From contig NZ_CP139482.1 in assembly GCF_041222825.1 (NCBI RefSeq), positions 2,077,001-2,141,000 of the forward strand: a DNA stretch of 64,000 nucleotides. The letters are read 5' to 3'. The notes below the pieces were generated by a model. The model was not told the DNA's origin. It was given only the letters and a program-made list of their open reading frames with translations, and did not search any database. A program made the position numbers and the translations under genes. Positions 1 to 64,000 of the stretch are shown piece after piece. Position 1 is the first letter of the stretch. The number at the start of each line of letters is the position of its first letter. The stretch comes from Candidatus Thalassolituus haligoni. GTDB lineage: Bacteria; Pseudomonadota; Gammaproteobacteria; Pseudomonadales; Oceanobacteraceae.

Positions 1-312
1 ACCGCCCACTTCAAACATGGAGCCAGTGCCCTGCATTGGTTTGCCTTGTTCGGACGTTAGAATAGTTGCCAGCTCTTGATGGTGCTCTTCAAGCTTGGTT
101 GCAATAGCTTGGCAATACTGTTGGCGTTGCTGGTCTTCAATAGCTGACCAGACAGGAAAGGCCGCATGAGCAGCGGCAACTGCTTGCTCTAGGATGGTTG
201 TATCTGCCTTTGGGGCATGGCCCGCTATTTCTGTCGTGGATGGGTTAAAAACCTGGAAGCTTGCGCTGATGTCGGCAGGAATGCCGTTAATGTAGTTATC
301 GAAACGATACAT
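1..312 (-). CDS. NAD(P)-dependent aldehyde dehydrogenase, N-terminal part (cut by window edge)
   Basis: The minus strand reads 104 codons from an ATG at 312 without a stop and runs off the left edge. The protein starts MYRFDNYINGIPA and contains FNPSTTEIAG, then a helix rich in AAAHAAFPVW, then LTSEQGKPM. This is the usual opening of the aldehyde dehydrogenase superfamily (cofactor-binding half). The catalytic cysteine and glutamate lie outside the window, so the substrate cannot be judged. The gene lies 161 bp downstream of an AraC-type regulator in the same direction. That is reminiscent of regulator/aldehyde dehydrogenase pairs such as feaR/feaB, although there the genes diverge. Family is certain, function in detail is not. 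Confidence 0.85.
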   Translation of the reverse strand, partial: MYRFDNYINGIPADISASFQVFNPSTTEIAGHAPKADTTILEQAVAAAHAAFPVWSAIEDQQRQQYCQAIATKLEEHHQELATILTSEQGKPMQGTGSMFEVGG

Positions 313-473
313 AAGCTTTCTCTTTTTATTGGGTTGTATATGTTCGATCGTTCGCTGTGGTTGTAAGCGACAGTGTCACCCTGTTTATAGCAAGAATACT
401 GTGTGGCTAATACTAGTTTGGCAGTGGTGCGAAACCAACTGGCGAAAACAACCAATCAATTGCCGCCAAAGTA

Positions 474-1394
474 TTAGTCGGGGCGGTAGCGCTTACGGTA
501 GGCTGCTGGCGTCAGACCAAAACGGTGCTTGAATCGAGTGCAGAAATGGCTGCTATCTACAAAACCAAAGCTGTAACCAACGGCAGCGATTTTTTCAACA
601 TGAATGGCTGTTCTCAACTCTCGAGCACAAAAATCCAGTCGACGATTTCGAATATAAGTCTTTACACCTCCATGTTCTGTAAACAGCCGATACAGGGATC
701 GCTGGGAGAGGCCTGCCTCGGTGGCGATACATGCCGGAGTCAGGGTCGCATCAGTAAGATGTGCGTCAATCAGACGCTGAAGTTTGTCAAATTGACGCGC
801 CTGAACGTAATTGCCAGGGAATTTTTCTCTTTGTAGTGGGGTCAGCAAAGAACTGATTGCATCTAGAAAAGCGTCGCTTTCCAGCATGTTCAAAGAGGGG
901 TTTTGTCCCAGCTCCTGCATTAGGCTATTGGCCAGCCGGGTCATGGGAAGCTGCGCATGCAGCCGTTTTGCTGTAGGCAGGGGGTGATTGTGTTGATTCT
1001 GATTGCTGATGTTGCGAGGCAAAATGAGCGAAATTTGCTGAGACTGATTCGTGAATACCAGTTCAAATGGCAGGCGACTGTCTAGCAGATAGATATCACC
1101 GCAAGCGAGTTCACTACGGTTGTCGGCCTGTTGTATCTGGGCGCAACCGTTCAGCTGGAACACCATAAAATAATGGTCGTTTAAGTCTTCCTGAATATCG
1201 GCGTCCGTTCGGAATAGGCGGCAGTGCTGGGTTTGCACATGACTGAATTTGAGGCTGCCACTGTAATACCCCTTGATGGTACCGCTGAATGGTTCGCCCG
1301 CAGGTTCGGCCTGAAAGCGACCGCAGATGTTGTTAATATCATTCAACCAATGGTCAAACTGTTCGGACGTGTGGGCTTGGGTGGTCATATTCAT
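474..1394 (-). CDS. AraC/XylS-family transcriptional activator (FeaR-like layout)
   Basis: A 306-residue protein with an N-terminal ligand-sensing domain of the AraC-binding type (about residues 20-190) and a C-terminal double helix-turn-helix. The second half reads TEAGLSQRSLYRLF, then SFGFVDSSHFCTRFKHRFG, which is diagnostic of AraC/XylS. The ATG at 1394 is chosen because an AGGAG lies 7 bases upstream (1402-1406). An in-frame start 38 codons further up lacks this. The likely role is sensing an aldehyde, amine or aromatic compound and switching on the adjacent aldehyde dehydrogenase gene. The length and sensor type resemble FeaR, but the effector is an inference. Confidence 0.85.
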   Translation of the reverse strand: MNMTTQAHTSEQFDHWLNDINNICGRFQAEPAGEPFSGTIKGYYSGSLKFSHVQTQHCRLFRTDADIQEDLNDHYFMVFQLNGCAQIQQADNRSELACGDIYLLDSRLPFELVFTNQSQQISLILPRNISNQNQHNHPLPTAKRLHAQLPMTRLANSLMQELGQNPSLNMLESDAFLDAISSLLTPLQREKFPGNYVQARQFDKLQRLIDAHLTDATLTPACIATEAGLSQRSLYRLFTEHGGVKTYIRNRRLDFCARELRTAIHVEKIAAVGYSFGFVDSSHFCTRFKHRFGLTPAAYRKRYRPD

Positions 1395-1542
1395 TTGCAC
1401 ACTCCTAAGTGGTGATTGTGCTGGGGCGTTGCAGGGGTTAATAAATCCCTCAAGCTGCGGAAATTGAATTTTCCGATACCTTAGGGGTGGATGTATTAAC
1501 ACCTTCAACTCCTAGTTCGTTCTTTGCGATTGATGAGCTAAA

Positions 1543-1807
1543 GGGGGCATCTATTTAATCCTGCACGGCTCTGCGCGAGTGTTGCCGTTGTTCAGGGCAA
1601 GGCGGCGAATGCAGCGAAAGGACACGTCCTTTTCACATTCGTCAACACCGCACTGGACGGCGGCAACCTGCGCCCTGCGGGGGCTGCCGGATGATCTCGA
1701 CTCTGTGTCGCCGACGTTTGACTTGACCCGTCAGGCCTGCAAGTCGGCTTCGTGATTCGGAACCATCCGGTAGCCCAGAGTGAGCACCGGATTAAATAGA
1801 TGTCCCC
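1543..1807. mobile_element. 265-bp MITE-like element, copy 1
   Basis: The element ends in a 19-bp inverted repeat: right end GGATTAAATAGATGTCCCC, left end its complement with one mismatch (GGGGGCATC instead of GGGGACATC). It is flanked on both sides by TAAA, a candidate 4-bp target-site duplication. A second copy at 19008-19272 has the same length without indels and about 94% identity (16 differences counted by eye). The interior has no convincing gene but several internal inverted repeats, for example AAAGGAC-AC-GTCCTTT and GCTGCCGGATG against CATCCGGTAGC, so one strand could fold into a multi-stem structure. This is what a non-autonomous transposon (MITE) looks like. The parent transposase is not in the window. 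Confidence 0.85.
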
Positions 1808-2422
1808 TAAAGATACTGGAGGTAGAGTTTTATTTTTTATCACATGGTTAAAATAGTTTTTTTCATTTCAAGTATCAAGGCTTGAAGGGACGAAAATCTC
1901 TTCAGGGCTGCTCTCGGTAATCCCTCATCTCTGATAGACGTTATTTTTGCATTTTAAATGGCCAGAATAAATGCCCTTTCGCCTGGTTTCGGTGTTTTTC
2001 ATTAAGTGCTCGGTTGGTCTCTGTCTGTAGGTCATTAAAAATAGATACTAAAGTTTATTGTTTTTATGGTGTTTTGCGTTCTATTCTGTTGCAGCGAAGA
2101 AGCTAGGTGCAATTGCTAGCTGGATCGGATAATAATAACAGCAGCAGCGAGAGCAGAAAAATTATGTAGATACTTTCTGTACCAATGAAACGATGGTAGT
2201 GCATTTTCTCATCAAAGAAACATTGATGGTTGGATTTTACAGTTCAGTGGCGAAAAAGTTGATTTATAAATATGGAATTACGGTCGGTGCTGTAAATTGT
2301 CGAGAATGAATCATAGGGATCACTTAGAGGACGGATTTTTTTGATATTACGCCGGTCTATCTGGTTGTAACAATTCTAGGGTTTATGATTAATTCTTAAA
2401 TCATATTTTTCAGTGGAGGTGG
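1808..2422. other. AT-rich intergenic region with no gene seen
   Basis: Between the MITE and the EthD-like gene lie 615 bp, visibly more AT-rich than the core genome. No open frame with a ribosome site or recognisable protein fragment was found on either strand. It must contain the promoter of the EthD-like gene, but no clear sigma-70 or sigma-54 boxes can be picked with confidence. Confidence 0.5.
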
Positions 2423-2740
2423 GTGATTAAGGTTGGCCTAATGAATAGGAGTTATGATGGTGCAATTTCAAATTATGAATACTATCGAGAGCGCCACATG
2501 TTACTGGTGAGATCATTAATGGGAAAAACACTGCTTAGACAAGAGATAGGTGTTGGAATTAGTGGATGCCCATCTGGTGATTTGGCACCTTGCCTTGTTA
2601 TTGGTTGTATTTACTTTTTATCAATCGAAGATTTTCAGAAGGTTTTTTCTGGTTGTGGTGATAAAATATTTAATGATATTTCGAATTATACCAATATGAA
2701 GCCACTGATTCAGGTAAGTGATTTTGATCGTTTTCTGTGA
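2423..2740 (+). CDS. EthD-family protein
   Basis: A 105-residue protein starting at a GTG with GGAGG three bases upstream. Starting here gives the usual family opening MIKVGLMN. The pattern of a YYRERHM motif near residue 20, a phenylalanine-rich middle and a terminal NYTNMKPLIQVSDF is that of the EthD family (dimeric alpha/beta-barrel ferredoxin-like fold). Members occur in catabolic clusters for ethers, steroids and other hydrophobic compounds, and most have no assigned reaction. Residues 30-50 deviate from the usual family sequence and codon use is AT-rich, so it may be recently acquired or drifting. No catalytic role is claimed. Confidence 0.75.
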   Translation: MIKVGLMNRSYDGAISNYEYYRERHMLLVRSLMGKTLLRQEIGVGISGCPSGDLAPCLVIGCIYFLSIEDFQKVFSGCGDKIFNDISNYTNMKPLIQVSDFDRFL

Positions 2741-2981
2741 GCGGTTGAGATTTTTGGTAATTTATAAGTAAAAATTTATTGAGTTTTCTGGAGGTGGTTG
2801 CGGCAATTGATCAATGTTATTCCTTTTTTATTTGGTGGGCTTGAGTTATGGAAATAATGCCTGGTGTGTCTTGATTTATCCAAATAATAATTAAATATTT
2901 ACTAGAAATTACGATCAATTTAAAGACTGGTTGTCAACCGGCGGCCAATAAACTCTTGAATAAAAAAACCGGAGAACTGAT

Positions 2982-3638
2982 ATGAACAACACAAAACCTC
3001 TAGCAGGGCTCGTGATTATAGCTATCCTAGGTATATCCATGACTGCTAGGGCAGAGAATTCACGCTGGGGAGGCTATTTGGGTGCTGCCTACGTAAGTTT
3101 TGATACTGACGTCACTGCTTATGCCGGTGGAATAGAAGTGTCGGGGGGGAATGCTGACACAACCAATAACATCGGTTTGGCGTTTGGTGTCACTTACGAC
3201 ATATCGCCGCAATGGGTTGCCAAGCTGGCATTAGGCCTTCCTATGACGACCAAGTTGACCGGGGTGGGAGCGCTGGAATCTGCCGGCGAATTGGGCAAAG
3301 TCAGCTATGGTCCGGCCATTCTATCGGTAAGTCACTATTTTAATACTAATAGTATGGTAAAACCTTACCTTGGTGTTGGTTATAATTATACCCTGATTAC
3401 AGATACTGAAGACGGTTTTATATCTGAGTTTGAGGTGAATGATGCGACTGGAGCAGTTTTAGTCGCTGGTTTGAAAGCGATGATTAGCAATAGGCTTGAG
3501 CTGATTATAGATATTAACAAGGTGTTTCTTAAAACCACTGCAACAGGTACTTTGCCTGCCATGGGGGGAGCAAGAGCCGATGCTGATATTCGTTTGAATC
3601 CGACAATTACGACTGTCGGGCTGAGAACTCATTTCTGA
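2982..3638 (+). CDS. OmpW-family outer-membrane beta-barrel protein
   Basis: A 218-residue protein with GGAGAA six bases before the ATG. The first 24 residues form a Sec signal peptide ending in ARA. The mature part alternates hydrophobic and polar residues as a small beta-barrel does, includes KPYLGVGYNYT, and ends in phenylalanine (THF), the outer-membrane insertion signal. The repeated strand pattern and length fit the OmpW family of narrow hydrophobic channels, some of which pass small hydrophobic molecules. It lies 240 bp after the EthD-like gene in the same direction and could take up the same substrate. That link is inference. Confidence 0.75.
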   Translation: MNNTKPLAGLVIIAILGISMTARAENSRWGGYLGAAYVSFDTDVTAYAGGIEVSGGNADTTNNIGLAFGVTYDISPQWVAKLALGLPMTTKLTGVGALESAGELGKVSYGPAILSVSHYFNTNSMVKPYLGVGYNYTLITDTEDGFISEFEVNDATGAVLVAGLKAMISNRLELIIDINKVFLKTTATGTLPAMGGARADADIRLNPTITTVGLRTHF

Positions 3639-3764
3639 AATCTGGCTTCATTCCCTGAGGACGTCTCGGAGTGTAGGACTCATGCTCTTCCATTCAAGTG
3701 CGCTTCTCAGTCCCTTAATAATAAGCGGATGAAGGGGAACTGTTCTGATGACTTAATGATTCCG

Positions 3765-3807
3765 GACACTCTTCAGGGGCAAGCCTGCTACCTTGGGAGT
3801 GTCTTTT
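3765..3807 (+). terminator. possible terminator after the OmpW-like gene
   Basis: GACACTC (3765-3771) pairs with GAGTGTC (3797-3803), with a smaller CAGG/CCTG stem inside, and is followed by TTTT. It lies between the convergent OmpW-like and deacetylase-family genes. The loop is long and the T-run short, so this is a weak call. Confidence 0.35.
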
Positions 3808-3833
3808 GATTGAATATACTCAAGTCATAAACT

Positions 3834-4793
3834 CTACTCCTTTGCCAATCCGACGACAGAATCTTTTCCTTGAGTTTGCAGCATGGCGGCAATAAACAGC
3901 GTTGCCGACCGTGCCAGGGCGTTGAGGTCGTAGCCACCTTCCAGAATGGCGAGCCATGGGATGTTGCGGCTCTGGCACTGGTTGCAGATCCATTGGCTGA
4001 TCCAGGCGTAGTCTTGCTCTTCGAAATTGAGTTCGGCCATAGGGTCGTCCTTGTGGGCATCAAAGCCAGCCGATACCAGGATAAGCTCTGGCGCAAAGCG
4101 CTTCAGTGCCGGTGCCCAGTGCTCTTCGACGCCTTGGCGGAAGTCTGTGCCGGTGGCACCTTGAGCCAGGTGGACATTAATCAGGTTGGTATATTTGTTT
4201 TGCTCATAGTGGGTGTAAGGGTAGAAGGGGTGTTGAAAGCTGGATAGCAGTAAAAAACGCTGGTCATTCTGCAATATATCGATGGTGCCATTACCTTGGT
4301 GGGCATCAAAATCCAAGATTGCGATGCGTTGCAGGTGATGAACGTCGGCGGCTCTGAGTGCGGCGATGGCGGTGTTGTTAAAAAAACAGAAGCCCATGGA
4401 CTTGCCCCGTTCGGCATGATGTCCGGGTGGGCGGATCGCGGCAAACGCATTGCGATGTACGTTTTTTATGACGTCATCGAGAGCCTGCGTGGTGGTGCCC
4501 ACAGAATAAAGCGCGGCTTCCAGGCTGCCTGAAGACATCAGGGTGTCTTCATCGATCATGATATGACCCTGTTCCGGCTGGATCAGATGCAATTCATTAA
4601 CATAGGCTTTGTTGTGTGCCCGAAGAATATCAGGCAGGTGTGCGGATCGACCTTCGTGAATGGTCAGTTGATCCCACAAGCCTGTTTTGTGAAGAATTTG
4701 CTCCAGTGCCAGAATTCGGCTGGCATGTTCAGGGTGGTCTTCGCCTGTGTCATGGCCAAAGTGCTGGTGAAACGCGTAGTATCCTGTGCTCAT
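3834..4793 (-). CDS. histone deacetylase-family amidohydrolase
   Basis: A 319-residue zinc-dependent deacetylase of the arginase/deacetylase fold, the family of acetoin-utilisation protein AcuC, acetylpolyamine amidohydrolase and class II histone deacetylases. The active site is intact: RPPGHHAE (His125, His126), GFCFFNN, DFDAHQGNG (Asp163 and His165 as zinc ligands), SAGFDAH (Asp245 as the third ligand) and GGY (Tyr288). It should remove acyl groups from lysine or polyamine substrates in the cytoplasm. It is transcribed divergently from a PatZ-type protein acetyltransferase 77 bp away, so the two may oppose each other in protein acetylation. The substrate is not known. Confidence 0.88.
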   Translation of the reverse strand: MSTGYYAFHQHFGHDTGEDHPEHASRILALEQILHKTGLWDQLTIHEGRSAHLPDILRAHNKAYVNELHLIQPEQGHIMIDEDTLMSSGSLEAALYSVGTTTQALDDVIKNVHRNAFAAIRPPGHHAERGKSMGFCFFNNTAIAALRAADVHHLQRIAILDFDAHQGNGTIDILQNDQRFLLLSSFQHPFYPYTHYEQNKYTNLINVHLAQGATGTDFRQGVEEHWAPALKRFAPELILVSAGFDAHKDDPMAELNFEEQDYAWISQWICNQCQSRNIPWLAILEGGYDLNALARSATLFIAAMLQTQGKDSVVGLAKE

Positions 4794-4870
4794 AAAGACA
4801 TATTTCTGCTGTTTTTATCAGTGTATCTAGCCGTTACACTCAGGCCAACTCAACTAAAGGATCACAATAC

Positions 4871-7585
4871 ATGGGTACTCGTTCCCTCGAGTTGTTCTTT
4901 CGGCCCAAAGTGATTGCTGTGATTGGTGCTTCCGAGCGTCCCGGCAGTGTCGGAGGAGCGATTGTTCGTAACCTGCTTAATGGTGAGTTTCCTGGCACCA
5001 TTATTCCGATCAATACCCGTGGTTATACTCAGGTTTACGGGGTGCCTGCCCTGAGTCGGATCAGTCAATTGCAGGAAACCCCGGATCTGGCGATTATTTG
5101 CACGCCCGCAGAAACAGTGCCCAAGGTGCTGAAGCAGCTGCATGGCAAGGGGGTGGGAGCGGCGTTGTTACTGACCGGCGGCATCGCCAGAACCCGATCC
5201 TGGCAGTATCGTCCGGCATCGGATCGTCTTGAGCAAGTCATTCAGCAAACCCGCATTCGTGTATTGGGGCCAGATTGTCTTGGATTGGTGGTGCCGTGGC
5301 GAAAACTTAATGCCAGTATGCTGCATGTTCCGGTGCGTGCCGGGAATATCGCCTATGTAGGTCAATCGGGAACCCTGGCCTCTGGCGTAATGGATTGGGC
5401 CTTTAGTCGTAACGTTGGATTCTCCCACGTCATGACCTTGGGGCGTAATCAGGATGTCAGTTTTTCGGATCTGATTGATTTTGTGGTGCAAGAACCTCAC
5501 GTTAAAACGATTCTGGTACAGCTGGATGAAATCGGTTCTGGCAAGGCGCTGGTGCGCTCGCTACGTGCCGCATCACGTCACAAGCTGGTGTTGGCGGTAA
5601 AGAGTAACCGCTTTCAGGAAAATCCACTGAACCGGATCGGTACTCCCAAGGGATTACGTAGCCGGGATGCGCTGATCGATGAAACCTTGGCACGAGCCGG
5701 TGTGCTGCGGGTAAACGATACCGATGAAATGTTCCACTGCGTGGATGCGCTCCGGCGGCAGCGGGGATCTTTTGGGCCAAGGCTGGCGGTGGTTGCCAAT
5801 GGTCGTGGCCCGGCCATTCTGGCGCTGGATCGGCTGTTGCAAGACGGTGGGACACTGGCCAGCCTGTCTGACGAAACCCGTACTCACCTGCGTGGTTTGT
5901 TGCCGGAGTACGTCAAAACCGATAACCCGCTGTTGCTGAATCCGGAGCTGCAACCGCAGCAGCTGGCGGCGGTTGCCAATACCCTGCTGGCAGACAAGCA
6001 GGTGGATGCCTTGCTGGTCATCTATATTCCCGGCCTCGGAACTGATGCGCTGGCCAATGCGCAAGCGTTGGTAAAAGTGGCCAAAAATTTCAACAAGAGT
6101 GTTATCACCAGTTGGATTGGTGAATTTTCGGTTGAAACATCGCGGGATTTTTTTGACGAGCAAGGCTTGCCAACGTTCGATACCCCGGATAATGCCATTA
6201 CGGCGTATATGTACATGGTACGGCATCAGCTGACTCAGGAATTACTGAAAGAAACACCCGAAAGTCTGGAGATACCGATATCCAATGCTTATATGGATGT
6301 CGACAAGGAGATTCTCGACAATCATCGGCCTGGCGACTATTTATGGCCGAATTATGCCTGGAAGCTGCTCAAGGCTTACGGCTTCGCGTTTGCGGAAAAC
6401 CGCTATCGAACGTCATTGTCGGAGCTGCTGGAGGCGGCACCGGACATACCTGATCCGTGGGTGTTGCGGGTACATCACCGTGATTACCTTTATCCCTTTG
6501 CTTATGGACGTAATCCGCGAGAGCGGATGCGCAGTGTGGTACGGAATATCCAGTCGCTGGATGAGTTGATGGAAGGTGCGGAAAAGCTGGAGACTGAAAT
6601 CGCCGAGCATTTTCCCAAAAGCCCGGTACTGGGGTATACCGTTCAGACCATGCACCGAGCCCTCGATAATCTGCAGTTTTCATTCGGTATCGGTCGCGAT
6701 GTTGAAATCGGCCCTTATCTGTTTTTTGGCGGTGGTGGAACAACCGTTGATACTCTGGTTGATCGTCAGGTGGCACTGCCGCCGTTAAATGCCAATCTGG
6801 CGGAAAAACTGATCAAACGCAGTCATTTCTACGCCGTGTTACAAGAACGCTCCGATAATATTGAGCGGGAGCTGGTGACACTGGAGCGCTGGCTAGTGGC
6901 GCTATCGCATATTGCGCTGAATCATCCATGGCTGGCCGCGCTGGAGGTGAATGCCATTCGGCAACGGGTCGGGCATTACATTGCCATTGGTATTGCGGGT
7001 GAAGTCGGCCATCCGGTCAAAAGTGCCATCATGCCTTATCCTAAAGAACTTGAGTCATCGTATCAGGGGCGCAGTGGTACGCATTATCAGGTGCGACCCA
7101 TTCGGGCAGAGGATGAGCCGTTGCTGGAACGTTTTTATGGTGGTTTAAGCGCGGAATCATTACGACTGAGGTTTTTTGGCGCCCGTCGCCAGTTTGATCA
7201 CAGCGAGTTGGCGCGTTTTACCCAAATTGACTACGACCGGGAAATGGCCTTCGTAGCCTGTATTGATGGCCGGTTAATGGGCGTGGTACGGGCCTGGATT
7301 GATCCGGATGATGTGGCGGGAGAGTATTCGGTTATTGTCGACGATCAATGCCGGGGCGAAGGTTTGGGTAAGCAACTTATGCAGATTATGATAGATTACC
7401 TGACTAATCGCGGTGTTCTGCAGATGTTCGGTACAGTGCTTCCACACAATCAGGGAATGTTGAATTTGAATCGACGTCTTGGGTTCACTCTTCGTCACAA
7501 CCACGAAGAGGGCGTTGTCGAAGTGACCAAAAATCTGAATCCGCTAAAGTATGCCTGGCAACGAAATCGTATGTATCCGGCGTGA
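4871..7585 (+). CDS. patZ: PatZ-type protein lysine acetyltransferase (acyl-CoA synthetase-like plus GNAT)
   Basis: A 904-residue protein, close to the length of E. coli PatZ/YfiQ. Order: CoA-binding Rossmann domain with VIGAS (about residues 8-130), succinyl-CoA-ligase-like domain (about 140-300), ATP-grasp-like domain (about 475-700) and a C-terminal GNAT acetyltransferase (about 740-885). The GNAT part contains TQIDYDREMAFVA (about 784), nearly identical to E. coli PatZ, and the acetyl-CoA loop CRGEGLG (about 827). PatZ acetylates lysines, notably in acetyl-CoA synthetase, using acetyl-CoA. The ATP-grasp part is degenerate: where E. coli has HKSEV this protein has YLYPFAYGRNP (about 539), and GPNxLG is GPDCLG. 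The synthetase half is therefore probably regulatory. AAGGA precedes the ATG. Confidence 0.88.
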   Translation: MGTRSLELFFRPKVIAVIGASERPGSVGGAIVRNLLNGEFPGTIIPINTRGYTQVYGVPALSRISQLQETPDLAIICTPAETVPKVLKQLHGKGVGAALLLTGGIARTRSWQYRPASDRLEQVIQQTRIRVLGPDCLGLVVPWRKLNASMLHVPVRAGNIAYVGQSGTLASGVMDWAFSRNVGFSHVMTLGRNQDVSFSDLIDFVVQEPHVKTILVQLDEIGSGKALVRSLRAASRHKLVLAVKSNRFQENPLNRIGTPKGLRSRDALIDETLARAGVLRVNDTDEMFHCVDALRRQRGSFGPRLAVVANGRGPAILALDRLLQDGGTLASLSDETRTHLRGLLPEYVKTDNPLLLNPELQPQQLAAVANTLLADKQVDALLVIYIPGLGTDALANAQALVKVAKNFNKSVITSWIGEFSVETSRDFFDEQGLPTFDTPDNAITAYMYMVRHQLTQELLKETPESLEIPISNAYMDVDKEILDNHRPGDYLWPNYAWKLLKAYGFAFAENRYRTSLSELLEAAPDIPDPWVLRVHHRDYLYPFAYGRNPRERMRSVVRNIQSLDELMEGAEKLETEIAEHFPKSPVLGYTVQTMHRALDNLQFSFGIGRDVEIGPYLFFGGGGTTVDTLVDRQVALPPLNANLAEKLIKRSHFYAVLQERSDNIERELVTLERWLVALSHIALNHPWLAALEVNAIRQRVGHYIAIGIAGEVGHPVKSAIMPYPKELESSYQGRSGTHYQVRPIRAEDEPLLERFYGGLSAESLRLRFFGARRQFDHSELARFTQIDYDREMAFVACIDGRLMGVVRAWIDPDDVAGEYSVIVDDQCRGEGLGKQLMQIMIDYLTNRGVLQMFGTVLPHNQGMLNLNRRLGFTLRHNHEEGVVEVTKNLNPLKYAWQRNRMYPA

Positions 7586-7667
7586 ACAACTTGGTACTAT
7601 TCGGCAAAAATGAATCATCATAAGTGCAGTTTGTTGCTTGTGAGTTAATAAATAGCGAGGTTAACCT

Positions 7668-8315
7668 TTGATTTCTGTGTTGGTAGTCGATGATCATGAG
7701 CTGGTGCGCTCAGGGATCTCAGCATTGCTGGCTGACGCAAAGGGAATTGAAGTCGCAGGACAGGCTGAAAGTGGTGAACAGGCAATCCAGTTTGCCAAAG
7801 ACCATGAGCCGGACGTTATTCTGATGGATGTTCAGATGCCAGGTATCGGGGGGCTGGAAGCAACCCGAAAGATTACTCGCAGCTTTAAGGATATTCGTGT
7901 GATTGCGGTGACTGCCTGTGATGATAATCCTTTTGCCCAGCGTCTGTTACAGGCAGGGGCATCGGGCTATATTACCAAGGGTGCTGATGCTGACGAGATG
8001 ATCAACGCCATTATGAAAGTGCATCGCGGGCAGAAATACATCAGTACCGAAATTGCCCAGCGTATGGCGTTGAAGCCATTTCAGGAGAGTTTTCATAATC
8101 CGTTTGATGATCTGTCCGAACGGGAAATGCAAATTGCCTTGATGATTGTTAACTGCCAGAAGCCGGCAGCGATTGGAGAAAAGTTGTTCCTCAGCCCCAA
8201 AACCGTGAACAGTTATCGTTACCGGGTGTTTGAGAAGCTAGGCATCGACGGCGATGTTGAACTGACCCGTCTGGCGATTCGTCACGGGGTGATTGACGCC
8301 AACAGCGGTAGCTGA
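7668..8315 (+). CDS. uvrY: response regulator of the GacA/UvrY family
   Basis: A 215-residue two-domain regulator. The receiver domain (1-120) starts ISVLVVDDHELVRSG and has the phosphorylation site Asp54 in LMDVQMPG. The LuxR-type helix-turn-helix (about 145-205) contains LSEREMQIALMI and LSPKTVNSYRYRVFEKLG. The start is a TTG, chosen because GCGAGG lies 7 bases upstream and the family begins exactly at this point. GacA/UvrY is phosphorylated by the GacS/BarA kinase and activates the small RNAs that titrate CsrA/RsmA. It is followed immediately by uvrC, as in E. coli and Pseudomonas. Confidence 0.93.
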   Translation: MISVLVVDDHELVRSGISALLADAKGIEVAGQAESGEQAIQFAKDHEPDVILMDVQMPGIGGLEATRKITRSFKDIRVIAVTACDDNPFAQRLLQAGASGYITKGADADEMINAIMKVHRGQKYISTEIAQRMALKPFQESFHNPFDDLSEREMQIALMIVNCQKPAAIGEKLFLSPKTVNSYRYRVFEKLGIDGDVELTRLAIRHGVIDANSGS

Positions 8316-10139
8316 ATGTCCGGGTTTGATATTTCAGCGTTTCTTAAGACGCTGACCCAACGAGCGGGTGTTTATCGGATGTACAGTGCTGATCAACAGC
8401 TACTGTACGTCGGCAAGGCCAAAAACCTCAAGAATCGGGTTTCCAGCTACTTTCGTTCGCGGGGACTGAATACCAAGACGGTAGCTTTGGTGTCCGGTAT
8501 TGATTATATCGAAGTCACGGTCACCGCCAGTGAGGCCGAAGCGCTGCTACTGGAACAAACACTGATCAAGCAGCATCGTCCGCCGTATAACATCCTGCTG
8601 AAAGACGACAAATCCTATCCCTACCTGCACTTGTCAGATCATGCCTTTCCCTTGCTGGCTTATCGTCGCGGCAAGCGATCCAGTCGTGGTGGTCAATACT
8701 TTGGGCCTTATCCCAATTCGGCGGCCGTGCGTGAAGCGCTGAACTATTTGCAGCGTTTGTTTCTGTTGCGTTCGTGTGAAGACAGCTACTTCAATCATCG
8801 CAGTCGCCCCTGTTTGCAGTACGAAATAAAACGCTGTTCGGCACCCTGCGTCGGCCTTGTTTCTGAGGAGGATTATCGCCGGGATATTTATCACGCCTCG
8901 CTATTCCTTAACGGTCAAAACCAGCAGTTGATGCAAAATCTGCAACAGCAGATGCTCGATGCCTCAGGGGGGCTGAATTTTGAGCGCGCGGCGGAAATTC
9001 GTGATCGTATTGAATTGTTGCGCCAGGTGCAGGAGAAGCAGCGCGTCGATAGCGGCAACAAGGACGCCGATGTGTGGGCGCTGCTGGAATATGAAAATGT
9101 GATATGTATCCACCGTCTGGCTTTTCGTCAAGGACGCCTGGTGAGCAGTAAAAATTATTACCCTGATAATCCGGCCGGGGAAGAACATGCGGACTTGCTG
9201 CTTGGCTATATTGGCCAGTTCTATCTGTCCGACTTCGCTGCCGAAGGGATGCCTGCGGAATTGATTGTGGATGCCGCAGCCGATGAGATTGCTGTTGTGC
9301 AAGAAGCACTTCGGCTGCGGTTCGAACGTATTGTACGTCACAGTCGGGGGGTGCGTGGCGAACCGCGACAGTGGCGTGCGATGGCAGAAGATAATGCCCG
9401 CTCTGGAGCACAGGCTAAAATATCAGGCCATCAGGTGGCCCGGAAAAAACTGGCTCAGGTGGCTGAGTTGCTCCGACTGGTTCGCCCTCCTGCGCGAATA
9501 GAGTGTTTTGATATAAGTCATTCCAAAGGCGAGGCAACCTATGCATCGTGTGTGGTATACGATCATGAGGGGCTGGCGAAAAAACGGTATCGGCGTTTCA
9601 GTATTCGGGGGGTAACACCGGGTGATGACTATGCGGCGCTGGAGCAGGCCGTTACCCGTCATCTTACCCGTCTGAAGGAGCAGAACGATCTGCCGGATTT
9701 GTTAATGGTCGATGGTGGTAAGGGGCAGGTGGCACGTATACAACAGGTGTTACTTGAACTTGAAATATCGACCGTCGCGTTGTGGGGTATCTCTAAGGGA
9801 GAAACTCGCAAGTCCGGTTGGGAATTTCTGTGGGAAGCCGGGGCGCGACAACCTATAATCCCCGACGCTCACGATGACGGGTTTCGGTTGTTACAATTGG
9901 TGCGTGATGAGTCGCATCGCTTTGCCATTACCGGTCATCGCAAGCAGCGGGCAAAATCCCGTGGTCGATCTGAGCTGGAGGACTTGCAAGGTGTAGGTCC
10001 AAAACGCCGACGAGCTTTGCTGTTGCACTTTGGTAGCCTGAAAAATATGCGTGGTGCGCCACGAGAAGAAATCGCCAGGGTGCCGGGCGTTAGTCAGAAG
10101 CTTGCAGATCAGATTTTTGTACAGTTGCACGGTGAGTAG
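8316..10139 (+). CDS. uvrC: excinuclease ABC subunit C
   Basis: A 607-residue nuclease of nucleotide excision repair, which cuts on both sides of a lesion after UvrA/UvrB recognition. Visible domains are the GIY-YIG nuclease (GVYRMY ... LLYVGKAKNLKNRV, about residues 15-95), the UvrB-binding UVR motif (LNFERAAEIRDRIELLRQ, about 210), the RNase H-like C-terminal nuclease beginning ECFDISHSKGE (about 398) with LLMVDGGKGQ, and a terminal helix-hairpin-helix pair (LQGVGPKRRRALL). The ATG follows the uvrY stop with no gap, so the two are translated from one message. Confidence 0.97.
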   Translation: MSGFDISAFLKTLTQRAGVYRMYSADQQLLYVGKAKNLKNRVSSYFRSRGLNTKTVALVSGIDYIEVTVTASEAEALLLEQTLIKQHRPPYNILLKDDKSYPYLHLSDHAFPLLAYRRGKRSSRGGQYFGPYPNSAAVREALNYLQRLFLLRSCEDSYFNHRSRPCLQYEIKRCSAPCVGLVSEEDYRRDIYHASLFLNGQNQQLMQNLQQQMLDASGGLNFERAAEIRDRIELLRQVQEKQRVDSGNKDADVWALLEYENVICIHRLAFRQGRLVSSKNYYPDNPAGEEHADLLLGYIGQFYLSDFAAEGMPAELIVDAAADEIAVVQEALRLRFERIVRHSRGVRGEPRQWRAMAEDNARSGAQAKISGHQVARKKLAQVAELLRLVRPPARIECFDISHSKGEATYASCVVYDHEGLAKKRYRRFSIRGVTPGDDYAALEQAVTRHLTRLKEQNDLPDLLMVDGGKGQVARIQQVLLELEISTVALWGISKGETRKSGWEFLWEAGARQPIIPDAHDDGFRLLQLVRDESHRFAITGHRKQRAKSRGRSELEDLQGVGPKRRRALLLHFGSLKNMRGAPREEIARVPGVSQKLADQIFVQLHGE

Positions 10140-10208
10140 TGGCCTGATGGAGCAAACAGGTCGTTGGAGACGCAAGGTGGCGTATCAAGTTGAAACAGGT
10201 ATGGTGTT

Positions 10209-10754
10209 ATGAATGTGCCCAACATGTTAACTGTTGGCAGGATTGCGATGATTCCTCTGATGGTGGTCAGTTATTACTGGCTGGGCTGGGGAGGAAAAAG
10301 CTGGGCTGCCGTGTTATTTGCATTGGCGGCTATTACTGACTGGTTTGATGGCTATCTGGCTCGCAGGTTAAACCAGGCAACGCCTCTGGGTGCCTTTCTT
10401 GATCCGGTGGCGGATAAGCTGATTGTTGCTGCAGCACTGATGGTGCTGGTTGAGGATTACGCCGTTTCATGGATGACGATCCCGGCGATGATTATTGTTG
10501 GCCGGGAAATAGTGATCTCGGCCCTGCGTGAATGGATGGCAGAGCTGGGCAAGCGTGCCAATGTGGCAGTATCCATGTTGGGTAAAATCAAAACGGCGTT
10601 GCAGATGATCTCCATTATTTTACTGTTGGCATCTCGTGAGCATCCAGTGCTCGAGTGGGTGGGTGTTGTGTTGCTGTATGGTGCGGCGGCGCTGACATTA
10701 TGGTCGATGTTGATCTATCTGAAAGCGGCATGGCCGCAACTACGAGGTGCGTGA
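10209..10754 (+). CDS. pgsA: CDP-diacylglycerol--glycerol-3-phosphate 3-phosphatidyltransferase
   Basis: A 181-residue membrane enzyme that makes phosphatidylglycerophosphate, the committed step to phosphatidylglycerol and cardiolipin. It has the CDP-alcohol phosphotransferase signature DGxxARx8GxxxDxxxD (DGYLARRLNQATPLGAF, then DPVAD). It starts MNVPNMLTVGRI as in the family and has several membrane helices. It lies 69 bp after uvrC in the conserved uvrY-uvrC-pgsA order and is followed by the same tRNA genes as in E. coli. Confidence 0.96.
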   Translation: MNVPNMLTVGRIAMIPLMVVSYYWLGWGGKSWAAVLFALAAITDWFDGYLARRLNQATPLGAFLDPVADKLIVAAALMVLVEDYAVSWMTIPAMIIVGREIVISALREWMAELGKRANVAVSMLGKIKTALQMISIILLLASREHPVLEWVGVVLLYGAAALTLWSMLIYLKAAWPQLRGA

Positions 10755-10841
10755 AGCGGTGAGGATTTGGGTCTAAGTGGTTAAAATCTAAGAAAAAGAT
10801 TGACAGTATTTTTGTTTGATATAAAATGCGCCCCATCTTTT

Positions 10842-10917
<76 letters not shown>

Positions 10918-11029
10918 TTTTCTCTTCATGAGAATGTGGTCAAAAGAAAGGATCTCAACATCAGTCACCCAGGCACTGGATCTGAAGTTTGTTTTTCTTC
11001 GGTTTTCTTCGCTCTTGATGAGAACTCCC

Positions 11030-11103
11030 GGCGCGATAGCAAAGCGGTTATGCACTGGATTGCAAATCCACGTAGGCCGGTTCGACTCCGGCTCGCGCCT
11101 CCA
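11030..11103 (+). tRNA. tRNA-Cys (GCA)
   Basis: A 74-base cloverleaf with acceptor GGCGCGA paired to TCGCGCC and an encoded CCA. The anticodon arm TGGATTGCAAATCCA carries GCA. It lies 112 bp after tRNA-Gly. Confidence 0.97.
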
Positions 11104-11154
11104 AGTTTCTAACAGGCATCTGACATAAAAGCAGATACCTGTAATCGCCTGTTA

Positions 11155-11241
11155 GCCCGGGTGGTGAAATCGGTAGACACAGGAGACTTAAAATCTCCCG
11201 ACCTTACGGTCGTGCCGGTTCGATTCCGGCTCCGGGCACCA
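11155..11241 (+). tRNA. tRNA-Leu (TAA)
   Basis: An 87-base type II tRNA with acceptor GCCCGGG paired to CCCGGGC, a long variable arm (CGACCTTACGGTCG) and an encoded CCA. The anticodon arm GGAGACTTAAAATCTCC carries TAA. It closes the tRNA cluster. Confidence 0.97.
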
Positions 11242-11570
11242 ATATTCATGCGCCTTTCAGCGAAAGTACCCACTAACATTGCTCAAAGATAAAAAAAGAT
11301 AAAATATTTTTTTCACAAACGTAAAATATACAGTATGTGAATCCATACAGTATCGCCATCAACAGTTACAAAAATCCTTCACTCATGCGCCCCAACGACA
11401 GGCACTTTCCTGTCATAAATAGTCACCTGACTTTGTGTCTTGTGACCACTGAATTTCTGCTTGTCACCCTCCCAGCCAGAATTTCTTGCCAGTTGGTATT
11501 CGTCAATTGATCGAGCCTCCATATCCAGTTGTAATGGTTCTTCTTTTCAACATTCAAACAGGTGATTTAA
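11242..11570 (+). other. intergenic region after the tRNA cluster
   Basis: 329 bp without a gene. It contains an A/T-rich stretch with a run of seven Ts (around 11310) and two exact direct copies of ATACAGTAT (11328-11336 and 11345-11353), 17 bp apart. Their meaning is unknown. No usable -35/-10 pair for the following DUF1285 gene was identified with confidence. Confidence 0.5.
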
Positions 11571-12086
11571 ATGTCCTTGCAGGATTTGTCTGTGCTGGCC
11601 GGCATGGTTCCGAACGACTCCAGGCCACCCGTTGAACTATGGCATCCAGAACATTGCGGCGACATCGATATACGCATAGATAGACGTGGCGATTGGTACC
11701 ATGAAGGTGGGCTGATTGGACGCCCTGCGTTGGTCAGGTTGTTCGCCAGTATTCTGCGCAAGGATGGCGAGGACTATGTTTTGGTAACCCCTGCAGAAAA
11801 AATGCGTATCCAGGTCGAGGATTTGCCATTTCAGATTGTTTTGCTGGAGCGTGATGGTGACGCCATTCATGCGATTACCAATGTGGGGGATACGCTCACG
11901 CTGGGATTGAAGCACCCCTTACAGTTGTCCGAGGTCGGCGGGCAGCCGCTGCCCTGTGTTGAGATCAGGGCGGGGTTAATGGCGCGCTTTGGTCGTAATG
12001 CCTATTATCAGCTGGTCGACTGGGCAGAAGAGCGAGCTGGACGCTATTGGGTGACGAGTGCAGGGCAGTCATTTGAAATTGGCTGA
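11571..12086 (+). CDS. DUF1285 domain-containing protein
   Basis: A 171-residue cytoplasmic protein of the uncharacterised DUF1285 family. The typical blocks are DIRIDRRGDWYHEG, GRPALVRLFASILR, YVLVTPAEKMRI and QVEDLPFQ. The family has a known fold but no assigned reaction. The 3' end overlaps the convergent solute-binding protein gene by 18 bp. Confidence 0.85.
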   Translation: MSLQDLSVLAGMVPNDSRPPVELWHPEHCGDIDIRIDRRGDWYHEGGLIGRPALVRLFASILRKDGEDYVLVTPAEKMRIQVEDLPFQIVLLERDGDAIHAITNVGDTLTLGLKHPLQLSEVGGQPLPCVEIRAGLMARFGRNAYYQLVDWAEERAGRYWVTSAGQSFEIG

Positions 12087-13664
12087 AACTGGCCCGACGG
12101 GTTTTATTGTTTGGCTCTTGGCGCGGTAAGCGTCACTGGTGAGCGTCTGGTTGGGCGTGAATTTTGTCGCTCTCGCGAGGGCAGTGGCTTTCAGCCGCTG
12201 ATCGATCCAGAACAAGCCTCCGGTCACAGGATCGAACGGGTTGAACAGATCATTACTGTAGCGTGTTCCCAGCCAGGCAGGCAGCCTGGCCCATTGCCAG
12301 GCCAGATATTGGCTGACACCTTGCTGATTTTTATCCTGTTTCAATTCAATGTTACTTGCCCCTGTTGATTTCTCTGTTAGCCAGGCTATGTACTCCGCAA
12401 CCGTCGTGTCATTCAGTCCATCCAGTGTGACCCAGGCGAGATCAAAGGTTCTGGTTTTCAGCTGTTCCAGCAATTCCCCCTGGCTCAGCGGCAGATCGTT
12501 GATCTGATATCCCTGGGTTTTGAATACATCCAGCTGTTGCTGTAAAAATGGGCTGCTGAGCGAGCCTGTATGGATCAGCGTCAGGATGGTTTTTTTAACG
12601 ATGAGCTGCAGGTGTTGTTTATTGATCAGTAATGCAGACGTCGGCTGTGCACCCTGGAAATAGTGCCGATACCGGGTGATGGGGCGTTGGCTAAGCAATT
12701 GCGTGACCACTGGGCTATCCCAGTTCTGTTGGCTGTTGAGCGCCAGCGCATCCAGATCTCCGCGTTGCAGTAACTGGTAGCTGTCTTGCAGGCTTTTGGT
12801 GAAGCGAAGCTGGATTTGAGAGGCATTAAAACGGTTGGCGAATTGTGGCAGTTGGTCTCCCCACCATGGGGTGGTGCGGTTAATAATTAATCTCTCTGAG
12901 GGTATTACTTCGGTGATGCGATAAGGGCCAGAGGTTGGCTCAGGACGCCAGTCGTATTGCCTTGGCCATTGCAGGTTGGGTTGGTGGAAATGTTGGGCCG
13001 TGGCGCGCAAATCAGATATCTGAAGTAATGTCTGCTTGGTAACAGGCGCAGTAGTGATCAGACTGAAGCGTTGCTGATCATGAATTTCAATGCCGCGAAT
13101 ACATGCTCGTAGCGAGTGCGCCTGCCAGGGGGTTTTGTTGGCGGAGTCAGAGAGGAATTGCAGCGTGAAGGCGATGTCACCGCTGGTAATCGGGGTGCCG
13201 TCAGACCAGAGTGCAGCGGGTGTCAGCTGGTAGGTGATTCGATGATCTGCTACTGCCCACTGGCTGGCCAGCATGGGAATGGGCATGCCGGTTTGCGGAT
13301 GGCGGGCCAGTAGCGGTAATTGCAGATCGGCAAGTAGTTGGCTCAACTCGCTTGGCGTTTCTGGGCCAAATCGGCGCAGAGTCGATGGTTTTCCCTGAAT
13401 CGACAAGCGGAAAATGCCACCGGACGCTGCGGTCGGGTCACCCCAAGGGGTGGGCGTCGGTGTTTGCCACTCAAGCGTCTGCGGGGCTGGTGCGTACGTT
13501 ACCGTAATAACCCCATCGGCGTCGGCAATTTGCGTTGCGTTTGTGGTCAGTGGGCCACACAGCAACCCGATACAGCACAGGCTGACAAGGGTGTGCCAGA
13601 TGATGAGGCCGCCAGTCCGCAGGGGGTTCTGGCTCTGGTGGGAAGTGTAGAAGCTGCCTGGCAT
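12069..13664 (-). CDS. periplasmic solute-binding protein, family 5 (oligopeptide type)
   Basis: A 531-residue protein with an N-terminal signal segment (about residues 18-43, no lipobox) and a family 5 solute-binding domain: SQWAVADHRITYQL, LWSDGTPITSGDIAFTLQF, SGPYRITEV. Such proteins bind oligopeptides, opines, nickel or heme for an ABC importer, but no permease or ATPase gene lies nearby. It probably works with an importer elsewhere or is an orphan. It is transcribed after mltD in the same direction with a gap of only 29 bp, so the two may share a transcript. Ligand unknown. Confidence 0.82.
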   Translation of the reverse strand: MPGSFYTSHQSQNPLRTGGLIIWHTLVSLCCIGLLCGPLTTNATQIADADGVITVTYAPAPQTLEWQTPTPTPWGDPTAASGGIFRLSIQGKPSTLRRFGPETPSELSQLLADLQLPLLARHPQTGMPIPMLASQWAVADHRITYQLTPAALWSDGTPITSGDIAFTLQFLSDSANKTPWQAHSLRACIRGIEIHDQQRFSLITTAPVTKQTLLQISDLRATAQHFHQPNLQWPRQYDWRPEPTSGPYRITEVIPSERLIINRTTPWWGDQLPQFANRFNASQIQLRFTKSLQDSYQLLQRGDLDALALNSQQNWDSPVVTQLLSQRPITRYRHYFQGAQPTSALLINKQHLQLIVKKTILTLIHTGSLSSPFLQQQLDVFKTQGYQINDLPLSQGELLEQLKTRTFDLAWVTLDGLNDTTVAEYIAWLTEKSTGASNIELKQDKNQQGVSQYLAWQWARLPAWLGTRYSNDLFNPFDPVTGGLFWIDQRLKATALARATKFTPNQTLTSDAYRAKSQTIKPVGPVSANFK

Positions 13665-13693
13665 ATTCCCTCCCTGTTTGCTGAATGGATCCT

Positions 13694-15268
13694 TCAGCGC
13701 ACCACGTTAACATGGAGTAATAATTTCTGCCCTGGGTACAGGTATTTATTCCGGGTGTCGTTTGGATTCCATTTGCGAATGTCGGCAATGGAAACCCGGA
13801 AACGCCCCGCGATACTCGCCAGTGAGTCGCCGCTGCGGACGCTGTAGGTTACCTTGCGGATTTCTTCGCGAGCTGAACGCGCAGCGGTATTTTTACCTTG
13901 AGGCACCCAAACGGTCAGTTTTTGACCCACACTGAGCGGGTCGCCAGGTGCCATGCCATTCCAATGGGCTATGTCGCGTGCGGTTACACCGTACTTGCGG
14001 CCTATTTCCCAGAAAGTGTCACCCGGGTGTACGGAGTAGGAAACCTTGCTGGTGTTGCCCGGCTGGCGTTGCGCCCTGGTTCGATCGAGGCGCTGTGAAA
14101 GGCTCTGGGAGTATGCCTCCTGGTTCTTGAGAGCGGCGGGAATCAACAAGATCTGCCCGACCCGAATGGTGCTGTTATGCAAGTTGTTGGCTTCTTTGAT
14201 GACATCGGGTGTGGTGCGATAGGTACGACTGATCAGTTGCAGGTTATCACCGGACTTGACGGTGTAGCGATGCCATTGCAGGCGTTTGGATGGCGGTAAA
14301 TCAGCCAGTGCCAGTTGCAGTTCCTGGCGTTTGTCGACGGGTACCAATACCTGGTGTGGGCCGTCGGGACGGGTTGCCCAACGATTAAAACCCGGATTCA
14401 AACGATAGATTGCTTCCAGATCGGTATCTGACATTTCGGCCACCTGGGCAAGATCAATCTGGCCACCAGTATCAACCACTGAAAAGAAGGGGGTGTTACT
14501 GACCGGGCTGAACGGGATATTGTACTTTTCCGGGTATTTGAGCAGCTGGGCCAGAGCTAATAATTTGGGCACATAAGCTTGTGTTTCTTGTGGCAGATCC
14601 AGTGACCAGAAGTCCGTAGGTTTGCCTGCTTGCTGGTTGCGACGAATGGCACGACGAACCGTGCCCGCTCCCGAGTTGTAGGATGCCAACGCCAGCTGCC
14701 AGTCGCCATCGAACTGGTTGGCCAGGTTGCTGAGGTAATCCAGAGCAGCATTCGTGGCCGCCCTGATGTCGCGCCGACCGTCGTACCACCAATCTTGCTG
14801 CAAACCGAAATACTTGCCGGTTGAGGGGATAAATTGCCATACCCCGGAAGCTCGGCCATGGCTATAGGCAAAGGGATCGAATGCGCTTTCAACGATTGGA
14901 AGCAATGCTACCTCGCCAGGCATCTGTCGTGCTTCGATTTGCTCGGCAATGTAATAAATGTAGGGCTCGGCGCGTTGAGTCACTCGCTCCATATAGGTTG
15001 GATGTTTGACAAACCAGTCGCGTTGTTCCTTGAGACGTGGGTTATCTAGCTCCAGCTGTAAACCGAAATTGTCCAGCAGGCGAGGCCAGACATCATCAAA
15101 GTCTGCAGTGGCGGGTTGCTCCTGCCAGTGCTCTGCAATAGGGATGGCCGTGGCGGTGGTTTGATAGCTCGTGTCTTCCGGGATAACAGGCTGGCTGACA
15201 CAAGCACTGAGAAAAAAGGAAGCAAGCAGAACAGGTAGTGCAGGTAGAGAGAGAGGGCGCATGTGCAT
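13694..15268 (-). CDS. mltD: membrane-bound lytic murein transglycosylase D
   Basis: A lipoprotein of about 524 residues. The lipobox LSAC follows a short signal peptide. The SLT transglycosylase domain (about residues 95-260) has the catalytic glutamate in VESAFDPFAYS and the GVWQFIPSTG block. Three LysM peptidoglycan-binding repeats follow (YTVKSGDNLQLIS, YSVHPGDTFWEIG, YSVRSGDSLASIA). It cleaves glycan strands to 1,6-anhydromuramic ends at the outer membrane. The start is uncertain: ATGs at 15268 and 15262 and a GTG at 15292 are in frame, none with a strong ribosome site. Confidence 0.93.
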   Translation of the reverse strand: MHMRPLSLPALPVLLASFFLSACVSQPVIPEDTSYQTTATAIPIAEHWQEQPATADFDDVWPRLLDNFGLQLELDNPRLKEQRDWFVKHPTYMERVTQRAEPYIYYIAEQIEARQMPGEVALLPIVESAFDPFAYSHGRASGVWQFIPSTGKYFGLQQDWWYDGRRDIRAATNAALDYLSNLANQFDGDWQLALASYNSGAGTVRRAIRRNQQAGKPTDFWSLDLPQETQAYVPKLLALAQLLKYPEKYNIPFSPVSNTPFFSVVDTGGQIDLAQVAEMSDTDLEAIYRLNPGFNRWATRPDGPHQVLVPVDKRQELQLALADLPPSKRLQWHRYTVKSGDNLQLISRTYRTTPDVIKEANNLHNSTIRVGQILLIPAALKNQEAYSQSLSQRLDRTRAQRQPGNTSKVSYSVHPGDTFWEIGRKYGVTARDIAHWNGMAPGDPLSVGQKLTVWVPQGKNTAARSAREEIRKVTYSVRSGDSLASIAGRFRVSIADIRKWNPNDTRNKYLYPGQKLLLHVNVVR

Positions 15269-15381
15269 ACAATGTCGATAGAGTCGCGGCACAGTCTAGA
15301 GATTGCCGCATACGCTGGCAACCCGATCGCAGACGTTGCCGGCAGTGATTTGTTTGCGCGGATTATTCCGGCGGGAGTGTT

Positions 15382-16158
15382 ATGGGTATCCGGATCAAAT
15401 CCGAGGTGTATCAACAGTGGGTCAATTCAGACTCTGCACGGCGGCTACTGGCGCTTGAAGCCGGCTGGCTGAGAGAGGTTGTCGCAGACTTTCATGGTCA
15501 GCATCTGCTGTATACCGGGGTGGACAATACGCCACGGTTTTTGAAGCGGGCACGACTGCGGCATTACTTCCGGATGGCACCGGTTTGGGCCAAGGGCGTT
15601 GATTGTGACGCCCGCATGCAGGACGACGCCTGGCCTTTGGCTAACGAATCAGTGGATGTTGTAGTGTTGCAGCATGGCCTGGATCTGTCTGCCCGTCCGC
15701 ATCAAATGATTCGGGAGGCGGCCAGAGTGCTGGTGCCGAGCGGTTATGTGGTCGTGGTCGGATTTTCACCGCTCAGTGTTTTTGGAGTGCTGCGGCGCTG
15801 TTTTACCCTGTCTACTCGCCTGCCGTGGGTGGTTAATAGCGTTGGTGCTTCACGCTTGAGTGATTGGCTGACGCTACTGGATTTCAAGGTGGAGTCGGTC
15901 ACGCCGGTGGCGCACTTGTGGCCATTGCGGCTGCTGTCGGAAGGATCCAGTCGCCGCTTCGATCGGGTATTGGCTGGCAATCCCTGGTTGCCAGCCAATG
16001 CCTATATCATGGTGGCACGCAAGACGGTGGCCGGGATGACACCCATTCGGCCACGGCGCTGGCAATTGAACACGGACTTTGGCATGGCTGTCCCGGCAGT
16101 TCGGGTGGCAGGTGGTACACTGCCGCCAGCGAAGAGCAGTCAGTTATCATCAGATTAA
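15382..16158 (+). CDS. class I SAM-dependent methyltransferase
   Basis: A 258-residue protein with a Methyltransf_11-type core: LLYTGVDNTPRF for the first SAM-binding loop (somewhat degenerate), SVDVVVLQHGLDLSARPHQMIREAARVLVPSGYVVVVGFSP for the catalytic strand region, read in parts. Its place between mltD and rnhA is conserved in Pseudomonas-like genomes. There gloB usually sits between it and mltD, but only about 113 bp separate them here. Substrate unknown. Confidence 0.8.
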   Translation: MGIRIKSEVYQQWVNSDSARRLLALEAGWLREVVADFHGQHLLYTGVDNTPRFLKRARLRHYFRMAPVWAKGVDCDARMQDDAWPLANESVDVVVLQHGLDLSARPHQMIREAARVLVPSGYVVVVGFSPLSVFGVLRRCFTLSTRLPWVVNSVGASRLSDWLTLLDFKVESVTPVAHLWPLRLLSEGSSRRFDRVLAGNPWLPANAYIMVARKTVAGMTPIRPRRWQLNTDFGMAVPAVRVAGGTLPPAKSSQLSSD

Positions 16159-16173
16159 ATTGGAATACATGAT

Positions 16174-16608
16174 ATGAAAGTTGAAATCTTCACTGACGGC
16201 GCCTGCAAAGGTAATCCAGGTGCCGGAGGTTGGGGAGCGTTACTGCGTTTTGGTGAGGTAGAAAAGGAGTTGTTTGGTGGTGAGGCCAATACGACCAACA
16301 ACCGGATGGAGTTGATGGCAGCGATTCGCAGCCTTGAAGCGTTAACTCGCCCTTGCGAGGTGGTGTTAACCACCGATTCACAGTACGTGAAACAGGGTAT
16401 CAACCAATGGTTGGCCGGATGGAAAAAAAACGGCTGGAAGACATCTGCCCGACAGCCGGTTAAAAATCAGGATTTGTGGCAGGCGCTCGATTCGGCTTGT
16501 CAGCAGCATCATATCGAGTGGCAGTGGGTCAAGGGACACGCGGGACACGAAGGTAATGAAAGGGCCGATCAACTGGCCAATCGCGGTGTAGAGCAGGTGA
16601 CGTCATGA
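16174..16608 (+). CDS. rnhA: ribonuclease HI
   Basis: A 144-residue enzyme that degrades the RNA strand of RNA-DNA hybrids. The four acidic catalytic residues are present: Asp8 ([12 protein letters not shown]), Glu46 (NNRMELMAA), Asp68 (TTDSQYV) and Asp132 (NERADQLAN), with the histidine of [10 protein letters not shown]. The stop overlaps the dnaQ start (ATGA), the usual translational coupling. Confidence 0.96.
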
Positions 16609-17321
16609 GGCAGGTGGTACTTGATACGGAAACCACGGGTATCGGTGAGGGTCACCGTATTCTGGAGATTGGTTGTGTAGAGGTGATTGAGCGGAAGCTG
16701 ACGGGGCGTCATTATCACCAATACATTAACCCCCAGCGTGACATTGACCCTGAGGCACAAGCCGTTCACGGCATTAGCATGGAGTGGCTAGTCGAACAAG
16801 GCTGTCCTGTGTTTGCCAATGTGGTGGATGAGTTTCGTGAATTCATCGCGGGTGCTGAACTGGTCATCCACAATGCTGCGTTTGATATTGGCATGATGGA
16901 TCACGAATTCCGCTTGCTGGGTATGCCCCGTACGCTGGAATTTTGTACCTCGCTCGATACTCTCAAACTGGCTCGCGAGATGTTTCCGGGCGCACGGGCA
17001 TCCCTGGACGCCTTGTGCAAACGTTTTGATATCGACAATAGTCACCGGGAGTTACACGGTGCCTTGCTGGATGCGGAGATTCTCGCTGACGTCTATTTGA
17101 TGATGACGGGGGGGCAGACGGATCTGATGTTGTCGGTAGACGATGACAATTCGGCTGATGGTGAAATGCTTGATCTCAGTCTGTTGCAGGCTCTGGCGGC
17201 AGAAGCTGAACTGCCGGTGATCCTGGCCAGTGCTGACGAAGTTGCCATGCATGGCCGGATGCTGGATATGATAGACAAAAAAAGTGAAGGATCCGTCTGG
17301 CGTCGTGGGGAGCCTGGCTGA
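16605..17321 (+). CDS. dnaQ: DNA polymerase III epsilon subunit (3'-5' proofreading exonuclease)
   Basis: A 238-residue proofreading exonuclease. The DEDDh motifs are visible: LDTETTG (Asp7, Glu9), [14 protein letters not shown], and [18 protein letters not shown] with the histidine and last aspartate. The C-terminal tail, which binds the alpha subunit, is present. It overlaps rnhA by 4 bp and ends before a strong hairpin. Confidence 0.95.
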
Positions 17322-17330
17322 TCGTGAATG

Positions 17331-17362
17331 GCTGACCAATGATGTTGTTATCATTGGTCAGC
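17331..17362. terminator. hairpin between convergent dnaQ and nhaB
   Basis: GCTGACCAATGAT (17331-17343) pairs perfectly with ATCATTGGTCAGC (17350-17362) across a 6-base loop. It lies between two convergent genes and is therefore likely a bidirectional transcript end. There is no T-run on either side, so it may act by mRNA protection or Rho rather than as an intrinsic terminator. Confidence 0.6.
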
Positions 17363-17380
17363 CTGGTCTGGGAAAACCCA

Positions 17381-18892
17381 TCAGAGCCAGAAGGTGACCG
17401 CAATAAAGCCAACACCTGTCATCACAATGGTGTAAGGCAACGCCATGATGACCATCTTGCCATAAGACAGGCGGATAAGTGGCGCCAGGGCAGAGGTTAG
17501 CAGGAACAAAAATGCCGCCTGGCCATTGGGTGTTGCCACGCTTGGGAGATTGGTTCCGGTGTTAATGGCCGTTGCCAGTAGGTCAAACTGTTCGCGGCTG
17601 ATATGACCAGCATCCAGCGCTGCCTTGACTTCGGAAATATAGACCGTGGCGACAAAGACATTGTCGCTGATCATCGACAGAACCCCATTGGCCAGAAAGA
17701 AAACACCTGGTTGAGCTGATGGCGAGACGTTGTTGGTATCCAGAATCCAGCTGATGATGGGTGTAAACAGATGCTGGGTATGAATGACGGCAACAATACT
17801 GAAAAACACCACCAGCAAAGCTGTGAATGGCAGGGCCTCTTCAAACGCTTTGCCAATCTGATGCTCTTCGATAATGCCATTAAACGTGGTCAGCAAGATA
17901 ATGACTGCGAGACCAATCAGGCCGACTTCGGCCAGGTGGAATGCCAGTCCAAGCACAAGCAGCAGGGCAACGATCGCCTGGACGATCAGTTGTGCCGCAT
18001 GTTTTGGCGTCATCTGGGCGTTTTGTTCGTTATCAAAGTCTTGCAAAATGCCACGAACGTCATCGGGCAGCAGCGTGCCATAACCGAACATCGCTGTTTT
18101 TTCCAACAATATGCAGGTGAGTAGGCCGGCGGCCAGGACGGGCATGGTCACTGGTGCCATGGTGGTGAAAAAGTCAAAAAACTCCCATCCAGCCACTTTG
18201 GCAATCAGTAGATTCTGAGGCTCACCCACGAGGGTGCAGACACCGCCCAGTGCAGTACCAACCGCACCGTGCATGAGCAGACTGCGCAAGAAAGCACGAA
18301 ACGTGTCGAGATCCTGACGGTGATGCTCTTTCAGATCTGAGTCCGAACCATGGTCGTGAGCTGTATTGGACAGTTTGCCGCTGGCGACCCGGTGGTAAAC
18401 ATTGTAGAAGCCGACGGCAACACTGATCAGAACGGCAGTTACCGTCAGCGCATCCAGAAATGCTGACAAAATTGCGGAGACTATACAGAACAGAAAAGAC
18501 AGCGCTGTTTTTGACTTCACGCCAAGCAGAATCTTGGTGAACGCATACAGCAGCAGGTCTTTCATGAAATAAATACCTGCCACCATAAACATCAGCAACA
18601 GGATAACCGGGAAGTTATGAAGGGCTTCCTCGTAGACAACTTCAGCAGGGGCCATATTAAGCAGAATGGCCTCTATGGCCAGTAATCCACCGGGCTGGAG
18701 CGGGTAACATTTTAATGCCATTGCCAGAGTGAAGATGAACTCCACGATCAGAAGCCAGCCAGTAATGTACGTGCCCAGCGTATAAACGCTGACAATATTA
18801 AACGCCAGAAAGGCAATAATCGTCTTCTTGTACCACTGGGGTGCGTTCCCCAGAAAGTTATTTATGAATGCAGAGGGTAGGTTCGCGGTCAT
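17381..18892 (-). CDS. nhaB: Na+/H+ antiporter NhaB
   Basis: A 503-residue inner-membrane antiporter with about 12 hydrophobic helices, starting with an N-terminal segment typical of NhaB ([21 protein letters not shown]). Blocks such as [20 protein letters not shown] and [24 protein letters not shown] are characteristic. It expels sodium in exchange for protons, which matters under salt or alkaline stress. Its place between dnaQ and fimL is as in Pseudomonas. Confidence 0.94.
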
Positions 18893-19007
18893 GCTTCATT
18901 CCTTGGTCGTCTCCCTTTTGGGGGTCGAGGCAATGTAATGGGTTTTCAATTATTTGCAACTTGTGTCCAATACTTAGAGGACTATCCGTGTACTATCCGC
19001 AGTTGTA

Positions 19008-19272
19008 GGGGACATCTATTTAATCCTGCACGACTCTGCGCGAGTGTTGCCGGTGATCAGGGCAAGGCGGCGAATGCCGCGAAATGACGAGTCCTTTTCA
19101 AGTTCGCCAACACCGCTCTGGACGGCGGCAACCCGCGCCCTCCGGGGGCTGCCGGATGATCTCGACTCTGTGTCGCCGACGTTTGACTTGACCTGTCAGG
19201 CCTGCAAGTCGGCTTCGTGATTCGGCACCATCCGGTAGCCCAGAGTGAGCACCGGATTAAATAGATGTCCCC
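19008..19272. mobile_element. 265-bp MITE-like element, copy 2
   Basis: Same element as at 1543-1807, with perfect 19-bp terminal inverted repeats (GGGGACATCTATTTAATCC and its complement). It is flanked by TGTA on both sides, a 4-bp target duplication different from the one at copy 1. This shows that each copy inserted independently. It lies in the divergent promoter region between nhaB and fimL and could affect either gene. It carries no plausible gene. Confidence 0.88.
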
Positions 19273-19384
19273 TGTAGCACAGTTGTGGGTATAAAGACCC
19301 TGTGCATGGCTCTGTCCTGCAAACGGGCTGCTATTTCACTTCAATGTCGCAAAACTTTCGCGATTAATATATGAAGTGGATAGA

Positions 19385-21067
19385 ATGGCGGTAACAAATG
19401 TTCACAGAATACGACAAACACTCATGGCAGAACTAATGATCGGAAGCGAAGAGTCAACGTTTGCAGTGTCGTTGAACCTGGTAAAAGCCGAGGTAGCCAA
19501 CGCACTGGATCAGGCAGCAGCACAGCTGGATGTGTATTCAGAAACCGGTAGTCCAGATCAGTTGCGCGCATTTTTTGCCGAGGTTCAGCAGGTGCGCGGC
19601 ACCTTTAAAATGCTGGATTTTCGTGCTGGCGAGCGTATGTGTGAAGAGTTTGCAGAAACCGGTCGGTCAGCTCGTGGAGAGCGGCTGTCGGATCAGACCT
19701 TGACGATATTTACCCAGGCAATCGTATTCCTGAAACGATTTGTCGATTTATTGGGGGCGGGTTATCCGCTGTCACCCAGTTTGCTGGTGCCATCAATTAA
19801 CCAGATTCGGCGGGAGCGTAACGATGCGCCTCTGCCGGAAGCCTACTTCTTCCTGGTGAATTTACGGCCGCGCGTGGTCATGCCGAAGCTGGAATCCGGC
19901 ATGATGCGTTTCCCGTATCGTCGTGCTCGTCAGATGTACCAGCTCGGGTTGCTCGGCCTGATGCGTGGTCAGGGGCGACGTGGCCCGGTGCTGGTTATGT
20001 CACGCGCCATCAGTCGCTTTGAAAAAGCAAGCCGGGGCGGCGCTTCCTGGTTGTTTTGGCATACCGTTATGGGCGCGCTGGATGCCTTGTCTCAGCAATC
20101 ATTTGAGATGACGCCAGCGCGTCTGATTCTGCTGGGGCAGCTTGATAAACAGGTGCGCCACGTTCAAGACACCGAAGGCAAGGCGTTTGCCGAAAAGCAG
20201 CCAGATTGGCTGCTAAAAGAATTTATTCATATCGTTTCTCTGGCCCAGCCAGATTCTGATTTGATTCGCGTCATTCAGGAAGAATTTCAGCTTGGCCGTG
20301 GCGTCAAGGAATCCCAGTTGGTGGAGTTCCGCAGTCAATTGCGTGGCCCGGACAGTGCTGCGATGGAATCCCTGGCGACGGCACTTCAGGAAGAGCTACA
20401 GATCATTAAGGATCAGATTGATCTGGTGGAACGAATTGATATTACGGAAGAAGATTTTGATGACCTGTTGTCATCATTGTCACGGATTGGCGACACACTG
20501 ATGATCACCAATCAGACACCGCCTGCCAGCCGCACCCTGGCTCTGGTAGAACAGTTGCGGGCAGCCGGTTCCAGTGGGCTGAAAGATAACGCAGCCAGTG
20601 TGGCAGACAGTATTATCCGGCTGGAACAGGATTTACGTGCCATATCGCACAGTGGCCTGGATACCAAGGCGCTGGTTGACCCGATCAGCTTGAGAGAGGC
20701 CCGTATTGCAGTAGTGTCAGAATCCATGACGGCGCTGGCGATGATCAAACGGGCGATAGGCAGTTATCTGGAGTCGGATGGTGATCACCTCCACGTTAAA
20801 AATGTGGGTAAAAGCCTGCTCGACGTGGCCGGGGCCTTGTTGTTTCTGGATAAGCGGCCAGCACATGATGTCCTGTTGGCACTTAATACGTTTATTACGC
20901 AACAGGTACTGACTGCTCGGGAACCGATTGCAGAACATAAAATGGAAGCATTTGCCGATGCGATAACGGCAATTGAATATTTCCTCGATACTCTTAATGG
21001 TCAGTCTGCGGGTGCTGATGAGGCGATTCGACTGGCGCAAGAGAGTCTTGTGCATCTGCAGAGCTGA
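19385..21067 (+). CDS. fimL: FimL-like type IV pilus / twitching regulator
   Basis: A 560-residue, mostly helical cytoplasmic protein without membrane segments. The N-terminal 120 residues resemble an Hpt-like helical bundle (LDQAAAQLDVYSETG ... QQVRGTFKMLDFRAGERMCEEF) but lack a phospho-accepting histidine. This is the state of FimL, which is homologous to the N-terminal part of the ChpA chemosensory kinase. In P. aeruginosa FimL links the Chp system to cAMP production and type IV pilus assembly. The position next to nhaB matches. The ATG at 19385 is preferred over the GTG at 19376, since AAGTGG lies just upstream of it. Confidence 0.82.
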   Translation: MAVTNVHRIRQTLMAELMIGSEESTFAVSLNLVKAEVANALDQAAAQLDVYSETGSPDQLRAFFAEVQQVRGTFKMLDFRAGERMCEEFAETGRSARGERLSDQTLTIFTQAIVFLKRFVDLLGAGYPLSPSLLVPSINQIRRERNDAPLPEAYFFLVNLRPRVVMPKLESGMMRFPYRRARQMYQLGLLGLMRGQGRRGPVLVMSRAISRFEKASRGGASWLFWHTVMGALDALSQQSFEMTPARLILLGQLDKQVRHVQDTEGKAFAEKQPDWLLKEFIHIVSLAQPDSDLIRVIQEEFQLGRGVKESQLVEFRSQLRGPDSAAMESLATALQEELQIIKDQIDLVERIDITEEDFDDLLSSLSRIGDTLMITNQTPPASRTLALVEQLRAAGSSGLKDNAASVADSIIRLEQDLRAISHSGLDTKALVDPISLREARIAVVSESMTALAMIKRAIGSYLESDGDHLHVKNVGKSLLDVAGALLFLDKRPAHDVLLALNTFITQQVLTAREPIAEHKMEAFADAITAIEYFLDTLNGQSAGADEAIRLAQESLVHLQS

Positions 21068-21072
21068 TTAAT

Positions 21073-21714
21073 ATGTTGCACGATACCCTGATCAGTTCTC
21101 TCGGTTTTGTTATTTTTCTGATTCTCGTCATTGTGGCGTTTATGTGGTTGGGGAAATCCTGGTTTATCCAGTGGCTCAAAGGTACAGCCGGAATGCTGAT
21201 GTTGTTCGGTGGCTTCTTGCTGGTTTATGTCATTCTGGATTTATGGAGTTACGATCAGGCGCATCCGGATGTTCCGGCGCTGACGGTCAGTGTTTATCAA
21301 ACCGGCGAGCAGGTTTACGACATCAGCCTGGTTGATGAAGAAGGTCTAGAAGAACGGTATGTCCTGCATGGTGACCAGTGGCAGCTGGATGTGCGACTGC
21401 TGGCCTGGTATGGCCCGTTTGATGCCTTGAGTGCGGCGCCGATGTATCGGCTTGATCGCTTGTCTGGGCGGTTCTTGTCACTTGAGCAGGAGCGAACGGC
21501 TGAACGAACGGTGTTTGAGTTGTCGACGCCCGGGGTTATTGATGCGTGGAGCATGATCAAAAAATTCGGGTTCTGGTTACAGGCAGAGATGGGGAGTGCC
21601 GTCTTTATGCCCCTGGCGAACGGAGCGGTGTATGCGGTTTATATTACCGATACTGGTGTTGCTGCCAAACCTTTGAATGATGTTGCAGAAAAAGCGCTAG
21701 GTGGCGACTGGTAA
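21073..21714 (+). CDS. conserved membrane-anchored protein (often labelled cation/multidrug efflux-like)
   Basis: A 213-residue protein 5 bp after fimL and surely cotranscribed. Two hydrophobic helices lie at the N-terminus (about residues 8-27 and 35-55), followed by a soluble domain of about 155 residues that is probably periplasmic (YDISLVDEEGLEERYVLHGDQWQLDVRLL). Homologues beside fimL are sometimes named multidrug efflux pumps, but two helices cannot form a pump and I see no transporter motif. The context suggests a role with FimL or the envelope. Confidence 0.75.
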   Translation: MLHDTLISSLGFVIFLILVIVAFMWLGKSWFIQWLKGTAGMLMLFGGFLLVYVILDLWSYDQAHPDVPALTVSVYQTGEQVYDISLVDEEGLEERYVLHGDQWQLDVRLLAWYGPFDALSAAPMYRLDRLSGRFLSLEQERTAERTVFELSTPGVIDAWSMIKKFGFWLQAEMGSAVFMPLANGAVYAVYITDTGVAAKPLNDVAEKALGGDW

Positions 21715-21737
21715 AGGCGGATAAAGTAACTGGTCAG

Positions 21738-21763
21738 AAAACGGGCGCTAGCCCGTTTTTTTG
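21738..21763 (+). terminator. rho-independent terminator
   Basis: AAACGGGC-GCTA-GCCCGTTTTTTT is a compact GC-rich stem followed by a T-run. It ends the fimL operon, and the A-run on the other side lets it serve the convergent SCP2 gene too. Confidence 0.92.
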
Positions 21764-21773
21764 TTTTGATCGA

Positions 21774-22088
21774 TCAGGCTGGAAACAATTCGCCAATTTT
21801 GGTGGCCAGCATCATATCGCCTTCGACGCGTAATTGACCGGACATAAAGGCTTGCATGCCATCTGTTTCACCGCTGGCGATACCGGCAAAGGTTTCGGTG
21901 TTCATAACCAGGGTGACATCAGCATCATCATTCTCACCTTCGCCAACGGTGCAGGTTCCGTCTTTGATGGTGATGTAATAATCATCGCCGTCTTCAATAC
22001 TGAACTGGAAAGTGGCATTCAGATCGTCAGCGGCATCTGAATCGAAGCGGTTGTTCAGTGTGTTGATAATATCTGCGACGGAAGTCAT
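21774..22088 (-). CDS. SCP2 sterol-binding domain protein
   Basis: A 104-residue single-domain protein of the sterol-carrier-protein-2 family, with the hydrophobic pocket blocks ATFQFSIEDGDDYYITIKDG, DADVTLVMNTETFAGIASGE and GQLRVEGDMMLATKIGELF read in parts. Such proteins bind lipids or acyl-CoA and may shuttle them to enzymes of fatty-acid metabolism. Ligand unknown. Confidence 0.9.
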   Translation of the reverse strand: MTSVADIINTLNNRFDSDAADDLNATFQFSIEDGDDYYITIKDGTCTVGEGENDDADVTLVMNTETFAGIASGETDGMQAFMSGQLRVEGDMMLATKIGELFPA

Positions 22089-22180
22089 TGGCTTGTTCCT
22101 TTATTGTTAGTGTCATGCACTGACTTTTGGGTATCTAAACGAGTTAGCAGTGGTTTGTTTAACCATGGCAACACTCTATG

Positions 22181-22200
22181 TGGCACTTGAACAAGTGTCA
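22181..22200. promoter_or_regulatory. 20-bp palindrome in the SCP2/sohB promoter region
   Basis: TGGCACTTG-AA-CAAGTGTCA is a dyad with one mismatch per arm, about 93 bp upstream of the SCP2 start and 108 bp upstream of sohB. A second dyad TTGAATTCAA follows at 22203. The size fits an operator for a dimeric repressor such as a TetR-type protein. The regulator is unknown. Confidence 0.4.
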
Positions 22201-22307
22201 ACTTGAATTCAAACGACCGTATGAATTCGGGCGATTATTCCCGGTTGGCAACTTGTTGCTTAACCGGGTTCAGGTAGACTAGCTGTTTTACATTTAAGGA
22301 ATCGTGC

Positions 22308-23369
22308 GTGGAATTTCTTGCCGACTACGGGTTGTTTTTGTTGAAGACTGTGACCATTGCCGGAGCGATTATTTTGTTGCTCGGGGCGGTAGCCAGTATG
22401 GGTATGCGTCATAAGTCGCGTACCGAAGGGGAGTTGGTCGTCAAGCGGCTGAATGATGATATCGAAGAGTACAAGGAAGTGATTGAAGATGCGGTGCTGG
22501 AGAAAGATGAACTAAAAGCCTTGCACAAGCAGCGCGACAAGGAAGACAAGGCGGAGGAAAAAGCCGAGCGCAAGCGGGTCAAGGATGGGCTGGAGTCTAA
22601 ATCGATCAAGAAAAGAGTGTATGTTATTGATTTTAATGGTGATGTTCGAGCCAGTGAAGTCGATCTGTTGCGGCATGAAATTACCGCAATTCTAACCTCC
22701 ATTCGACCTGATGATGAGGTAGTACTACGCCTCGAAAGTGCCGGTGGTATGGTGCATACCTATGGTCTGGCTGCGTCCCAGCTGAAACGGATTCGCGACA
22801 AGGGTGTCACGCTGACCATTTGCGTGGATGAAGTTGCCGCAAGTGGCGGATATATGATGGCGTGTCTGGCCAATCGTATCGTGGCAGCGCCGTTTGCACT
22901 GGTCGGCTCCATTGGCGTAATGGCGCAATTGCCCAATTTCAATAAATTGCTGAAAAAACATGATGTCGACTTCGAGTTGTTTACCGCCGGAGAATACAAA
23001 CGTACGGTGACCATGTTCGGCCAGAATACAGCCAAGGCTCGGGACAAATTCCAATCTGATCTTGAGGAGACGCACACTCTGTTCAAACAGCATATTCAAC
23101 GTTATCGTCCAAGGCTGGATATGACCGCCGTTGCTAATGGCGATGTCTGGTACGGCCAGCAGGCGGTTGAGTTGAAACTCATTGATGAGCTGGGAACCAG
23201 CGATGACTATATCGTTGATGCCTGTGCGAATTCGGATGTTTTCAGTGTTCGTTATGAATACCGAAAGACACTGCAGGAGCGGATCGGTTTTGCTGTTCAG
23301 GGAGGAATTGGCAAGGCGGTGACCACAGTGCTGAACCGGGTGCAGCAGCAGGCGGTCAGCAAAAGCTGA
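22308..23369 (+). CDS. sohB: SohB family inner-membrane protease (S49)
   Basis: A 353-residue membrane-bound serine protease. It has an N-terminal anchor (residues 8-30), a charged coiled linker (40-100), then the S49 fold with Ser179 in DEVAASGGYMMA and Lys231 in GEYKRTVTMFG as the Ser/Lys dyad. SohB digests periplasmic or membrane-released peptides. The GTG start is set by AAGGA 7 bases upstream. Confidence 0.93.
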   Translation: MEFLADYGLFLLKTVTIAGAIILLLGAVASMGMRHKSRTEGELVVKRLNDDIEEYKEVIEDAVLEKDELKALHKQRDKEDKAEEKAERKRVKDGLESKSIKKRVYVIDFNGDVRASEVDLLRHEITAILTSIRPDDEVVLRLESAGGMVHTYGLAASQLKRIRDKGVTLTICVDEVAASGGYMMACLANRIVAAPFALVGSIGVMAQLPNFNKLLKKHDVDFELFTAGEYKRTVTMFGQNTAKARDKFQSDLEETHTLFKQHIQRYRPRLDMTAVANGDVWYGQQAVELKLIDELGTSDDYIVDACANSDVFSVRYEYRKTLQERIGFAVQGGIGKAVTTVLNRVQQQAVSKS

Positions 23370-23380
23370 TGATGGTGAGG

Positions 23381-23400
23381 GACGGGGTGTTAGCCCCGTC
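23381..23400 (+). terminator. GC-rich hairpin after sohB
   Basis: GACGGGG-TGTTAG-CCCCGTC, 11 bp after the sohB stop. A strong stem with no T-run, so it may be a Rho-assisted end or mRNA-stabilising hairpin. Confidence 0.45.
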
Positions 23401-23540
23401 TGGCAGGCTGTTGATGTTCTACCTGCGTTGCCACTGCGGTGTTAAAAACAGGCTCAAATCGGTCATTTGTCAACCATAAGCTCCCTTTTCTCCTGTTTTT
23501 GCCTTGCATTGACTGCTTCGAAAACAAAAATCAACGCCCC

Positions 23541-24701
23541 CTAGTCCCTTCTCAGTTTGTCGCTGACAGCAATCGGATTGGGGTAGTTAAACACCACGAT
23601 ATAACTCGATACCACGAAGGTGATAATGGCCGTTGCTTGTATCAGTAGTGAGCCACGTTCGGTGAGCAAGTCACTTTCGACAGCTACAAACCCTATCAAT
23701 AACGAGAACTCGCTGATTTGTCCGAGACGAAAGCCCACGTCCCAGGCCAGGCTGGTGCGTTCGCTGAAACGTCGGAGCAGTATTCTGAAGGCGACGGGTT
23801 TCAGTGTCAGCACGACGATGGCCAGGGCGATGGCGCTGAAGGCGACGGAAGACAACATGCCAAGGTTGAGGCCGGCTCCGAGGGCAAAGAAAAACATCAC
23901 CAGGAAAAAATCGCGCAACGGCTTGAGGCTGATGGCAATAAACTGGGCAATGGGGCTTGTGGCGAGTGTGATTCCGGCAATAAAAGCACCGATTTCATAA
24001 GTCAGCCCAACCAGTTGTGCGCCCTCCGCGAGTGCCAGACACCAACCAATCGCCAGAATAAACAAATACTCCTGATAACGATCAAAGCGGGTGATCAAGG
24101 GTAGCAAGATGCCTTTGACCGTCAGGTAGGCGACGCCGATCAGTAGCGGCAAGGCAAGAAATGGCTGCCAGACCGGCATGTCGCTCTCACCTTTCATGAC
24201 GCCCAGAAGAATCAGGGTGAATATGGCAAGCATATCTTGCAACAGCAGTAATCCGACCATTAATTCGCCCATGTGCTTGTGGTGCAGAACGGTGGTTGGT
24301 AATAATTTCAGGCCGATAATAGTGCTGGAGAACATCAGTGCCAAGCCGATGATGATGCTGTCCATCTGGCTGTAGCCAAAAACCCAGGTAACGGCAAATC
24401 CGGCGATAAAGAAAAGCAGCGAGCTGACCAGCCCGACTGTGGAGGCCTGCCGCAAAACGGAAATGAGCGAACTGGGCTGCATGTCGAGTCCAAGCAAAAA
24501 CAGCAGGAAAATAATGCCAATATGAGACATGTTTTCCAGTTGTTCCGGGTGTTCAATCCAACCCATGCCAAAGGGGCCAACCAATGCGCCAAGAGCAATG
24601 TAGGCAATTAACACTGGCTGGCGTGTGTATAAGGCGAAGGTAGCCAGTACAGAGGCACCTGCAAAAATCAAAAAAGTTGAAAAAACAATATCTTGCTGCA
24701 T
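23541..24701 (-). CDS. cation:proton antiporter, CPA2 (Kef-like) family
   Basis: A 386-residue inner-membrane protein with 12 or so hydrophobic helices of the Na+/H+ exchanger fold. The conserved early blocks are IAYIALGALVGPFG and IFLLFLLGLDM. A polar helix carries LMFSSTIIGLKLLP with LLLQDMLAIF, the region of the ion-binding aspartate. It lacks the cytoplasmic KTN/TrkA-N domain of full KefB/C, so it is the transport part only. The ATG at 24701 is fixed by AGGAGG five bases upstream. The ion, K+ or Na+, cannot be told. Confidence 0.88.
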   Translation of the reverse strand: MQQDIVFSTFLIFAGASVLATFALYTRQPVLIAYIALGALVGPFGMGWIEHPEQLENMSHIGIIFLLFLLGLDMQPSSLISVLRQASTVGLVSSLLFFIAGFAVTWVFGYSQMDSIIIGLALMFSSTIIGLKLLPTTVLHHKHMGELMVGLLLLQDMLAIFTLILLGVMKGESDMPVWQPFLALPLLIGVAYLTVKGILLPLITRFDRYQEYLFILAIGWCLALAEGAQLVGLTYEIGAFIAGITLATSPIAQFIAISLKPLRDFFLVMFFFALGAGLNLGMLSSVAFSAIALAIVVLTLKPVAFRILLRRFSERTSLAWDVGFRLGQISEFSLLIGFVAVESDLLTERGSLLIQATAIITFVVSSYIVVFNYPNPIAVSDKLRRD

Positions 24702-24844
24702 TTTTTGCCTCCTCTGCCAGATTACCAAGGTTACGTCAGCGGATCGGCAGCCGCCAGCCTGTTATGGCTTGATTTGTTGCCTATAGCGAGTTGCTGAGTA
24801 TTCGCCGATAAGGGCGGCGGTAATGACAGGAGATGAAAACAGCA

Positions 24845-24864
24845 CAGGCTCCCGAAGGAGCCTG
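24845..24864 (-). terminator. probable terminator of the cysI-DUF934 operon
   Basis: CAGGCTCC-CGAA-GGAGCCTG is a perfect 8-bp stem with a tetraloop. On the minus strand it is followed by TGCTGTTTTC. It lies 30 bp after the DUF934 stop. Confidence 0.65.
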
Positions 24865-24894
24865 CAGGCAGGTTGACTCAATCAGCGAATCAAA

Positions 24895-25389
24895 TCAGCG
24901 AGTGATACGTGCAAACAACGGCCGTTGTTCATCCATAGCGCCCTGATAAGGTTGGCTGAATGTCGAAAAAGCCGCCAGAGCGTACTCTTCTTTTTGGTCG
25001 TCGCGCAGAGCGTAGGAGCTGAAGCCGACTCGCTTCATAAAAAACAGTTGATCAATCAGTACGTCACCGACAGCCCGCAAGTCGCCGGCGTAGTGGTACT
25101 GATCGCGCAGCAGGCGGGCAATGGAGTAGCCCCGACCATCAGCAAACTTGGGGAAGTCGACGGCAATGACGGCAAAGTTACGGCACTGTTCTGCCACCAT
25201 ATCAGCAGTCTGGTCGCTGTTCAGAAACAAACCCAGTTTGCCGCGTGACGCCAGTGGTTGTAGCTCGGCTTGTTGGTGCGTCCAGCGTTCCAATGAAATC
25301 AGGCTGTATTCTTCCGCCATGGCGTTGTCTTCTATACGAGTCCAGGCATCGTTGGCTACAAACGCACCATCTTTAATCAGCTTTGCCAT
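24895..25389 (-). CDS. DUF934 protein, sulfite-reductase partner
   Basis: A 164-residue protein of the DUF934 family, which almost always accompanies this type of CysI. Typical blocks are FVANDAWTRI, LGLFLNSDQTAD, FPKFADGRGYSIARLLR and LRAVGDVLIDQLFFMKRVGF. The likely role is in assimilatory sulfite reduction, possibly as an oxidoreductase or assembly partner; the reaction is unproven. The ATG at 25389 has GGAGG six bases upstream. It lies inside the end of cysI, giving a 17-bp overlap and translational coupling. Confidence 0.9.
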   Translation of the reverse strand: MAKLIKDGAFVANDAWTRIEDNAMAEEYSLISLERWTHQQAELQPLASRGKLGLFLNSDQTADMVAEQCRNFAVIAVDFPKFADGRGYSIARLLRDQYHYAGDLRAVGDVLIDQLFFMKRVGFSSYALRDDQKEEYALAAFSTFSQPYQGAMDEQRPLFARITR

Positions 25390-27040
25390 ATACCGCCTCC
25401 TTGAATGTGTCATGACCAATACGTTTGTAGGCTTCCAGAAAGCTTTCTCCGGTGTGACGAGTCGCCACATACACGTCGAGCACTTTGGCGATAACGTCGG
25501 TCAGCTGTTCGCGTGAGAACGATGGGCCAAGAATCTTGCCCAGCGATGTCGGGCCGCGACCACCGGAGTTGCCGCCCAGTGATACCTGGTAAAACTCCTG
25601 ACCTTTTTTATCTACCCCGAGAACACCAATGTTGCCAATGTGGTGATGGCCACAGGCGTTCATACAGCCAGAAATGTTCAGATCGATCTCACCCAGGTCA
25701 TGCTGGTAGTCCAGGTCTTCAAAGCGCACCTGCAAGTCTTCGGCGATCGGAATGGATTTGGCATTGGCCAGGGCGCAGAAATCACCGCCCGGACAGCAAA
25801 TCATATCCGTCAGCAGTCCCAGGGTGGGCGTCGCCAGTCCCAGCGTCTTGGCTTTTTGCCACAGGGTGAACAGTTGACGCTGCTCGACATTGGCCAGTAC
25901 CAGATTTTGTTGGTGGGTAGAGCGCAGCTCACCGAAACTGAATACGTCAGCCAGGTCGGCAATCTGATCCATCTGTTCGGCCGTCACATCACCGGGAGGG
26001 GTGCCTTTCTGCTTCAGGGTCAAGGTTACGACGGCGTAGCCTGACTGCTTGTGCTCGCGCACGTTACGGCCCAGCCAGCGAACGAAAGCAGGATTTTCTG
26101 CTTTGGCTGTTACCAGTTCGGGCGGGTTGTTTTCCAGTGCAGCATAGGCAGGGTCTATAAAGTGTTTCTTGACGCGCTCCAGCTCGGCGGCTGTCAGTCG
26201 GGTGGCGGAATCCTTGATACGCTGCCACTCGGCTTCTACCAATTCGGACATGCGCTGAACGCCCAGTGCCTTGGTAAGGATCTTGATGCGTGCCTTGTAC
26301 TTGTTGTCGCGACGACCAAACTGGTTGTAAATCCGAATCACGGCTTCCAGATACGTCAGCAAATCTTGCTCTGGCAGAAATTCCCGTACCACTTCGCCAA
26401 TGATTGGCGTACGGCCCAGGCCGCCACCGACCAGCACACGATAGCCCAGCTCGCCCGCGTCGTTACGAATGATATGTACGCCAATGTCGTGAACTTCAGT
26501 GGCCGCACGGTCTTCGCCTGGGACGGCGTTGACGGCAATTTTGAATTTGCGTGGCAGAAAGGCAAATTCCGGGTGAAAGGTCGACCATTGACGGATGATT
26601 TCGCAGTATGGGCGCGGGTCGACAATTTCTTCGGCAACGACCCCAGCGTATTCGTCGGTGGTGGTGTTACGAATACAGTTACCGCTGGTTTGCACTGCGT
26701 GCATCTGTACTGCAGCCAAGTCGGCCAGGATTTGTGGGCAGTCTTCCAGTTTTGGCCAGTTAAACTGCAGATTCTGGCGGGTGCTGAAGTGGGCATAACC
26801 CTTGTCGTAGTCTCGGGCCACCTTGGCCAAGACACGCATCTGTTGGGCATTAAATGCACCATAAGGGATGGCAACTCGCAGCATGGGTGCATAGCGTTGC
26901 ACGTAAATGCCATTCTGCAGGCGCAGCGGCAAGAACTCATCTTCAGCGATTTCCCCGGCCAGATAACGTTCAGTCTGACTTTTGAATTGGGCAACACGCT
27001 CGTTCAGGATCTGCTGATCGTACTCGTCGTATTGGTACAT
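25373..27040 (-). CDS. cysI: sulfite reductase hemoprotein (nitrite/sulfite reductase family)
   Basis: A 555-residue siroheme enzyme reducing sulfite to sulfide with six electrons. The [4Fe-4S]/siroheme cysteines are in order: Cys416-x5-Cys422 (CCPGGDFC) and Cys459-x3-Cys463 (GCMNACGHHH). The N-terminal ferrodoxin-like repeat (HFSTRQNLQFNWPKLED) and the siroheme-binding TSGNCIRNTTTDEYAG are intact. No CysJ flavoprotein is adjacent, in keeping with the Pseudomonas-type enzyme, which pairs with DUF934. Confidence 0.95.
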   Translation of the reverse strand: MYQYDEYDQQILNERVAQFKSQTERYLAGEIAEDEFLPLRLQNGIYVQRYAPMLRVAIPYGAFNAQQMRVLAKVARDYDKGYAHFSTRQNLQFNWPKLEDCPQILADLAAVQMHAVQTSGNCIRNTTTDEYAGVVAEEIVDPRPYCEIIRQWSTFHPEFAFLPRKFKIAVNAVPGEDRAATEVHDIGVHIIRNDAGELGYRVLVGGGLGRTPIIGEVVREFLPEQDLLTYLEAVIRIYNQFGRRDNKYKARIKILTKALGVQRMSELVEAEWQRIKDSATRLTAAELERVKKHFIDPAYAALENNPPELVTAKAENPAFVRWLGRNVREHKQSGYAVVTLTLKQKGTPPGDVTAEQMDQIADLADVFSFGELRSTHQQNLVLANVEQRQLFTLWQKAKTLGLATPTLGLLTDMICCPGGDFCALANAKSIPIAEDLQVRFEDLDYQHDLGEIDLNISGCMNACGHHHIGNIGVLGVDKKGQEFYQVSLGGNSGGRGPTSLGKILGPSFSREQLTDVIAKVLDVYVATRHTGESFLEAYKRIGHDTFKEAVYGKAD

Positions 27041-27170
27041 AGTATCTCGGTTGCTTTTTTACACTGGCGCACGGTCAGTGATGTTTATTAGTTGGGCGAA
27101 CATTACCAAAGCCGCTTTATTCTTAAAACGACTATTTATCTATATCGTAATTACTTTTATGCCTTATATC

Positions 27171-27187
27171 GTTCGGCTAAACCGAAC
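27171..27187. promoter_or_regulatory. 17-bp inverted repeat upstream of cysI
   Basis: GTTCGG-CTAAA-CCGAAC lies 131 bp upstream of the cysI start and 4 bp after the glycerophosphodiesterase stop. It may be a small terminator for the latter or an operator for cysI. There is no T-run, so neither reading is firm. Confidence 0.35.
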
Positions 27188-27190
27188 AAG

Positions 27191-27943
27191 TCAGTCTGAG
27201 ATGATGTGGGCCGATGTGATGGCTAAATCCGGGATGTCGCTGAAGATGGCGTTTACGCCCATTGCGATCAAGGCGTCTGCTGCTGCTGTATTGTTGACGG
27301 TGTAAGCGCGCACGCTGAAGCCGCTGTTGTTTAATGCCAAGATTGCAGCTTGATCCACCAGTTCGGCGCAAAAATGTAATCCCTCGCAGTCAAGTTGTTG
27401 CAGCCGCAAAACGGCATCGGCAGGGATGGCTTCGGTCAGCAGTGCGCGTGGGATGGTGGGCAGGGCAGCCCGAACGTGGGTCAGGGCGAGTGGGTTGAAG
27501 GAGCTAAGCAGGAGCTGGCTGGCGATATGGTTGTGACGTGCCTGGGCTGCCTGTAGTGCAATCACCAGGGCATCGACAGTTTCCGCTTCACGGCCAATAA
27601 CCGGTTTGATTTCCAGATTCAGATTTATCGACTGTTCGGCGGCCCAGAGCAGCAAGGCTTCGAGTGTAGGAATCTGCTCATTATGAAATTCAGCGGCAAA
27701 CCAGCTGCCAGCATCCAATCGCTGCAGTTCGGCCAGTGTGTGATTGAGCAGCCAGCCATGACCATTACTGCAACGGTTCAGTTTTTCATCATGAAAGATC
27801 ACGGCCTGGCCATCAGCGCTCAAGGCCACATCCACTTCTATCCATGAAGCACCGGCGTCGCGGGCCTTACGAAACGCGGCCAAGGTGTTTTCCGGTGCCA
27901 GGCGGCTGGCTCCTCGATGTGCAATCACCTTGCTGGTAATCAT
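27191..27943 (-). CDS. ugpQ: glycerophosphodiester phosphodiesterase
   Basis: A 250-residue cytoplasmic enzyme that hydrolyses glycerophosphodiesters to glycerol-3-phosphate and an alcohol. Motifs are IAHRGASRLAPENTLAAF with the catalytic histidine, WIEVDVALSADGQAVIFHDEKLNR with the metal-binding glutamate/aspartate and second histidine, and LNLEIKP. There is no signal peptide, so it is of the UgpQ type. It follows the MATE gene by 21 bp on the same strand. Confidence 0.92.
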   Translation of the reverse strand: MITSKVIAHRGASRLAPENTLAAFRKARDAGASWIEVDVALSADGQAVIFHDEKLNRCSNGHGWLLNHTLAELQRLDAGSWFAAEFHNEQIPTLEALLLWAAEQSINLNLEIKPVIGREAETVDALVIALQAAQARHNHIASQLLLSSFNPLALTHVRAALPTIPRALLTEAIPADAVLRLQQLDCEGLHFCAELVDQAAILALNNSGFSVRAYTVNNTAAADALIAMGVNAIFSDIPDLAITSAHIISD

Positions 27944-27964
27944 GCAGTGGCACTCCGAATAATA

Positions 27965-29323
27965 TTAGACGGATAAATGGGTCCATTGGCGTCGCTGCCA
28001 AATCATACTGTAAATCAGTGATAATCCTGCACGCTGCAAGCCTTGCAGTGCCCATACCCCAATCAGCCCAAAGCCGAAGACTGGCCCGACCAGATACGCC
28101 AGTGGCAAAAATACACACCACTGCATGGTCAGATTGATTTTCATCACCTGACGACTGGCGCCCGCCCCCAGTAATGCCTGGGTCAGCACCATCGCAGTGA
28201 CTTCAAAGGCGATAAAAATACCAGTGATTTGCAATGGCACAATCCCCGCCTGAACCAGCCCCGTCTCGTTGGTGAAAATTCTCAGTATCCATTCCGGAAA
28301 TACCCATAACGGCAAACCAAGCAAGGCCAGCGTAAAACTGGCCACTCTGACGACTTCCCATCCCCAACGATGGGCGTCCTTGTGGTTGCCAGCACCGAGC
28401 GCATGACTGACCAGACTGGTCGCAGCAATGCCCATACCAACCGCAGGCAGAATCAGCACCAGCTGCAGGCTGATCAGTATGTGGCCAATGGCCTGTTCCT
28501 GTGTGCCGATCTGGCCGATGATCCAGAACAAGATGCTGATACCAAGGGCAAACAAGGCTTGTTGGGCCGAGTTTGGCCAGGCCAGTCTGATCAGCTGCAG
28601 CAGTGTTTGCCGGGTGGGGAATTTGATCTGACCCAGACGCTGGCGCTGATTGGTAAAGGTCAGCCAGGAATACATGGCGCTGCCAAATACCAGCGCCATG
28701 GCAGTGCCAATACCGGAGCCTACAGCACCCATGCCTTGCCAGTTGCCGACTCCGAAAACCAGTACGTAGCTGAGCGAAATATTGACTGCGTGCATGATCA
28801 GCAGGACCTGCAGGTAACGGCGGGTTTCACTAATGCCGCTCCAGTAGCCCCGATAAACAAAGTTCATCGCTACTGCAATCAAGGCCGCAGTGCGCCACTG
28901 AAAATAAGGTGTGGCGATGGCGGCGACGTCGCTATTGGTGGTCAGTGCTGGCATCAGTGTGGGAGCGAGGAAGATAAACAGCAACGACAGTGGTGCTGCC
29001 AGCAAGACGGCTGACAACAAACCGGCCATCAGCGGTTCGTGTAGTTTATCGGTTGCGCCAGCACCAATGCGGCGGGCAATCAGTGCTTGTACCGCTGCAG
29101 ATAGCCCCATGACGATAGAGACCATCATAAACGAGGCATAACCACCAACGCCGACGGCAGCCAGCGCCGCATCACCCAGGCGACCGACCATGGCGGCATC
29201 AATCAGGTTGATCAGGCTTTGTGACAGCATGGCGCCGATAATGGGCAGGCCGATACCAAATATACGACTCAGGCGCTGTGGCTCAACCTGTAACAGTCGC
29301 CCGAGCCAGCGATCAGCAGGCAT
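27965..29323 (-). CDS. MATE family efflux transporter (DinF/NorM type)
   Basis: A 452-residue protein with 12 membrane helices in two similar halves. The conserved openings are [39 protein letters not shown] (read in parts) and [17 protein letters not shown] in the second half. MATE proteins export drugs or metabolites using Na+ or H+. The ATG at 29323 lies 3 bp after the metH stop, so it is read from the metH transcript. Substrate unknown. Confidence 0.9.
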
Positions 29324-29326
29324 CAA

Positions 29327-32300
29327 TCAGCGATCGTAGTTGAGGTTAGGGGCGAGCCAGCGCTCCATGGTCTCGAGATCCATCTGCTTGCGGGCCGCTA
29401 TATCCTCAACCTGGTCTTTGCCGATTTTCCCCAGGCCAAAATATTTGGCGTCCGGGTGGCCCAAATACCATCCACTAACGGAAGCTGCCGGACTCATGGC
29501 AAAGCTTTCGGTCAGGAATACGCCGGTGTTGGCTTCTGCATCCAACAATTTGAACAGGGTGGCCTTTTCGGTGTGATCCGGGCAAGCCGGGTAGCCGGGA
29601 GCCGGGCGAATACCCTGATATTTTTCCTTGATTCGTTGTTCGTTATCCATTTGCTCATCCGGGGCGTAGCCCCAGATGTCCTGACGGACTTGTTCGTGCA
29701 GGTACTCGGCAAATGCTTCGGCCAGGCGATCGGCCAGTGCCTTGATCATGATGCTGTTGTAGTCGTCATGGCTGGCATTGTAATTTTGCGCCAACTGTTC
29801 GGCCTCGATGCCGGCGGTGACCACAAATGCACCCATGTAATCCTGTTTGCCATCGGTCAGCCTGGCTTCCGGAGTGACAAAATCCGCCAGTGAATAATTG
29901 GGCTGATCGTTTGGCTTGTCGGTTTGCTGGCGCAGGTGATGCAGCACCGCCAACTCCTCCGCTGGATTGTCAGGGTTGAAAATCACGGTGTCGTCATTGC
30001 CGCGTTTGGCGGCAGGCCACAGGCCGATGACAGCGCGGGCGCGGAACAGTTTGTCATCCACGATACGTTGCAACATGGCCTGGGCATCCTTGAACAGATT
30101 GGTGGCGGCTTCACCAACCACTTCATCTTCCAGGATGCGGGGGAATTTACCGGCCAACTCCCAAGACATGAAGAAGGGCGTCCAGTCGATGTAATCGACC
30201 AGCTCGGCAACATCAAAATGATCGAATACGCTGATACCCAGCCGGTTGGGGGTGACAGGTTGGTAGCTGTCCCAATCACAGTTGAAGGCATTGGCCACGG
30301 CTTGTGAATAGGGTAATAGAGCCTTGGCCTTGCGATTGGCATTACGCTGCCGTACGTGAACGTATTCGTCGCGAGTGGCGGCAATAAATGCAGGCTTGGC
30401 TTCCGGGGTGACCAGTTTCTGGGCAACGCCGACAGCGCGGGAAGCATCTGCCACGTAGATGGTAATGTCATTTTTGAACTGGGGTTCAATTTTTACCGCT
30501 GTGTGGGCTTTAGACGTTGTGGCGCCGCCAATCATTAAGGGGACATGGTAGTCCAGGCGCTGCATTTCACGGGCAACGTGAACCATTTCGTCCAGTGATG
30601 GCGTGATCAGGCCAGACAAGCCGATGATATCGACGTTCTCTTCTTTGGCGACCTTGAGGATTTTTTCGGCAGGCACCATCACGCCCAGGTCAATCACTTC
30701 AAAGTTGTTGCACTGCAGTACCACACCAACGATGTTTTTACCGATGTCGTGCACGTCGCCCTTGACGGTAGCCATCAGGATTTTGCCTTGGGTTTCAGAC
30801 TTGCCGTTTTTTTCTTCTTCGATGTAGGGCAGCAAGTAAGCTACTGCCTGTTTCATGACGCGGGCGCTTTTTACCACCTGCGGCAGGAACATTTTGCCGG
30901 AGCCAAACAGGTCGCCAACCACATTCATGCCATCCATCAGCGGGCCTTCGATCACTTCAATCGGCCGTGCAAACATTTGGCGGGCGGCCTCGGTATCTTC
31001 TTCAACGTAGGCGTTAATGCCTTTGACCAAGGCATGAGTCAGTCGCTCTGTGACTGGCAGGGTGCGCCATTCTTCGGTTTCTTTCTCCGCGACCGAGCCA
31101 TCGCCACGGTAGTTTTCGGCGACCGCCAGCAGGCGGTCGGTGGCATCGTCGCGGCGATTGAGGATGACGTCTTCAACCAGCTCTTTTAATTCGGCCGGGA
31201 GATCGTCGTAAACCGCCAGCTGACCGGCGTTAACAATGCCCATGCTCAGGCCATTTTTTATGGCGTAATAAAGGAAGACAGAGTGGATGGCTTCGCGCAC
31301 CGGGTTATTGCCCCGGAACGAGAATGAAACATTGGAAACACCGCCAGAGATCTTGGCGTGGGGTAGGTTTTTGGTAATAAACTGACAGCTGTTGATGAAA
31401 TCAACGGCGTAGTTGTTGTGCTCTTCAATGCCGGTGGCAACGGCAAATATATTCGGGTCGAAGATGATATCGGCTGGATCGAAGCCCACTTCATCGACCA
31501 GAATACGGTAGGATTTTTCACAAATATCGTTCTTGCGGGCTTCAGTATCTGCCTGACCTTGTTCGTCGAACGCCATGACCACCACCGCCGCGCCGTAACG
31601 CAGACAGCGTTTGGCTTTTTCGACAAACTCTTGCTTGCCTTCTTTTAGCGAGATGGAGTTGACCACCGCCTTGCCCTGAATGCACTTCAGGCCAGCTTCG
31701 ATGATTTCCCATTTGGAGGAGTCCACCATGATCGGTACGCGAGCAATATCCGGCTCGGCGGCAATCAGATTCAGGAAGCGCACCATGGCGGCCTGAGAAT
31801 CCAGCATGCCCTCATCCATATTGATGTCGATGATCTGGGCGCCGTTTTCTACCTGTTCACGAGCTACCGTCAAGGCCTGGTCGTAATTCTCATCGACAAT
31901 CAGGCGTTTGAATACCGCTGAGCCTGTGACGTTGGCGCGCTCACCGACGTTAACAAACAGGCTGGTTTCGTCAAAGTTGAACGGCTCCAGCCCGGCCAGT
32001 CGGCAGGCCGGCTTTATCTCTGGAATAACCCGTGGCGGGTGTTTTGCCACCGCTGCGGCAATCGCCTTGATGTGTGCCGGTGTGGAGCCACAACAGCCGC
32101 CCAGAATGTTGAGGAAGCCGCTGGCGGCAAATTCTTCAACGATGGCGGCCATTTCTGCCGGAGTCTGGTCGTATTCGCCGAACTCGTTGGGCAGGCCGGC
32201 ATTCGGGTGGGCGGAAATAAAACACTTGGCCTTGTTGCTCAGCTCTTCAATGTGAGGGCGAAGCTCTTCTGCTCCCAGGGCGCAGTTCAGCCCGATAGTC

Positions 32301-33034
32301 AACGGCCGGGCATGAATCAGCGAATTGTAGAAGGCTTCGGCGGTTTGGCCTGACAGGGTGCGACCGGACGCATCGGTAATCGTGCCGGAAATCATGATGG
32401 GTAATTCTTCGCCGCGCGCTTCAAAGACTCCTTGTACCGCAAAAATGGCGGCCTTGGCATTGAGGGTGTCGAAAATGGTTTCAATCAGAATCAGGTCGGC
32501 ACCACCATCCATCAGCGCTTCGGTGGCTTCGGTATATTCGTCAACCAACTGATCAAAGGTGATCGCCCGGTAGCCGGGATCATTGACGTCCGGTGAAATT
32601 GAGCAGGTCTTGCTGGTCGGGCCAAGTACTCCGGCAACATAGCGCGGAATGCCCGTCGCAGCTTCCACTTCGTCACAGACGCTGCGGGCGAGGGCAGCAG
32701 CTTCGCGGTTTAATTCCGGTACCAGATCTTCAAGCTGGTAGTCTGCTTGCGAAACTCGGGTGCTATTGAAAGTGTTGGTTTCGAGGATGTCAGCACCGGC
32801 CTCCAGGTACTGGCGGTGGATGCCAGCGATAATGTCAGGCTGGGTCAATACCAGCAGGTCGTTGTTACCCTTGATCTCCTGGCTCAGGTCGGCAAAGCGC
32901 TCGCCGCGATAGTCTTTTTCTTCCAGCTGATGCGACTGAATCAGTGTGCCCATACCACCATCCAGGATGTGGATGCGCTGGGTAAGATTCTCTTTTAACT
33001 GCTGGATGCGACGTTGGCGACTGACGTTGGACAT
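29327..33034 (-). CDS. metH: cobalamin-dependent methionine synthase
   Basis: A 1235-residue enzyme making methionine from homocysteine and methyltetrahydrofolate. All four modules are present: homocysteine-binding with zinc cysteines ([22 protein letters not shown]), pterin-binding ([22 protein letters not shown]-like block), cobalamin-binding with the axial-histidine motif DVHDIGKNI, and the C-terminal reactivation domain ([19 protein letters not shown]). The ATG at 33034 is chosen; an in-frame GTG lies five codons upstream and neither has a strong ribosome site. It is divergent from nfuA. Confidence 0.96.
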
Positions 33035-33192
33035 TGCTCTTTGACTCACTCGGATGAACTGCAGATCGACATTAAAAAAGGCGCAAGATTATATCAGAGG
33101 TGCATAAGATTGTCTTATCCAACTATTTTGGTGGGGTATTTCGCTACCTACGGGGTTTCGTTACAATGGCGGTCAGTTTTGAGGATACGTTT

Positions 33193-33783
33193 ATGACCGA
33201 ATACGTAAAGATTACCCCGGATGCTGAAGTTTACCTGGCTGATTTGCTGAGCAAGCAGCCCGCAGCAGATATGTCCGTCCGTGTGTTTATCACTCAGCCC
33301 GGTACCCGTTACGCTGAAACCTGTCTGGCTTACTGTCGCCCGGAAGAAGTGAATGATAATGACAAGTTGCAGCAGATGGAGCTGCTCAAGGTTTACGTTG
33401 AGGGAATGAGTATTCCGTACCTGGAGGAGTCGATTATCGACTTCGCCAAAGATCGCATGGGCGGGCAGCTGACCATCAAAGCTCCCAATGCCAAGATGCC
33501 CAAGGTGACGGCAGACAGCCCGATTGAAGAGCGCATCAATTATTTGCTCTACACCGAAATCAATCCGGGACTGGCGTCTCATGGCGGCGAAGTCAGCCTG
33601 GTTGAATTCACTGAAGACGGTTTGGCTATTCTCAAGTTTGGCGGTGGTTGCCAGGGATGCAGTGCCGTGGATATGACCTTGAAAGACGGCGTCGAGGCCA
33701 GTCTGATTGCCAAGATTCCTGAGGTTCAGGGGGTTCGCGATGTGACGGATCATACCGTGACAGATCAGGCTTACTTCAAATAG
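33193..33783 (+). CDS. nfuA: Fe-S biogenesis protein NfuA
   Basis: A 196-residue carrier that delivers [4Fe-4S] clusters to target enzymes. It joins an A-type-like N-terminal domain ([13 protein letters not shown]) to an Nfu domain with the cluster cysteines Cys153 and Cys156 in [12 protein letters not shown]. The ATG at 33193 has GAGGA 7 bases upstream and gives the family start. An additional in-frame extension upstream has no ribosome site. Confidence 0.95.
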
Positions 33784-33887
33784 GGCGGTCAGTAAAAACG
33801 CAGGCGTTCTGCCAGGCTTCTTCAGACGCCGGCCCCGGCCCCGACAGCTTGGCAGCGTTTTGGTGGTCGGCTTTCTGCTGATTGACG

Positions 33888-34190
33888 CTATCGCAGGTTT
33901 GTTAGGGTGACGGCAATATCTTCGCTCTCATTTTCTGTTCGACTGACCCGCACGACGGAGGCATCAGCAACCAGAGGGGTCGTCGTTCCGCCGCCGCTGG
34001 ATATTGTCACCACACCCTGCTGTCCAGCTTCCAGGCCGCTGTCGGCATGACAGATCAGGCGGGCACCCGTGGTGCTCAAATCAATACAGGTCAAAGACAA
34101 TGTGTGACTTTCTATCACCAGACTGGCTTCGGTGTTAACCGACATCCGGATGAAATCGCGTTTTTCGGAATAGTGATTACGCCAGCTCAT
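33888..34190 (-). CDS. PilZ-domain protein
   Basis: A 100-residue single-domain protein. Both c-di-GMP-binding signatures are present: RxxxR in KRDFIRM (Arg11, Arg15) and DxSxxG in DLSTTGARL (37-42). It is predicted to bind cyclic di-GMP and pass the signal to an unknown partner. It is divergent from rssB, and a PilZ gene next to rssB-rssC is also known in Pseudomonas. Confidence 0.85.
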   Translation of the reverse strand: MSWRNHYSEKRDFIRMSVNTEASLVIESHTLSLTCIDLSTTGARLICHADSGLEAGQQGVVTISSGGGTTTPLVADASVVRVSRTENESEDIAVTLTNLR

Positions 34191-34446
34191 GGCTGCCTCC
34201 TTGATAGCTTGCCGGTATGCGGCTTCTTCTATTATGCCAATCAGTATAGTTCAATATTCCCTGGTTACAGGACAAGTGGGGGATTGCATGGCGATTCGCT
34301 TGGCGTTAGTGTTCGCACCCATGTTGCCTGCCCCGTAGGGGCAACGATGGGTTGGTCCAGTGACACGGATATTTGTGTCTGGTAGTGGGCTTGCTTGTCG
34401 AGGTGTACCTCTTATTCTGAATGCTTTCCGGTGTTAGGAGATGCGA

Positions 34447-35625
34447 ATGGCCGCGAATGTGCTGGTCATTGATGACGACCCCTCGGTGCTCGAGAGTATC
34501 GCCACGTTTTTAGTGGACTACGATTACCAGGTGGTAACTGCACCTTCCGCTGCAGCTGCCTGGCAAGAACTCGATCGTCATCATATTGATATTGCGATTT
34601 GTGATTTGCGAATGCCTGGTACCAGCGGTATCGAGTGGCTGGAGCAGCTAAAAAAATGCCGCCCCGAGCTACCAGTGATCGTGGTATCCGGTGCCGGGGT
34701 AATGGACGATGTGGTGCGAGCCTTGCGGCTGGGGGCTGATGACTTCCTGGTGAAACCCATACTCGATCTGGAAGTGCTGCATCATGCGCTCAGGCGGGCG
34801 CTGGAGCGTGCCGATCTTGAGGCAGAAAACATTGCGTATCGTGAGCATCTGGAAAAAACCAATACGGAGTTGAAGCGCGGTCTGGATGAGCTGAGAACCG
34901 ATCAAATGGCCGGTCGTCAAATTCAGATGCGGATGTTGCCCGACCCCCTGAACTACAACGGTTTGCAATGTGACCATCGGATTTTTCCTTCACTGATGTT
35001 GAGTGGTGATTTTCTCGATTATTTTGAGTTGGGAGAACATCGGCTGGTTTTCTATATCGCCGACGTGTCTGGTCATGGTTCTTCATCGGCATTTGTCACT
35101 GTCCTGCTTAAAAATCTCACTTATCGCCTGCGGCGTAACTTTCGTCGAGGCTCCAGCGATGATCTGTTGCATCCGGCCCAGGTGCTCGAGCGGATGAATT
35201 CCGAGATGCTGGCAACCGGGCTGGACAAGCATCTGACCATTTTCTACGGCATACTGGATACGCGGGAGTTGGTTCTGGAATACAGCGTCGGCGGCCATTT
35301 GCCGATGCCGGCGCTGCTGGATGCCTCAGGTTGTCATTATCTGGAAGGGCGAGGCATGCCGGTTGGTTTGTTCCGTGAAGCAGAATACAAAACCATGCGA
35401 CTGGAACTTCCTGATGCCTTCCGGCTTCTACTGTTTTCGGATGGTGTGCTGGAAATTATTCCCGCTGCCAGCCTGACAGAGAAAGAAGCAAGCCTGCTGG
35501 ACATGGTTAAAGGCCAGCAGGGCGATCTGGACGGACTGACGTCTGTGCTGGAGCTGGAAACAGAACAAGCGTTGGAAGTTCCTGACGATATTGCGATGGT
35601 CTCTATTGGTCGAGGTGAACTATGA
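34447..35625 (+). CDS. rssB: RssB-like response regulator with PP2C phosphatase output
   Basis: A 392-residue protein: receiver domain (1-120) with Asp53 in CDLRMPGTSG, a helical signalling linker (about 120-165), then a SpoIIE/PP2C-type phosphatase domain. The phosphatase metal residues are present: LSGDFLDYF, IADVSGHGSSSA, LFSDGVLE and PDDIAMV. In E. coli RssB this domain is inactive and the protein delivers sigma-S to ClpXP. In Pseudomonas-type proteins it faces a STAS partner, which is the next gene here. The ATG at 34447 is preferred as AGGAG lies six bases upstream. Confidence 0.9.
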   Translation: MAANVLVIDDDPSVLESIATFLVDYDYQVVTAPSAAAAWQELDRHHIDIAICDLRMPGTSGIEWLEQLKKCRPELPVIVVSGAGVMDDVVRALRLGADDFLVKPILDLEVLHHALRRALERADLEAENIAYREHLEKTNTELKRGLDELRTDQMAGRQIQMRMLPDPLNYNGLQCDHRIFPSLMLSGDFLDYFELGEHRLVFYIADVSGHGSSSAFVTVLLKNLTYRLRRNFRRGSSDDLLHPAQVLERMNSEMLATGLDKHLTIFYGILDTRELVLEYSVGGHLPMPALLDASGCHYLEGRGMPVGLFREAEYKTMRLELPDAFRLLLFSDGVLEIIPAASLTEKEASLLDMVKGQQGDLDGLTSVLELETEQALEVPDDIAMVSIGRGEL

Positions 35626-36113
35626 CGTCGGGTCAGATCCAGGTAGCCCAGTATCACGGCGTCGAGATTGTGCGCCTGATAGGGGATGTGCGACTCAATC
35701 TGTGTGTCGCCTTTGATCGATACATTCGGCAGGTGCTTTCCGATGGCATGTTTGCCAATGTGTTGATCGACTTGTCAGCGGCTGAGGGCGTCGACAGCAC
35801 GACGCTGGGCCAACTGGCAAAAATATCCATCGTAAGTCGGGATCGGTTTGATATCACCCCGACGGTGTTTTCCCCGGATCCCAGTATTACGCGAATTCTT
35901 ATGAGCATGGGTTTCGACCATGTTTTTCATATTCTGGAAGAGCCATTTGCCAATGAAGCCGAGTTTCGGGACTGGGTAGATGATACGGTAGATGAAGAAG
36001 CCGCTCGCGATCAGATTATTTCAGCTCACAAGGTATTGATGGATCTTAACGACAGCAATCGCGATACCTTCAGTGAGCTGGTTGAAACTCTGGAATGCAG
36101 TCGAACCCAATAA
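35622..36113 (+). CDS. rssC: STAS-domain anti-sigma factor antagonist (RssC-like)
   Basis: A 163-residue protein with a STAS domain (residues 5-110), including VRLIGDVRLNLC and the phosphoserine-type loop around DLSAAEGVDSTTLG. It overlaps rssB by 4 bp (ATGA). The PP2C domain of RssB would dephosphorylate such an antagonist, so the pair is a partner-switching module probably tuning the general stress response or biofilm behaviour. The phospho-site is inferred. Confidence 0.85.
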   Translation: MTSGQIQVAQYHGVEIVRLIGDVRLNLCVAFDRYIRQVLSDGMFANVLIDLSAAEGVDSTTLGQLAKISIVSRDRFDITPTVFSPDPSITRILMSMGFDHVFHILEEPFANEAEFRDWVDDTVDEEAARDQIISAHKVLMDLNDSNRDTFSELVETLECSRTQ

Positions 36114-36131
36114 CCCATCAGGAGATTTTTT

Positions 36132-37157
36132 GTGGGCATCCGTACAGCAGCCATCATAGGTGGAGGCAGTTTTGGCACGGTCACGGCCAATATTCTTGCA
36201 GATAACAATATTCAGGCCATTCAGTGGTTACGAAATCAGGATATTGCGGACAGCATTAATCAACAGCACGTCAATGAACAATATCTGCCCGGTATCGCCC
36301 TCAACCCGTCACTCAAGGCAACAACGGTTATTGAAGAAGCAGTCGTTGGTGCAGATGTAATTTTTGTTTCTGTACCCAGCAAGTCCGTCAGAGACGTTAT
36401 TTCCGGATTTGCTCATCTGATCAGCCCGCAACAAGCATTGGTCAGCACCACCAAAGGAATTGAACCCGACGGTTTTTTATTGATGAGTCAGGTCATTCGT
36501 GAGGTGTTCCCTGATAACCCGGTGGGTGTTCTCAGTGGCCCCAATCTCGCCAAGGAAATTGCTCGCAAGGAACTGGCAGGAACCGTTATTGCCAGTGAAA
36601 ACAGTGACTTGCGTCGCGATATTCAAGAAGCCTTGAGTTGTGATTACTTGCGTGTTTACGCCTCCAATGATGTCTATGGCGTCGAACTGGGTGGGGCGTT
36701 AAAAAACATATACGCGATTGTTTCCGGCTTCGTGGCGGCACTGGGCATGGGGGAAAACACCAAGAGTATGATTATTACCCGCTCGCTGGCAGAAATGAGT
36801 CGCTTTGCGGATGCCATGGGAGCCAACCCGCTGACGTTTCTTGGCTTGTCGGGCGTGGGGGATCTGGTGGTGACCTGTATGTCCCCCCTGAGCCGCAACT
36901 TTCGTGTCGGTTATGCCATCGGCCAGGGTAAAACCCTTGATCAGGCGATCGAAGAGTTGGGTGAAGTGGCTGAAGGTGTGAATACCTTGCGCTATGTCAG
37001 GGCCAAGGCAGAAGATTCAGGTATCTATATGCCTCTGGTGATGGGTGCTTACGAATGTTTGTTTAATGGCGCCGATCCCGGAATGGTCGCTCGAGGGCTG
37101 ATGACCGGTGAACATGCGTCAGATGTAGAATTTGCCTTACCCAAGCACGAAATCTAA
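36132..37157 (+). CDS. gpsA: NAD(P)-dependent glycerol-3-phosphate dehydrogenase
   Basis: A 341-residue enzyme making glycerol-3-phosphate for phospholipid synthesis from dihydroxyacetone phosphate. It has the Rossmann motif IIGGGSFGTVTANIL, the catalytic lysine region GVELGGALKNIYAIVSG and the TCMSPLSRNFRVG block. The GTG start is set by AGGAG 7 bases upstream. It follows rssC by 18 bp. Confidence 0.95.
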   Translation: MGIRTAAIIGGGSFGTVTANILADNNIQAIQWLRNQDIADSINQQHVNEQYLPGIALNPSLKATTVIEEAVVGADVIFVSVPSKSVRDVISGFAHLISPQQALVSTTKGIEPDGFLLMSQVIREVFPDNPVGVLSGPNLAKEIARKELAGTVIASENSDLRRDIQEALSCDYLRVYASNDVYGVELGGALKNIYAIVSGFVAALGMGENTKSMIITRSLAEMSRFADAMGANPLTFLGLSGVGDLVVTCMSPLSRNFRVGYAIGQGKTLDQAIEELGEVAEGVNTLRYVRAKAEDSGIYMPLVMGAYECLFNGADPGMVARGLMTGEHASDVEFALPKHEI

Positions 37158-37171
37158 CAGGAGCGGGTTAA

Positions 37172-37495
37172 ATGTCAGACGCGAATTTCAAAACCAATGT
37201 CACCTCAGATGCTTTTTGGCTTCGAACAATTTATACCGTTATCTTTATTGTTGTCATAAGACTCCTCGACCTGGTCTTGTTGCTGTCAACACTGGTGCAA
37301 TGGGTGTCACGATTACTGACCGGCCATCCGCACAAGGAGTTGGGTGGTTTCTGCCAGGCGCTGGGAATTTACTACCAGCAGGTGGTGCATTACCTGACCG
37401 GCTGCAGTGACGAAAAGCCATTTCCCTTCCGGGAGTGGCCTTCAACACTGACTGCGACTGCGGAAGAAAACGTTCCAACGTCGCCCGATCAGTAG
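37172..37495 (+). CDS. DUF4389 membrane protein
   Basis: A 107-residue protein with one clear hydrophobic stretch, or two short ones (about residues 18-48), followed by the family block HKELGGFCQALGIYYQQVVHYLTG and PFPFREWP, read in parts. DUF4389 proteins have no known function. AGGAG lies before the ATG and gpsA ends 14 bp upstream, so they are cotranscribed. Confidence 0.85.
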   Translation: MSDANFKTNVTSDAFWLRTIYTVIFIVVIRLLDLVLLLSTLVQWVSRLLTGHPHKELGGFCQALGIYYQQVVHYLTGCSDEKPFPFREWPSTLTATAEENVPTSPDQ

Positions 37496-37548
37496 TCAAT
37501 GATGATCCAACAATAAAGAAGCGCCTTGAACAAAAAGGCTGATATTTT

Positions 37549-38013
37549 GTGAAAATCTGTATAGTTCGCCATGGTTCTGCAGTCGTCGGGAGTCTTGATG
37601 ATCAACATCGGGGTCTAACCGACAAGGGACGACATCAAGCTCAGGCCGCCGGAGGTTGGCTGGCGGAGCAGGAATGGCAGAATCCACAGATATGGGTCAG
37701 TCCTTATTATCGGGCCCAGCAAACGGCGGCGCTGATTTCAGAATCGATGCCATTAGATATGGAAAATCATGCTTCGCTGATACCGTCATCCGATGTTACT
37801 CCGATAGTGGATGAACTGATTGAACGGGACGGTGATGTGATTCTGGTGTCCCATTTGCCGCTGGTCGGACGATTGGCAGCCTATCTGGTCGAAGGGCAGG
37901 TATTTGATCAACCCTGGTCACCGGCTGAATGTTGGGTGTTGAGTGGTGATATTGCCGGGCCCGGTTGCTTGTCCGTAGAGTCAGTCTGGTATCCGGTACT
38001 GGAAGGACTCTGA
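37549..38013 (+). CDS. sixA: phosphohistidine phosphatase SixA
   Basis: A 154-residue phosphatase of the histidine phosphatase family. The RHG motif is at residues 7-9 (CIVRHGSA), with the LTDKGRHQA block and the second histidine in LVSHLPLVG. SixA removes phosphate from histidine residues, for example on the nitrogen phosphotransferase system or ArcB. It starts with GTG after an AAGG. Confidence 0.9.
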   Translation: MKICIVRHGSAVVGSLDDQHRGLTDKGRHQAQAAGGWLAEQEWQNPQIWVSPYYRAQQTAALISESMPLDMENHASLIPSSDVTPIVDELIERDGDVILVSHLPLVGRLAAYLVEGQVFDQPWSPAECWVLSGDIAGPGCLSVESVWYPVLEGL

Positions 38014-38091
38014 TATTGCTCCCTCCGAGCTGTACTCAATCAAGTCAGTTGTCATAATAGCCGCTTGCAATGTTGTCGGTGGTGTTCCAGT

Positions 38092-38925
38092 TTGAAAGCG
38101 ATACAGTTTGATTATCCAGGTGGTTCTATCGAAGGGCTGGCATGGGGTGAACCCGGTCAACCAACGGTGATTGCTGTTCATGGCTGGCTGGATAATGCCG
38201 CCAGCTTTGCGGCCTTGGCTGACCAGTTACCGGGTATTTATTTGATAGCGATTGATTTGCCGGGTCATGGTTTATCGGCCTGGCTACCAGGCGGCTATCC
38301 CATCTGGGCGCCTGCGGAAGCCATTGCCTGGGTCGCCGAACAGTTTCCTCAACCGGTTCACTGGCTGGGGCATTCGATGGGGGCTGCGGCGCTGGTGTTG
38401 GCGGCCGGGGCTTTCCCTGAACGTTTTGCCAGCACCGTTTTATTGGATGGTATTGGCCCTGTCACCCAAACCAACGAACAAGCTGTCGACACCTTTCGGC
38501 GTCATGTGGAGACATCGGTTCGCGCTGGTTTTACGGGTTACCTCAATCCGGAACAAGCCATTGCGGCACGGATAAAGGCTACGCCGTTTGTTGGTGCGGA
38601 AGTTATTGCGCCCGTTATTCTGCGTAACCTGGAGCCGCGTAACCAACGCTGGTTCTGGCGTACCGATCCGGCTTTGCGTCGTCCTTCGGCTTTTCGTCTG
38701 ACGGAGCCCATGGTGGAGGAATTTCTGCGAGCAATGACTTTGCCCACGTTAGTGGTTCGTGCCCATGAGGGCATCGTTCCCGAAGCTGTTTTTTGTCGTC
38801 GACTCGGATTGATGCCGATGGCAGAGCGCCTTGATGTTGAGGGGCATCATCATCTGCATCTGGAACCGGAAAAATCGGCATTGTTGGCCAAATCGCTACT
38901 TGCTTTCTGGGAGCGCGCAGGATGA
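38092..38925 (+). CDS. alpha/beta hydrolase
   Basis: A hydrolase of about 277 residues. HGWLDNAASF forms the oxyanion region, the nucleophile elbow is GHSMGA, and the histidine lies in EGHHHLHLE near the end. The substrate is unknown; relatives are annotated as esterases or epoxide-hydrolase-like. The start is unusual: a TTG at 38092 fits the family, another TTG lies nine codons upstream at 38065, and no ATG is available near the 5' end. Confidence 0.85.
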   Translation: MKAIQFDYPGGSIEGLAWGEPGQPTVIAVHGWLDNAASFAALADQLPGIYLIAIDLPGHGLSAWLPGGYPIWAPAEAIAWVAEQFPQPVHWLGHSMGAAALVLAAGAFPERFASTVLLDGIGPVTQTNEQAVDTFRRHVETSVRAGFTGYLNPEQAIAARIKATPFVGAEVIAPVILRNLEPRNQRWFWRTDPALRRPSAFRLTEPMVEEFLRAMTLPTLVVRAHEGIVPEAVFCRRLGLMPMAERLDVEGHHHLHLEPEKSALLAKSLLAFWERAG

Positions 38926-39635
38926 AAAACGTACACCAGCTTGGCTGGTTTGTCGTGCTAATCGCGGCGTTGCTGCTGTCGCTGGCATTATCGTGGTTTG
39001 GTTTGGCGGCAGCTCATTACGGCTTTGAACGCTGGTACGATATTTATGATATTGGCGAGCATATCGATCGGTATGGCCCGCAAAATCGTTTTATTCGTGG
39101 GTTGGACAGCCTCGACAAGGCGGAACATGTCCGACTGTTTAATGCCATCAGTGAAGCAGTTCATCATCAGGGTGAGGGGCTAAAAGAAATAACGTTTGAG
39201 TATCGTGGCAGCACTCGCCCGCTGTTGAGACAACCGGAGGTGGTTCATTTACAGGATGTTGCCAATTTAATCGATGTCTTGCGGCTGGTCAGCGTTTTTT
39301 TTGCCGTGGTCGTGGTTGGCGGAACCTTGTTGTTACGGCGACATAAACCCCGCTGGCGAATTCAGGGGGCGTTGCTGGGCGGGCTGATGAGTCTGTCGGT
39401 GTTGTCGATTATCCTGATTGGGCCGAAGCAGGTGTTCTATCACCTGCATGAAATGATTTTCCCAGCTGATCATGCCTGGTTTTTTTACTATCAGGACTCG
39501 TTGATGGCAACCTTGATGAAAGCGCCGGATCTGTTTGGTGGCATTGCCCTTGTCATTGTCATGGGCGGCGTCATTCTGTTTGGGTTTTACCTGCTGTTGC
39601 TGACCGGTTGGCAGCGGCGCCAGGGTAGCCAATAA
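38922..39635 (+). CDS. DUF1461 integral membrane protein
   Basis: A 237-residue protein with about four or five membrane helices and a large extracytoplasmic loop. The end of that loop contains LRQPEVVHLQDVANLI, matching the DUF1461 (TIGR01906) pattern, and the later block FYHLHEMIFPADHAWFF is also typical. Function unknown. The start overlaps the hydrolase stop (ATGA), so they are coupled. Confidence 0.83.
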   Translation: MKNVHQLGWFVVLIAALLLSLALSWFGLAAAHYGFERWYDIYDIGEHIDRYGPQNRFIRGLDSLDKAEHVRLFNAISEAVHHQGEGLKEITFEYRGSTRPLLRQPEVVHLQDVANLIDVLRLVSVFFAVVVVGGTLLLRRHKPRWRIQGALLGGLMSLSVLSIILIGPKQVFYHLHEMIFPADHAWFFYYQDSLMATLMKAPDLFGGIALVIVMGGVILFGFYLLLLTGWQRRQGSQ

Positions 39636-39642
39636 CGCCGAA

Positions 39643-40278
39643 TCAGAACGGTGGTGGCGACACAATATCCATGCGCTCATCGGTAGTGGGGTGGCGAAAG
39701 GACAATTCTCGGGCATGCAGCTGCATGGTGGGTGTTGTCTGTTCCGAATAATTGGCGCTGTAAAAGGGATCGCCGATGATCGGGTGGCCAATTTGCTGCA
39801 TGTGCAGGCGTAATTGATGGGAGCGGCCGGTCTTGGGGTACATCTCAATCCGGGTAGTACGTCGGCCTTCCGTGTCAGTATCAACATCCAGCTTGTGCCA
39901 GCGGGTCAGGGCATAGCGTCCGTCTGTATGGCTGATTTTCTGTAATGGCCGGTTGGGCCAGTCGACAATGATCGGCAGATTGATACACCCGCCGCTACCT
40001 TTTGGTTCCCCGCTTACCAGCGCCTCATATACCTTGCGAGTGGTCTGCTTTTCAAACTGCTGCTGGATACAGGTCAGAGCCGGTTTGTTGCGGGCGTAAA
40101 CAATAATGCCAGAGGTGTCGCGGTCAAGGCGATGCACAATATGCAACTCACCGAGCAACGCTTGCAGACGGCCAAAAGCCGAGTCTTTGTCATACAAGCC
40201 GGGCACGCTGAGTAACCCGCCCGGTTTATTAAGAATGACGATTTCGCTGTCTTGATAAAGAATACGTTGTTTAATCAT
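39643..40278 (-). CDS. rluA: RluA family pseudouridine synthase
   Basis: A 211-residue RNA-modifying enzyme isomerising uridine to pseudouridine. Asp52 in HRLDRDTSG is the nucleophile, and GRSHQLRLHMQQIGHPIIGD is the second signature. The size without an S4 domain fits RluA, which acts on 23S rRNA position 746 and tRNA position 32. It overlaps the preceding gene by 8 bp. Confidence 0.9.
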   Translation of the reverse strand: MIKQRILYQDSEIVILNKPGGLLSVPGLYDKDSAFGRLQALLGELHIVHRLDRDTSGIIVYARNKPALTCIQQQFEKQTTRKVYEALVSGEPKGSGGCINLPIIVDWPNRPLQKISHTDGRYALTRWHKLDVDTDTEGRRTTRIEMYPKTGRSHQLRLHMQQIGHPIIGDPFYSANYSEQTTPTMQLHARELSFRHPTTDERMDIVSPPPF

Positions 40279-41575
40279 GGTAAGGGTATTGGTGTTTTTC
40301 CAGTATCTGCTGATAACTCCCGTCCTGTTTCATCTGTTGCAACATGTGATTGAAGCCAGTAATGAGGGCGGAAGCGTTGCTGAGTTGGCGATTGATCGCC
40401 AGATGAATGCTGGTTCTGGCAATGTCGCCGGGGGCGAGCACCAGATGTTCGGCAATGGTCGGATTGCTGGCCAGTTCGGTGCTGGCTACCCATTCGTCAA
40501 CCAGAGCCAGATCAAGATTGTTGTTGGCAACGTCACGGAATAGCTGGGAGCAGTAATCCCGTGGTTCAACCGCGAAGTAACGATCTATGTTGTCCAGCCA
40601 GGGGCCATAATTTATTTCTGAGTAGATGCCCAGGCGCAATGCTGGTGTGGTGATTTTCAGATGATTTTTGCCCTGATACTCAAAGTCACTGCTCTTGGAT
40701 TTGATAAAGCGCAACTGACCATGAAGGTAGGCATCGGACAGCAGCCATTTATCATCTTGCTGACCTGGCCAGGTCGATAATACACCCTGGATTTCGCCAC
40801 TGTTGGTGGATTCCAGTACGCGCATCCAGGGCATGAATTCAACTTCAACGCGATAGCCAAGACGGGAAAGTGCCGTTGTCACCAGTTCGGTTGCAATCCC
40901 GTCACCAAGTAATTGCTTGCCGGCGTACGGTGCCCAGCTATCGGATCCGAGTCGTACCACAGGCCGGTCATCTGGATATTCCTTGCTCAGTTTGACCATG
41001 GCCTGACTGAAGCCGTTTTCCTGGATCATTGCCTGAACCTGATCGCGAAAGCTTTTTACCAGGCTCATACCGGCGATGGTGACATCATCGACACGCCACT
41101 GAGCGCTGTGGTAAAGGCGATAGTCAACGGTCAACGGCGGCTTGCCATTCAATTCAATAAGGCTGGGAACCAGCGCCTTGTTGTGGCCGTTATATCGGGT
41201 GTCCAGGAAGTGAACCGGTTGGTCATCATAAGCCCGGAAGGCACCGGCATAGGTTTTCAGCAGTTTGCGGCGAAACGCTTCCAGAAACAGGCTTTGCTGC
41301 TCGGAAGAAGCTCTGCGCCAGTACTTGCCAAGCACTTTTTTCCCCATTTGCCGGGTGTCAATCAAGGGCAGGATGCTGGTCGACAGCAGTTGATCCAGAT
41401 AGCCGGGATGTGTCTCGATCAGAGCCCTGTCATTGGTCAAGTGGCTGGTGACCAGGCTGACAGCTGATTTGACCAGCTCATCCGGTGCGGTTTCGGTAGC
41501 AGCACCTGCGCTAACGCCAAAGAAGGGCAGTGAAGCCAGCAGGACAAGTTGGATCAGATAGCGACGAAACGGCAT
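40271..41575 (-). CDS. fusion of an MlaC-like domain and a family 3 solute-binding domain
   Basis: A 434-residue exported protein. Signal peptide 1-25. Residues about 30-205 look like MlaC/Ttg2D, the periplasmic phospholipid carrier: HPGYLDQLLSTSILPLIDTR, GKYWRRASSEQQSLFLEAFRRKL and YRLYHSAQWRVDDVTIAGMSLVKSFRDQV, read in parts. Residues about 212-434 look like a family 3 (amino-acid type) solute-binding protein: VVRLGSDSWAPYAG, PWMRVLES, LRLGIYSEINYG and LDLALVDEW. No mlaFEDB or importer genes lie nearby. The stop overlaps rluA. The domain calls are sound; what the combined protein carries is unknown. Confidence 0.78.
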   Translation of the reverse strand: MPFRRYLIQLVLLASLPFFGVSAGAATETAPDELVKSAVSLVTSHLTNDRALIETHPGYLDQLLSTSILPLIDTRQMGKKVLGKYWRRASSEQQSLFLEAFRRKLLKTYAGAFRAYDDQPVHFLDTRYNGHNKALVPSLIELNGKPPLTVDYRLYHSAQWRVDDVTIAGMSLVKSFRDQVQAMIQENGFSQAMVKLSKEYPDDRPVVRLGSDSWAPYAGKQLLGDGIATELVTTALSRLGYRVEVEFMPWMRVLESTNSGEIQGVLSTWPGQQDDKWLLSDAYLHGQLRFIKSKSSDFEYQGKNHLKITTPALRLGIYSEINYGPWLDNIDRYFAVEPRDYCSQLFRDVANNNLDLALVDEWVASTELASNPTIAEHLVLAPGDIARTSIHLAINRQLSNASALITGFNHMLQQMKQDGSYQQILEKHQYPYHD

Positions 41576-41622
41576 GGCAAATCCTGTGGGTTAATCCTGT
41601 AAATTGAAAGGGACAGTCTGGC

Positions 41623-42990
41623 TTACAAGCAAATATCGGGCAAGTTTCGCACCAGCATGACCTTTTCCGCATTTGAGATCACACTATTTGCCGGGATATT
41701 GATATCAACAATAAAACCGGATCCTGGTGCATCGTGACGAGATTTGCCCTGACGATCCTGGATGTGCTCGAGAATAAACGAAATATTGCCCGTTGGGGTC
41801 ATCAATTCCAGCCTGTCGCCCACTTCAAAGCGGTTACGCACATCAATACGCAAGCGACCGTCGGTCATTCCCATGCTTTCACCGACAAATTGCTGGCCGG
41901 TGCTGGTCGATGTACCACGTTCGTAATTTTGATATTCGTCGTGAACGTGGCGGCGAAAAAAGCCTTCGGTATAGCCACGATTAGACATGTTCTCCAAGGT
42001 ATTCATCAGGTTTTTGTCAAAATCTCGTCCGTTGGCCGCGTCATCAATGGCTTTTCGGTAAGCTTGAGCAGTGCGGGCAACATAGTAGTGAGATTTGGTT
42101 CGGCCTTCGATTTTAAGCGAGTGAACGCCTAGTTTGACCAGTTGGTCAATATGCTGAATGGCACGAAGGTCACGCGAGTTCATGATGTAGGTGCCGTGTT
42201 CATCTTCGAACGCTGGCATGTATTCGTTGCTGCGACCCGCTTCCTGTAACAGGAAGATTTTGTCGGTGCTGCTGCCCATGCCGAGGGTCGGTGTTTTATC
42301 CGGGCGGAATACTGGCCCGGACGGGTCGAATTCTTGCGCTCCAGCAGGAATGACGTCGCCAGCGTCAGTTTCCCTGGCTTCATGAGCATCGTATTTCCAG
42401 CGGCAGGCATTGGTGCAGCTACCCTGGTTGGGGTCACGGTGGTTCATGTAGCCGGACAGCAAGCAGCGGCCTGAGTAAGCAATACACAAGGCGCCGTGAA
42501 CAAAGACTTCGATTTCCATTTCCGGGCTGCGCTGGCGAATATCGGCGATCTCGTGCAACGACAACTCGCGGGAGAGAATAATCCGGCTCACACCCTGACG
42601 TCGCCAGAACTCTACGGCGGCATAGTTGACGACATTGGCTTGCACGGACAGGTGGATAACGGTATCTGGCCAGCGATCCTTGACCAGCATGATCAGGCCG
42701 GGATCAGACATAATCAGGGCGTCGGGTTGCATGGCAATCACCGGTGCAATATCCCCCATGTAGGTATCGACCTTGCTGTTATGGGGCGCGATATTACTGG
42801 CTACATAGAACTTCTTGCCCAATTGATGGGCTTGAGAAATGCCCTGGTTCAGTTTCTCCAGGGTAAAGTCGTTGTTGCGCACTCGCAAGCTGTAGCGCGG
42901 CTGGCCGGCATAAACCGCGTCGGCACCATAAGCAAATGCGTATTCCATGTTTTTGATGGTGCCGGCGGGGGAGAGCAGTTCAGGGATCAT
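41623..42990 (-). CDS. trhP: tRNA hydroxylation protein TrhP (U32 peptidase family)
   Basis: A 455-residue protein of the U32 family, formerly YegQ, needed for 5-hydroxyuridine at tRNA position 34 with prephenate. The start PELLSPAGTIKNMEYAFAYGADAVY and the cysteine cluster in CIAYSGRCLLSGYMN with SCTNACRW are characteristic. The ATG at 42990 gives the family start; an in-frame upstream ATG adds 19 atypical residues. Confidence 0.9.
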   Translation of the reverse strand: MIPELLSPAGTIKNMEYAFAYGADAVYAGQPRYSLRVRNNDFTLEKLNQGISQAHQLGKKFYVASNIAPHNSKVDTYMGDIAPVIAMQPDALIMSDPGLIMLVKDRWPDTVIHLSVQANVVNYAAVEFWRRQGVSRIILSRELSLHEIADIRQRSPEMEIEVFVHGALCIAYSGRCLLSGYMNHRDPNQGSCTNACRWKYDAHEARETDAGDVIPAGAQEFDPSGPVFRPDKTPTLGMGSSTDKIFLLQEAGRSNEYMPAFEDEHGTYIMNSRDLRAIQHIDQLVKLGVHSLKIEGRTKSHYYVARTAQAYRKAIDDAANGRDFDKNLMNTLENMSNRGYTEGFFRRHVHDEYQNYERGTSTSTGQQFVGESMGMTDGRLRIDVRNRFEVGDRLELMTPTGNISFILEHIQDRQGKSRHDAPGSGFIVDINIPANSVISNAEKVMLVRNLPDICL

Positions 42991-43027
42991 GGTGTTGGTT
43001 CTGGGTACGGGTTGGATAGTGAATTGA

Positions 43028-43049
43028 GGGTGCGTCTTTAGATGCACCC
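43028..43049. terminator. hairpin between trhP and the upstream gene
   Basis: GGGTGCGTC-TTTA-GATGCACCC forms a 9-bp stem with one mismatch. It sits 64 bp after the stop of the upstream hypothetical gene and 38 bp before trhP. It lacks a T-run and could instead act in the trhP leader. Confidence 0.4.
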
Positions 43050-43112
43050 TTGAATAAACGCACCAGTTTAGCGTCGTTTCACTTCGTTATATTGATCCAG
43101 CCCGGGTTCCGT

Positions 43113-43634
43113 CTATTCAGCGACTCCGAACAGACTGACGTCCATTTCAGCCATCCAGACAAAAAAATCCTTGCTCACAGGAATGTGTCGCAAACTGCTG
43201 AACTGGCTCTGGAATTCTTTTTGTATCGAGGCAAAGTAGTGTTTCAGTTCGGCGGTTTCTGCACCCAGTTCGGTCATTTGCGCATAAATATCGGTGACGT
43301 ACTGGTTGAGTAGTTCGATATCATCACAGGCGTCATCAAAAATGCACTCGGTAGAGGCATACAAGGCGGCGTTACACAGATCGACGATTTGCCAGCCCAG
43401 GGTGTCGGACTCTGTCAGCTCTGAGCGCCATTCACTGAACTGGGCAAAAAAACGTTCCAGGTTGGCGCGGGAGGTCAGCTCACCCTTGAGAAAGGCGGTT
43501 TGCTTATTGAGCAGCTTGGTGTAGGGGCTAACATCAAGCTGTTGGTCATCTTGCCACATTTGTATATGCGGTAAATTGATGCGGGCTAACAGCAGGCAAT
43601 AGGCGCTGCGGCTGGCGGCATGTTCAGGTGTCAT
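43113..43634 (-). CDS. hypothetical protein
   Basis: A 173-residue soluble, acidic, predominantly helical protein that I do not recognise. It has no signal peptide, membrane helix or metal motif. Visible blocks are SRSAYCLLLARINLPHIQMW near the N-terminus and GWQIVDLCNAALYAS in the middle, read in parts. The pattern of helices with paired aspartates (DDACDDIELLN) is not diagnostic. The ribosome site is weak, but codon use looks like the neighbours, so it is probably real. It lies 36 bp downstream of rlmG on the same strand and may be cotranscribed. Confidence 0.7.
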   Translation of the reverse strand: MTPEHAASRSAYCLLLARINLPHIQMWQDDQQLDVSPYTKLLNKQTAFLKGELTSRANLERFFAQFSEWRSELTESDTLGWQIVDLCNAALYASTECIFDDACDDIELLNQYVTDIYAQMTELGAETAELKHYFASIQKEFQSQFSSLRHIPVSKDFFVWMAEMDVSLFGVAE

Positions 43635-43670
43635 AGGGAAGAAGGTCCTGTAATGGGTGTCAGGGGGTCA

Positions 43671-44783
43671 TTATCTGGGCGACTGGCACCAGAATATAAC
43701 GAAGCGCTGATCGGAGTTAATCCGTTGAACCCGTGCAAACAGGCGTTTGAGCAGGGGTGGGTAGTGCAGGTGGCGATTGGCAACCACCAGCAAATTGCCA
43801 TGCGGTTTCAGTTGGCGGGCGGAGTCGTTGAACATGTCGCTGGCAATATTGTTTAGTTGTTTATGGCCGTCATGAAAAGGTGGATTGCATACGACCCAGT
43901 CCAGCGGCTCACTGACTGCACTCAGGCTGTGACCGTGACGACACGCAATATCCACGTTTGCATTCAGCGCATTCTGTTGTGCCGACTCAACGGCAGGAAG
44001 GTAGTCATCGGTCTGGATAACCTGAAGTTCCGGGTGGCGTTGCTTGAGCCATAAGCCAAGAATGCCGTTGCCGCAGCCAAGATCACACAGCCTCCCGGTA
44101 ACGTCAGGTAGTTGTGCTTGCGTTATTGTGTCTGGGCTGGACAGAGTGTGCAGCAGAAACTCAGCGCCGGGATCCAGGCTGGCCCGGGAAAACACACCTG
44201 GAAGGGATTGGATGTTTAGCGGGCCAACCTGATATTCCTGCCACAAGCGTAAGCCCGGATCGTTGGCGGGGTGGCGAACCTGCACCAGTCTGGCTTTACG
44301 TTTGATAGGCAGTTGCTGGTAGTGGGCGCAATGCTGTTCCAGCCAGTTCAACCAGCGAACGGGAATGTGCTTGGCCATGCCCGCCAGATAAATAGTGGTC
44401 TGGCTGTCAAGGTGTTCCCGACAGAGTTGCAGCCAGTAACGCAGCTGTTCAAAGTTTTTGGGTAGCCGGATAATGACTTGGCTAATATCGCTGTCTTGCA
44501 GTTGTTGGGGGGTATTGATCCAGCGAGCGTCTGTTTGGTCGAGACCGTTGCGTTGACGGTTATTAATACTGGACTGGTGTGCGCAGGCGCTATCAAGCCA
44601 GCAAACAGGTTGCTGCAGCGCACAAGCCAGTGCGCCATAACGATCATTAAACAGCAAGGTGGGCGTGTCGCAATCAAGGTGATCCATCAGGTATTCGTCA
44701 GCGCTGTCCCAGGGGCGCGCGATCTGCTCGGGTACGGCAGGAAAACACTCAAGTTCCAGTGACGTGGCCTGCCACCAGCTCAT
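43671..44783 (-). CDS. rlmG: 23S rRNA guanine-N2 methyltransferase RlmG
   Basis: A 370-residue methyltransferase for m2G1835 of 23S rRNA. It has an N-terminal degenerate methyltransferase-like domain, then a catalytic half with LCDLGCGNGILGLWL for SAM binding and VVCNPPFHDGH, the N-methylating NPPF motif. RsmC has the same plan, but the N-terminal half and length fit RlmG better. Its ATG shares a base with the stop of the upstream small gene. Confidence 0.88.
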   Translation of the reverse strand: MSWWQATSLELECFPAVPEQIARPWDSADEYLMDHLDCDTPTLLFNDRYGALACALQQPVCWLDSACAHQSSINNRQRNGLDQTDARWINTPQQLQDSDISQVIIRLPKNFEQLRYWLQLCREHLDSQTTIYLAGMAKHIPVRWLNWLEQHCAHYQQLPIKRKARLVQVRHPANDPGLRLWQEYQVGPLNIQSLPGVFSRASLDPGAEFLLHTLSSPDTITQAQLPDVTGRLCDLGCGNGILGLWLKQRHPELQVIQTDDYLPAVESAQQNALNANVDIACRHGHSLSAVSEPLDWVVCNPPFHDGHKQLNNIASDMFNDSARQLKPHGNLLVVANRHLHYPPLLKRLFARVQRINSDQRFVIFWCQSPR

Positions 44784-45133
44784 CAGTAAATATCTTTGAA
44801 ATCTTTGTCTTCCAGCTGATCGAGCAACGAGCGTTCTGGCAAGTCAGGCTTGGGCTGTCGGGCCGCAACCGCTGGCTCCACAGTTTCTGCAGCAGGTTTG
44901 TTGCTGACGAGATTTTTTTGGTTGTCAGCTGTTTTTTCTGCTTGCTCTTTGTTTAATGCGGCTTTGGCTTCCGGGTTTTCGGCCAGAAATTTCTCAAAAA
45001 CAGAGGGAACGCGATTTTTGACGCGTTTGCCGGTTTGGCGATCATTGCCAGCCTCACGCTTTAATTTGGCAGCGTTGCCGGTCTTTACCTTGTGGATGCG
45101 TTTGAGTGATCGGTTTTTTTTCAGGCGGGTCAT
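44783..45133 (-). CDS. small basic hypothetical protein upstream of rlmG
   Basis: A 116-residue protein with a very basic N-terminal half (MTRLKKNRSLKRIHK, about 15 lysines and arginines in the first 45 residues) and an acidic C-terminal end (LLDQLEDKDFKDIY). The low-complexity middle is rich in alanine and glutamate. It looks largely disordered, with an RNA- or ribosome-binding type of N-terminus. Its stop overlaps the rlmG start by one base, so the two are coupled and it may act with the ribosome. Family not recognised. Confidence 0.7.
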   Translation of the reverse strand: MTRLKKNRSLKRIHKVKTGNAAKLKREAGNDRQTGKRVKNRVPSVFEKFLAENPEAKAALNKEQAEKTADNQKNLVSNKPAAETVEPAVAARQPKPDLPERSLLDQLEDKDFKDIY

Positions 45134-45273
45134 GATTGGCTACATCAACAAGGGTAAGTGAACAAGCGCGGAATGATAACAAAGCGGGACTGTATTTACA
45201 TCTGGTACTGGCGCGTTATTGTGTCCGGCTGATTGACTTAACCTTGACTTTATATACAGGAAACCACATTCAA

Positions 45274-46212
45274 ATGTATTGGCAATCCCTTGTTTTTACA
45301 GGAGAAATAGTACTCCCCGTATTTCTTCTTGTGGTTCTGGGTGTTATCTTGCGCCAGCGTCGTCTTATCGATGATCATTTTGTTACGGTCAGTTCCCGAC
45401 TGGTTTTTACACTGACTCTCCCCGTACTGGTGTTTCTGGCAATATCAAAAGTACATTTTGATTCCGGTGTTCATCTTGGCCTGGTGATTTTTGTCGCCCT
45501 GGCTATTTTATTCAGCTGCATCTTCAGTGGCATATGGGCGCGGATAGCCGGTGTGGATGAGGCCGATATCAGCGCGTTTGTGCAAGCCTCGTTTCGGGGT
45601 AATCTGGGTATTATCGGCATCTCGATGGTGGTGTACGCGTTTGGTGACCAGGGCACGCAGATCGGTGCTCTGGTACTTGCCATTGGTGTCCCTATGTACA
45701 ATCTCTTGTCGGTCATGGTGCTGGCTAGAGGACAAGGTGTAAATTGGTCTGGCCAGCTCTTGCTGATTGCAAAAAACCCGCTGATCATCGCCATTGTGCT
45801 CGCATTGCCCTTCAGTCTGTTTGGATGGCAGTTACCCAAGCCACTGCACAGTGCTGCCAGTAGTCTGGGGCAGATGACATTACCCCTGGCGTTGATCAGT
45901 GTTGGCGGTACGCTGGACTTCCGAGCTCTCAGGGCGGCCAACTCAACGGCGCTGCAAATATCCCTGTTGAAGCTTGTTATCTTGCCGGTACTGATCGTGT
46001 TGTCAGCCATTACGGTGGGAATTCGCGGTGTTGAACTTGGGGTCGTTGCCTTGATGATGGCCAGCCCGACAGCCGCGGCTGCTTTTGTCATGGCTCGAGC
46101 GATGGGGGCGAACCATGTGCTGACTGCGAATGCCATTGCGGTCAGTACTTTGGGTTCAATGCTGACGATGGGTGGAATTTTCTATGTTTTACGTATTATG
46201 TCACTGCTATAG
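45274..46212 (+). CDS. AEC family transporter
   Basis: A 312-residue membrane protein with about ten helices of the auxin-efflux-carrier/malonate permease family: EIVLPVFLLVVLGVILRQR near the start, a central charged loop, and ASPTAAAAFVMARAMGAN in the second half. The substrate is unknown; relatives carry organic acids such as malonate. The ATG at 45274 is chosen because it starts just before the first helix with ACAGGA upstream. The frame is open for a further 46 codons without family resemblance. Confidence 0.85.
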   Translation: MYWQSLVFTGEIVLPVFLLVVLGVILRQRRLIDDHFVTVSSRLVFTLTLPVLVFLAISKVHFDSGVHLGLVIFVALAILFSCIFSGIWARIAGVDEADISAFVQASFRGNLGIIGISMVVYAFGDQGTQIGALVLAIGVPMYNLLSVMVLARGQGVNWSGQLLLIAKNPLIIAIVLALPFSLFGWQLPKPLHSAASSLGQMTLPLALISVGGTLDFRALRAANSTALQISLLKLVILPVLIVLSAITVGIRGVELGVVALMMASPTAAAAFVMARAMGANHVLTANAIAVSTLGSMLTMGGIFYVLRIMSLL

Positions 46213-46258
46213 TGACAATCTTAGGCTGTTTTTGACAATTTTGGGATCGGTGGTGTAA

Positions 46259-47227
46259 ATGCCAGATGGGAAACGCCAGTTGGTTTATTTGGCATCCAAT
46301 CAACGAGGGCTTGAGTTAGAGCGTTATGAAATTGAACGCTTGCTAGCCCGGTTGAACATGACAAACGTCAGTTTTTCCTGTCGCGAGGATGGTGATGGCT
46401 ACGATTGGGATCTGGCTCGCCAGCAAATCGAATTGGCAGATTTGTTTATTCTGCTGGTTGGTGATGAGTACGGCCCCATGGCGCCGACAGGGATCAGTTA
46501 TCTGCACCGGGAATTTGTCCATGCCAGAACCATCGGCAAGCCGGTACTGGCATTTCTGAAAAACCTTCCTGTTGGTGGCTCCCTGACGCCAGAACAAGGG
46601 CGGCTGAAAGGGTTCTATCAGTTGGTGACGCAGCAAGTCAGTTACAAGTTGTGGCATTTACGCGATGAGTTATTGTCCTATGCCAGAACCGCTATCAACA
46701 ATATCGAGCCGCGACTGGATTTTGGTTGGGTGCGCTGGACCGAAAAGATGGAAAAGCAGGAGCCAGTCACCGGTAGCCAGGATGCGGCCATGACCGGTGA
46801 CGCAGCCGTGGTTGATCTTGGTGGTGGCTCACTGACGGTTCGAGAGCGTCTTGAAATGAGCCGCAAACCCGTCAACCTGATGGTTTCCGCCAAAGTGTAC
46901 CAGGGCGGTAATCTTTCTCGCGAGGAGATGATACTGCCAGCCCGGCTGGATCAGCTGTATCGGGCCCTGCACAGTTCCTTTGCCGGTAATATAAGCGAGG
47001 ATCGACTGAGGGGGTGCCTGGAAACTTTTATCGCCGACACTGTACGAAAGCAGCTCCTTGGTCGTCGCCCCAATGCCCATGCAGTGGATGATATCCGGGT
47101 CAGTAAATCCCAGTTTCGTTCGATTATGGAAACCTGGGAGCGCCTTGGGCTGGCAGCGCATACAGAAAAAGCCGGGCGCCACTACTGGATTGCCAATAGT
47201 GATCTGGCACAGGTGCGTACGGTCTGA
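46259..47227 (+). CDS. DUF4062 protein with winged-helix-like C-terminus
   Basis: A 322-residue protein. Residues about 7-105 match the DUF4062 pattern: QLVYLASNQRGLELERYEIERLL, an acidic segment, QIELADLFILLVGDEYGP, then SYLHREFVHARTIGKPVLAFLKN, all read in parts. DUF4062 normally heads large STAND ATPases and sensor proteins; here no ATPase follows. Residues about 200-320 are helical and end in a winged-helix-like stretch (VSKSQFRSIMETWERLGLAAHTEKAG). It stands alone between an AEC transporter and a convergent ArsR gene. It may be a regulator or a reduced defence sensor. Domain call fairly good, function unknown. Confidence 0.75.
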   Translation: MPDGKRQLVYLASNQRGLELERYEIERLLARLNMTNVSFSCREDGDGYDWDLARQQIELADLFILLVGDEYGPMAPTGISYLHREFVHARTIGKPVLAFLKNLPVGGSLTPEQGRLKGFYQLVTQQVSYKLWHLRDELLSYARTAINNIEPRLDFGWVRWTEKMEKQEPVTGSQDAAMTGDAAVVDLGGGSLTVRERLEMSRKPVNLMVSAKVYQGGNLSREEMILPARLDQLYRALHSSFAGNISEDRLRGCLETFIADTVRKQLLGRRPNAHAVDDIRVSKSQFRSIMETWERLGLAAHTEKAGRHYWIANSDLAQVRTV

Positions 47228-47310
47228 TAGGAGTAATGCCGGCGGTTACCCGTCGGTGTGGCAACATCCGGCTTGATTGCGATAGTGGCTCTTGGCGGAT
47301 TGGCGGCAAC

Positions 47311-47652
47311 TTAACGGCTGCTGCCAGAACTCCCCAGTAACGACTGCCGCTGCTCCCACTCCTCTCTCATGCTGTCACAGACTGAGTCACATAACTCAAA
47401 GATAAATGGCGCGCCAATGCTGAAGTAAGCCATGTTGCCTTCCTGGCGGCGGCGCACCAGGCCATGAGTTCTCAGTGTAGACAGATGCTTGGAGACATTG
47501 GGCTGGGATGCGCCCGTTGCTTCGACCAGTTGGCCAACCGATTTTTCTCCCGGTTGCAGCTGGTGCAAAATTCTCAGGCGCATTGGATCAGACAGCAAAC
47601 GAAACCTCTGCGCGATCAGTTCCAGCATTTCTTCAGACAGATTTTCTTGCAT
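47311..47652 (-). CDS. ArsR/SmtB-family repressor
   Basis: A 113-residue winged-helix regulator: RFRLLSDPMRLRILHQL, the recognition helix QPNVSKHLSTLRTHGLV and the wing RRQEGNMAYFSI. Two cysteines sit in the last helix (Cys88, Cys92 in ELCDSVCDSM). No classical ELCVCD metal site is present in the recognition helix. The effector could be a metal, a persulfide or oxidant. Its own promoter holds a likely operator at 47700-47725. Confidence 0.88.
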   Translation of the reverse strand: MQENLSEEMLELIAQRFRLLSDPMRLRILHQLQPGEKSVGQLVEATGASQPNVSKHLSTLRTHGLVRRRQEGNMAYFSIGAPFIFELCDSVCDSMREEWEQRQSLLGSSGSSR

Positions 47653-47699
47653 GGATTATTCTCCTTCTTGGTGGAGAGTGTACGGCATGTCTGAAAATT

Positions 47700-47725
47700 C
47701 AAATATAGTCATAAAGATATATTTG
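47700..47725. promoter_or_regulatory. probable ArsR operator
   Basis: CAAATATA and TATATTTG form a perfect 8-bp dyad around a 10-base spacer, 48 bp upstream of the arsR start. AT-rich interrupted dyads of this size are typical ArsR-family operators. It also overlaps the 3' flank of the endonuclease-family gene, so it probably acts on arsR itself. Confidence 0.5.
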
Positions 47726-47746
47726 CTGGAACTTTTTCTGTAGTCG

Positions 47747-48841
47747 TTATTCTTTTTTGTTATTAGTGATGACGAAGTCTGCTTTCACCGGAAGGTGATC
47801 TGACAGTTGCTGCACCTCCAGCGACTGAATGACACTCGCATATTCGACAGATAACCGTTGACTATAAAACAAATAATCCAGGGTTCGATCTGGCCCGGTC
47901 ACTTCTGGGTCGTTCGGGTAGTGCGTAAACCAGTCTGCGGCGGCATCGCGGATATTGTCTTGACCGGGTACAGATGGCCATCGAAGCAGTTGTTGTAGCT
48001 CAGTGGCTTCCTGGTAGAGATAATGCTGACTGGGTTGTAATTGCGCCAGTTGTCCCGGCATTAACAGATTCAGGTCGCCACCCAATATAAATGGTGATCC
48101 GCTCAGATCCTGTTCCTGCATCAGGCTGACTGCCACTTCAACCTGCCTTTTCATGGTGTCGCTGCCCTGGGCGAATGCATCAAAGTGCGTATTGAACAGT
48201 CGCCATTCGGGACCATCGATAGTCGGCAAACTGACGCCCAGAATCGCACGTTTGAGATAGAACTGTGCCGACACGAGATCCATAGGGGGTTGTGGCAGGC
48301 GATAACGCAAAGCGTCGCTGATCTTGTAACGTGAGAGGGTAATCAGTTTCATGCCGACGCTGCCCATGATCCTCGGGTGTGGAATATAATCGGCTTTCCA
48401 GTAGTAGGTGCTGGCAATGCAGGGGTACATGTCGTCAGGAAGCTGCTTGAGCAGCTCTGCCAGCTGATCGGCATGGTCAGTTGCCGCCGCGTTGTGGTGG
48501 ACTTCCTGGAGAAAAACAATGTCCGGCGCTTCTCGCTGTAATAACGCAGCAATCCCGGTCGTGGTTGTAGCGATATCCTGAGACGTTGGCCGATCATCCG
48601 GCCCGCGGTTATCCGGCAAATCAAAATAGAAAACATAGTGCTTGCCAGCAAAAAACTGCACATTGTAACTCATGACAGATAATGGCCCGTCCGAGATGGT
48701 ATAGCTGGGCGTCGCGGTCGGGCAGGAGAGTTTGGCACTTTCCAGTTCGGCGGGATGATAGGTGCTGAAATAAATCCAAGCGACGAACAGCAGCAGGGTA
48801 CCAACAGAAAAAAGCACCGCCGTATAGATCATCTTTTTCAT
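47747..48841 (-). CDS. endonuclease/exonuclease/phosphatase-family protein
   Basis: A 364-residue protein with an N-terminal membrane anchor or signal (residues 4-26) and an EEP-fold catalytic domain. Catalytic blocks are LSVMSYNVQFF, DIVFLQEVHH with the metal-binding glutamate, GGDLNLLMPG and the terminal LSDHLPVKADF with the histidine. It is probably exported and anchored in the periplasm, and could act on nucleic acids, phosphoinositides or sphingolipids. Substrate unknown. Confidence 0.83.
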   Translation of the reverse strand: MKKMIYTAVLFSVGTLLLFVAWIYFSTYHPAELESAKLSCPTATPSYTISDGPLSVMSYNVQFFAGKHYVFYFDLPDNRGPDDRPTSQDIATTTTGIAALLQREAPDIVFLQEVHHNAAATDHADQLAELLKQLPDDMYPCIASTYYWKADYIPHPRIMGSVGMKLITLSRYKISDALRYRLPQPPMDLVSAQFYLKRAILGVSLPTIDGPEWRLFNTHFDAFAQGSDTMKRQVEVAVSLMQEQDLSGSPFILGGDLNLLMPGQLAQLQPSQHYLYQEATELQQLLRWPSVPGQDNIRDAAADWFTHYPNDPEVTGPDRTLDYLFYSQRLSVEYASVIQSLEVQQLSDHLPVKADFVITNNKKE

Positions 48842-48930
48842 CGATCAGGACTCCATGTCAGAATACTGGCGGGCGGTGGGCATCCGGGGCTAACTCGCTG
48901 TATACTGGCGCCGCCATTTCAGGGGTTGCC

Positions 48931-49959
48931 ATGTTAAAGCATTTATTCATCGTTCTCTTGGTGATTTTCACCATAACGGGTTGCAGTCAGTCAGATTCGG
49001 TCGTCAAGATCGCTGGTCCGACGATGGGAACCCAATACCACATCAGCTGGATCGGCCAGAGTGAAGGAGCTGAAAACATTCAGCAGCTGGTTGATCAACG
49101 CCTGCTGGACATCAACCGAATCATGTCCACCTACGATCCAGAATCGGAGTTATCGCGGTTGAATCGGCGTAACCAGGCACTGAATGCTGAAGTCGTCTCC
49201 GCAGCATTGGCTGATGTACTGGCCCAGGCATTGGAAGTGTACATTCAGAGTGAAGGACGTTTTGATGTTACGGTTGGCCCCTTGGTGAATGCTTGGGGAT
49301 TTGGTCCAGGAAAACATCGGGATCAAAAGTTGTCCAAGGAAGAAGTCGACGCATTACTCTCTGGCATAGGCTCCAGCGCTATCCATCTTGATGATCGTGT
49401 ACTTTCAACTGACAAGCCGCTGTATATCGATTTGTCGGCCATTGCCAAGGGTTGGGCCGTTGACCAGATTGGCTATCTGCTCGAGCAGCAGGGCATTATT
49501 TCTTATCTCGTTGAAATTGGTGGCGAACTGCGCTCCCGTGGCACCAAGTCCGATGGCAATGGTTGGCGGGTGGCTGTTGAGCGACCGGTGCTGGATGCCA
49601 TGGATCGACAGGTACAGCTGGTGCTGGAGCCAGGCGATTCTGCGCTGGCAACTTCCGGTGACTATCGCAATTATTTTGAAGAGCAGGGTGTGCGCTACTC
49701 CCACACGATCGACCCGCATACTGGCTATCCCATCACTCATCAGCTGGCCTCCGTCACCGTGCTGAATCCGAGTTGTGCCCTTGCGGATGCCTGGGCAACG
49801 GCGCTTAACGTCGCTGGGCCGGAGCAGGCGATTTTACTCGCCAATCGTTACAAGCTGACCGCCTACGCTATTGTGCGTACTGAGAATGGTTTTACCGAAC
49901 TGGCCTCCGACGAATTTTTACATCGCTTCCCCGGTCTTATTCATGGAAGCGAGCAATGA
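48931..49959 (+). CDS. apbE: FAD:protein FMN transferase
   Basis: A 342-residue lipoprotein (lipobox TITGC, Cys18). It attaches FMN covalently to threonines of NqrB, NqrC or RnfG in the periplasm. Typical blocks are GPTMGTQYHISW, FDVTVGPLVNAWGFG, DLSAIAKGWAVDQ, YLVEIGGELRSRG and the Mg-binding CALADAWATALNV. It is followed by nqrM 10 bp downstream, so the target is Na+-NQR. The nqrABCDEF genes, usually just upstream, are not here. Confidence 0.94.
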   Translation: MLKHLFIVLLVIFTITGCSQSDSVVKIAGPTMGTQYHISWIGQSEGAENIQQLVDQRLLDINRIMSTYDPESELSRLNRRNQALNAEVVSAALADVLAQALEVYIQSEGRFDVTVGPLVNAWGFGPGKHRDQKLSKEEVDALLSGIGSSAIHLDDRVLSTDKPLYIDLSAIAKGWAVDQIGYLLEQQGIISYLVEIGGELRSRGTKSDGNGWRVAVERPVLDAMDRQVQLVLEPGDSALATSGDYRNYFEEQGVRYSHTIDPHTGYPITHQLASVTVLNPSCALADAWATALNVAGPEQAILLANRYKLTAYAIVRTENGFTELASDEFLHRFPGLIHGSEQ

Positions 49960-49969
49960 GGATAATCCT

Positions 49970-50203
49970 ATGACTATGATAATTGTGGCCTTTGCGGTCA
50001 TGCTGATGATTGTTGCGGCAATGGCCGTTGGTGTTTTGTTTGGTCGTAAACCAATATCAGGTTCCTGCGGTGGCATGGCAGCGATTGGCATGGAGTCCGC
50101 CTGTGATGTCTGCGGTGGTGACAAGCAGAAATGCGAAAAAGAAAGCAAGGCTGCTGCGGCCCGGTCGGCCAGTGCCGAGTTTTACGACGCGACCAAACGC
50201 TAA
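49970..50203 (+). CDS. nqrM: Na+-NQR maturation protein NqrM
   Basis: A 77-residue protein with one N-terminal membrane helix (residues 3-24) and four conserved cysteines in SGSCGGMAAIGMESACDVCGG and QKCEKE, read in parts. NqrM is needed to build the iron centre between NqrD and NqrE. GAGGA lies 7 bases upstream of the ATG. It sits between apbE and sthA as in Pseudomonas. Confidence 0.93.
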   Translation: MTMIIVAFAVMLMIVAAMAVGVLFGRKPISGSCGGMAAIGMESACDVCGGDKQKCEKESKAAAARSASAEFYDATKR

Positions 50204-50282
50204 CAACGCGGTCGGGTCATTTCCACTAGACTATGGCCGGGCTGGGAATTGAATAATAACTGGAAGATGGGAGCACTGTTAG

Positions 50283-51674
50283 ATGGCAGATTACCGTTAT
50301 GATGTAGTCATTATTGGCGCCGGTCCTGCGGGAGAAGGGGCAGCCATGTACGCTGCCAAGCACGGCAAGAAGGTGGCCGTCATTGAAGACAAGAACATGG
50401 TCGGCGGTAATTGTACTCATTGGGGGACAATTCCCTCCAAGGCACTGCGTCACGCTGTTAAACAGATTATTCAGTTCAATACCAATAATATGTTTCGTGA
50501 AATTGGCGAACCTCGCTGGTTTTCGTTTCCCCAGGTACTAAAAAGTGCCGAAAAGGTCATTGGTAAACAGGTCAAGCTGCGAACCGGATTTTATGGGCGT
50601 AACCGGATTAATGTATACACCGGCAAAGCCAAGTTTGCTGATGCCAATACGGTGGACGTTTACCAAGGCAATATGAGTAATACCCGTCTGCATGCGGAGC
50701 ATATTGTTATTGCAACAGGCTCCAGTCCATGGCGTCCAAGCAGTATTGATTTTAATCACCCACGTATTTATGACTCCGACACCATTCTCAAACTGGGCCA
50801 TACTCCCCGCACTATTATTATTTATGGTGCCGGTGTTATTGGCTGTGAATACGCATCAATATTTTCTGGCCTGGGGGTCAAGGTTGACCTGATCCACCCT
50901 GGGGATCGATTACTGAATTTCCTTGATGATGAAATCTCGGATGCCCTGAGCTATCACCTGCGTGACAAGGGTGCGCTGATTCGACACAACGAGCAATTTG
51001 ACTCGGTTGAAGGCAACGATCGTTATGTCACCATGACCATGGTGTCCGGTAAAAAAGTCAAGGCAGATGCCTTCTTGTGGGCAGCCGGTCGCAGTGGTAA
51101 TACCAAAGACTTGGGATTGGAAAATCTCGGCCTGGAAACAAACTCCCGTGGCCAAATCGATGTCGACAAGGAATATCGCACGGCGGTACAGAATGTCTAC
51201 GCCATTGGTGATGTGATCGGCTGGCCGGCACTGGCATCTGCAGCCTATGACCAGGGCCGTGCAGCCGGGTCGGTTATTGCCTGTCCGTCAGATTTTCATT
51301 ACGTTGATTCGGTTCCTAATGGCATTTACACCATTCCCGAGATCAGCTCGGTTGGCAAAACCGAGCGTCAACTGACGGAAGAGAAGATACCCTATGAAGT
51401 AGGTCAGGCATTTTTCAAGAATATCGCCCGTGCACAAATTACGGGAGAGGGTGTCGGCATGCTGAAATTGTTATTTCATCGTCAGACGCTGGAAATTCTT
51501 GGTATTCACTGCTTTGGTGACCAGGCGGCAGAGATTATTCATATTGGTCAGGCAATCATGAACCAGAAGGGCGAAGGTAATACCATGAGCTACTTCGTTA
51601 ATAATACATTTAACTATCCGACCATGGCAGAAGCGTATCGCGTGGCGGCATTAAACGGCTTGAACCGGCTGTAA
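50283..51674 (+). CDS. sthA: soluble pyridine nucleotide transhydrogenase
   Basis: A 463-residue flavoprotein equilibrating NADPH and NADH. The FAD motif [21 protein letters not shown] is at the start, and the disulfide-type region reads [18 protein letters not shown], in which the second active cysteine of related reductases is replaced by threonine, as expected for SthA. The second Rossmann fold is [19 protein letters not shown]. It ends just before a strong terminator. Confidence 0.95.
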
Positions 51675-51713
51675 TTTGGGTTAGCAGATCGGTCGTGAGT
51701 TCGTAGCGTTACC

Positions 51714-51747
51714 AAAAAAACACCGCTTACTGAGCGGTGTTTTTTTG
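51714..51747. terminator. bidirectional rho-independent terminator
   Basis: An A-run, CACCGCT-TACTG-AGCGGTG, then a run of seven Ts. It serves the convergent sthA and thiI genes in both directions. Confidence 0.93.
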
Positions 51748-51780
51748 TCTGCTTACTGCTGACTCCAGGGTTCGGGACGC

Positions 51781-53259
51781 TCAGCTGCCTTCGGCAAAAA
51801 CACCAAACAGTCCCTGATGTTGCTGGTTCAGGTGATGCGCGTGGATCTTGCTCATGGTGCCTTTTTGACAGTACAACAGATAACGTTGCTTGCCACTGGT
51901 GTCGAGATCCGCCAAGCGGCTTTCCAGCTCATAAAAGGGAATGAGTCTGACTGGATTGTTGGCAAGTTCCAGTGGCGCATCAGCGGCTTCAGCTGGGTGG
52001 CGGATATCGATGATTTCATCCGTCAGCGCCGGCGTGGTTAGCAACATGACATCTTCCAGTCCGCTACCGATCTCTTCCAGAACGTTATCGATACGTTGAT
52101 AGGTCGAGCGCTGCAAGGCGTCTTCCAATACCGCAAAATCAAAGGCTTGTTCGGCGGCTTCGGTTTTGCTGCGTTCACCGTGGGTGAGTGGATTGACGGA
52201 TATGACGCCGCAGTACTCCGGCATGTTGGCGGCAAACGTTTCTGTACCAATGCGGCGAGCAATAGCAATAATATCCTGTTTATCCATCGCTGCCAGAGGG
52301 CGCAACACCATATGCTCGGCAGCCCGATCAATAATCGCCAGATTGGAAATGGTCTGGCTGGCAACCTGGGCAACAGCCTCTCCAGTTGCCAGGGCGGGCA
52401 GTTTCAGATTGTCGGCCACCCGTGACGCTGCGCGCATCATCATGCGCTTGAGTACAACACCCATATGGCCATTGTCGACCTTGGCAAGAATTTCAGTAAC
52501 AACTGCTTCAAATGGAATGGTAACAAACTTCACCCGATGGCTTTCGCCATAGCAGGACCAAAGATAGTGGGCGACTTGTTTGACGCCAATTTCATGGGCA
52601 CTACCACCAAGATTAAAAAAGCAAAAATGTGTTTTCAAACCGCGCCGGGTTAACAGGTAGCTGGCCACCGTTGAGTCAAAGCCTCCGGAGATCAGTGATA
52701 AAATATCTCCCTGACTACCCAGTGGAAAACCACCTAATCCCGGTATGCGCTGCTTGACGACTTGAACCTTGTCATTACGCAACTCAGCATGAACCACCAC
52801 ATCCGGGTTTTTCAACGATACACCCGTGGCGCCGGTTTCTTTCAGCAATCCACCGCCCATATAGACTTCCGCATCATGGGAGGTAAAGTCGTGATTGCCA
52901 GCCCTTTTGATCCTGACGCAAAACGTCTTGCCTTCGAGTTGCTCGCGATTGGCTTCACGCACCAACTGGTACGCTTGATCCAATGATTCGAACGGGTGTT
53001 CGTCAATTTCAAGCGCATAACCAATGCCCGGTGTGTGAGAAAGGATTTGCACCATACGGCGATGAACCGTAACAACGTCTTCGTTGTCTAATAGATTTAC
53101 CTCAATCACCAAACTGTCCCAGCGATCCTGGACGTCGGCGGAAATGCCTCGTTTGCGCGTCAAAGTGCGTAAATTGGCACGAAGGATTTTTGTCATCTGC
53201 TTACGCACTGACTTGGATTTGATGGTGATTTCCGGGAAGAACTTGACGACAAACTTCAT
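51781..53259 (-). CDS. thiI: tRNA 4-thiouridine synthase / thiamine sulfur transferase ThiI
   Basis: A 492-residue enzyme: THUMP RNA-binding domain (about residues 60-165), PP-loop ATP pyrophosphatase with SGGFDST (about 190), and a C-terminal rhodanese domain with the catalytic cysteine Cys464 in LLYCQKGTMS. It makes 4-thiouridine at tRNA position 8 and supplies sulfur for the thiazole of thiamine. The presence of the rhodanese domain supports both roles. Confidence 0.95.
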   Translation of the reverse strand: MKFVVKFFPEITIKSKSVRKQMTKILRANLRTLTRKRGISADVQDRWDSLVIEVNLLDNEDVVTVHRRMVQILSHTPGIGYALEIDEHPFESLDQAYQLVREANREQLEGKTFCVRIKRAGNHDFTSHDAEVYMGGGLLKETGATGVSLKNPDVVVHAELRNDKVQVVKQRIPGLGGFPLGSQGDILSLISGGFDSTVASYLLTRRGLKTHFCFFNLGGSAHEIGVKQVAHYLWSCYGESHRVKFVTIPFEAVVTEILAKVDNGHMGVVLKRMMMRAASRVADNLKLPALATGEAVAQVASQTISNLAIIDRAAEHMVLRPLAAMDKQDIIAIARRIGTETFAANMPEYCGVISVNPLTHGERSKTEAAEQAFDFAVLEDALQRSTYQRIDNVLEEIGSGLEDVMLLTTPALTDEIIDIRHPAEAADAPLELANNPVRLIPFYELESRLADLDTSGKQRYLLYCQKGTMSKIHAHHLNQQHQGLFGVFAEGS

Positions 53260-53480
53260 GAAAGGCGATGACTGGCAGAAAAAGGGCAGGGAGTATAACC
53301 CAGCTCAATGCGTCATTCATCCTAACTGGTGTAAGGTGTAGCCAAACGAGCCAGAGTCAATATTTGGCATGACTGCGAGGGGACAGTTGCCCCGATATGC
53401 CATAGTCTGGTCACCGGGTTGTCATAAGTTGGTACGAAGCTAGGAATTCTAGTGAACCGCAAAGCAAAAGGAGTGGATGA

Positions 53481-54227
53481 ATGTCAAAACGTGTTGCATT
53501 AGTCACCGGTGGAACCGGCGGCATCGGTACTGCCATCTGTAAGCAATTGCACGATGATGGCTATCAGGTTGTGGCGGGCTACTATGCAGGAGGCAAGCAC
53601 GAGAAAGCGCAGGCGTGGCAAGCAAAACTAAGCAGCGAGGGTTATGACATCGCTCTTGGCTTTGGCAATATTACCAGCTGGGAATCATGTGAAGCCTGTA
53701 TCGACAATATTCGCAAGGACTTTGGAACCGTCGATATCCTGATTAATAATGGTGGTATCACACGTGATACAACCCTGAAGAAAATGACTCCAGATATGTG
53801 GCACGATGTGATTGCCACCAATCTGACGTCTGTCTTTTATATGACGCGTCTGGTAATCAACGATATGCTGGAGAAGAAGTGGGGTCGTATCATTAATATT
53901 TCTTCTGTTAATGCAGAGAAGGGGCAGTTTGGCCAGGCCAACTACTCAGCCGCAAAAGCGGGTATGCATGGCTTTACCAAGGCGGTGGCCCAAGAGGTTG
54001 CTGCCAAGGGCATTACCGTGAATACCGTATCGCCTGGCTATATTGCTACCAGTATGATTATGGACGTGCCTGAAGAAGTCCGTAATCAGATCCTGAAAGG
54101 CATTCCTGTGGGTCGTTTCGGCAAGCCTGAAGAAATTGCAAATGTAATCAGCTTCCTTGCTGGCGAGAATTCTGGTTTTGTAACCGGTAGCAATATCTCC
54201 GCCAATGGCGGGCAGCATATGTCCTGA
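53481..54227 (+). CDS. phaB: acetoacetyl-CoA reductase
   Basis: A 248-residue short-chain dehydrogenase. NADPH-binding VTGGTGGIGTAIC, NNGGITRDTTLKKM, and the triad Ser142, Tyr155, Lys159 (SSVNAEKGQFGQANYSAAKAG read in parts). The sequence is close to PhaB, which makes (R)-3-hydroxybutyryl-CoA for polyhydroxybutyrate. AAAGGAG lies 6-7 bases upstream. No phaC or phaA is adjacent. Its stop lies 12 bp from a convergent integrase. Confidence 0.92.
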   Translation: MSKRVALVTGGTGGIGTAICKQLHDDGYQVVAGYYAGGKHEKAQAWQAKLSSEGYDIALGFGNITSWESCEACIDNIRKDFGTVDILINNGGITRDTTLKKMTPDMWHDVIATNLTSVFYMTRLVINDMLEKKWGRIINISSVNAEKGQFGQANYSAAKAGMHGFTKAVAQEVAAKGITVNTVSPGYIATSMIMDVPEEVRNQILKGIPVGRFGKPEEIANVISFLAGENSGFVTGSNISANGGQHMS

Positions 54228-54239
54228 TACCGGCCCGGG

Positions 54240-55484
54240 TTAATACTCGGGCTTCAGCTTTTTATTGCGGGCGCTGGCATGGCGCTCGCGCATTTGCGTA
54301 TTAATGTAACGATCCGTCGTTGCCATACTGGCGTGCCCCGCATCTTCCTTGACATGCTCTTTCGGACGGGTTCGAACATCTTCTGAGATGCCGGTGTGCC
54401 TGAGCCAGTGAACCGTGGCGACCCGCAACTCCTGCGCTTCATCTTCCAGTCCCTCCTGCTTCATTCGCGCAAACGCCGTATCAAAGCAGAATTGCACCAG
54501 ATAGCGGATTTGTCGTGTACTGGTGACCGCGCCGCGCCCCTTCAGTTTTGGCACCAGAGGTGTCTGCTCGCCCGGAAGTGGAAGGCGGCTCAAGCCAAGA
54601 TGCTTTCTGTAACGAATCAGCGCATCCAGCATATCGTCCGATACAGTGACCATGCGGGCCTTGTTGCCCTTACCGACAACCCGCAACCACCAGTTGCCAT
54701 CCGGATCGCACTGAAAGTCTCCCATCATCGGCGAGGAGCGTTCATCCGCAACCAGTTCTGAAATTCTCAGGTACATACCAAACAGGCAAAGCATGATAAA
54801 TAGCGAGCGCTCGTGCTCTTTCGGGTTTTCTCGTGCCAGCAAATCAACGGTTTCCCGAATGTAGTCCCATTGCAAATTGGAGATTCGTCGAATGGGTTCA
54901 GCGTAGGCGTGGCGTTGAAGGTATTTGCTTTTTTGTCGTATCAGGGCAACCGGATTGGTTTGGAGATAATCTTCCTGAATCAGGTAATTGAAGTAACTGG
55001 ACAGTACGGCAAATAGCGACTGGAGGCTTTTTTGTGATAACGCAAATACATCCGGGCGCTCTCCTGACAACGAAGACTTGTCTGGCTGAATCACAAAGGG
55101 ACGCCATTTGTCATTAGGCATACGTCCTTCCTGACTGTTACCAAAACGTGCCGCCTGACTGGTGCCGATCCAGCCAGGAGGGGGAGACTGACAGAAGCCG
55201 ATGTAATCTTCTATATCTGCCCGTCTTAGCTCGCCGAGAGAACATTGGCGTACCATGAACGTCCATTGCAGCAAGCGCTCAATTTCACGGCGGTAGCTAT
55301 TAAAGGTGGCTGTTGAGCCATTAAAGCTGACCAGGAATTCAAACGAATGCACCAGATCATCAAAACAGCCTTCAATCTCTCTTAGCTCTGGCTGGCGCAA
55401 CATAACCTGCCGAGCATCAGTCAGCGGGCTACTGAGATAATTCAGATTGTCGATGAAGGGGATTGGGGACGAAACAGTAGACAT
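54240..55484 (-). CDS. tyrosine recombinase / site-specific integrase
   Basis: A 414-residue recombinase with a SAM-like N-terminal DNA-binding domain (about residues 45-200) and an intact catalytic domain: Arg240 (LRISEL), Lys272 (VGKGNKAR), His359-x-x-Arg362 (HWLRHTG), His384 (GHAS) and Tyr393 (DRYI). The family is that of phage/island integrases and XerC/D-like recombinases; no partner gene is obvious. It lies at the edge where core genes end (phaB 12 bp away) and mobile genes begin, which suits an island integrase. No flanking attachment repeats were found by eye. Confidence 0.9.
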   Translation of the reverse strand: MSTVSSPIPFIDNLNYLSSPLTDARQVMLRQPELREIEGCFDDLVHSFEFLVSFNGSTATFNSYRREIERLLQWTFMVRQCSLGELRRADIEDYIGFCQSPPPGWIGTSQAARFGNSQEGRMPNDKWRPFVIQPDKSSLSGERPDVFALSQKSLQSLFAVLSSYFNYLIQEDYLQTNPVALIRQKSKYLQRHAYAEPIRRISNLQWDYIRETVDLLARENPKEHERSLFIMLCLFGMYLRISELVADERSSPMMGDFQCDPDGNWWLRVVGKGNKARMVTVSDDMLDALIRYRKHLGLSRLPLPGEQTPLVPKLKGRGAVTSTRQIRYLVQFCFDTAFARMKQEGLEDEAQELRVATVHWLRHTGISEDVRTRPKEHVKEDAGHASMATTDRYINTQMRERHASARNKKLKPEY

Positions 55485-55584
55485 GAAATGCCAGCACCCT
55501 GAAATTATCGGAAATATAATAACCGTTATAGCAACTATCAGCGTCTCAGGCGAGGCGACTTGTTACCCGAGACCCGAGTAGTCG

Positions 55585-55736
55585 TTACTTGTTAGCCATG
55601 ATGTCTGCCAGTCGAACCATTAACGAGCGGGCAGCATTATTATTAAACTGTTCACCGTGCTCAATGTAACCGCGCACCGTTGCATCGCTTTTCCAGCCAC
55701 CCTGTTGCTTGATCAGCTCAAAATCTACATTGAGGT
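55585..55736 (-). pseudogene. C-terminal stump of a TnpS-like tyrosine recombinase
   Basis: The minus strand encodes DFELIKQQGGWKSDATV, then YIEHGEQFNNNAARSLM, VRLADIMANK and a stop. It closely matches the C-terminus of the intact recombinase at 57085-58110 (DFELIKKQGGWKSDATV, YIEEGQQLSNNASVVLM), including the catalytic tryptophan, but the tyrosine is preceded by RG instead of WE. Upstream of the stump the match is lost and no start is available. It is the remnant of a second recombinase gene, left by deletion or by insertion of another element. Confidence 0.82.
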
Positions 55737-55823
55737 CCGGCCGGTAAAAGCGTTGGAATTAGCCACTTCGCATATAACATATTGATTAATAAAGCTTTTT
55801 AGACAAAAGTCTGACTAATGCCC

Positions 55824-56879
55824 TTATCGCGATAGTGACTCCTGAAGCTGCTTAAACTGCCCCTGAATCACCGCTTTTTCCTGAAGAATCAACTTGTACT
55901 CATCGGACAGAACTTCCACTCTATTCTGAGAGGCTATCAGATCGGCTTTAGTGGTCTCGAACGCTTGAGATAGTACGGCCACTTGCTTATCGACGTCTGC
56001 TTTCTGGCTGGTGAGTGCGGCAATATTATCCACCAATTGTTCGCTTTTATGCTGCTGCTCCCGGCTTTTTGCCGAGGCGTCGTTAAGTTGATGCTCTAAT
56101 TTCTGGATATCGGCCACTTGTCTATCCAGAGTGCCTTTTTGTATCGCATTGGCTTGTTCGAGTTCATGGGTGTGTCGTTGTAACCACTCATTGGCGTCAA
56201 CCAGCTCGGACGCTTTTGAATCAGCCTGTGATAGTCGCAGTTGCAGGTCTTGAATCTGGTCTTTCAGGCCGCGGCTTACCAAGTGGAACTGTTCGCGCTC
56301 CTGCTGGCGATCTTCGGCAGTGCGCTGCTGGTAATGTTCGAAATGATCTCGGATATCCCGGTTTTCTTGCTTGAGTTCACTGACACTCTCCTTCAAGTCG
56401 TTGGCTCGCGTAAGAGCTTCGTCCCGTTGGGACTCGGCATTTGCCAGGCTGACACGCACGTCTTCCAGGGACTGACTTTGCTCGCTTTTTTCTTTGCTCA
56501 GCCGTTCTGCCTGGTTCTCTAGGTCCTGTTGTCGGGCAGTAAGTTGCGCGATGGCATTGTTGGCTTGGGTCAACTCATTGCGGAGTTCTTCATTTAATGC
56601 CTCAAATTCCCGGCGGGCTTGTTCGATACGATGATCCGCCATCTGCTGTACCCGCTCATGCAGGGACTTTACCACTTCGACGAGGTCGTTCGGCAGTCCA
56701 CTGACAGCGGCTGCTTCCCCGTTGTCCGACCGCCAACGCTTGAGCAGTGGTGCGATGGTGCTTTTGCTGCCGGTGCCCAGATGCTCCCGTACCCGATCTA
56801 CCGTGGGCTCCTGGCCTTGCGTTTTAACGGCTTCAGCGGCTTTGGCGATATCGTGGTACGTGACTCCGGCGCGGGCCAT
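55824..56879 (-). CDS. KfrA_N DNA-binding coiled-coil protein, TnpT-like
   Basis: A 351-residue protein. Residues 1-65 form a KfrA-type DNA-binding domain (GVTYHDIAKAAEAV, PTVDRVREHLGTGSKSTIAPLLKRW). The remainder, about 70-345, is one long coiled coil rich in Gln, Glu, Lys and Ala. KfrA proteins bind plasmid DNA and multimerise. The divergent arrangement with a tyrosine recombinase across a 205-bp region matches tnpT/tnpS of Tn4651-type transposons, where TnpT assists cointegrate resolution. GAGGAACC lies before the ATG. Domain call strong; TnpT role inferred from layout. Confidence 0.85.
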   Translation of the reverse strand: MARAGVTYHDIAKAAEAVKTQGQEPTVDRVREHLGTGSKSTIAPLLKRWRSDNGEAAAVSGLPNDLVEVVKSLHERVQQMADHRIEQARREFEALNEELRNELTQANNAIAQLTARQQDLENQAERLSKEKSEQSQSLEDVRVSLANAESQRDEALTRANDLKESVSELKQENRDIRDHFEHYQQRTAEDRQQEREQFHLVSRGLKDQIQDLQLRLSQADSKASELVDANEWLQRHTHELEQANAIQKGTLDRQVADIQKLEHQLNDASAKSREQQHKSEQLVDNIAALTSQKADVDKQVAVLSQAFETTKADLIASQNRVEVLSDEYKLILQEKAVIQGQFKQLQESLSR

Positions 56880-56973
56880 GGCAGGTTCCTCTCAGATTAT
56901 TTAGTAATGTATTCCATAACACGTAATATAACATTATATTTCCTCTTTTCAATGTTGCTTGAATTTCATTATC

Positions 56974-57005
56974 TAACCAATGATAATCAATGTTATCGTT
57001 GGTTA
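56974..57005. other. probable recombination core site (rst-like) between TnpT- and TnpS-like genes
   Basis: TAACCAATGATAA and its near-complement TTATCGTTGGTTA (12 of 13 bases match) flank a 6-bp spacer TCAATG. Two 13-bp arms around a 6-8 bp spacer are the classic binding and strand-exchange site of Cre-like tyrosine recombinases. It lies in the divergent region 80 bp before the recombinase start, where Tn4651-type elements hold their resolution site. Confidence 0.6.
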
Positions 57006-57084
57006 ATGGATTGAGCCTTAAATTTTCGACTTGTAACACCGGTACATAGCTGCCTTTTCAGCGACGCCGAGAGGAGACCTATTC

Positions 57085-58110
57085 ATGAACAGCAAATCGC
57101 CAAAAATGGTCACTGAACCGTCATTACGTAATGAACATTCGAGACTGGTTGCACGCCAGGAAGCCGAGTCATTGCAGCAATACCTCCAGGCAGCCACATC
57201 CGACAACACCCGCAGAGCCTATCGGTCGGCCATCCGGCAGTTTGAAAAATGGGGTGGTCGCCTTCCGACGGTTCGGGACACCGTGGTGCGCTACCTGCTG
57301 GCCCGAGCCGAATCACTCAATCCGCGGACCCTGGATCTGCACCTCACTGCGATCAGCCAGTGGCACCATTATCAGGGACTGGGTGATCCTGTTCGCGATC
57401 CTCTGGTGCGTAAGACCATGGATGGCATCCGTCGCACCCACGGGAAGCCCAAACGCAAAGCCAAGGCGCTGCGCCTGGAACACATTGCGCTGATGTTGAA
57501 GCATCTACAGCAACTACCAGACAGCAAGAAGAAGTATCGGGATGTCGCACTGGTGCTAACGGGCTTTTTCGGGGCCTTTCGTCGCAGCGAACTGGTCGCA
57601 ATAAAAGCCAATGACTTGGTGTGGGAGCCGGAAGGCTTGATTATTCGGCTGCCCCGTTCCAAGACCGATCAACAAGGGGCCGGCTTAGTGCGAGCATTAC
57701 CTTTCGGTGCGCCAGGCTGCTGTCCTGCTACGGCCATGAAGAACTGGATAGAATTGGCTGATATCAATGAAGGTCCGGTTTTTCGCCCCATTAACCGTTG
57801 GGATGAGGTTCAACCCAAAGCACTGAATCCCGGTGGCATTAATGAATTACTCAAGACACTGGGCAACGCCTGTCAGTTCGATTTCGTACCGGATTTGAGC
57901 AGCCATAGCTTTCGGCGAGGTCTCTCTACATCGGCAGCCCGAGAGCGAGTCGATTTTGAGCTGATCAAAAAACAAGGTGGGTGGAAAAGCGATGCCACCG
58001 TCTGGGAATATATCGAGGAAGGACAACAACTCAGCAATAACGCTTCTGTAGTACTCATGGAGAAAATGAGTTTGCTGCTGAACGCTGAATCCCTAAAAAA
58101 GGGAAAGTAA
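57085..58110 (+). CDS. tyrosine recombinase, TnpS-like resolvase
   Basis: A 341-residue Cre-like recombinase. The N-terminal core-binding domain (about 30-120) includes DNTRRAYRSAIRQFEKWG. The catalytic set is complete: Arg167 (FRRSEL), Lys193 (RSKTDQQG), His274-x-x-Arg277 (SHSFRRG), Trp300 (QGGWKSD) and Tyr309 (WEYIEEG). AGGAG lies 8 bases upstream of the ATG. With the divergent KfrA_N gene and the inverted-repeat core site it forms a resolution module like TnpS/TnpT. It is convergent, with a 16-bp gap, with the ynfA-like gene of the metal cluster. Confidence 0.9.
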   Translation: MNSKSPKMVTEPSLRNEHSRLVARQEAESLQQYLQAATSDNTRRAYRSAIRQFEKWGGRLPTVRDTVVRYLLARAESLNPRTLDLHLTAISQWHHYQGLGDPVRDPLVRKTMDGIRRTHGKPKRKAKALRLEHIALMLKHLQQLPDSKKKYRDVALVLTGFFGAFRRSELVAIKANDLVWEPEGLIIRLPRSKTDQQGAGLVRALPFGAPGCCPATAMKNWIELADINEGPVFRPINRWDEVQPKALNPGGINELLKTLGNACQFDFVPDLSSHSFRRGLSTSAARERVDFELIKKQGGWKSDATVWEYIEEGQQLSNNASVVLMEKMSLLLNAESLKKGK

Positions 58111-58126
58111 ATCCGCAGGATCGACA

Positions 58127-58453
58127 TCATTTTGGTGCAAACATGATAATGCCCATCCCTGCCAGGGTGACGGTCACGCCAACAAAATCCCACAGATGCG
58201 GGCGAATCCCATCCACACCCCACAACCACAGTATGGCCACCGACACATAGACGCCGCCATAGGCCGCATAAACCCGCCCCGCGGCGATCGGATGAAGAGA
58301 CAGCAACCAGACAAACAGCACCAGGCTGAGCGCTGCCGGCAGCAGAACCCATGCGGATGCCGATTTCTTCAGCCAGAGGTATGGAAGATAACAGCCGACT
58401 ATTTCCGCTATAGCGGTGATGATGAACAAACCGAGCGTGTAGAGGATGGACAT
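58127..58453 (-). CDS. YnfA family (UPF0060) membrane protein
   Basis: A 108-residue protein with four membrane helices: the start [20 protein letters not shown], the glycine/alanine-rich [19 protein letters not shown], and [14 protein letters not shown], read in parts. It belongs to the small multidrug-resistance-like superfamily; some YnfA proteins export drugs or cations. The start at 58453 lies 14 bp after the CDF gene stop, so it is the last gene of the metal operon. Confidence 0.9.
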
Positions 58454-58467
58454 ACGAAGTTCTCTTG

Positions 58468-59367
58468 TTAATGCGGGTCCATTTGGCTGGACACGGGTTG
58501 ATCCCGGCAAGCTTCTTCTGCCAGCTCGATCTCAATGGTGGTGTGAGCCAGATCGTAGGTTTCCAGGGCTGACTGGAGGGTGGCCTTGAGCTGTGCGTAT
58601 CTCGCCAGATCTTGCGTCAGCACGGCTTTGACATGAGCTGTCAGTACGTGGTGCTCTCCATCAAGGGACCAGAGGTGCAAATGGTGTACGTCGTCGATTT
58701 CCTTGAGTGACATCAGGGACTCGCGAACGCTCTCCAGCAAATCTGGATCAGGTACTGCCTGAAAAAACAACCGCCCTGTTGCCCACAGGTTACGCAGTAC
58801 GTTGATCAGAATAAACAAGGTGAAGCCGATTGACAGCAGTGGGTCGAGAATGGGCCAGTCAACGAATTGCATGACCGTTGCCACAATCAACACAGCCACC
58901 CAACCCAGTACGTCTTCCAGCAAATGCCAGTTGAGTACTTTTTCGTTCAAGGTTTTTCCCTGGCTAAGACGATAGGCGGCGTAGCCATTTACCGCCACGC
59001 CCAGCACAGCGAGCGCCAGCATGCCTTCGGTATGTGGCATGACTGGATCGGACAAACGGGGAATAGCCGCAATCAGCACCCAGATAGATCCCGCGATTAA
59101 CACTAGACCATTAATCAGGGCGCCGAACAGCGACAACCGCCGATAACCATAAGTGTACTCAGGATTGGCGGACTTCTGGCCCAGACGGTTCAGCAGCCAT
59201 GCACTGCCAATGGAAAGACTGTCGCCCAGATCATGCACCGCATCAGCCATGATGGCCGTACTGTTAGTCAGCCAACCGCCAACGAATTCGATAACGGTAA
59301 AAATCAGGTTTAACCAAAAAGCCAAGCCCATTCGCTTGGAGCTATCATCGTGCGAATGTTGATGCAT
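58468..59367 (-). CDS. czcD: cation diffusion facilitator, CzcD type
   Basis: A 299-residue inner-membrane Zn/Co/Cd:H+ antiporter with six helices. The metal sites are visible: [12 protein letters not shown] in helix 2 and [11 protein letters not shown] in helix 5, which carry the HxxxD-type ligands. A histidine-rich N-terminus (MHQHSHDD) and a cytoplasmic dimer domain ([19 protein letters not shown]) follow the family. GGAGA precedes the ATG. It moves divalent metal from cytoplasm to periplasm, where the CzcBA pump can take over. Confidence 0.92.
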
Positions 59368-59416
59368 ACGTTATTTCTCCAGTCGATGATTGGCTTGGCG
59401 TTGGGTAGCTAAACGA

Positions 59417-59740
59417 TTAATGATCCTCCGTGCCGCCGATGGGCAGGGCTTGTTCGATTGGGCTGACATAGACCCAGCCGGATATGTCAGGTCCGATTTT
59501 CCCGGTTTTTCGAATGATCGAGGTCACCTCATCCACCTGATTGTCTTCACATACCAGAGACAATTGGACTTCTGAGATAACCACGCCAGCTTCGGCTGAA
59601 TACGCCAGTTCCCGTTCCCCTAAAGGCTTCAAGGACCCTTTGATATCGAGTATTGATAGGTTTTTGTAGCCTGCATCACGCAATGCATCGATGACATCGG
59701 CGGATCGAACGTGGTGGATAAAGGCCGTAACTTGTTTCAT
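59417..59740 (-). CDS. PII-like protein of a heavy-metal efflux cluster
   Basis: A 107-residue protein with a ferredoxin-like PII fold: MKQVTAFIHHVRSADVIDALRDAG, SLVCEDNQVDEVTSIIRKTG and GPDISGWVYVSPIEQALPIG, read in parts. It has the size of GlnB but lacks the uridylylated tyrosine and classical T-loop. Such PII-like proteins are known beside CzcA/CusA-type pumps. It may sense metal or nucleotide and gate the pump. It lies between czcA and czcD, after a strong hairpin. Confidence 0.85.
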   Translation of the reverse strand: MKQVTAFIHHVRSADVIDALRDAGYKNLSILDIKGSLKPLGERELAYSAEAGVVISEVQLSLVCEDNQVDEVTSIIRKTGKIGPDISGWVYVSPIEQALPIGGTEDH

Positions 59741-59776
59741 GTAAATACTCCAAAAAAATTCGCTATTACTGTTAGA

Positions 59777-59810
59777 TGGATCGCGGCAAGAGGATACTTG
59801 CCGCGATCCA
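59777..59810 (-). terminator. 14-bp perfect hairpin between czcA and the PII-like gene
   Basis: TGGATCGCGGCAAG (59777-59790) pairs with CTTGCCGCGATCCA (59797-59810) around a 6-base loop, 7 bp after the czcA stop. No T-run follows on the minus strand. It may lower expression of the downstream genes or protect the czcBA message, rather than end it completely. Confidence 0.55.
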
Positions 59811-59817
59811 GCGGGTA

Positions 59818-62800
59818 TTACTCAGCGATCGGTTCGCCATTGTTATCAATCGCTTTTGGCCTTCGCCAAGCCAGTCGATACAGGCCGGGGAGCACCAACA
59901 GCGTGAGTAACGTAGAAGAGATAATGCCGCCGATAACCACCGTGGCCAGTGGCCTCTGGACTTCGGCTCCGGTGCTGGTATTAAGTGCCATCGGCAGAAA
60001 GCCTAATGCGGCCACCAGAGCGACCATCAATATGGGCCGCAATCTCAACATGGCGCCGCCCAGAATCGCCTGCTCGACGGATTCACCACGATTGAGTTCA
60101 TCCCGAAAGGCCGACACCATCATGACCCCGGTCAGTACCGATACACCACATAAGGTAATAAACCCAACACCTGCGGTAATCGAGAGGGGAATATCCCGTA
60201 ACCACAAAGCGATAACGCCACCGGTTAGCGCTAGCGGCACACCACTAAAGACCAACGCCGCATCTTTTGCCGAACCGAAGGTCATCATCAATAGCGCAAA
60301 GATCATAACCAGTGTCACCGGCACCAGCAGGCTGAGACGTTGGGACGCCGATTGCAATTGCTCAAAGGTGCCGCCGTACTCCAGCCAATAGCCAGGTGGC
60401 AATTTCACTTGTTGCGCCACTTTGTCCTGAACTTCGGCCACAAAGCCACCCAAATCACGACCGCGAACATTGGCACTGACTACCAGTCGACGCTTGCCGT
60501 TTTCACGAGAGATCTGATTCGGTCCGGGGGCCAGCGTGAGACTAGCCACTTCGCGCAGCGGCACGTAGCCGCCATCTGGCAGCGGTATCGGCAAACGCTC
60601 CAACGCGCGCAAGTCGCCCCTGACGCGCTCGGCCACCCGCACCACTATCGAGAAACGTTGATCGCCCTCAAAGATCAGGCCGGCTTCTTCACCACCGGTG
60701 GCGGCGGCCACCACGTCCTGTACATCGGCAACGTTCAGGCCATAGCGATACATGGCTGAACGATCCGCATTGATGGACAGAATAGGCAAGCCGGACACCT
60801 GCTCGACCTTAACCCCTTCGGCACCCTCGATACCGTTTAAAACTGCCGCGATTTCGCCGCCCGATTTAAGCAACTGTTCCAGGTTATCGCCAAACACTTT
60901 GATCCCGAGGTCTGATCGCACGCCCGAAATCAATTCATTGAAGCGAAGTTGGATAGGCTGACTGATTTCAAATGCATTACCCGGCAATAATGATAACTTC
61001 TCACCGATTTCCTCCAGCAACTGCGCTTTGGTTTTGTCAGGGTCAGGCCATTCACTGTGATCCTTGAGCATCACATAGCCATCGGAAATGTTCGGCCCCA
61101 TGGGATCGCTGGCGACTTCGGCCGTGCCGACGCGCGCGAAGTAGGTTTTAACTTCAGGGATTTCCAGAACTGCCTTTTCCAGACGAAATTGCATATCCAG
61201 GGATTGAGTGAGACTGGTACCCGGTATCCGTAGCGCCTGGATGGCAATATCCCCCTCATCCAGATTCGGGATAAATTCCGTACCCATCCGCGTTGCCAGT
61301 GCGCCGACCAAAACCACAAAGATCAGTGCCGCAGTCAGTACGAGCACGCGAAACTTGAGCGCCCAGGTCAATACGGGAGCGTAAAACCGCTTGGAATGAC
61401 GAACAATAAAATTGTCTTTTTCCTCAATATGCCCCGTCATAAACAAAGCCACAGCGGCTGGGACGAAGGTGAGTGACAAGACCAATGCGGATAACAAGGC
61501 CATGATTACCGCCATGGCCATGGGCGTAAACATTTTGCCTTCCACGCCGGTTAACGCCAGGATGGGTAAGTTCACCAGAATCACTACCAATACACTGATC
61601 AAACTCGGTGTAAATACCTCGCGGGTGGCCGCAAACACCGTTTGAAAACGTTCGTCCAGCTTTAAGGTGCGCCCAAGATGGTGCTGGCGTCCGGCCAGGC
61701 GCAAAATGCAGTTTTCGACAATGATCACCGCGCCATCCACAATCAAGCCAAAATCGAGCGCACCTAAACTCATCAGATTGGCGCTGACCTTGGTTTGCAC
61801 CATGCCTGTCATCAACATTAACATGGATAAAGGGATCACCATTGCGGTGAGCAAGGCCGCCCGGACGTTGCCCAGCATGACCAGGAGCACGACAACAACC
61901 AATATCGCGCCTTCGGCCAGGTTGGCTTGTACCGTGGCAATGGTTTTATCGACCAGCACCGTACGGTTATAAACCGGCTCGGCAATCACGCCTTCAGGCA
62001 GCGTTTTATTGATCTCCAGTAACTTGGCCGACACCGCCTGGGAAACCGTCCGGCTGTTGCCGCCCAGCAGCATAACGGCGGTACCCAGTACTGTCTCCTC
62101 ACCGTCGAGTGTCGCAGCACCGGTGCGAAGTTCCTTACCAAATCCAACCTCGGCCACGTCAGCCACGGTTATGGGTAGGCCGTCACGACGGGCGACGATG
62201 ATTTTTTCGATCGCCGGGATGTCAGCTACCTGTCCGGGGGCACGAATCAGGTATTGTTCGCCATTTTTTTCGATATATCCGGCACCGATGTTGGCGTTGT
62301 TTTTCTCCAATGCCGCCACCAGATCGTCGAAGCTGAGCTGGTAGGCCAGCAGCTTTGCAGGCTCAGGGGTAATGTGGAACTGCTTTTCGAAACCGCCAAT
62401 GGTATTGACTTCGGTGACGCCAGGAACCAGACGCAACTGGGGACGGATCACCCAATCCTGCAAGGTGCGTAAGGCCGTTGCATCATAGAGCTCACCGTTT
62501 TCTTGCAAGGCGCCCGGTTTTGCATGCACCGCATAGTGAAAGATTTCACCAAGGCCTGTGGCAACAGGCCCCATTACCGGCTCAATCCCGGAAGGCATCT
62601 CGCTTTTCGCCTGCTGTAATCGTTCGTTGATCAGGTTGCGGGCGAAATAGATGTCAGTGCCTTTTTCAAATACTACGGTCACTTGAGACAGAGCATAACG
62701 TGATATCGAACGGGTGCTCTCCACATAGGGTAACCCCGTGATCGCCAGTTCCACCAGATAGGTAATGCGTTGCTCCACTTCCAGCGGTGAATAACCGGGA

Positions 62801-62958
62801 GCTTCGGTATTGATTTGCACCTGGACGTTGGTGATATCGGGTACCGCGTCAATCGGCAAGTTTTGATAATTCCAAACACCTACGGCGCCAACCACCAAGA
62901 CCAGAAACATCACCAGCCAGCGGCGTGCAATGGAAAATTGGATCAGTTTATCGATCAT
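59818..62958 (-). CDS. czcA: heavy-metal efflux RND pump, CzcA type
   Basis: A 1046-residue inner-membrane proton-driven pump of the HME-RND family with 12 helices and two large periplasmic domains. The helix-4 motif DFGLIVDGAVIIVEN (about residue 400) is of the CzcA/NccA (Zn, Co, Cd, Ni) class and not the copper/silver class, which carries a different motif. Other blocks are PIDAVPDITNVQVQI, LRIPGTSLTQSLDM and GFITLCGVSVLTGVMM. AGGAG lies before the ATG. It works with CzcB and an outer-membrane CzcC. Confidence 0.95.
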   Translation of the reverse strand: MIDKLIQFSIARRWLVMFLVLVVGAVGVWNYQNLPIDAVPDITNVQVQINTEAPGYSPLEVEQRITYLVELAITGLPYVESTRSISRYALSQVTVVFEKGTDIYFARNLINERLQQAKSEMPSGIEPVMGPVATGLGEIFHYAVHAKPGALQENGELYDATALRTLQDWVIRPQLRLVPGVTEVNTIGGFEKQFHITPEPAKLLAYQLSFDDLVAALEKNNANIGAGYIEKNGEQYLIRAPGQVADIPAIEKIIVARRDGLPITVADVAEVGFGKELRTGAATLDGEETVLGTAVMLLGGNSRTVSQAVSAKLLEINKTLPEGVIAEPVYNRTVLVDKTIATVQANLAEGAILVVVVLLVMLGNVRAALLTAMVIPLSMLMLMTGMVQTKVSANLMSLGALDFGLIVDGAVIIVENCILRLAGRQHHLGRTLKLDERFQTVFAATREVFTPSLISVLVVILVNLPILALTGVEGKMFTPMAMAVIMALLSALVLSLTFVPAAVALFMTGHIEEKDNFIVRHSKRFYAPVLTWALKFRVLVLTAALIFVVLVGALATRMGTEFIPNLDEGDIAIQALRIPGTSLTQSLDMQFRLEKAVLEIPEVKTYFARVGTAEVASDPMGPNISDGYVMLKDHSEWPDPDKTKAQLLEEIGEKLSLLPGNAFEISQPIQLRFNELISGVRSDLGIKVFGDNLEQLLKSGGEIAAVLNGIEGAEGVKVEQVSGLPILSINADRSAMYRYGLNVADVQDVVAAATGGEEAGLIFEGDQRFSIVVRVAERVRGDLRALERLPIPLPDGGYVPLREVASLTLAPGPNQISRENGKRRLVVSANVRGRDLGGFVAEVQDKVAQQVKLPPGYWLEYGGTFEQLQSASQRLSLLVPVTLVMIFALLMMTFGSAKDAALVFSGVPLALTGGVIALWLRDIPLSITAGVGFITLCGVSVLTGVMMVSAFRDELNRGESVEQAILGGAMLRLRPILMVALVAALGFLPMALNTSTGAEVQRPLATVVIGGIISSTLLTLLVLPGLYRLAWRRPKAIDNNGEPIAE

Positions 62959-63041
62959 GCTGAACTCCTAATTTTGGTTCGTATGACCGGCTAGAGTTCT
63001 GACGGTATTTCGGCGCTGTAAGCCCCGCTAATTGCCATTGA

Positions 63042-63983
63042 TTAATGTCCATGTTCAGCATCCTCCTTACCCAGCTCCGATTTCAGAATAAAGCTGTTTT
63101 TGCTGACATACACTTCATCTGCGGACAGACCTGCCACCACTTCGGTTAGCTCACCGTCGGTTCGCCCCAAAGTCACTGTACGTGGTTCAAAACCTTCCTC
63201 ACCCCGAACAAAAACGACAGGATTATCCTCGACGATTTGCAAGGCTTCGTTGCGGATCACCATTGGAGCGGCTATTTCGGCGCGGGTGATTTGCGCGTTG
63301 ACAAAGAGACCGGGTTTCCAAATGCCATTCGGGTTGTCGATCAAAGCGCGCGCCATAATGGCCTGATTACCAGTTTGGCCAAGCGGCGCAATATAGATGA
63401 TTTTTCCCTCTGCGATTTGGGTCGAATCGAGACTGAGAATGCGAACCCGCTGGCCTAATTCAACCTGAGCAACATCCTTGGGAAAAACCGACAGCTCCAC
63501 CCAAACCGTTGAAAAATCCTGTACTACCAACAACGGGATATCCGTAGTGTGCTCGCCAGCGTTTGCATTACGCTGGGTAACGGCACCATTGAGTGCGGAT
63601 ACTATCGAATAGGTTTTCAGACTTTCATTCGCTTCCACAGTCACCAGGGTTTCGCCTTTGCGAACCGGATCACCAACACTTTTTTTAACTTCCCGAATAA
63701 CGCCGTCGAAGCGTGCCGTTACCGACTGTACACGCTCTGCGTTGGTGGCGACGACGCCATATACTGGCAAAACATCGCGGATGGTGCCCGAAGTCGCGGT
63801 TACCAGGGTAATGCCTGAATGTTGGATCTGCTCCTGGGTCAGTTCAATATGACCTTCTTCGCCGTGCTCTGCTTCCTCCCCATGACCTGTTTCGGCAAGT
63901 GCTTGCCCGGATAGCAGCGCAATCGCGAAGCAACTGAACAGAAGATGGATGATAGATTTGTTAACGTGGTTTTTTGATTTCAT
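63042..63983 (-). CDS. czcB: periplasmic adaptor of the CzcBA efflux pump
   Basis: A 313-residue membrane-fusion protein. A signal peptide (about 1-30) is followed by a His/Glu-rich segment (GHGEEAEHGEEGH), a likely metal-binding stretch, then barrel-sandwich domains (VTARFDGVIREV, GDPVRKGETLVTV) and the beta-barrel (VELGQRVRILSLD). The C-terminus again ends in EHGH. At 313 residues it is somewhat short for CzcB. It starts 17 bp from the right edge; czcC, usually upstream, would lie beyond it. The gap to czcA is 83 bp. Confidence 0.92.
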   Translation of the reverse strand: MKSKNHVNKSIIHLLFSCFAIALLSGQALAETGHGEEAEHGEEGHIELTQEQIQHSGITLVTATSGTIRDVLPVYGVVATNAERVQSVTARFDGVIREVKKSVGDPVRKGETLVTVEANESLKTYSIVSALNGAVTQRNANAGEHTTDIPLLVVQDFSTVWVELSVFPKDVAQVELGQRVRILSLDSTQIAEGKIIYIAPLGQTGNQAIMARALIDNPNGIWKPGLFVNAQITRAEIAAPMVIRNEALQIVEDNPVVFVRGEEGFEPRTVTLGRTDGELTEVVAGLSADEVYVSKNSFILKSELGKEDAEHGH

Positions 63984-64000
63984 TGTTCTGATCCTGAAAA

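Follow-up and report, generated by a model that had tools for sequence, protein, structure and literature searches.

Candidatus Thalassolituus haligoni carries a gene-less 265-bp element twice within the 64,000-nucleotide stretch of DNA analysed here (the window), which raises the question of what this element is, how it is moved and why its interior folds. A first-pass annotation had described a two-copy, non-autonomous mobile element whose folding may matter and had hinted at REP-associated ends; the checks it named were searches for further copies, for 4-bp duplications at their flanks, for empty sites and for a transposase gene bounded by the same ends, together with a fold prediction.

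The element in the window

Copy 1 occupies positions 1543..1807 (+ strand; sequence inspection, direct-repeat search and BLAST). Its left terminal inverted repeat (1543..1561, +; 'N' end type, GGGGRCATCTATTTAATCC) was recognised by inspection, end-pattern search and family-wide copies, and its right terminal inverted repeat (1789..1807, −) by inspection and end-pattern search. The two ends, GGGGGCATCTATTTAATCC on the left and, as reverse complement, GGGGACATCTATTTAATCC on the right, are identical at 18 of 19 positions and are flanked on inspection by the target duplication TAAA (1539..1542 and 1808..1811), so that the 19-bp inverted ends and TAAA flanks of the annotation are confirmed. Between the ends lie two convergent hairpin arms, arm A (1565..1674, +) and arm B (1679..1784, −), which match the hairpin model R2 described below with 69.4 bits (E 8.4e-14) and 68.6 bits (E 1.3e-13), respectively, both being among the 60 arms from which R2 was built. 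An equal-length copy 2, which the annotation had placed at about 94% identity, was found at 19008..19272 (+; 265 bp, 94% identical to copy 1; direct-repeat search and inspection). It is flanked by the target duplication TGTA (19004..19007 and 19273..19276, by inspection) and contains arm A at 19030..19139 (+; R2, 65.9 bits) and arm B at 19144..19249 (−; R2, 63.6 bits). The window contains one direct-repeat family at a minimum length of 40 (1542-1808 and 19007-19273, 94% identical), and R2 detects in it, at E up to 1, exactly four arms, those of copies 1 and 2.

The sole listed open reading frame of at least 80 aa touching copy 1 is a mechanical 83-aa frame (1592-1843) that exits via the right end, in keeping with the gene-less interior that had been claimed. 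An Rfam scan of the whole window identified three tRNAs and nothing else; at the element, the one match at E up to 5 scored 9.2 bits where the gathering score is 40, so that no known Rfam family is matched above its gathering score. Folded as RNA, copy 1 reaches −139.5 kcal/mol (z −8.1), and folded as DNA it reaches z −6.3; in either case none of 200 dinucleotide shuffles was equally low.

The window also contains three consecutive tRNA genes (10842-11238) and a 96-nt inverted repeat (55633-55728 and 57949-58044, 75% complementary), one arm of which lies at the 3' end of a tyrosine-recombinase-like ORF (57085-58110). Nearby are a second tyrosine-recombinase-like ORF (54240-55484) and a coiled-coil ORF (55824-56879), all of these names being given by eye.

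Copies in the host genome and evidence for mobility

The host genome is a single 4.38-Mb contig, in which BLAST with the 265-bp element yielded at least 45 matches, at least 21 of them spanning 250 or more of the 265 query positions; these counts are lower bounds, as 40 of 80 first-look candidates were scored, and some elements yield two matches. The label 'two-copy' thus holds within the window and fails genome-wide. End-like sites with up to two mismatches number 89 (45 + 44), against 0 for a reversed control pattern. When 30 copies were compared with ORFs of at least 120 aa, none lay inside an ORF and one overlapped an ORF partially. Among distinct full copies with the window's end type in the wider family, 25 of 47 are flanked by exact 4-bp duplications, compared with 2.3 in shuffled pairings. 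Many copies, inverted ends, exact duplications and intergenic sites together support the earlier view of the 265-bp element as a non-autonomous mobile element, that is, a bacterial MITE.

The comparison with empty sites bore this out in part. The relative Oceanobacter sp. 1_MG-2023 lacks the element at the site corresponding to copy 2, at a divergence too great for a clean single target copy to be visible, and a search of the genus's six other genomes found no match to the left flank of copy 1. Similarly, a Pseudomonas plasmid is without the element at the corresponding place and is too diverged to display the target. Shorter copies of about 164 bp in the host genome retain one of the two arms. 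By eye, several of these one-arm copies at different sites have one deletion junction in common (ATTTAATCCGGCAGCC), and the one-arm form therefore probably moved as such.

In two assembly records from this species or one very close to it (G055, locus L337; CAJXTI, locus L186), MITE copies join flanks that are separate in the host genome, reflecting either rearrangement between copies or an assembly error.

An IS1111/IS110-type element (NF033542) was furthermore found at the same place in a MITE end in six of seven own-genome copies or pieces, with loci L314-L319 at C1:1168779, 1705886, 2982509, 3806823, 3840179 and 4042733. It has a long 3' non-coding region and, by eye, subterminal repeats; two short non-coding segments, whose last letters are AATAGATG and GGGACA, correspond to either side of the MITE-end target (by eye). 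In a P. penaei relative of this element with another target, the segments end GTGGGTG and AACGGACA (by eye), of which the AACGGACA segment matches its own target and the GTGGGTG segment does so over the last four bases only. Such matching of segment and target is compatible with guide-RNA targeting, which has been described for IS1111 (PMC11187229).

Two end types around one core in related genera

The element is present in 13 of the 55 genomes searched, including its own. A core-pattern scan of named genomes identified 119 stretches in Oceanobacter, Parathalassolituus, Bacterioplanes, Thalassolituus and one 'Thalassobium' record; genome labels are G001 (O. kriegii DSM 6294), G003 (Oceanobacter sp. 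1_MG-2023), G004 (P. penaei), G005 (O. mangrovi), G011 (B. sanyensis) and G028 (T. marinus). Matches in other genera mostly align query positions from about 14–19 to 245–265, at 66–80% identity, and are confined to the interior, since those genera carry ends such as GGNNCCTCTGAATAA.

A motif search of the loci recovered 122 distinct full copies, comprising 47 with N ends (the window type), 70 with O ends and five untyped, the latter being left out by the typing rule and included in neither duplication count. Of the 25 exact duplications at N-type copies, 15 are of the form T..A. Exact 4-bp duplications flank 30 of the 70 O-type copies (10.6 in shuffled pairings), and 21 of these 30 are CTAG or TTAA. 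End type therefore goes with target preference, T..A for N and CTAG/TTAA for O. A tree of 117 distinct interiors (46 N, 71 O), which is unrooted, requires one change of end type, with support of 100/98, and both end types are present in O. kriegii and P. penaei. Comparing N with O copies over columns with few gaps gives identities of 55% for the ends, 69% for the paired interior and 78% for the unpaired interior. The N and O ends align without gaps and agree at 11 of 19 positions; their differences come in blocks and affect both ends together, with no clear intermediates seen by eye among the copies.

Pattern matches in addition include head-to-head overlaps of two O-type ends, each a 27-bp palindrome, in genome G014 (C1:390419-390445, 948411-948437 and 1723965-1723991) and very short N-end pairs of 58-89 bp in G003 (C18:20486-20568, C66:65646-65703 and C1:141280-141368), which are possible minimal elements; both are known as pattern matches only.

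Candidate parent insertion sequence

At three places in the host genome, element-like ends about 1.2-1.3 kb apart flank an IS5-family gene, which is intact in one of the three copies and encodes a 348-aa transposase (DDE_Tnp_1; NF033581, IS5 family). The ends of this insertion sequence, GGNYCCATCTATTTAATC (in fuller listing GGNYCCATCTATTTAATCAG) and GGGGAGATCTATTTAGTC, have about 17 bp in common with those of the element, with 2-3 differences. It has only its ends in common with the element and is the best candidate parent; the proposed search for a transposase gene bounded by the element's ends thus yielded a candidate. The result that the first-pass annotation regarded as speaking against mobility, neither further copies nor ends in common with a transposase, did not occur. 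By eye, no exact target duplication was seen at the three IS copies. No such transposase was identified at E ≤ 1e-20 in G001, G004 and G005, three element-bearing relatives of the N end type; genome G002 contains a related, interrupted IS with an end pair of the same kind. In P. penaei, two O ends 1.47 kb apart looked like the termini of a transposon and proved to belong to separate elements.

Outside the host, an IS5-family gene in Bacterioplanes follows the end GGCACCTCTGAAAAAT, which resembles the GGCACCTCTGAATAAT of the local element, one IS end being seen. A third end type, GGGTCTGTTGA, borders annotated IS5-family genes in an Acinetobacter and a Paracoccus plasmid, where a single end was seen in either case, and is present at both termini of arm-bearing elements on Pseudomonas, Catenovulum and Pseudoalteromonas plasmids. 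REP and BIME sequences are short palindromes without target duplication. By this definition the element is not one of them, and the hint at REP-associated ends found no support, given the 19-bp inverted ends, the 4-bp target duplications and the IS5-family candidate parent. BLAST of the element (E ≤ 0.001; 40 of 80 candidates scored) listed no match inside the three IS places, so that at this threshold its interior is not derived from the IS, as it would be in a type I element, and the element is at most a type II MITE in the terms of PMC10969869.

A convergent two-hairpin core, apparently selected as a single-stranded fold

The core comprises two homologous hairpins of about 107 nt, arm A (+) and arm B (−), in convergent orientation. 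Mean identity between the arms is 49% across 72 elements (63 of 89 class loci and nine of the N/O family, shorter and weaker ones being omitted), and the arm consensus reads CTCAG-stem-GCAAGGCGC-stem-GCAGGGAATGGC..GCCCTTTNCAAG-stem-GCAACGCCGC. R2, which was built from 60 arms of 30 elements, was applied to 46 loci; it found two arms at 20, all 20 of them convergent and 3-9 nt apart, and one match at 26, including one-arm elements. With this geometry, the sense hairpin is met first from whichever side the element is entered.

In the N/O family alignment, 54 of 88 pairs are changed on both sides (none of 500 shuffles was equally high), and 95.4% of paired cells are consistent with pairing, compared with 81.4% when shuffled and 32-45% in slid structures; the folds were derived from the same alignments used for counting, which favours the real over the slid versions. 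In the R2 arm alignment, compensatory changes occur at 30 of 30 arm pairs, and unpaired columns, a set that includes those flanking the hairpin, retain 0.80 bits versus 0.56 bits for paired columns.

A strand test used the pairs predicted from both strands and compared G-T with A-C mismatches there; equal numbers are expected if only duplex DNA matters, and the figures count cells and not independent events. In the N/O family the G-T/A-C ratio is 37/12 in arm A, 9/55 in arm B and 21/26 in the ends with the outer stem. Class arms, each read on its own strand, give 71/22 and 106/24, alignment A3 gives 64/33, phylum arms 87/28 and one-arm copies 26/9. The own-strand RNA fold is likewise the lower one in 44 of 60 (A3), 38 of 49 (phylum arms) and 15 of 17 (one-arm copies) cases. 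Pooled over the whole element, the test has no G-T excess (46/67) because arms A and B have opposite signs, and a 'DNA only' reading of the pooled result was dropped once the arms proved to be inverted homologues with opposite asymmetry. G-T mismatches outnumber A-C on one strand in arm A and on the other in arm B, with no such excess in the ends, which suggests that selection acts on each arm as a folded single strand, either RNA or ssDNA. Statistically, the core is thus kept by selection as a single-stranded fold with one arm per strand; covariation and strand asymmetry take the earlier remark that folding may matter well beyond what was claimed.

Distribution across class and phylum

A covariance model (R1) built from 65 copies of the N/O element family matched 58 of 369 gammaproteobacterial genomes, in 47 of 272 genera (own genome counted), and 311 of the 369 had no match. 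Matches outside the family reach E-values, which are rough, down to 5e-45 and are mostly full length; per-genome copy numbers are lower bounds, five candidates having been scored in nearly all genomes. Most elements across the class are near 265 bp long, with a second length class near 160 bp. Their ends are very diverse (e.g., GGGCCAAGTGGAAAGTTCT, TACTCTTTCAAGGTAATAA, TGTCCTGTCACACGTCTAATG and GGAACCTCTGCACAA), and CTAG or TTAA often lies just outside them. R2 matched 112 of 398 Pseudomonadota genomes in 55 of 213 genera, again with the own genome counted and some beyond Gammaproteobacteria, and 286 of the 398 had no match.

Named relatives occur on plasmids of Azotobacter chroococcum, Halomonas sp. 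PA16-9 (seen as a BLAST row only) and Pseudomonas aeruginosa. Plasmids and phages queried with the window element gave no match, nor did plasmids queried with four distant relatives of the element; with a query from a different family within the order, eight plasmid records matched, four over about half of the query and four in part. One arm pattern, searched in viral contigs, gave no match. A literature search outside most subscription journals and preprints found no description of such a core.

Proposed explanation and alternatives

We propose, with a probability of roughly 0.6, that the element is moved by IS5-family functions, has changeable ends and carries a selected two-hairpin core that most likely acts as RNA. 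Mobility together with a selected core is the part in which we have high confidence; the RNA step is tentative and stands at somewhat less than an even chance. The element would be moved in trans by IS5-family transposases and would consist of two separable parts, a core and ends of very roughly 18-30 bp, the latter recognised by the resident transposase and changed from lineage to lineage. We infer that a change of transposase caused the ends to differ. The fold would most likely act as RNA in read-through transcripts, a preference that rests on the convergent pair: from whichever flank an intergenic insertion is entered, a sense hairpin comes first. Such an orientation-independent structure on the entry side would make intergenic insertion tolerable, for example by countering polarity or stabilising the transcript, and copies with a good core would survive and spread. 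One-arm copies in the host genome (n = 8) show no sense bias in read-through direction, with two sense, three antisense and three ambiguous.

The strand asymmetry fits ssDNA equally well as RNA, and the convergent pair places one hairpin on each strand. The arms might thus be ssDNA hairpins, one per strand, to which a protein of the host or of a mobile element binds while the DNA is replicated or transposed, as at attC or REP sites, a reading that we regard as unlikely. Three of 11 one-arm copies lie on the G-rich and eight on the C-rich replication strand, a bias that is not significant (one-sided binomial chance of eight or more about 0.11); moreover, several of these copies are not independent because they have one deletion in common. 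IS5 transposases are DDE enzymes and are thought to work on duplex DNA, which also argues against the ssDNA reading. Far less probable still is an ordinary IS5-derived MITE with a functionless core, whose palindromes would be kept alike by template switching between the hairpin sides during replication. Template switching at quasi-palindromes can mimic compensatory change. MITEs with strong predicted folds are known (PMC10969869). Against this reading, conservation in the core is higher at unpaired than at paired columns (78% vs 69%; 0.80 vs 0.56 bits), the mismatch asymmetry is opposite in sign between the arms and absent in the ends, and across a class the core stays recognisable for longer than the ends.

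How the ends came to differ is a separate matter. Rather than drifting stepwise with their transposases, the ends could have been replaced as the core was repeatedly transferred into new IS ends by recombination. The block-wise difference at both ends together, with no clear intermediates by eye, speaks for such capture, which we nevertheless consider improbable, though marginally less so than the ssDNA reading: the length near 265 bp of most two-arm copies class-wide and the gapless alignment of N and O ends (11 of 19 positions) suit drift.

MITEs are usually treated as decaying leftovers and are recognised by their ends. A comparison of N-type with O-type copies in this one family shows the ends to be least conserved and the gene-less core most, and the core is traceable through much of a phylum. 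The preferred reading of a mobile element with a selected core may extend further: the core could be an undescribed, phylum-wide mobile functional nucleic acid, with convergent strand-specific hairpins that endure over long periods by riding many different IS5-family transposases and swapping ends, in a family defined by its passenger fold and not by its ends. We rate this just short of an even chance. Should the overall picture of the element hold, it would provide a covariance model applicable to any sequence, a case in which a switch of transposases by a non-autonomous element can be put to the test, and a candidate for a new class of structured RNA or ssDNA whose action does not depend on the insertion orientation.

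Comparison with known systems

The closest known system is MITEPsy1 of Pseudomonas syringae, which is described in PMC3189936 as 100 nt long, probably linked to IS5 (ISPsy2), duplicating CTAG or YTAA and functionally active. It has the probable IS5 link in common with the element, and its end ..CCTCTGAAAAAGCC resembles O-type ends. Unlike the element, MITEPsy1 is too short for one arm and two ends, and no core fold is described for it in that text, in which the terms 'secondary structure' and 'stem-loop' are absent (PMC3189936). QMITE and Chunjie MITEs (about 190-400 bp) resemble the element in size, in their tens of copies, in their shortened forms and in the strong predicted fold of QMITE2; in contrast to the element, they are described within single species, and the accessible part of the source describes no cross-genus core with differing ends (PMC10969869).

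The insertion of the host's IS1111-type element at one fixed place in the ends of the 265-bp MITE is comparable to that of IS4321/IS5075 into Tn21 ends (PMC11187229), with the difference that the target here is a MITE end.

REP/BIME sequences with their RAYT transposases are intergenic, of high copy number and of alternating orientation like the element, which differs in its length of 265 bp, its 19-bp inverted ends, its 4-bp target duplications and its IS5-like ends. Integron attC sites are imperfect hairpins whose fold on one strand matters. The element shares with them an imperfect hairpin with a strand-dependent fold and departs from them in presenting two convergent hairpins inside a transposon-like frame.
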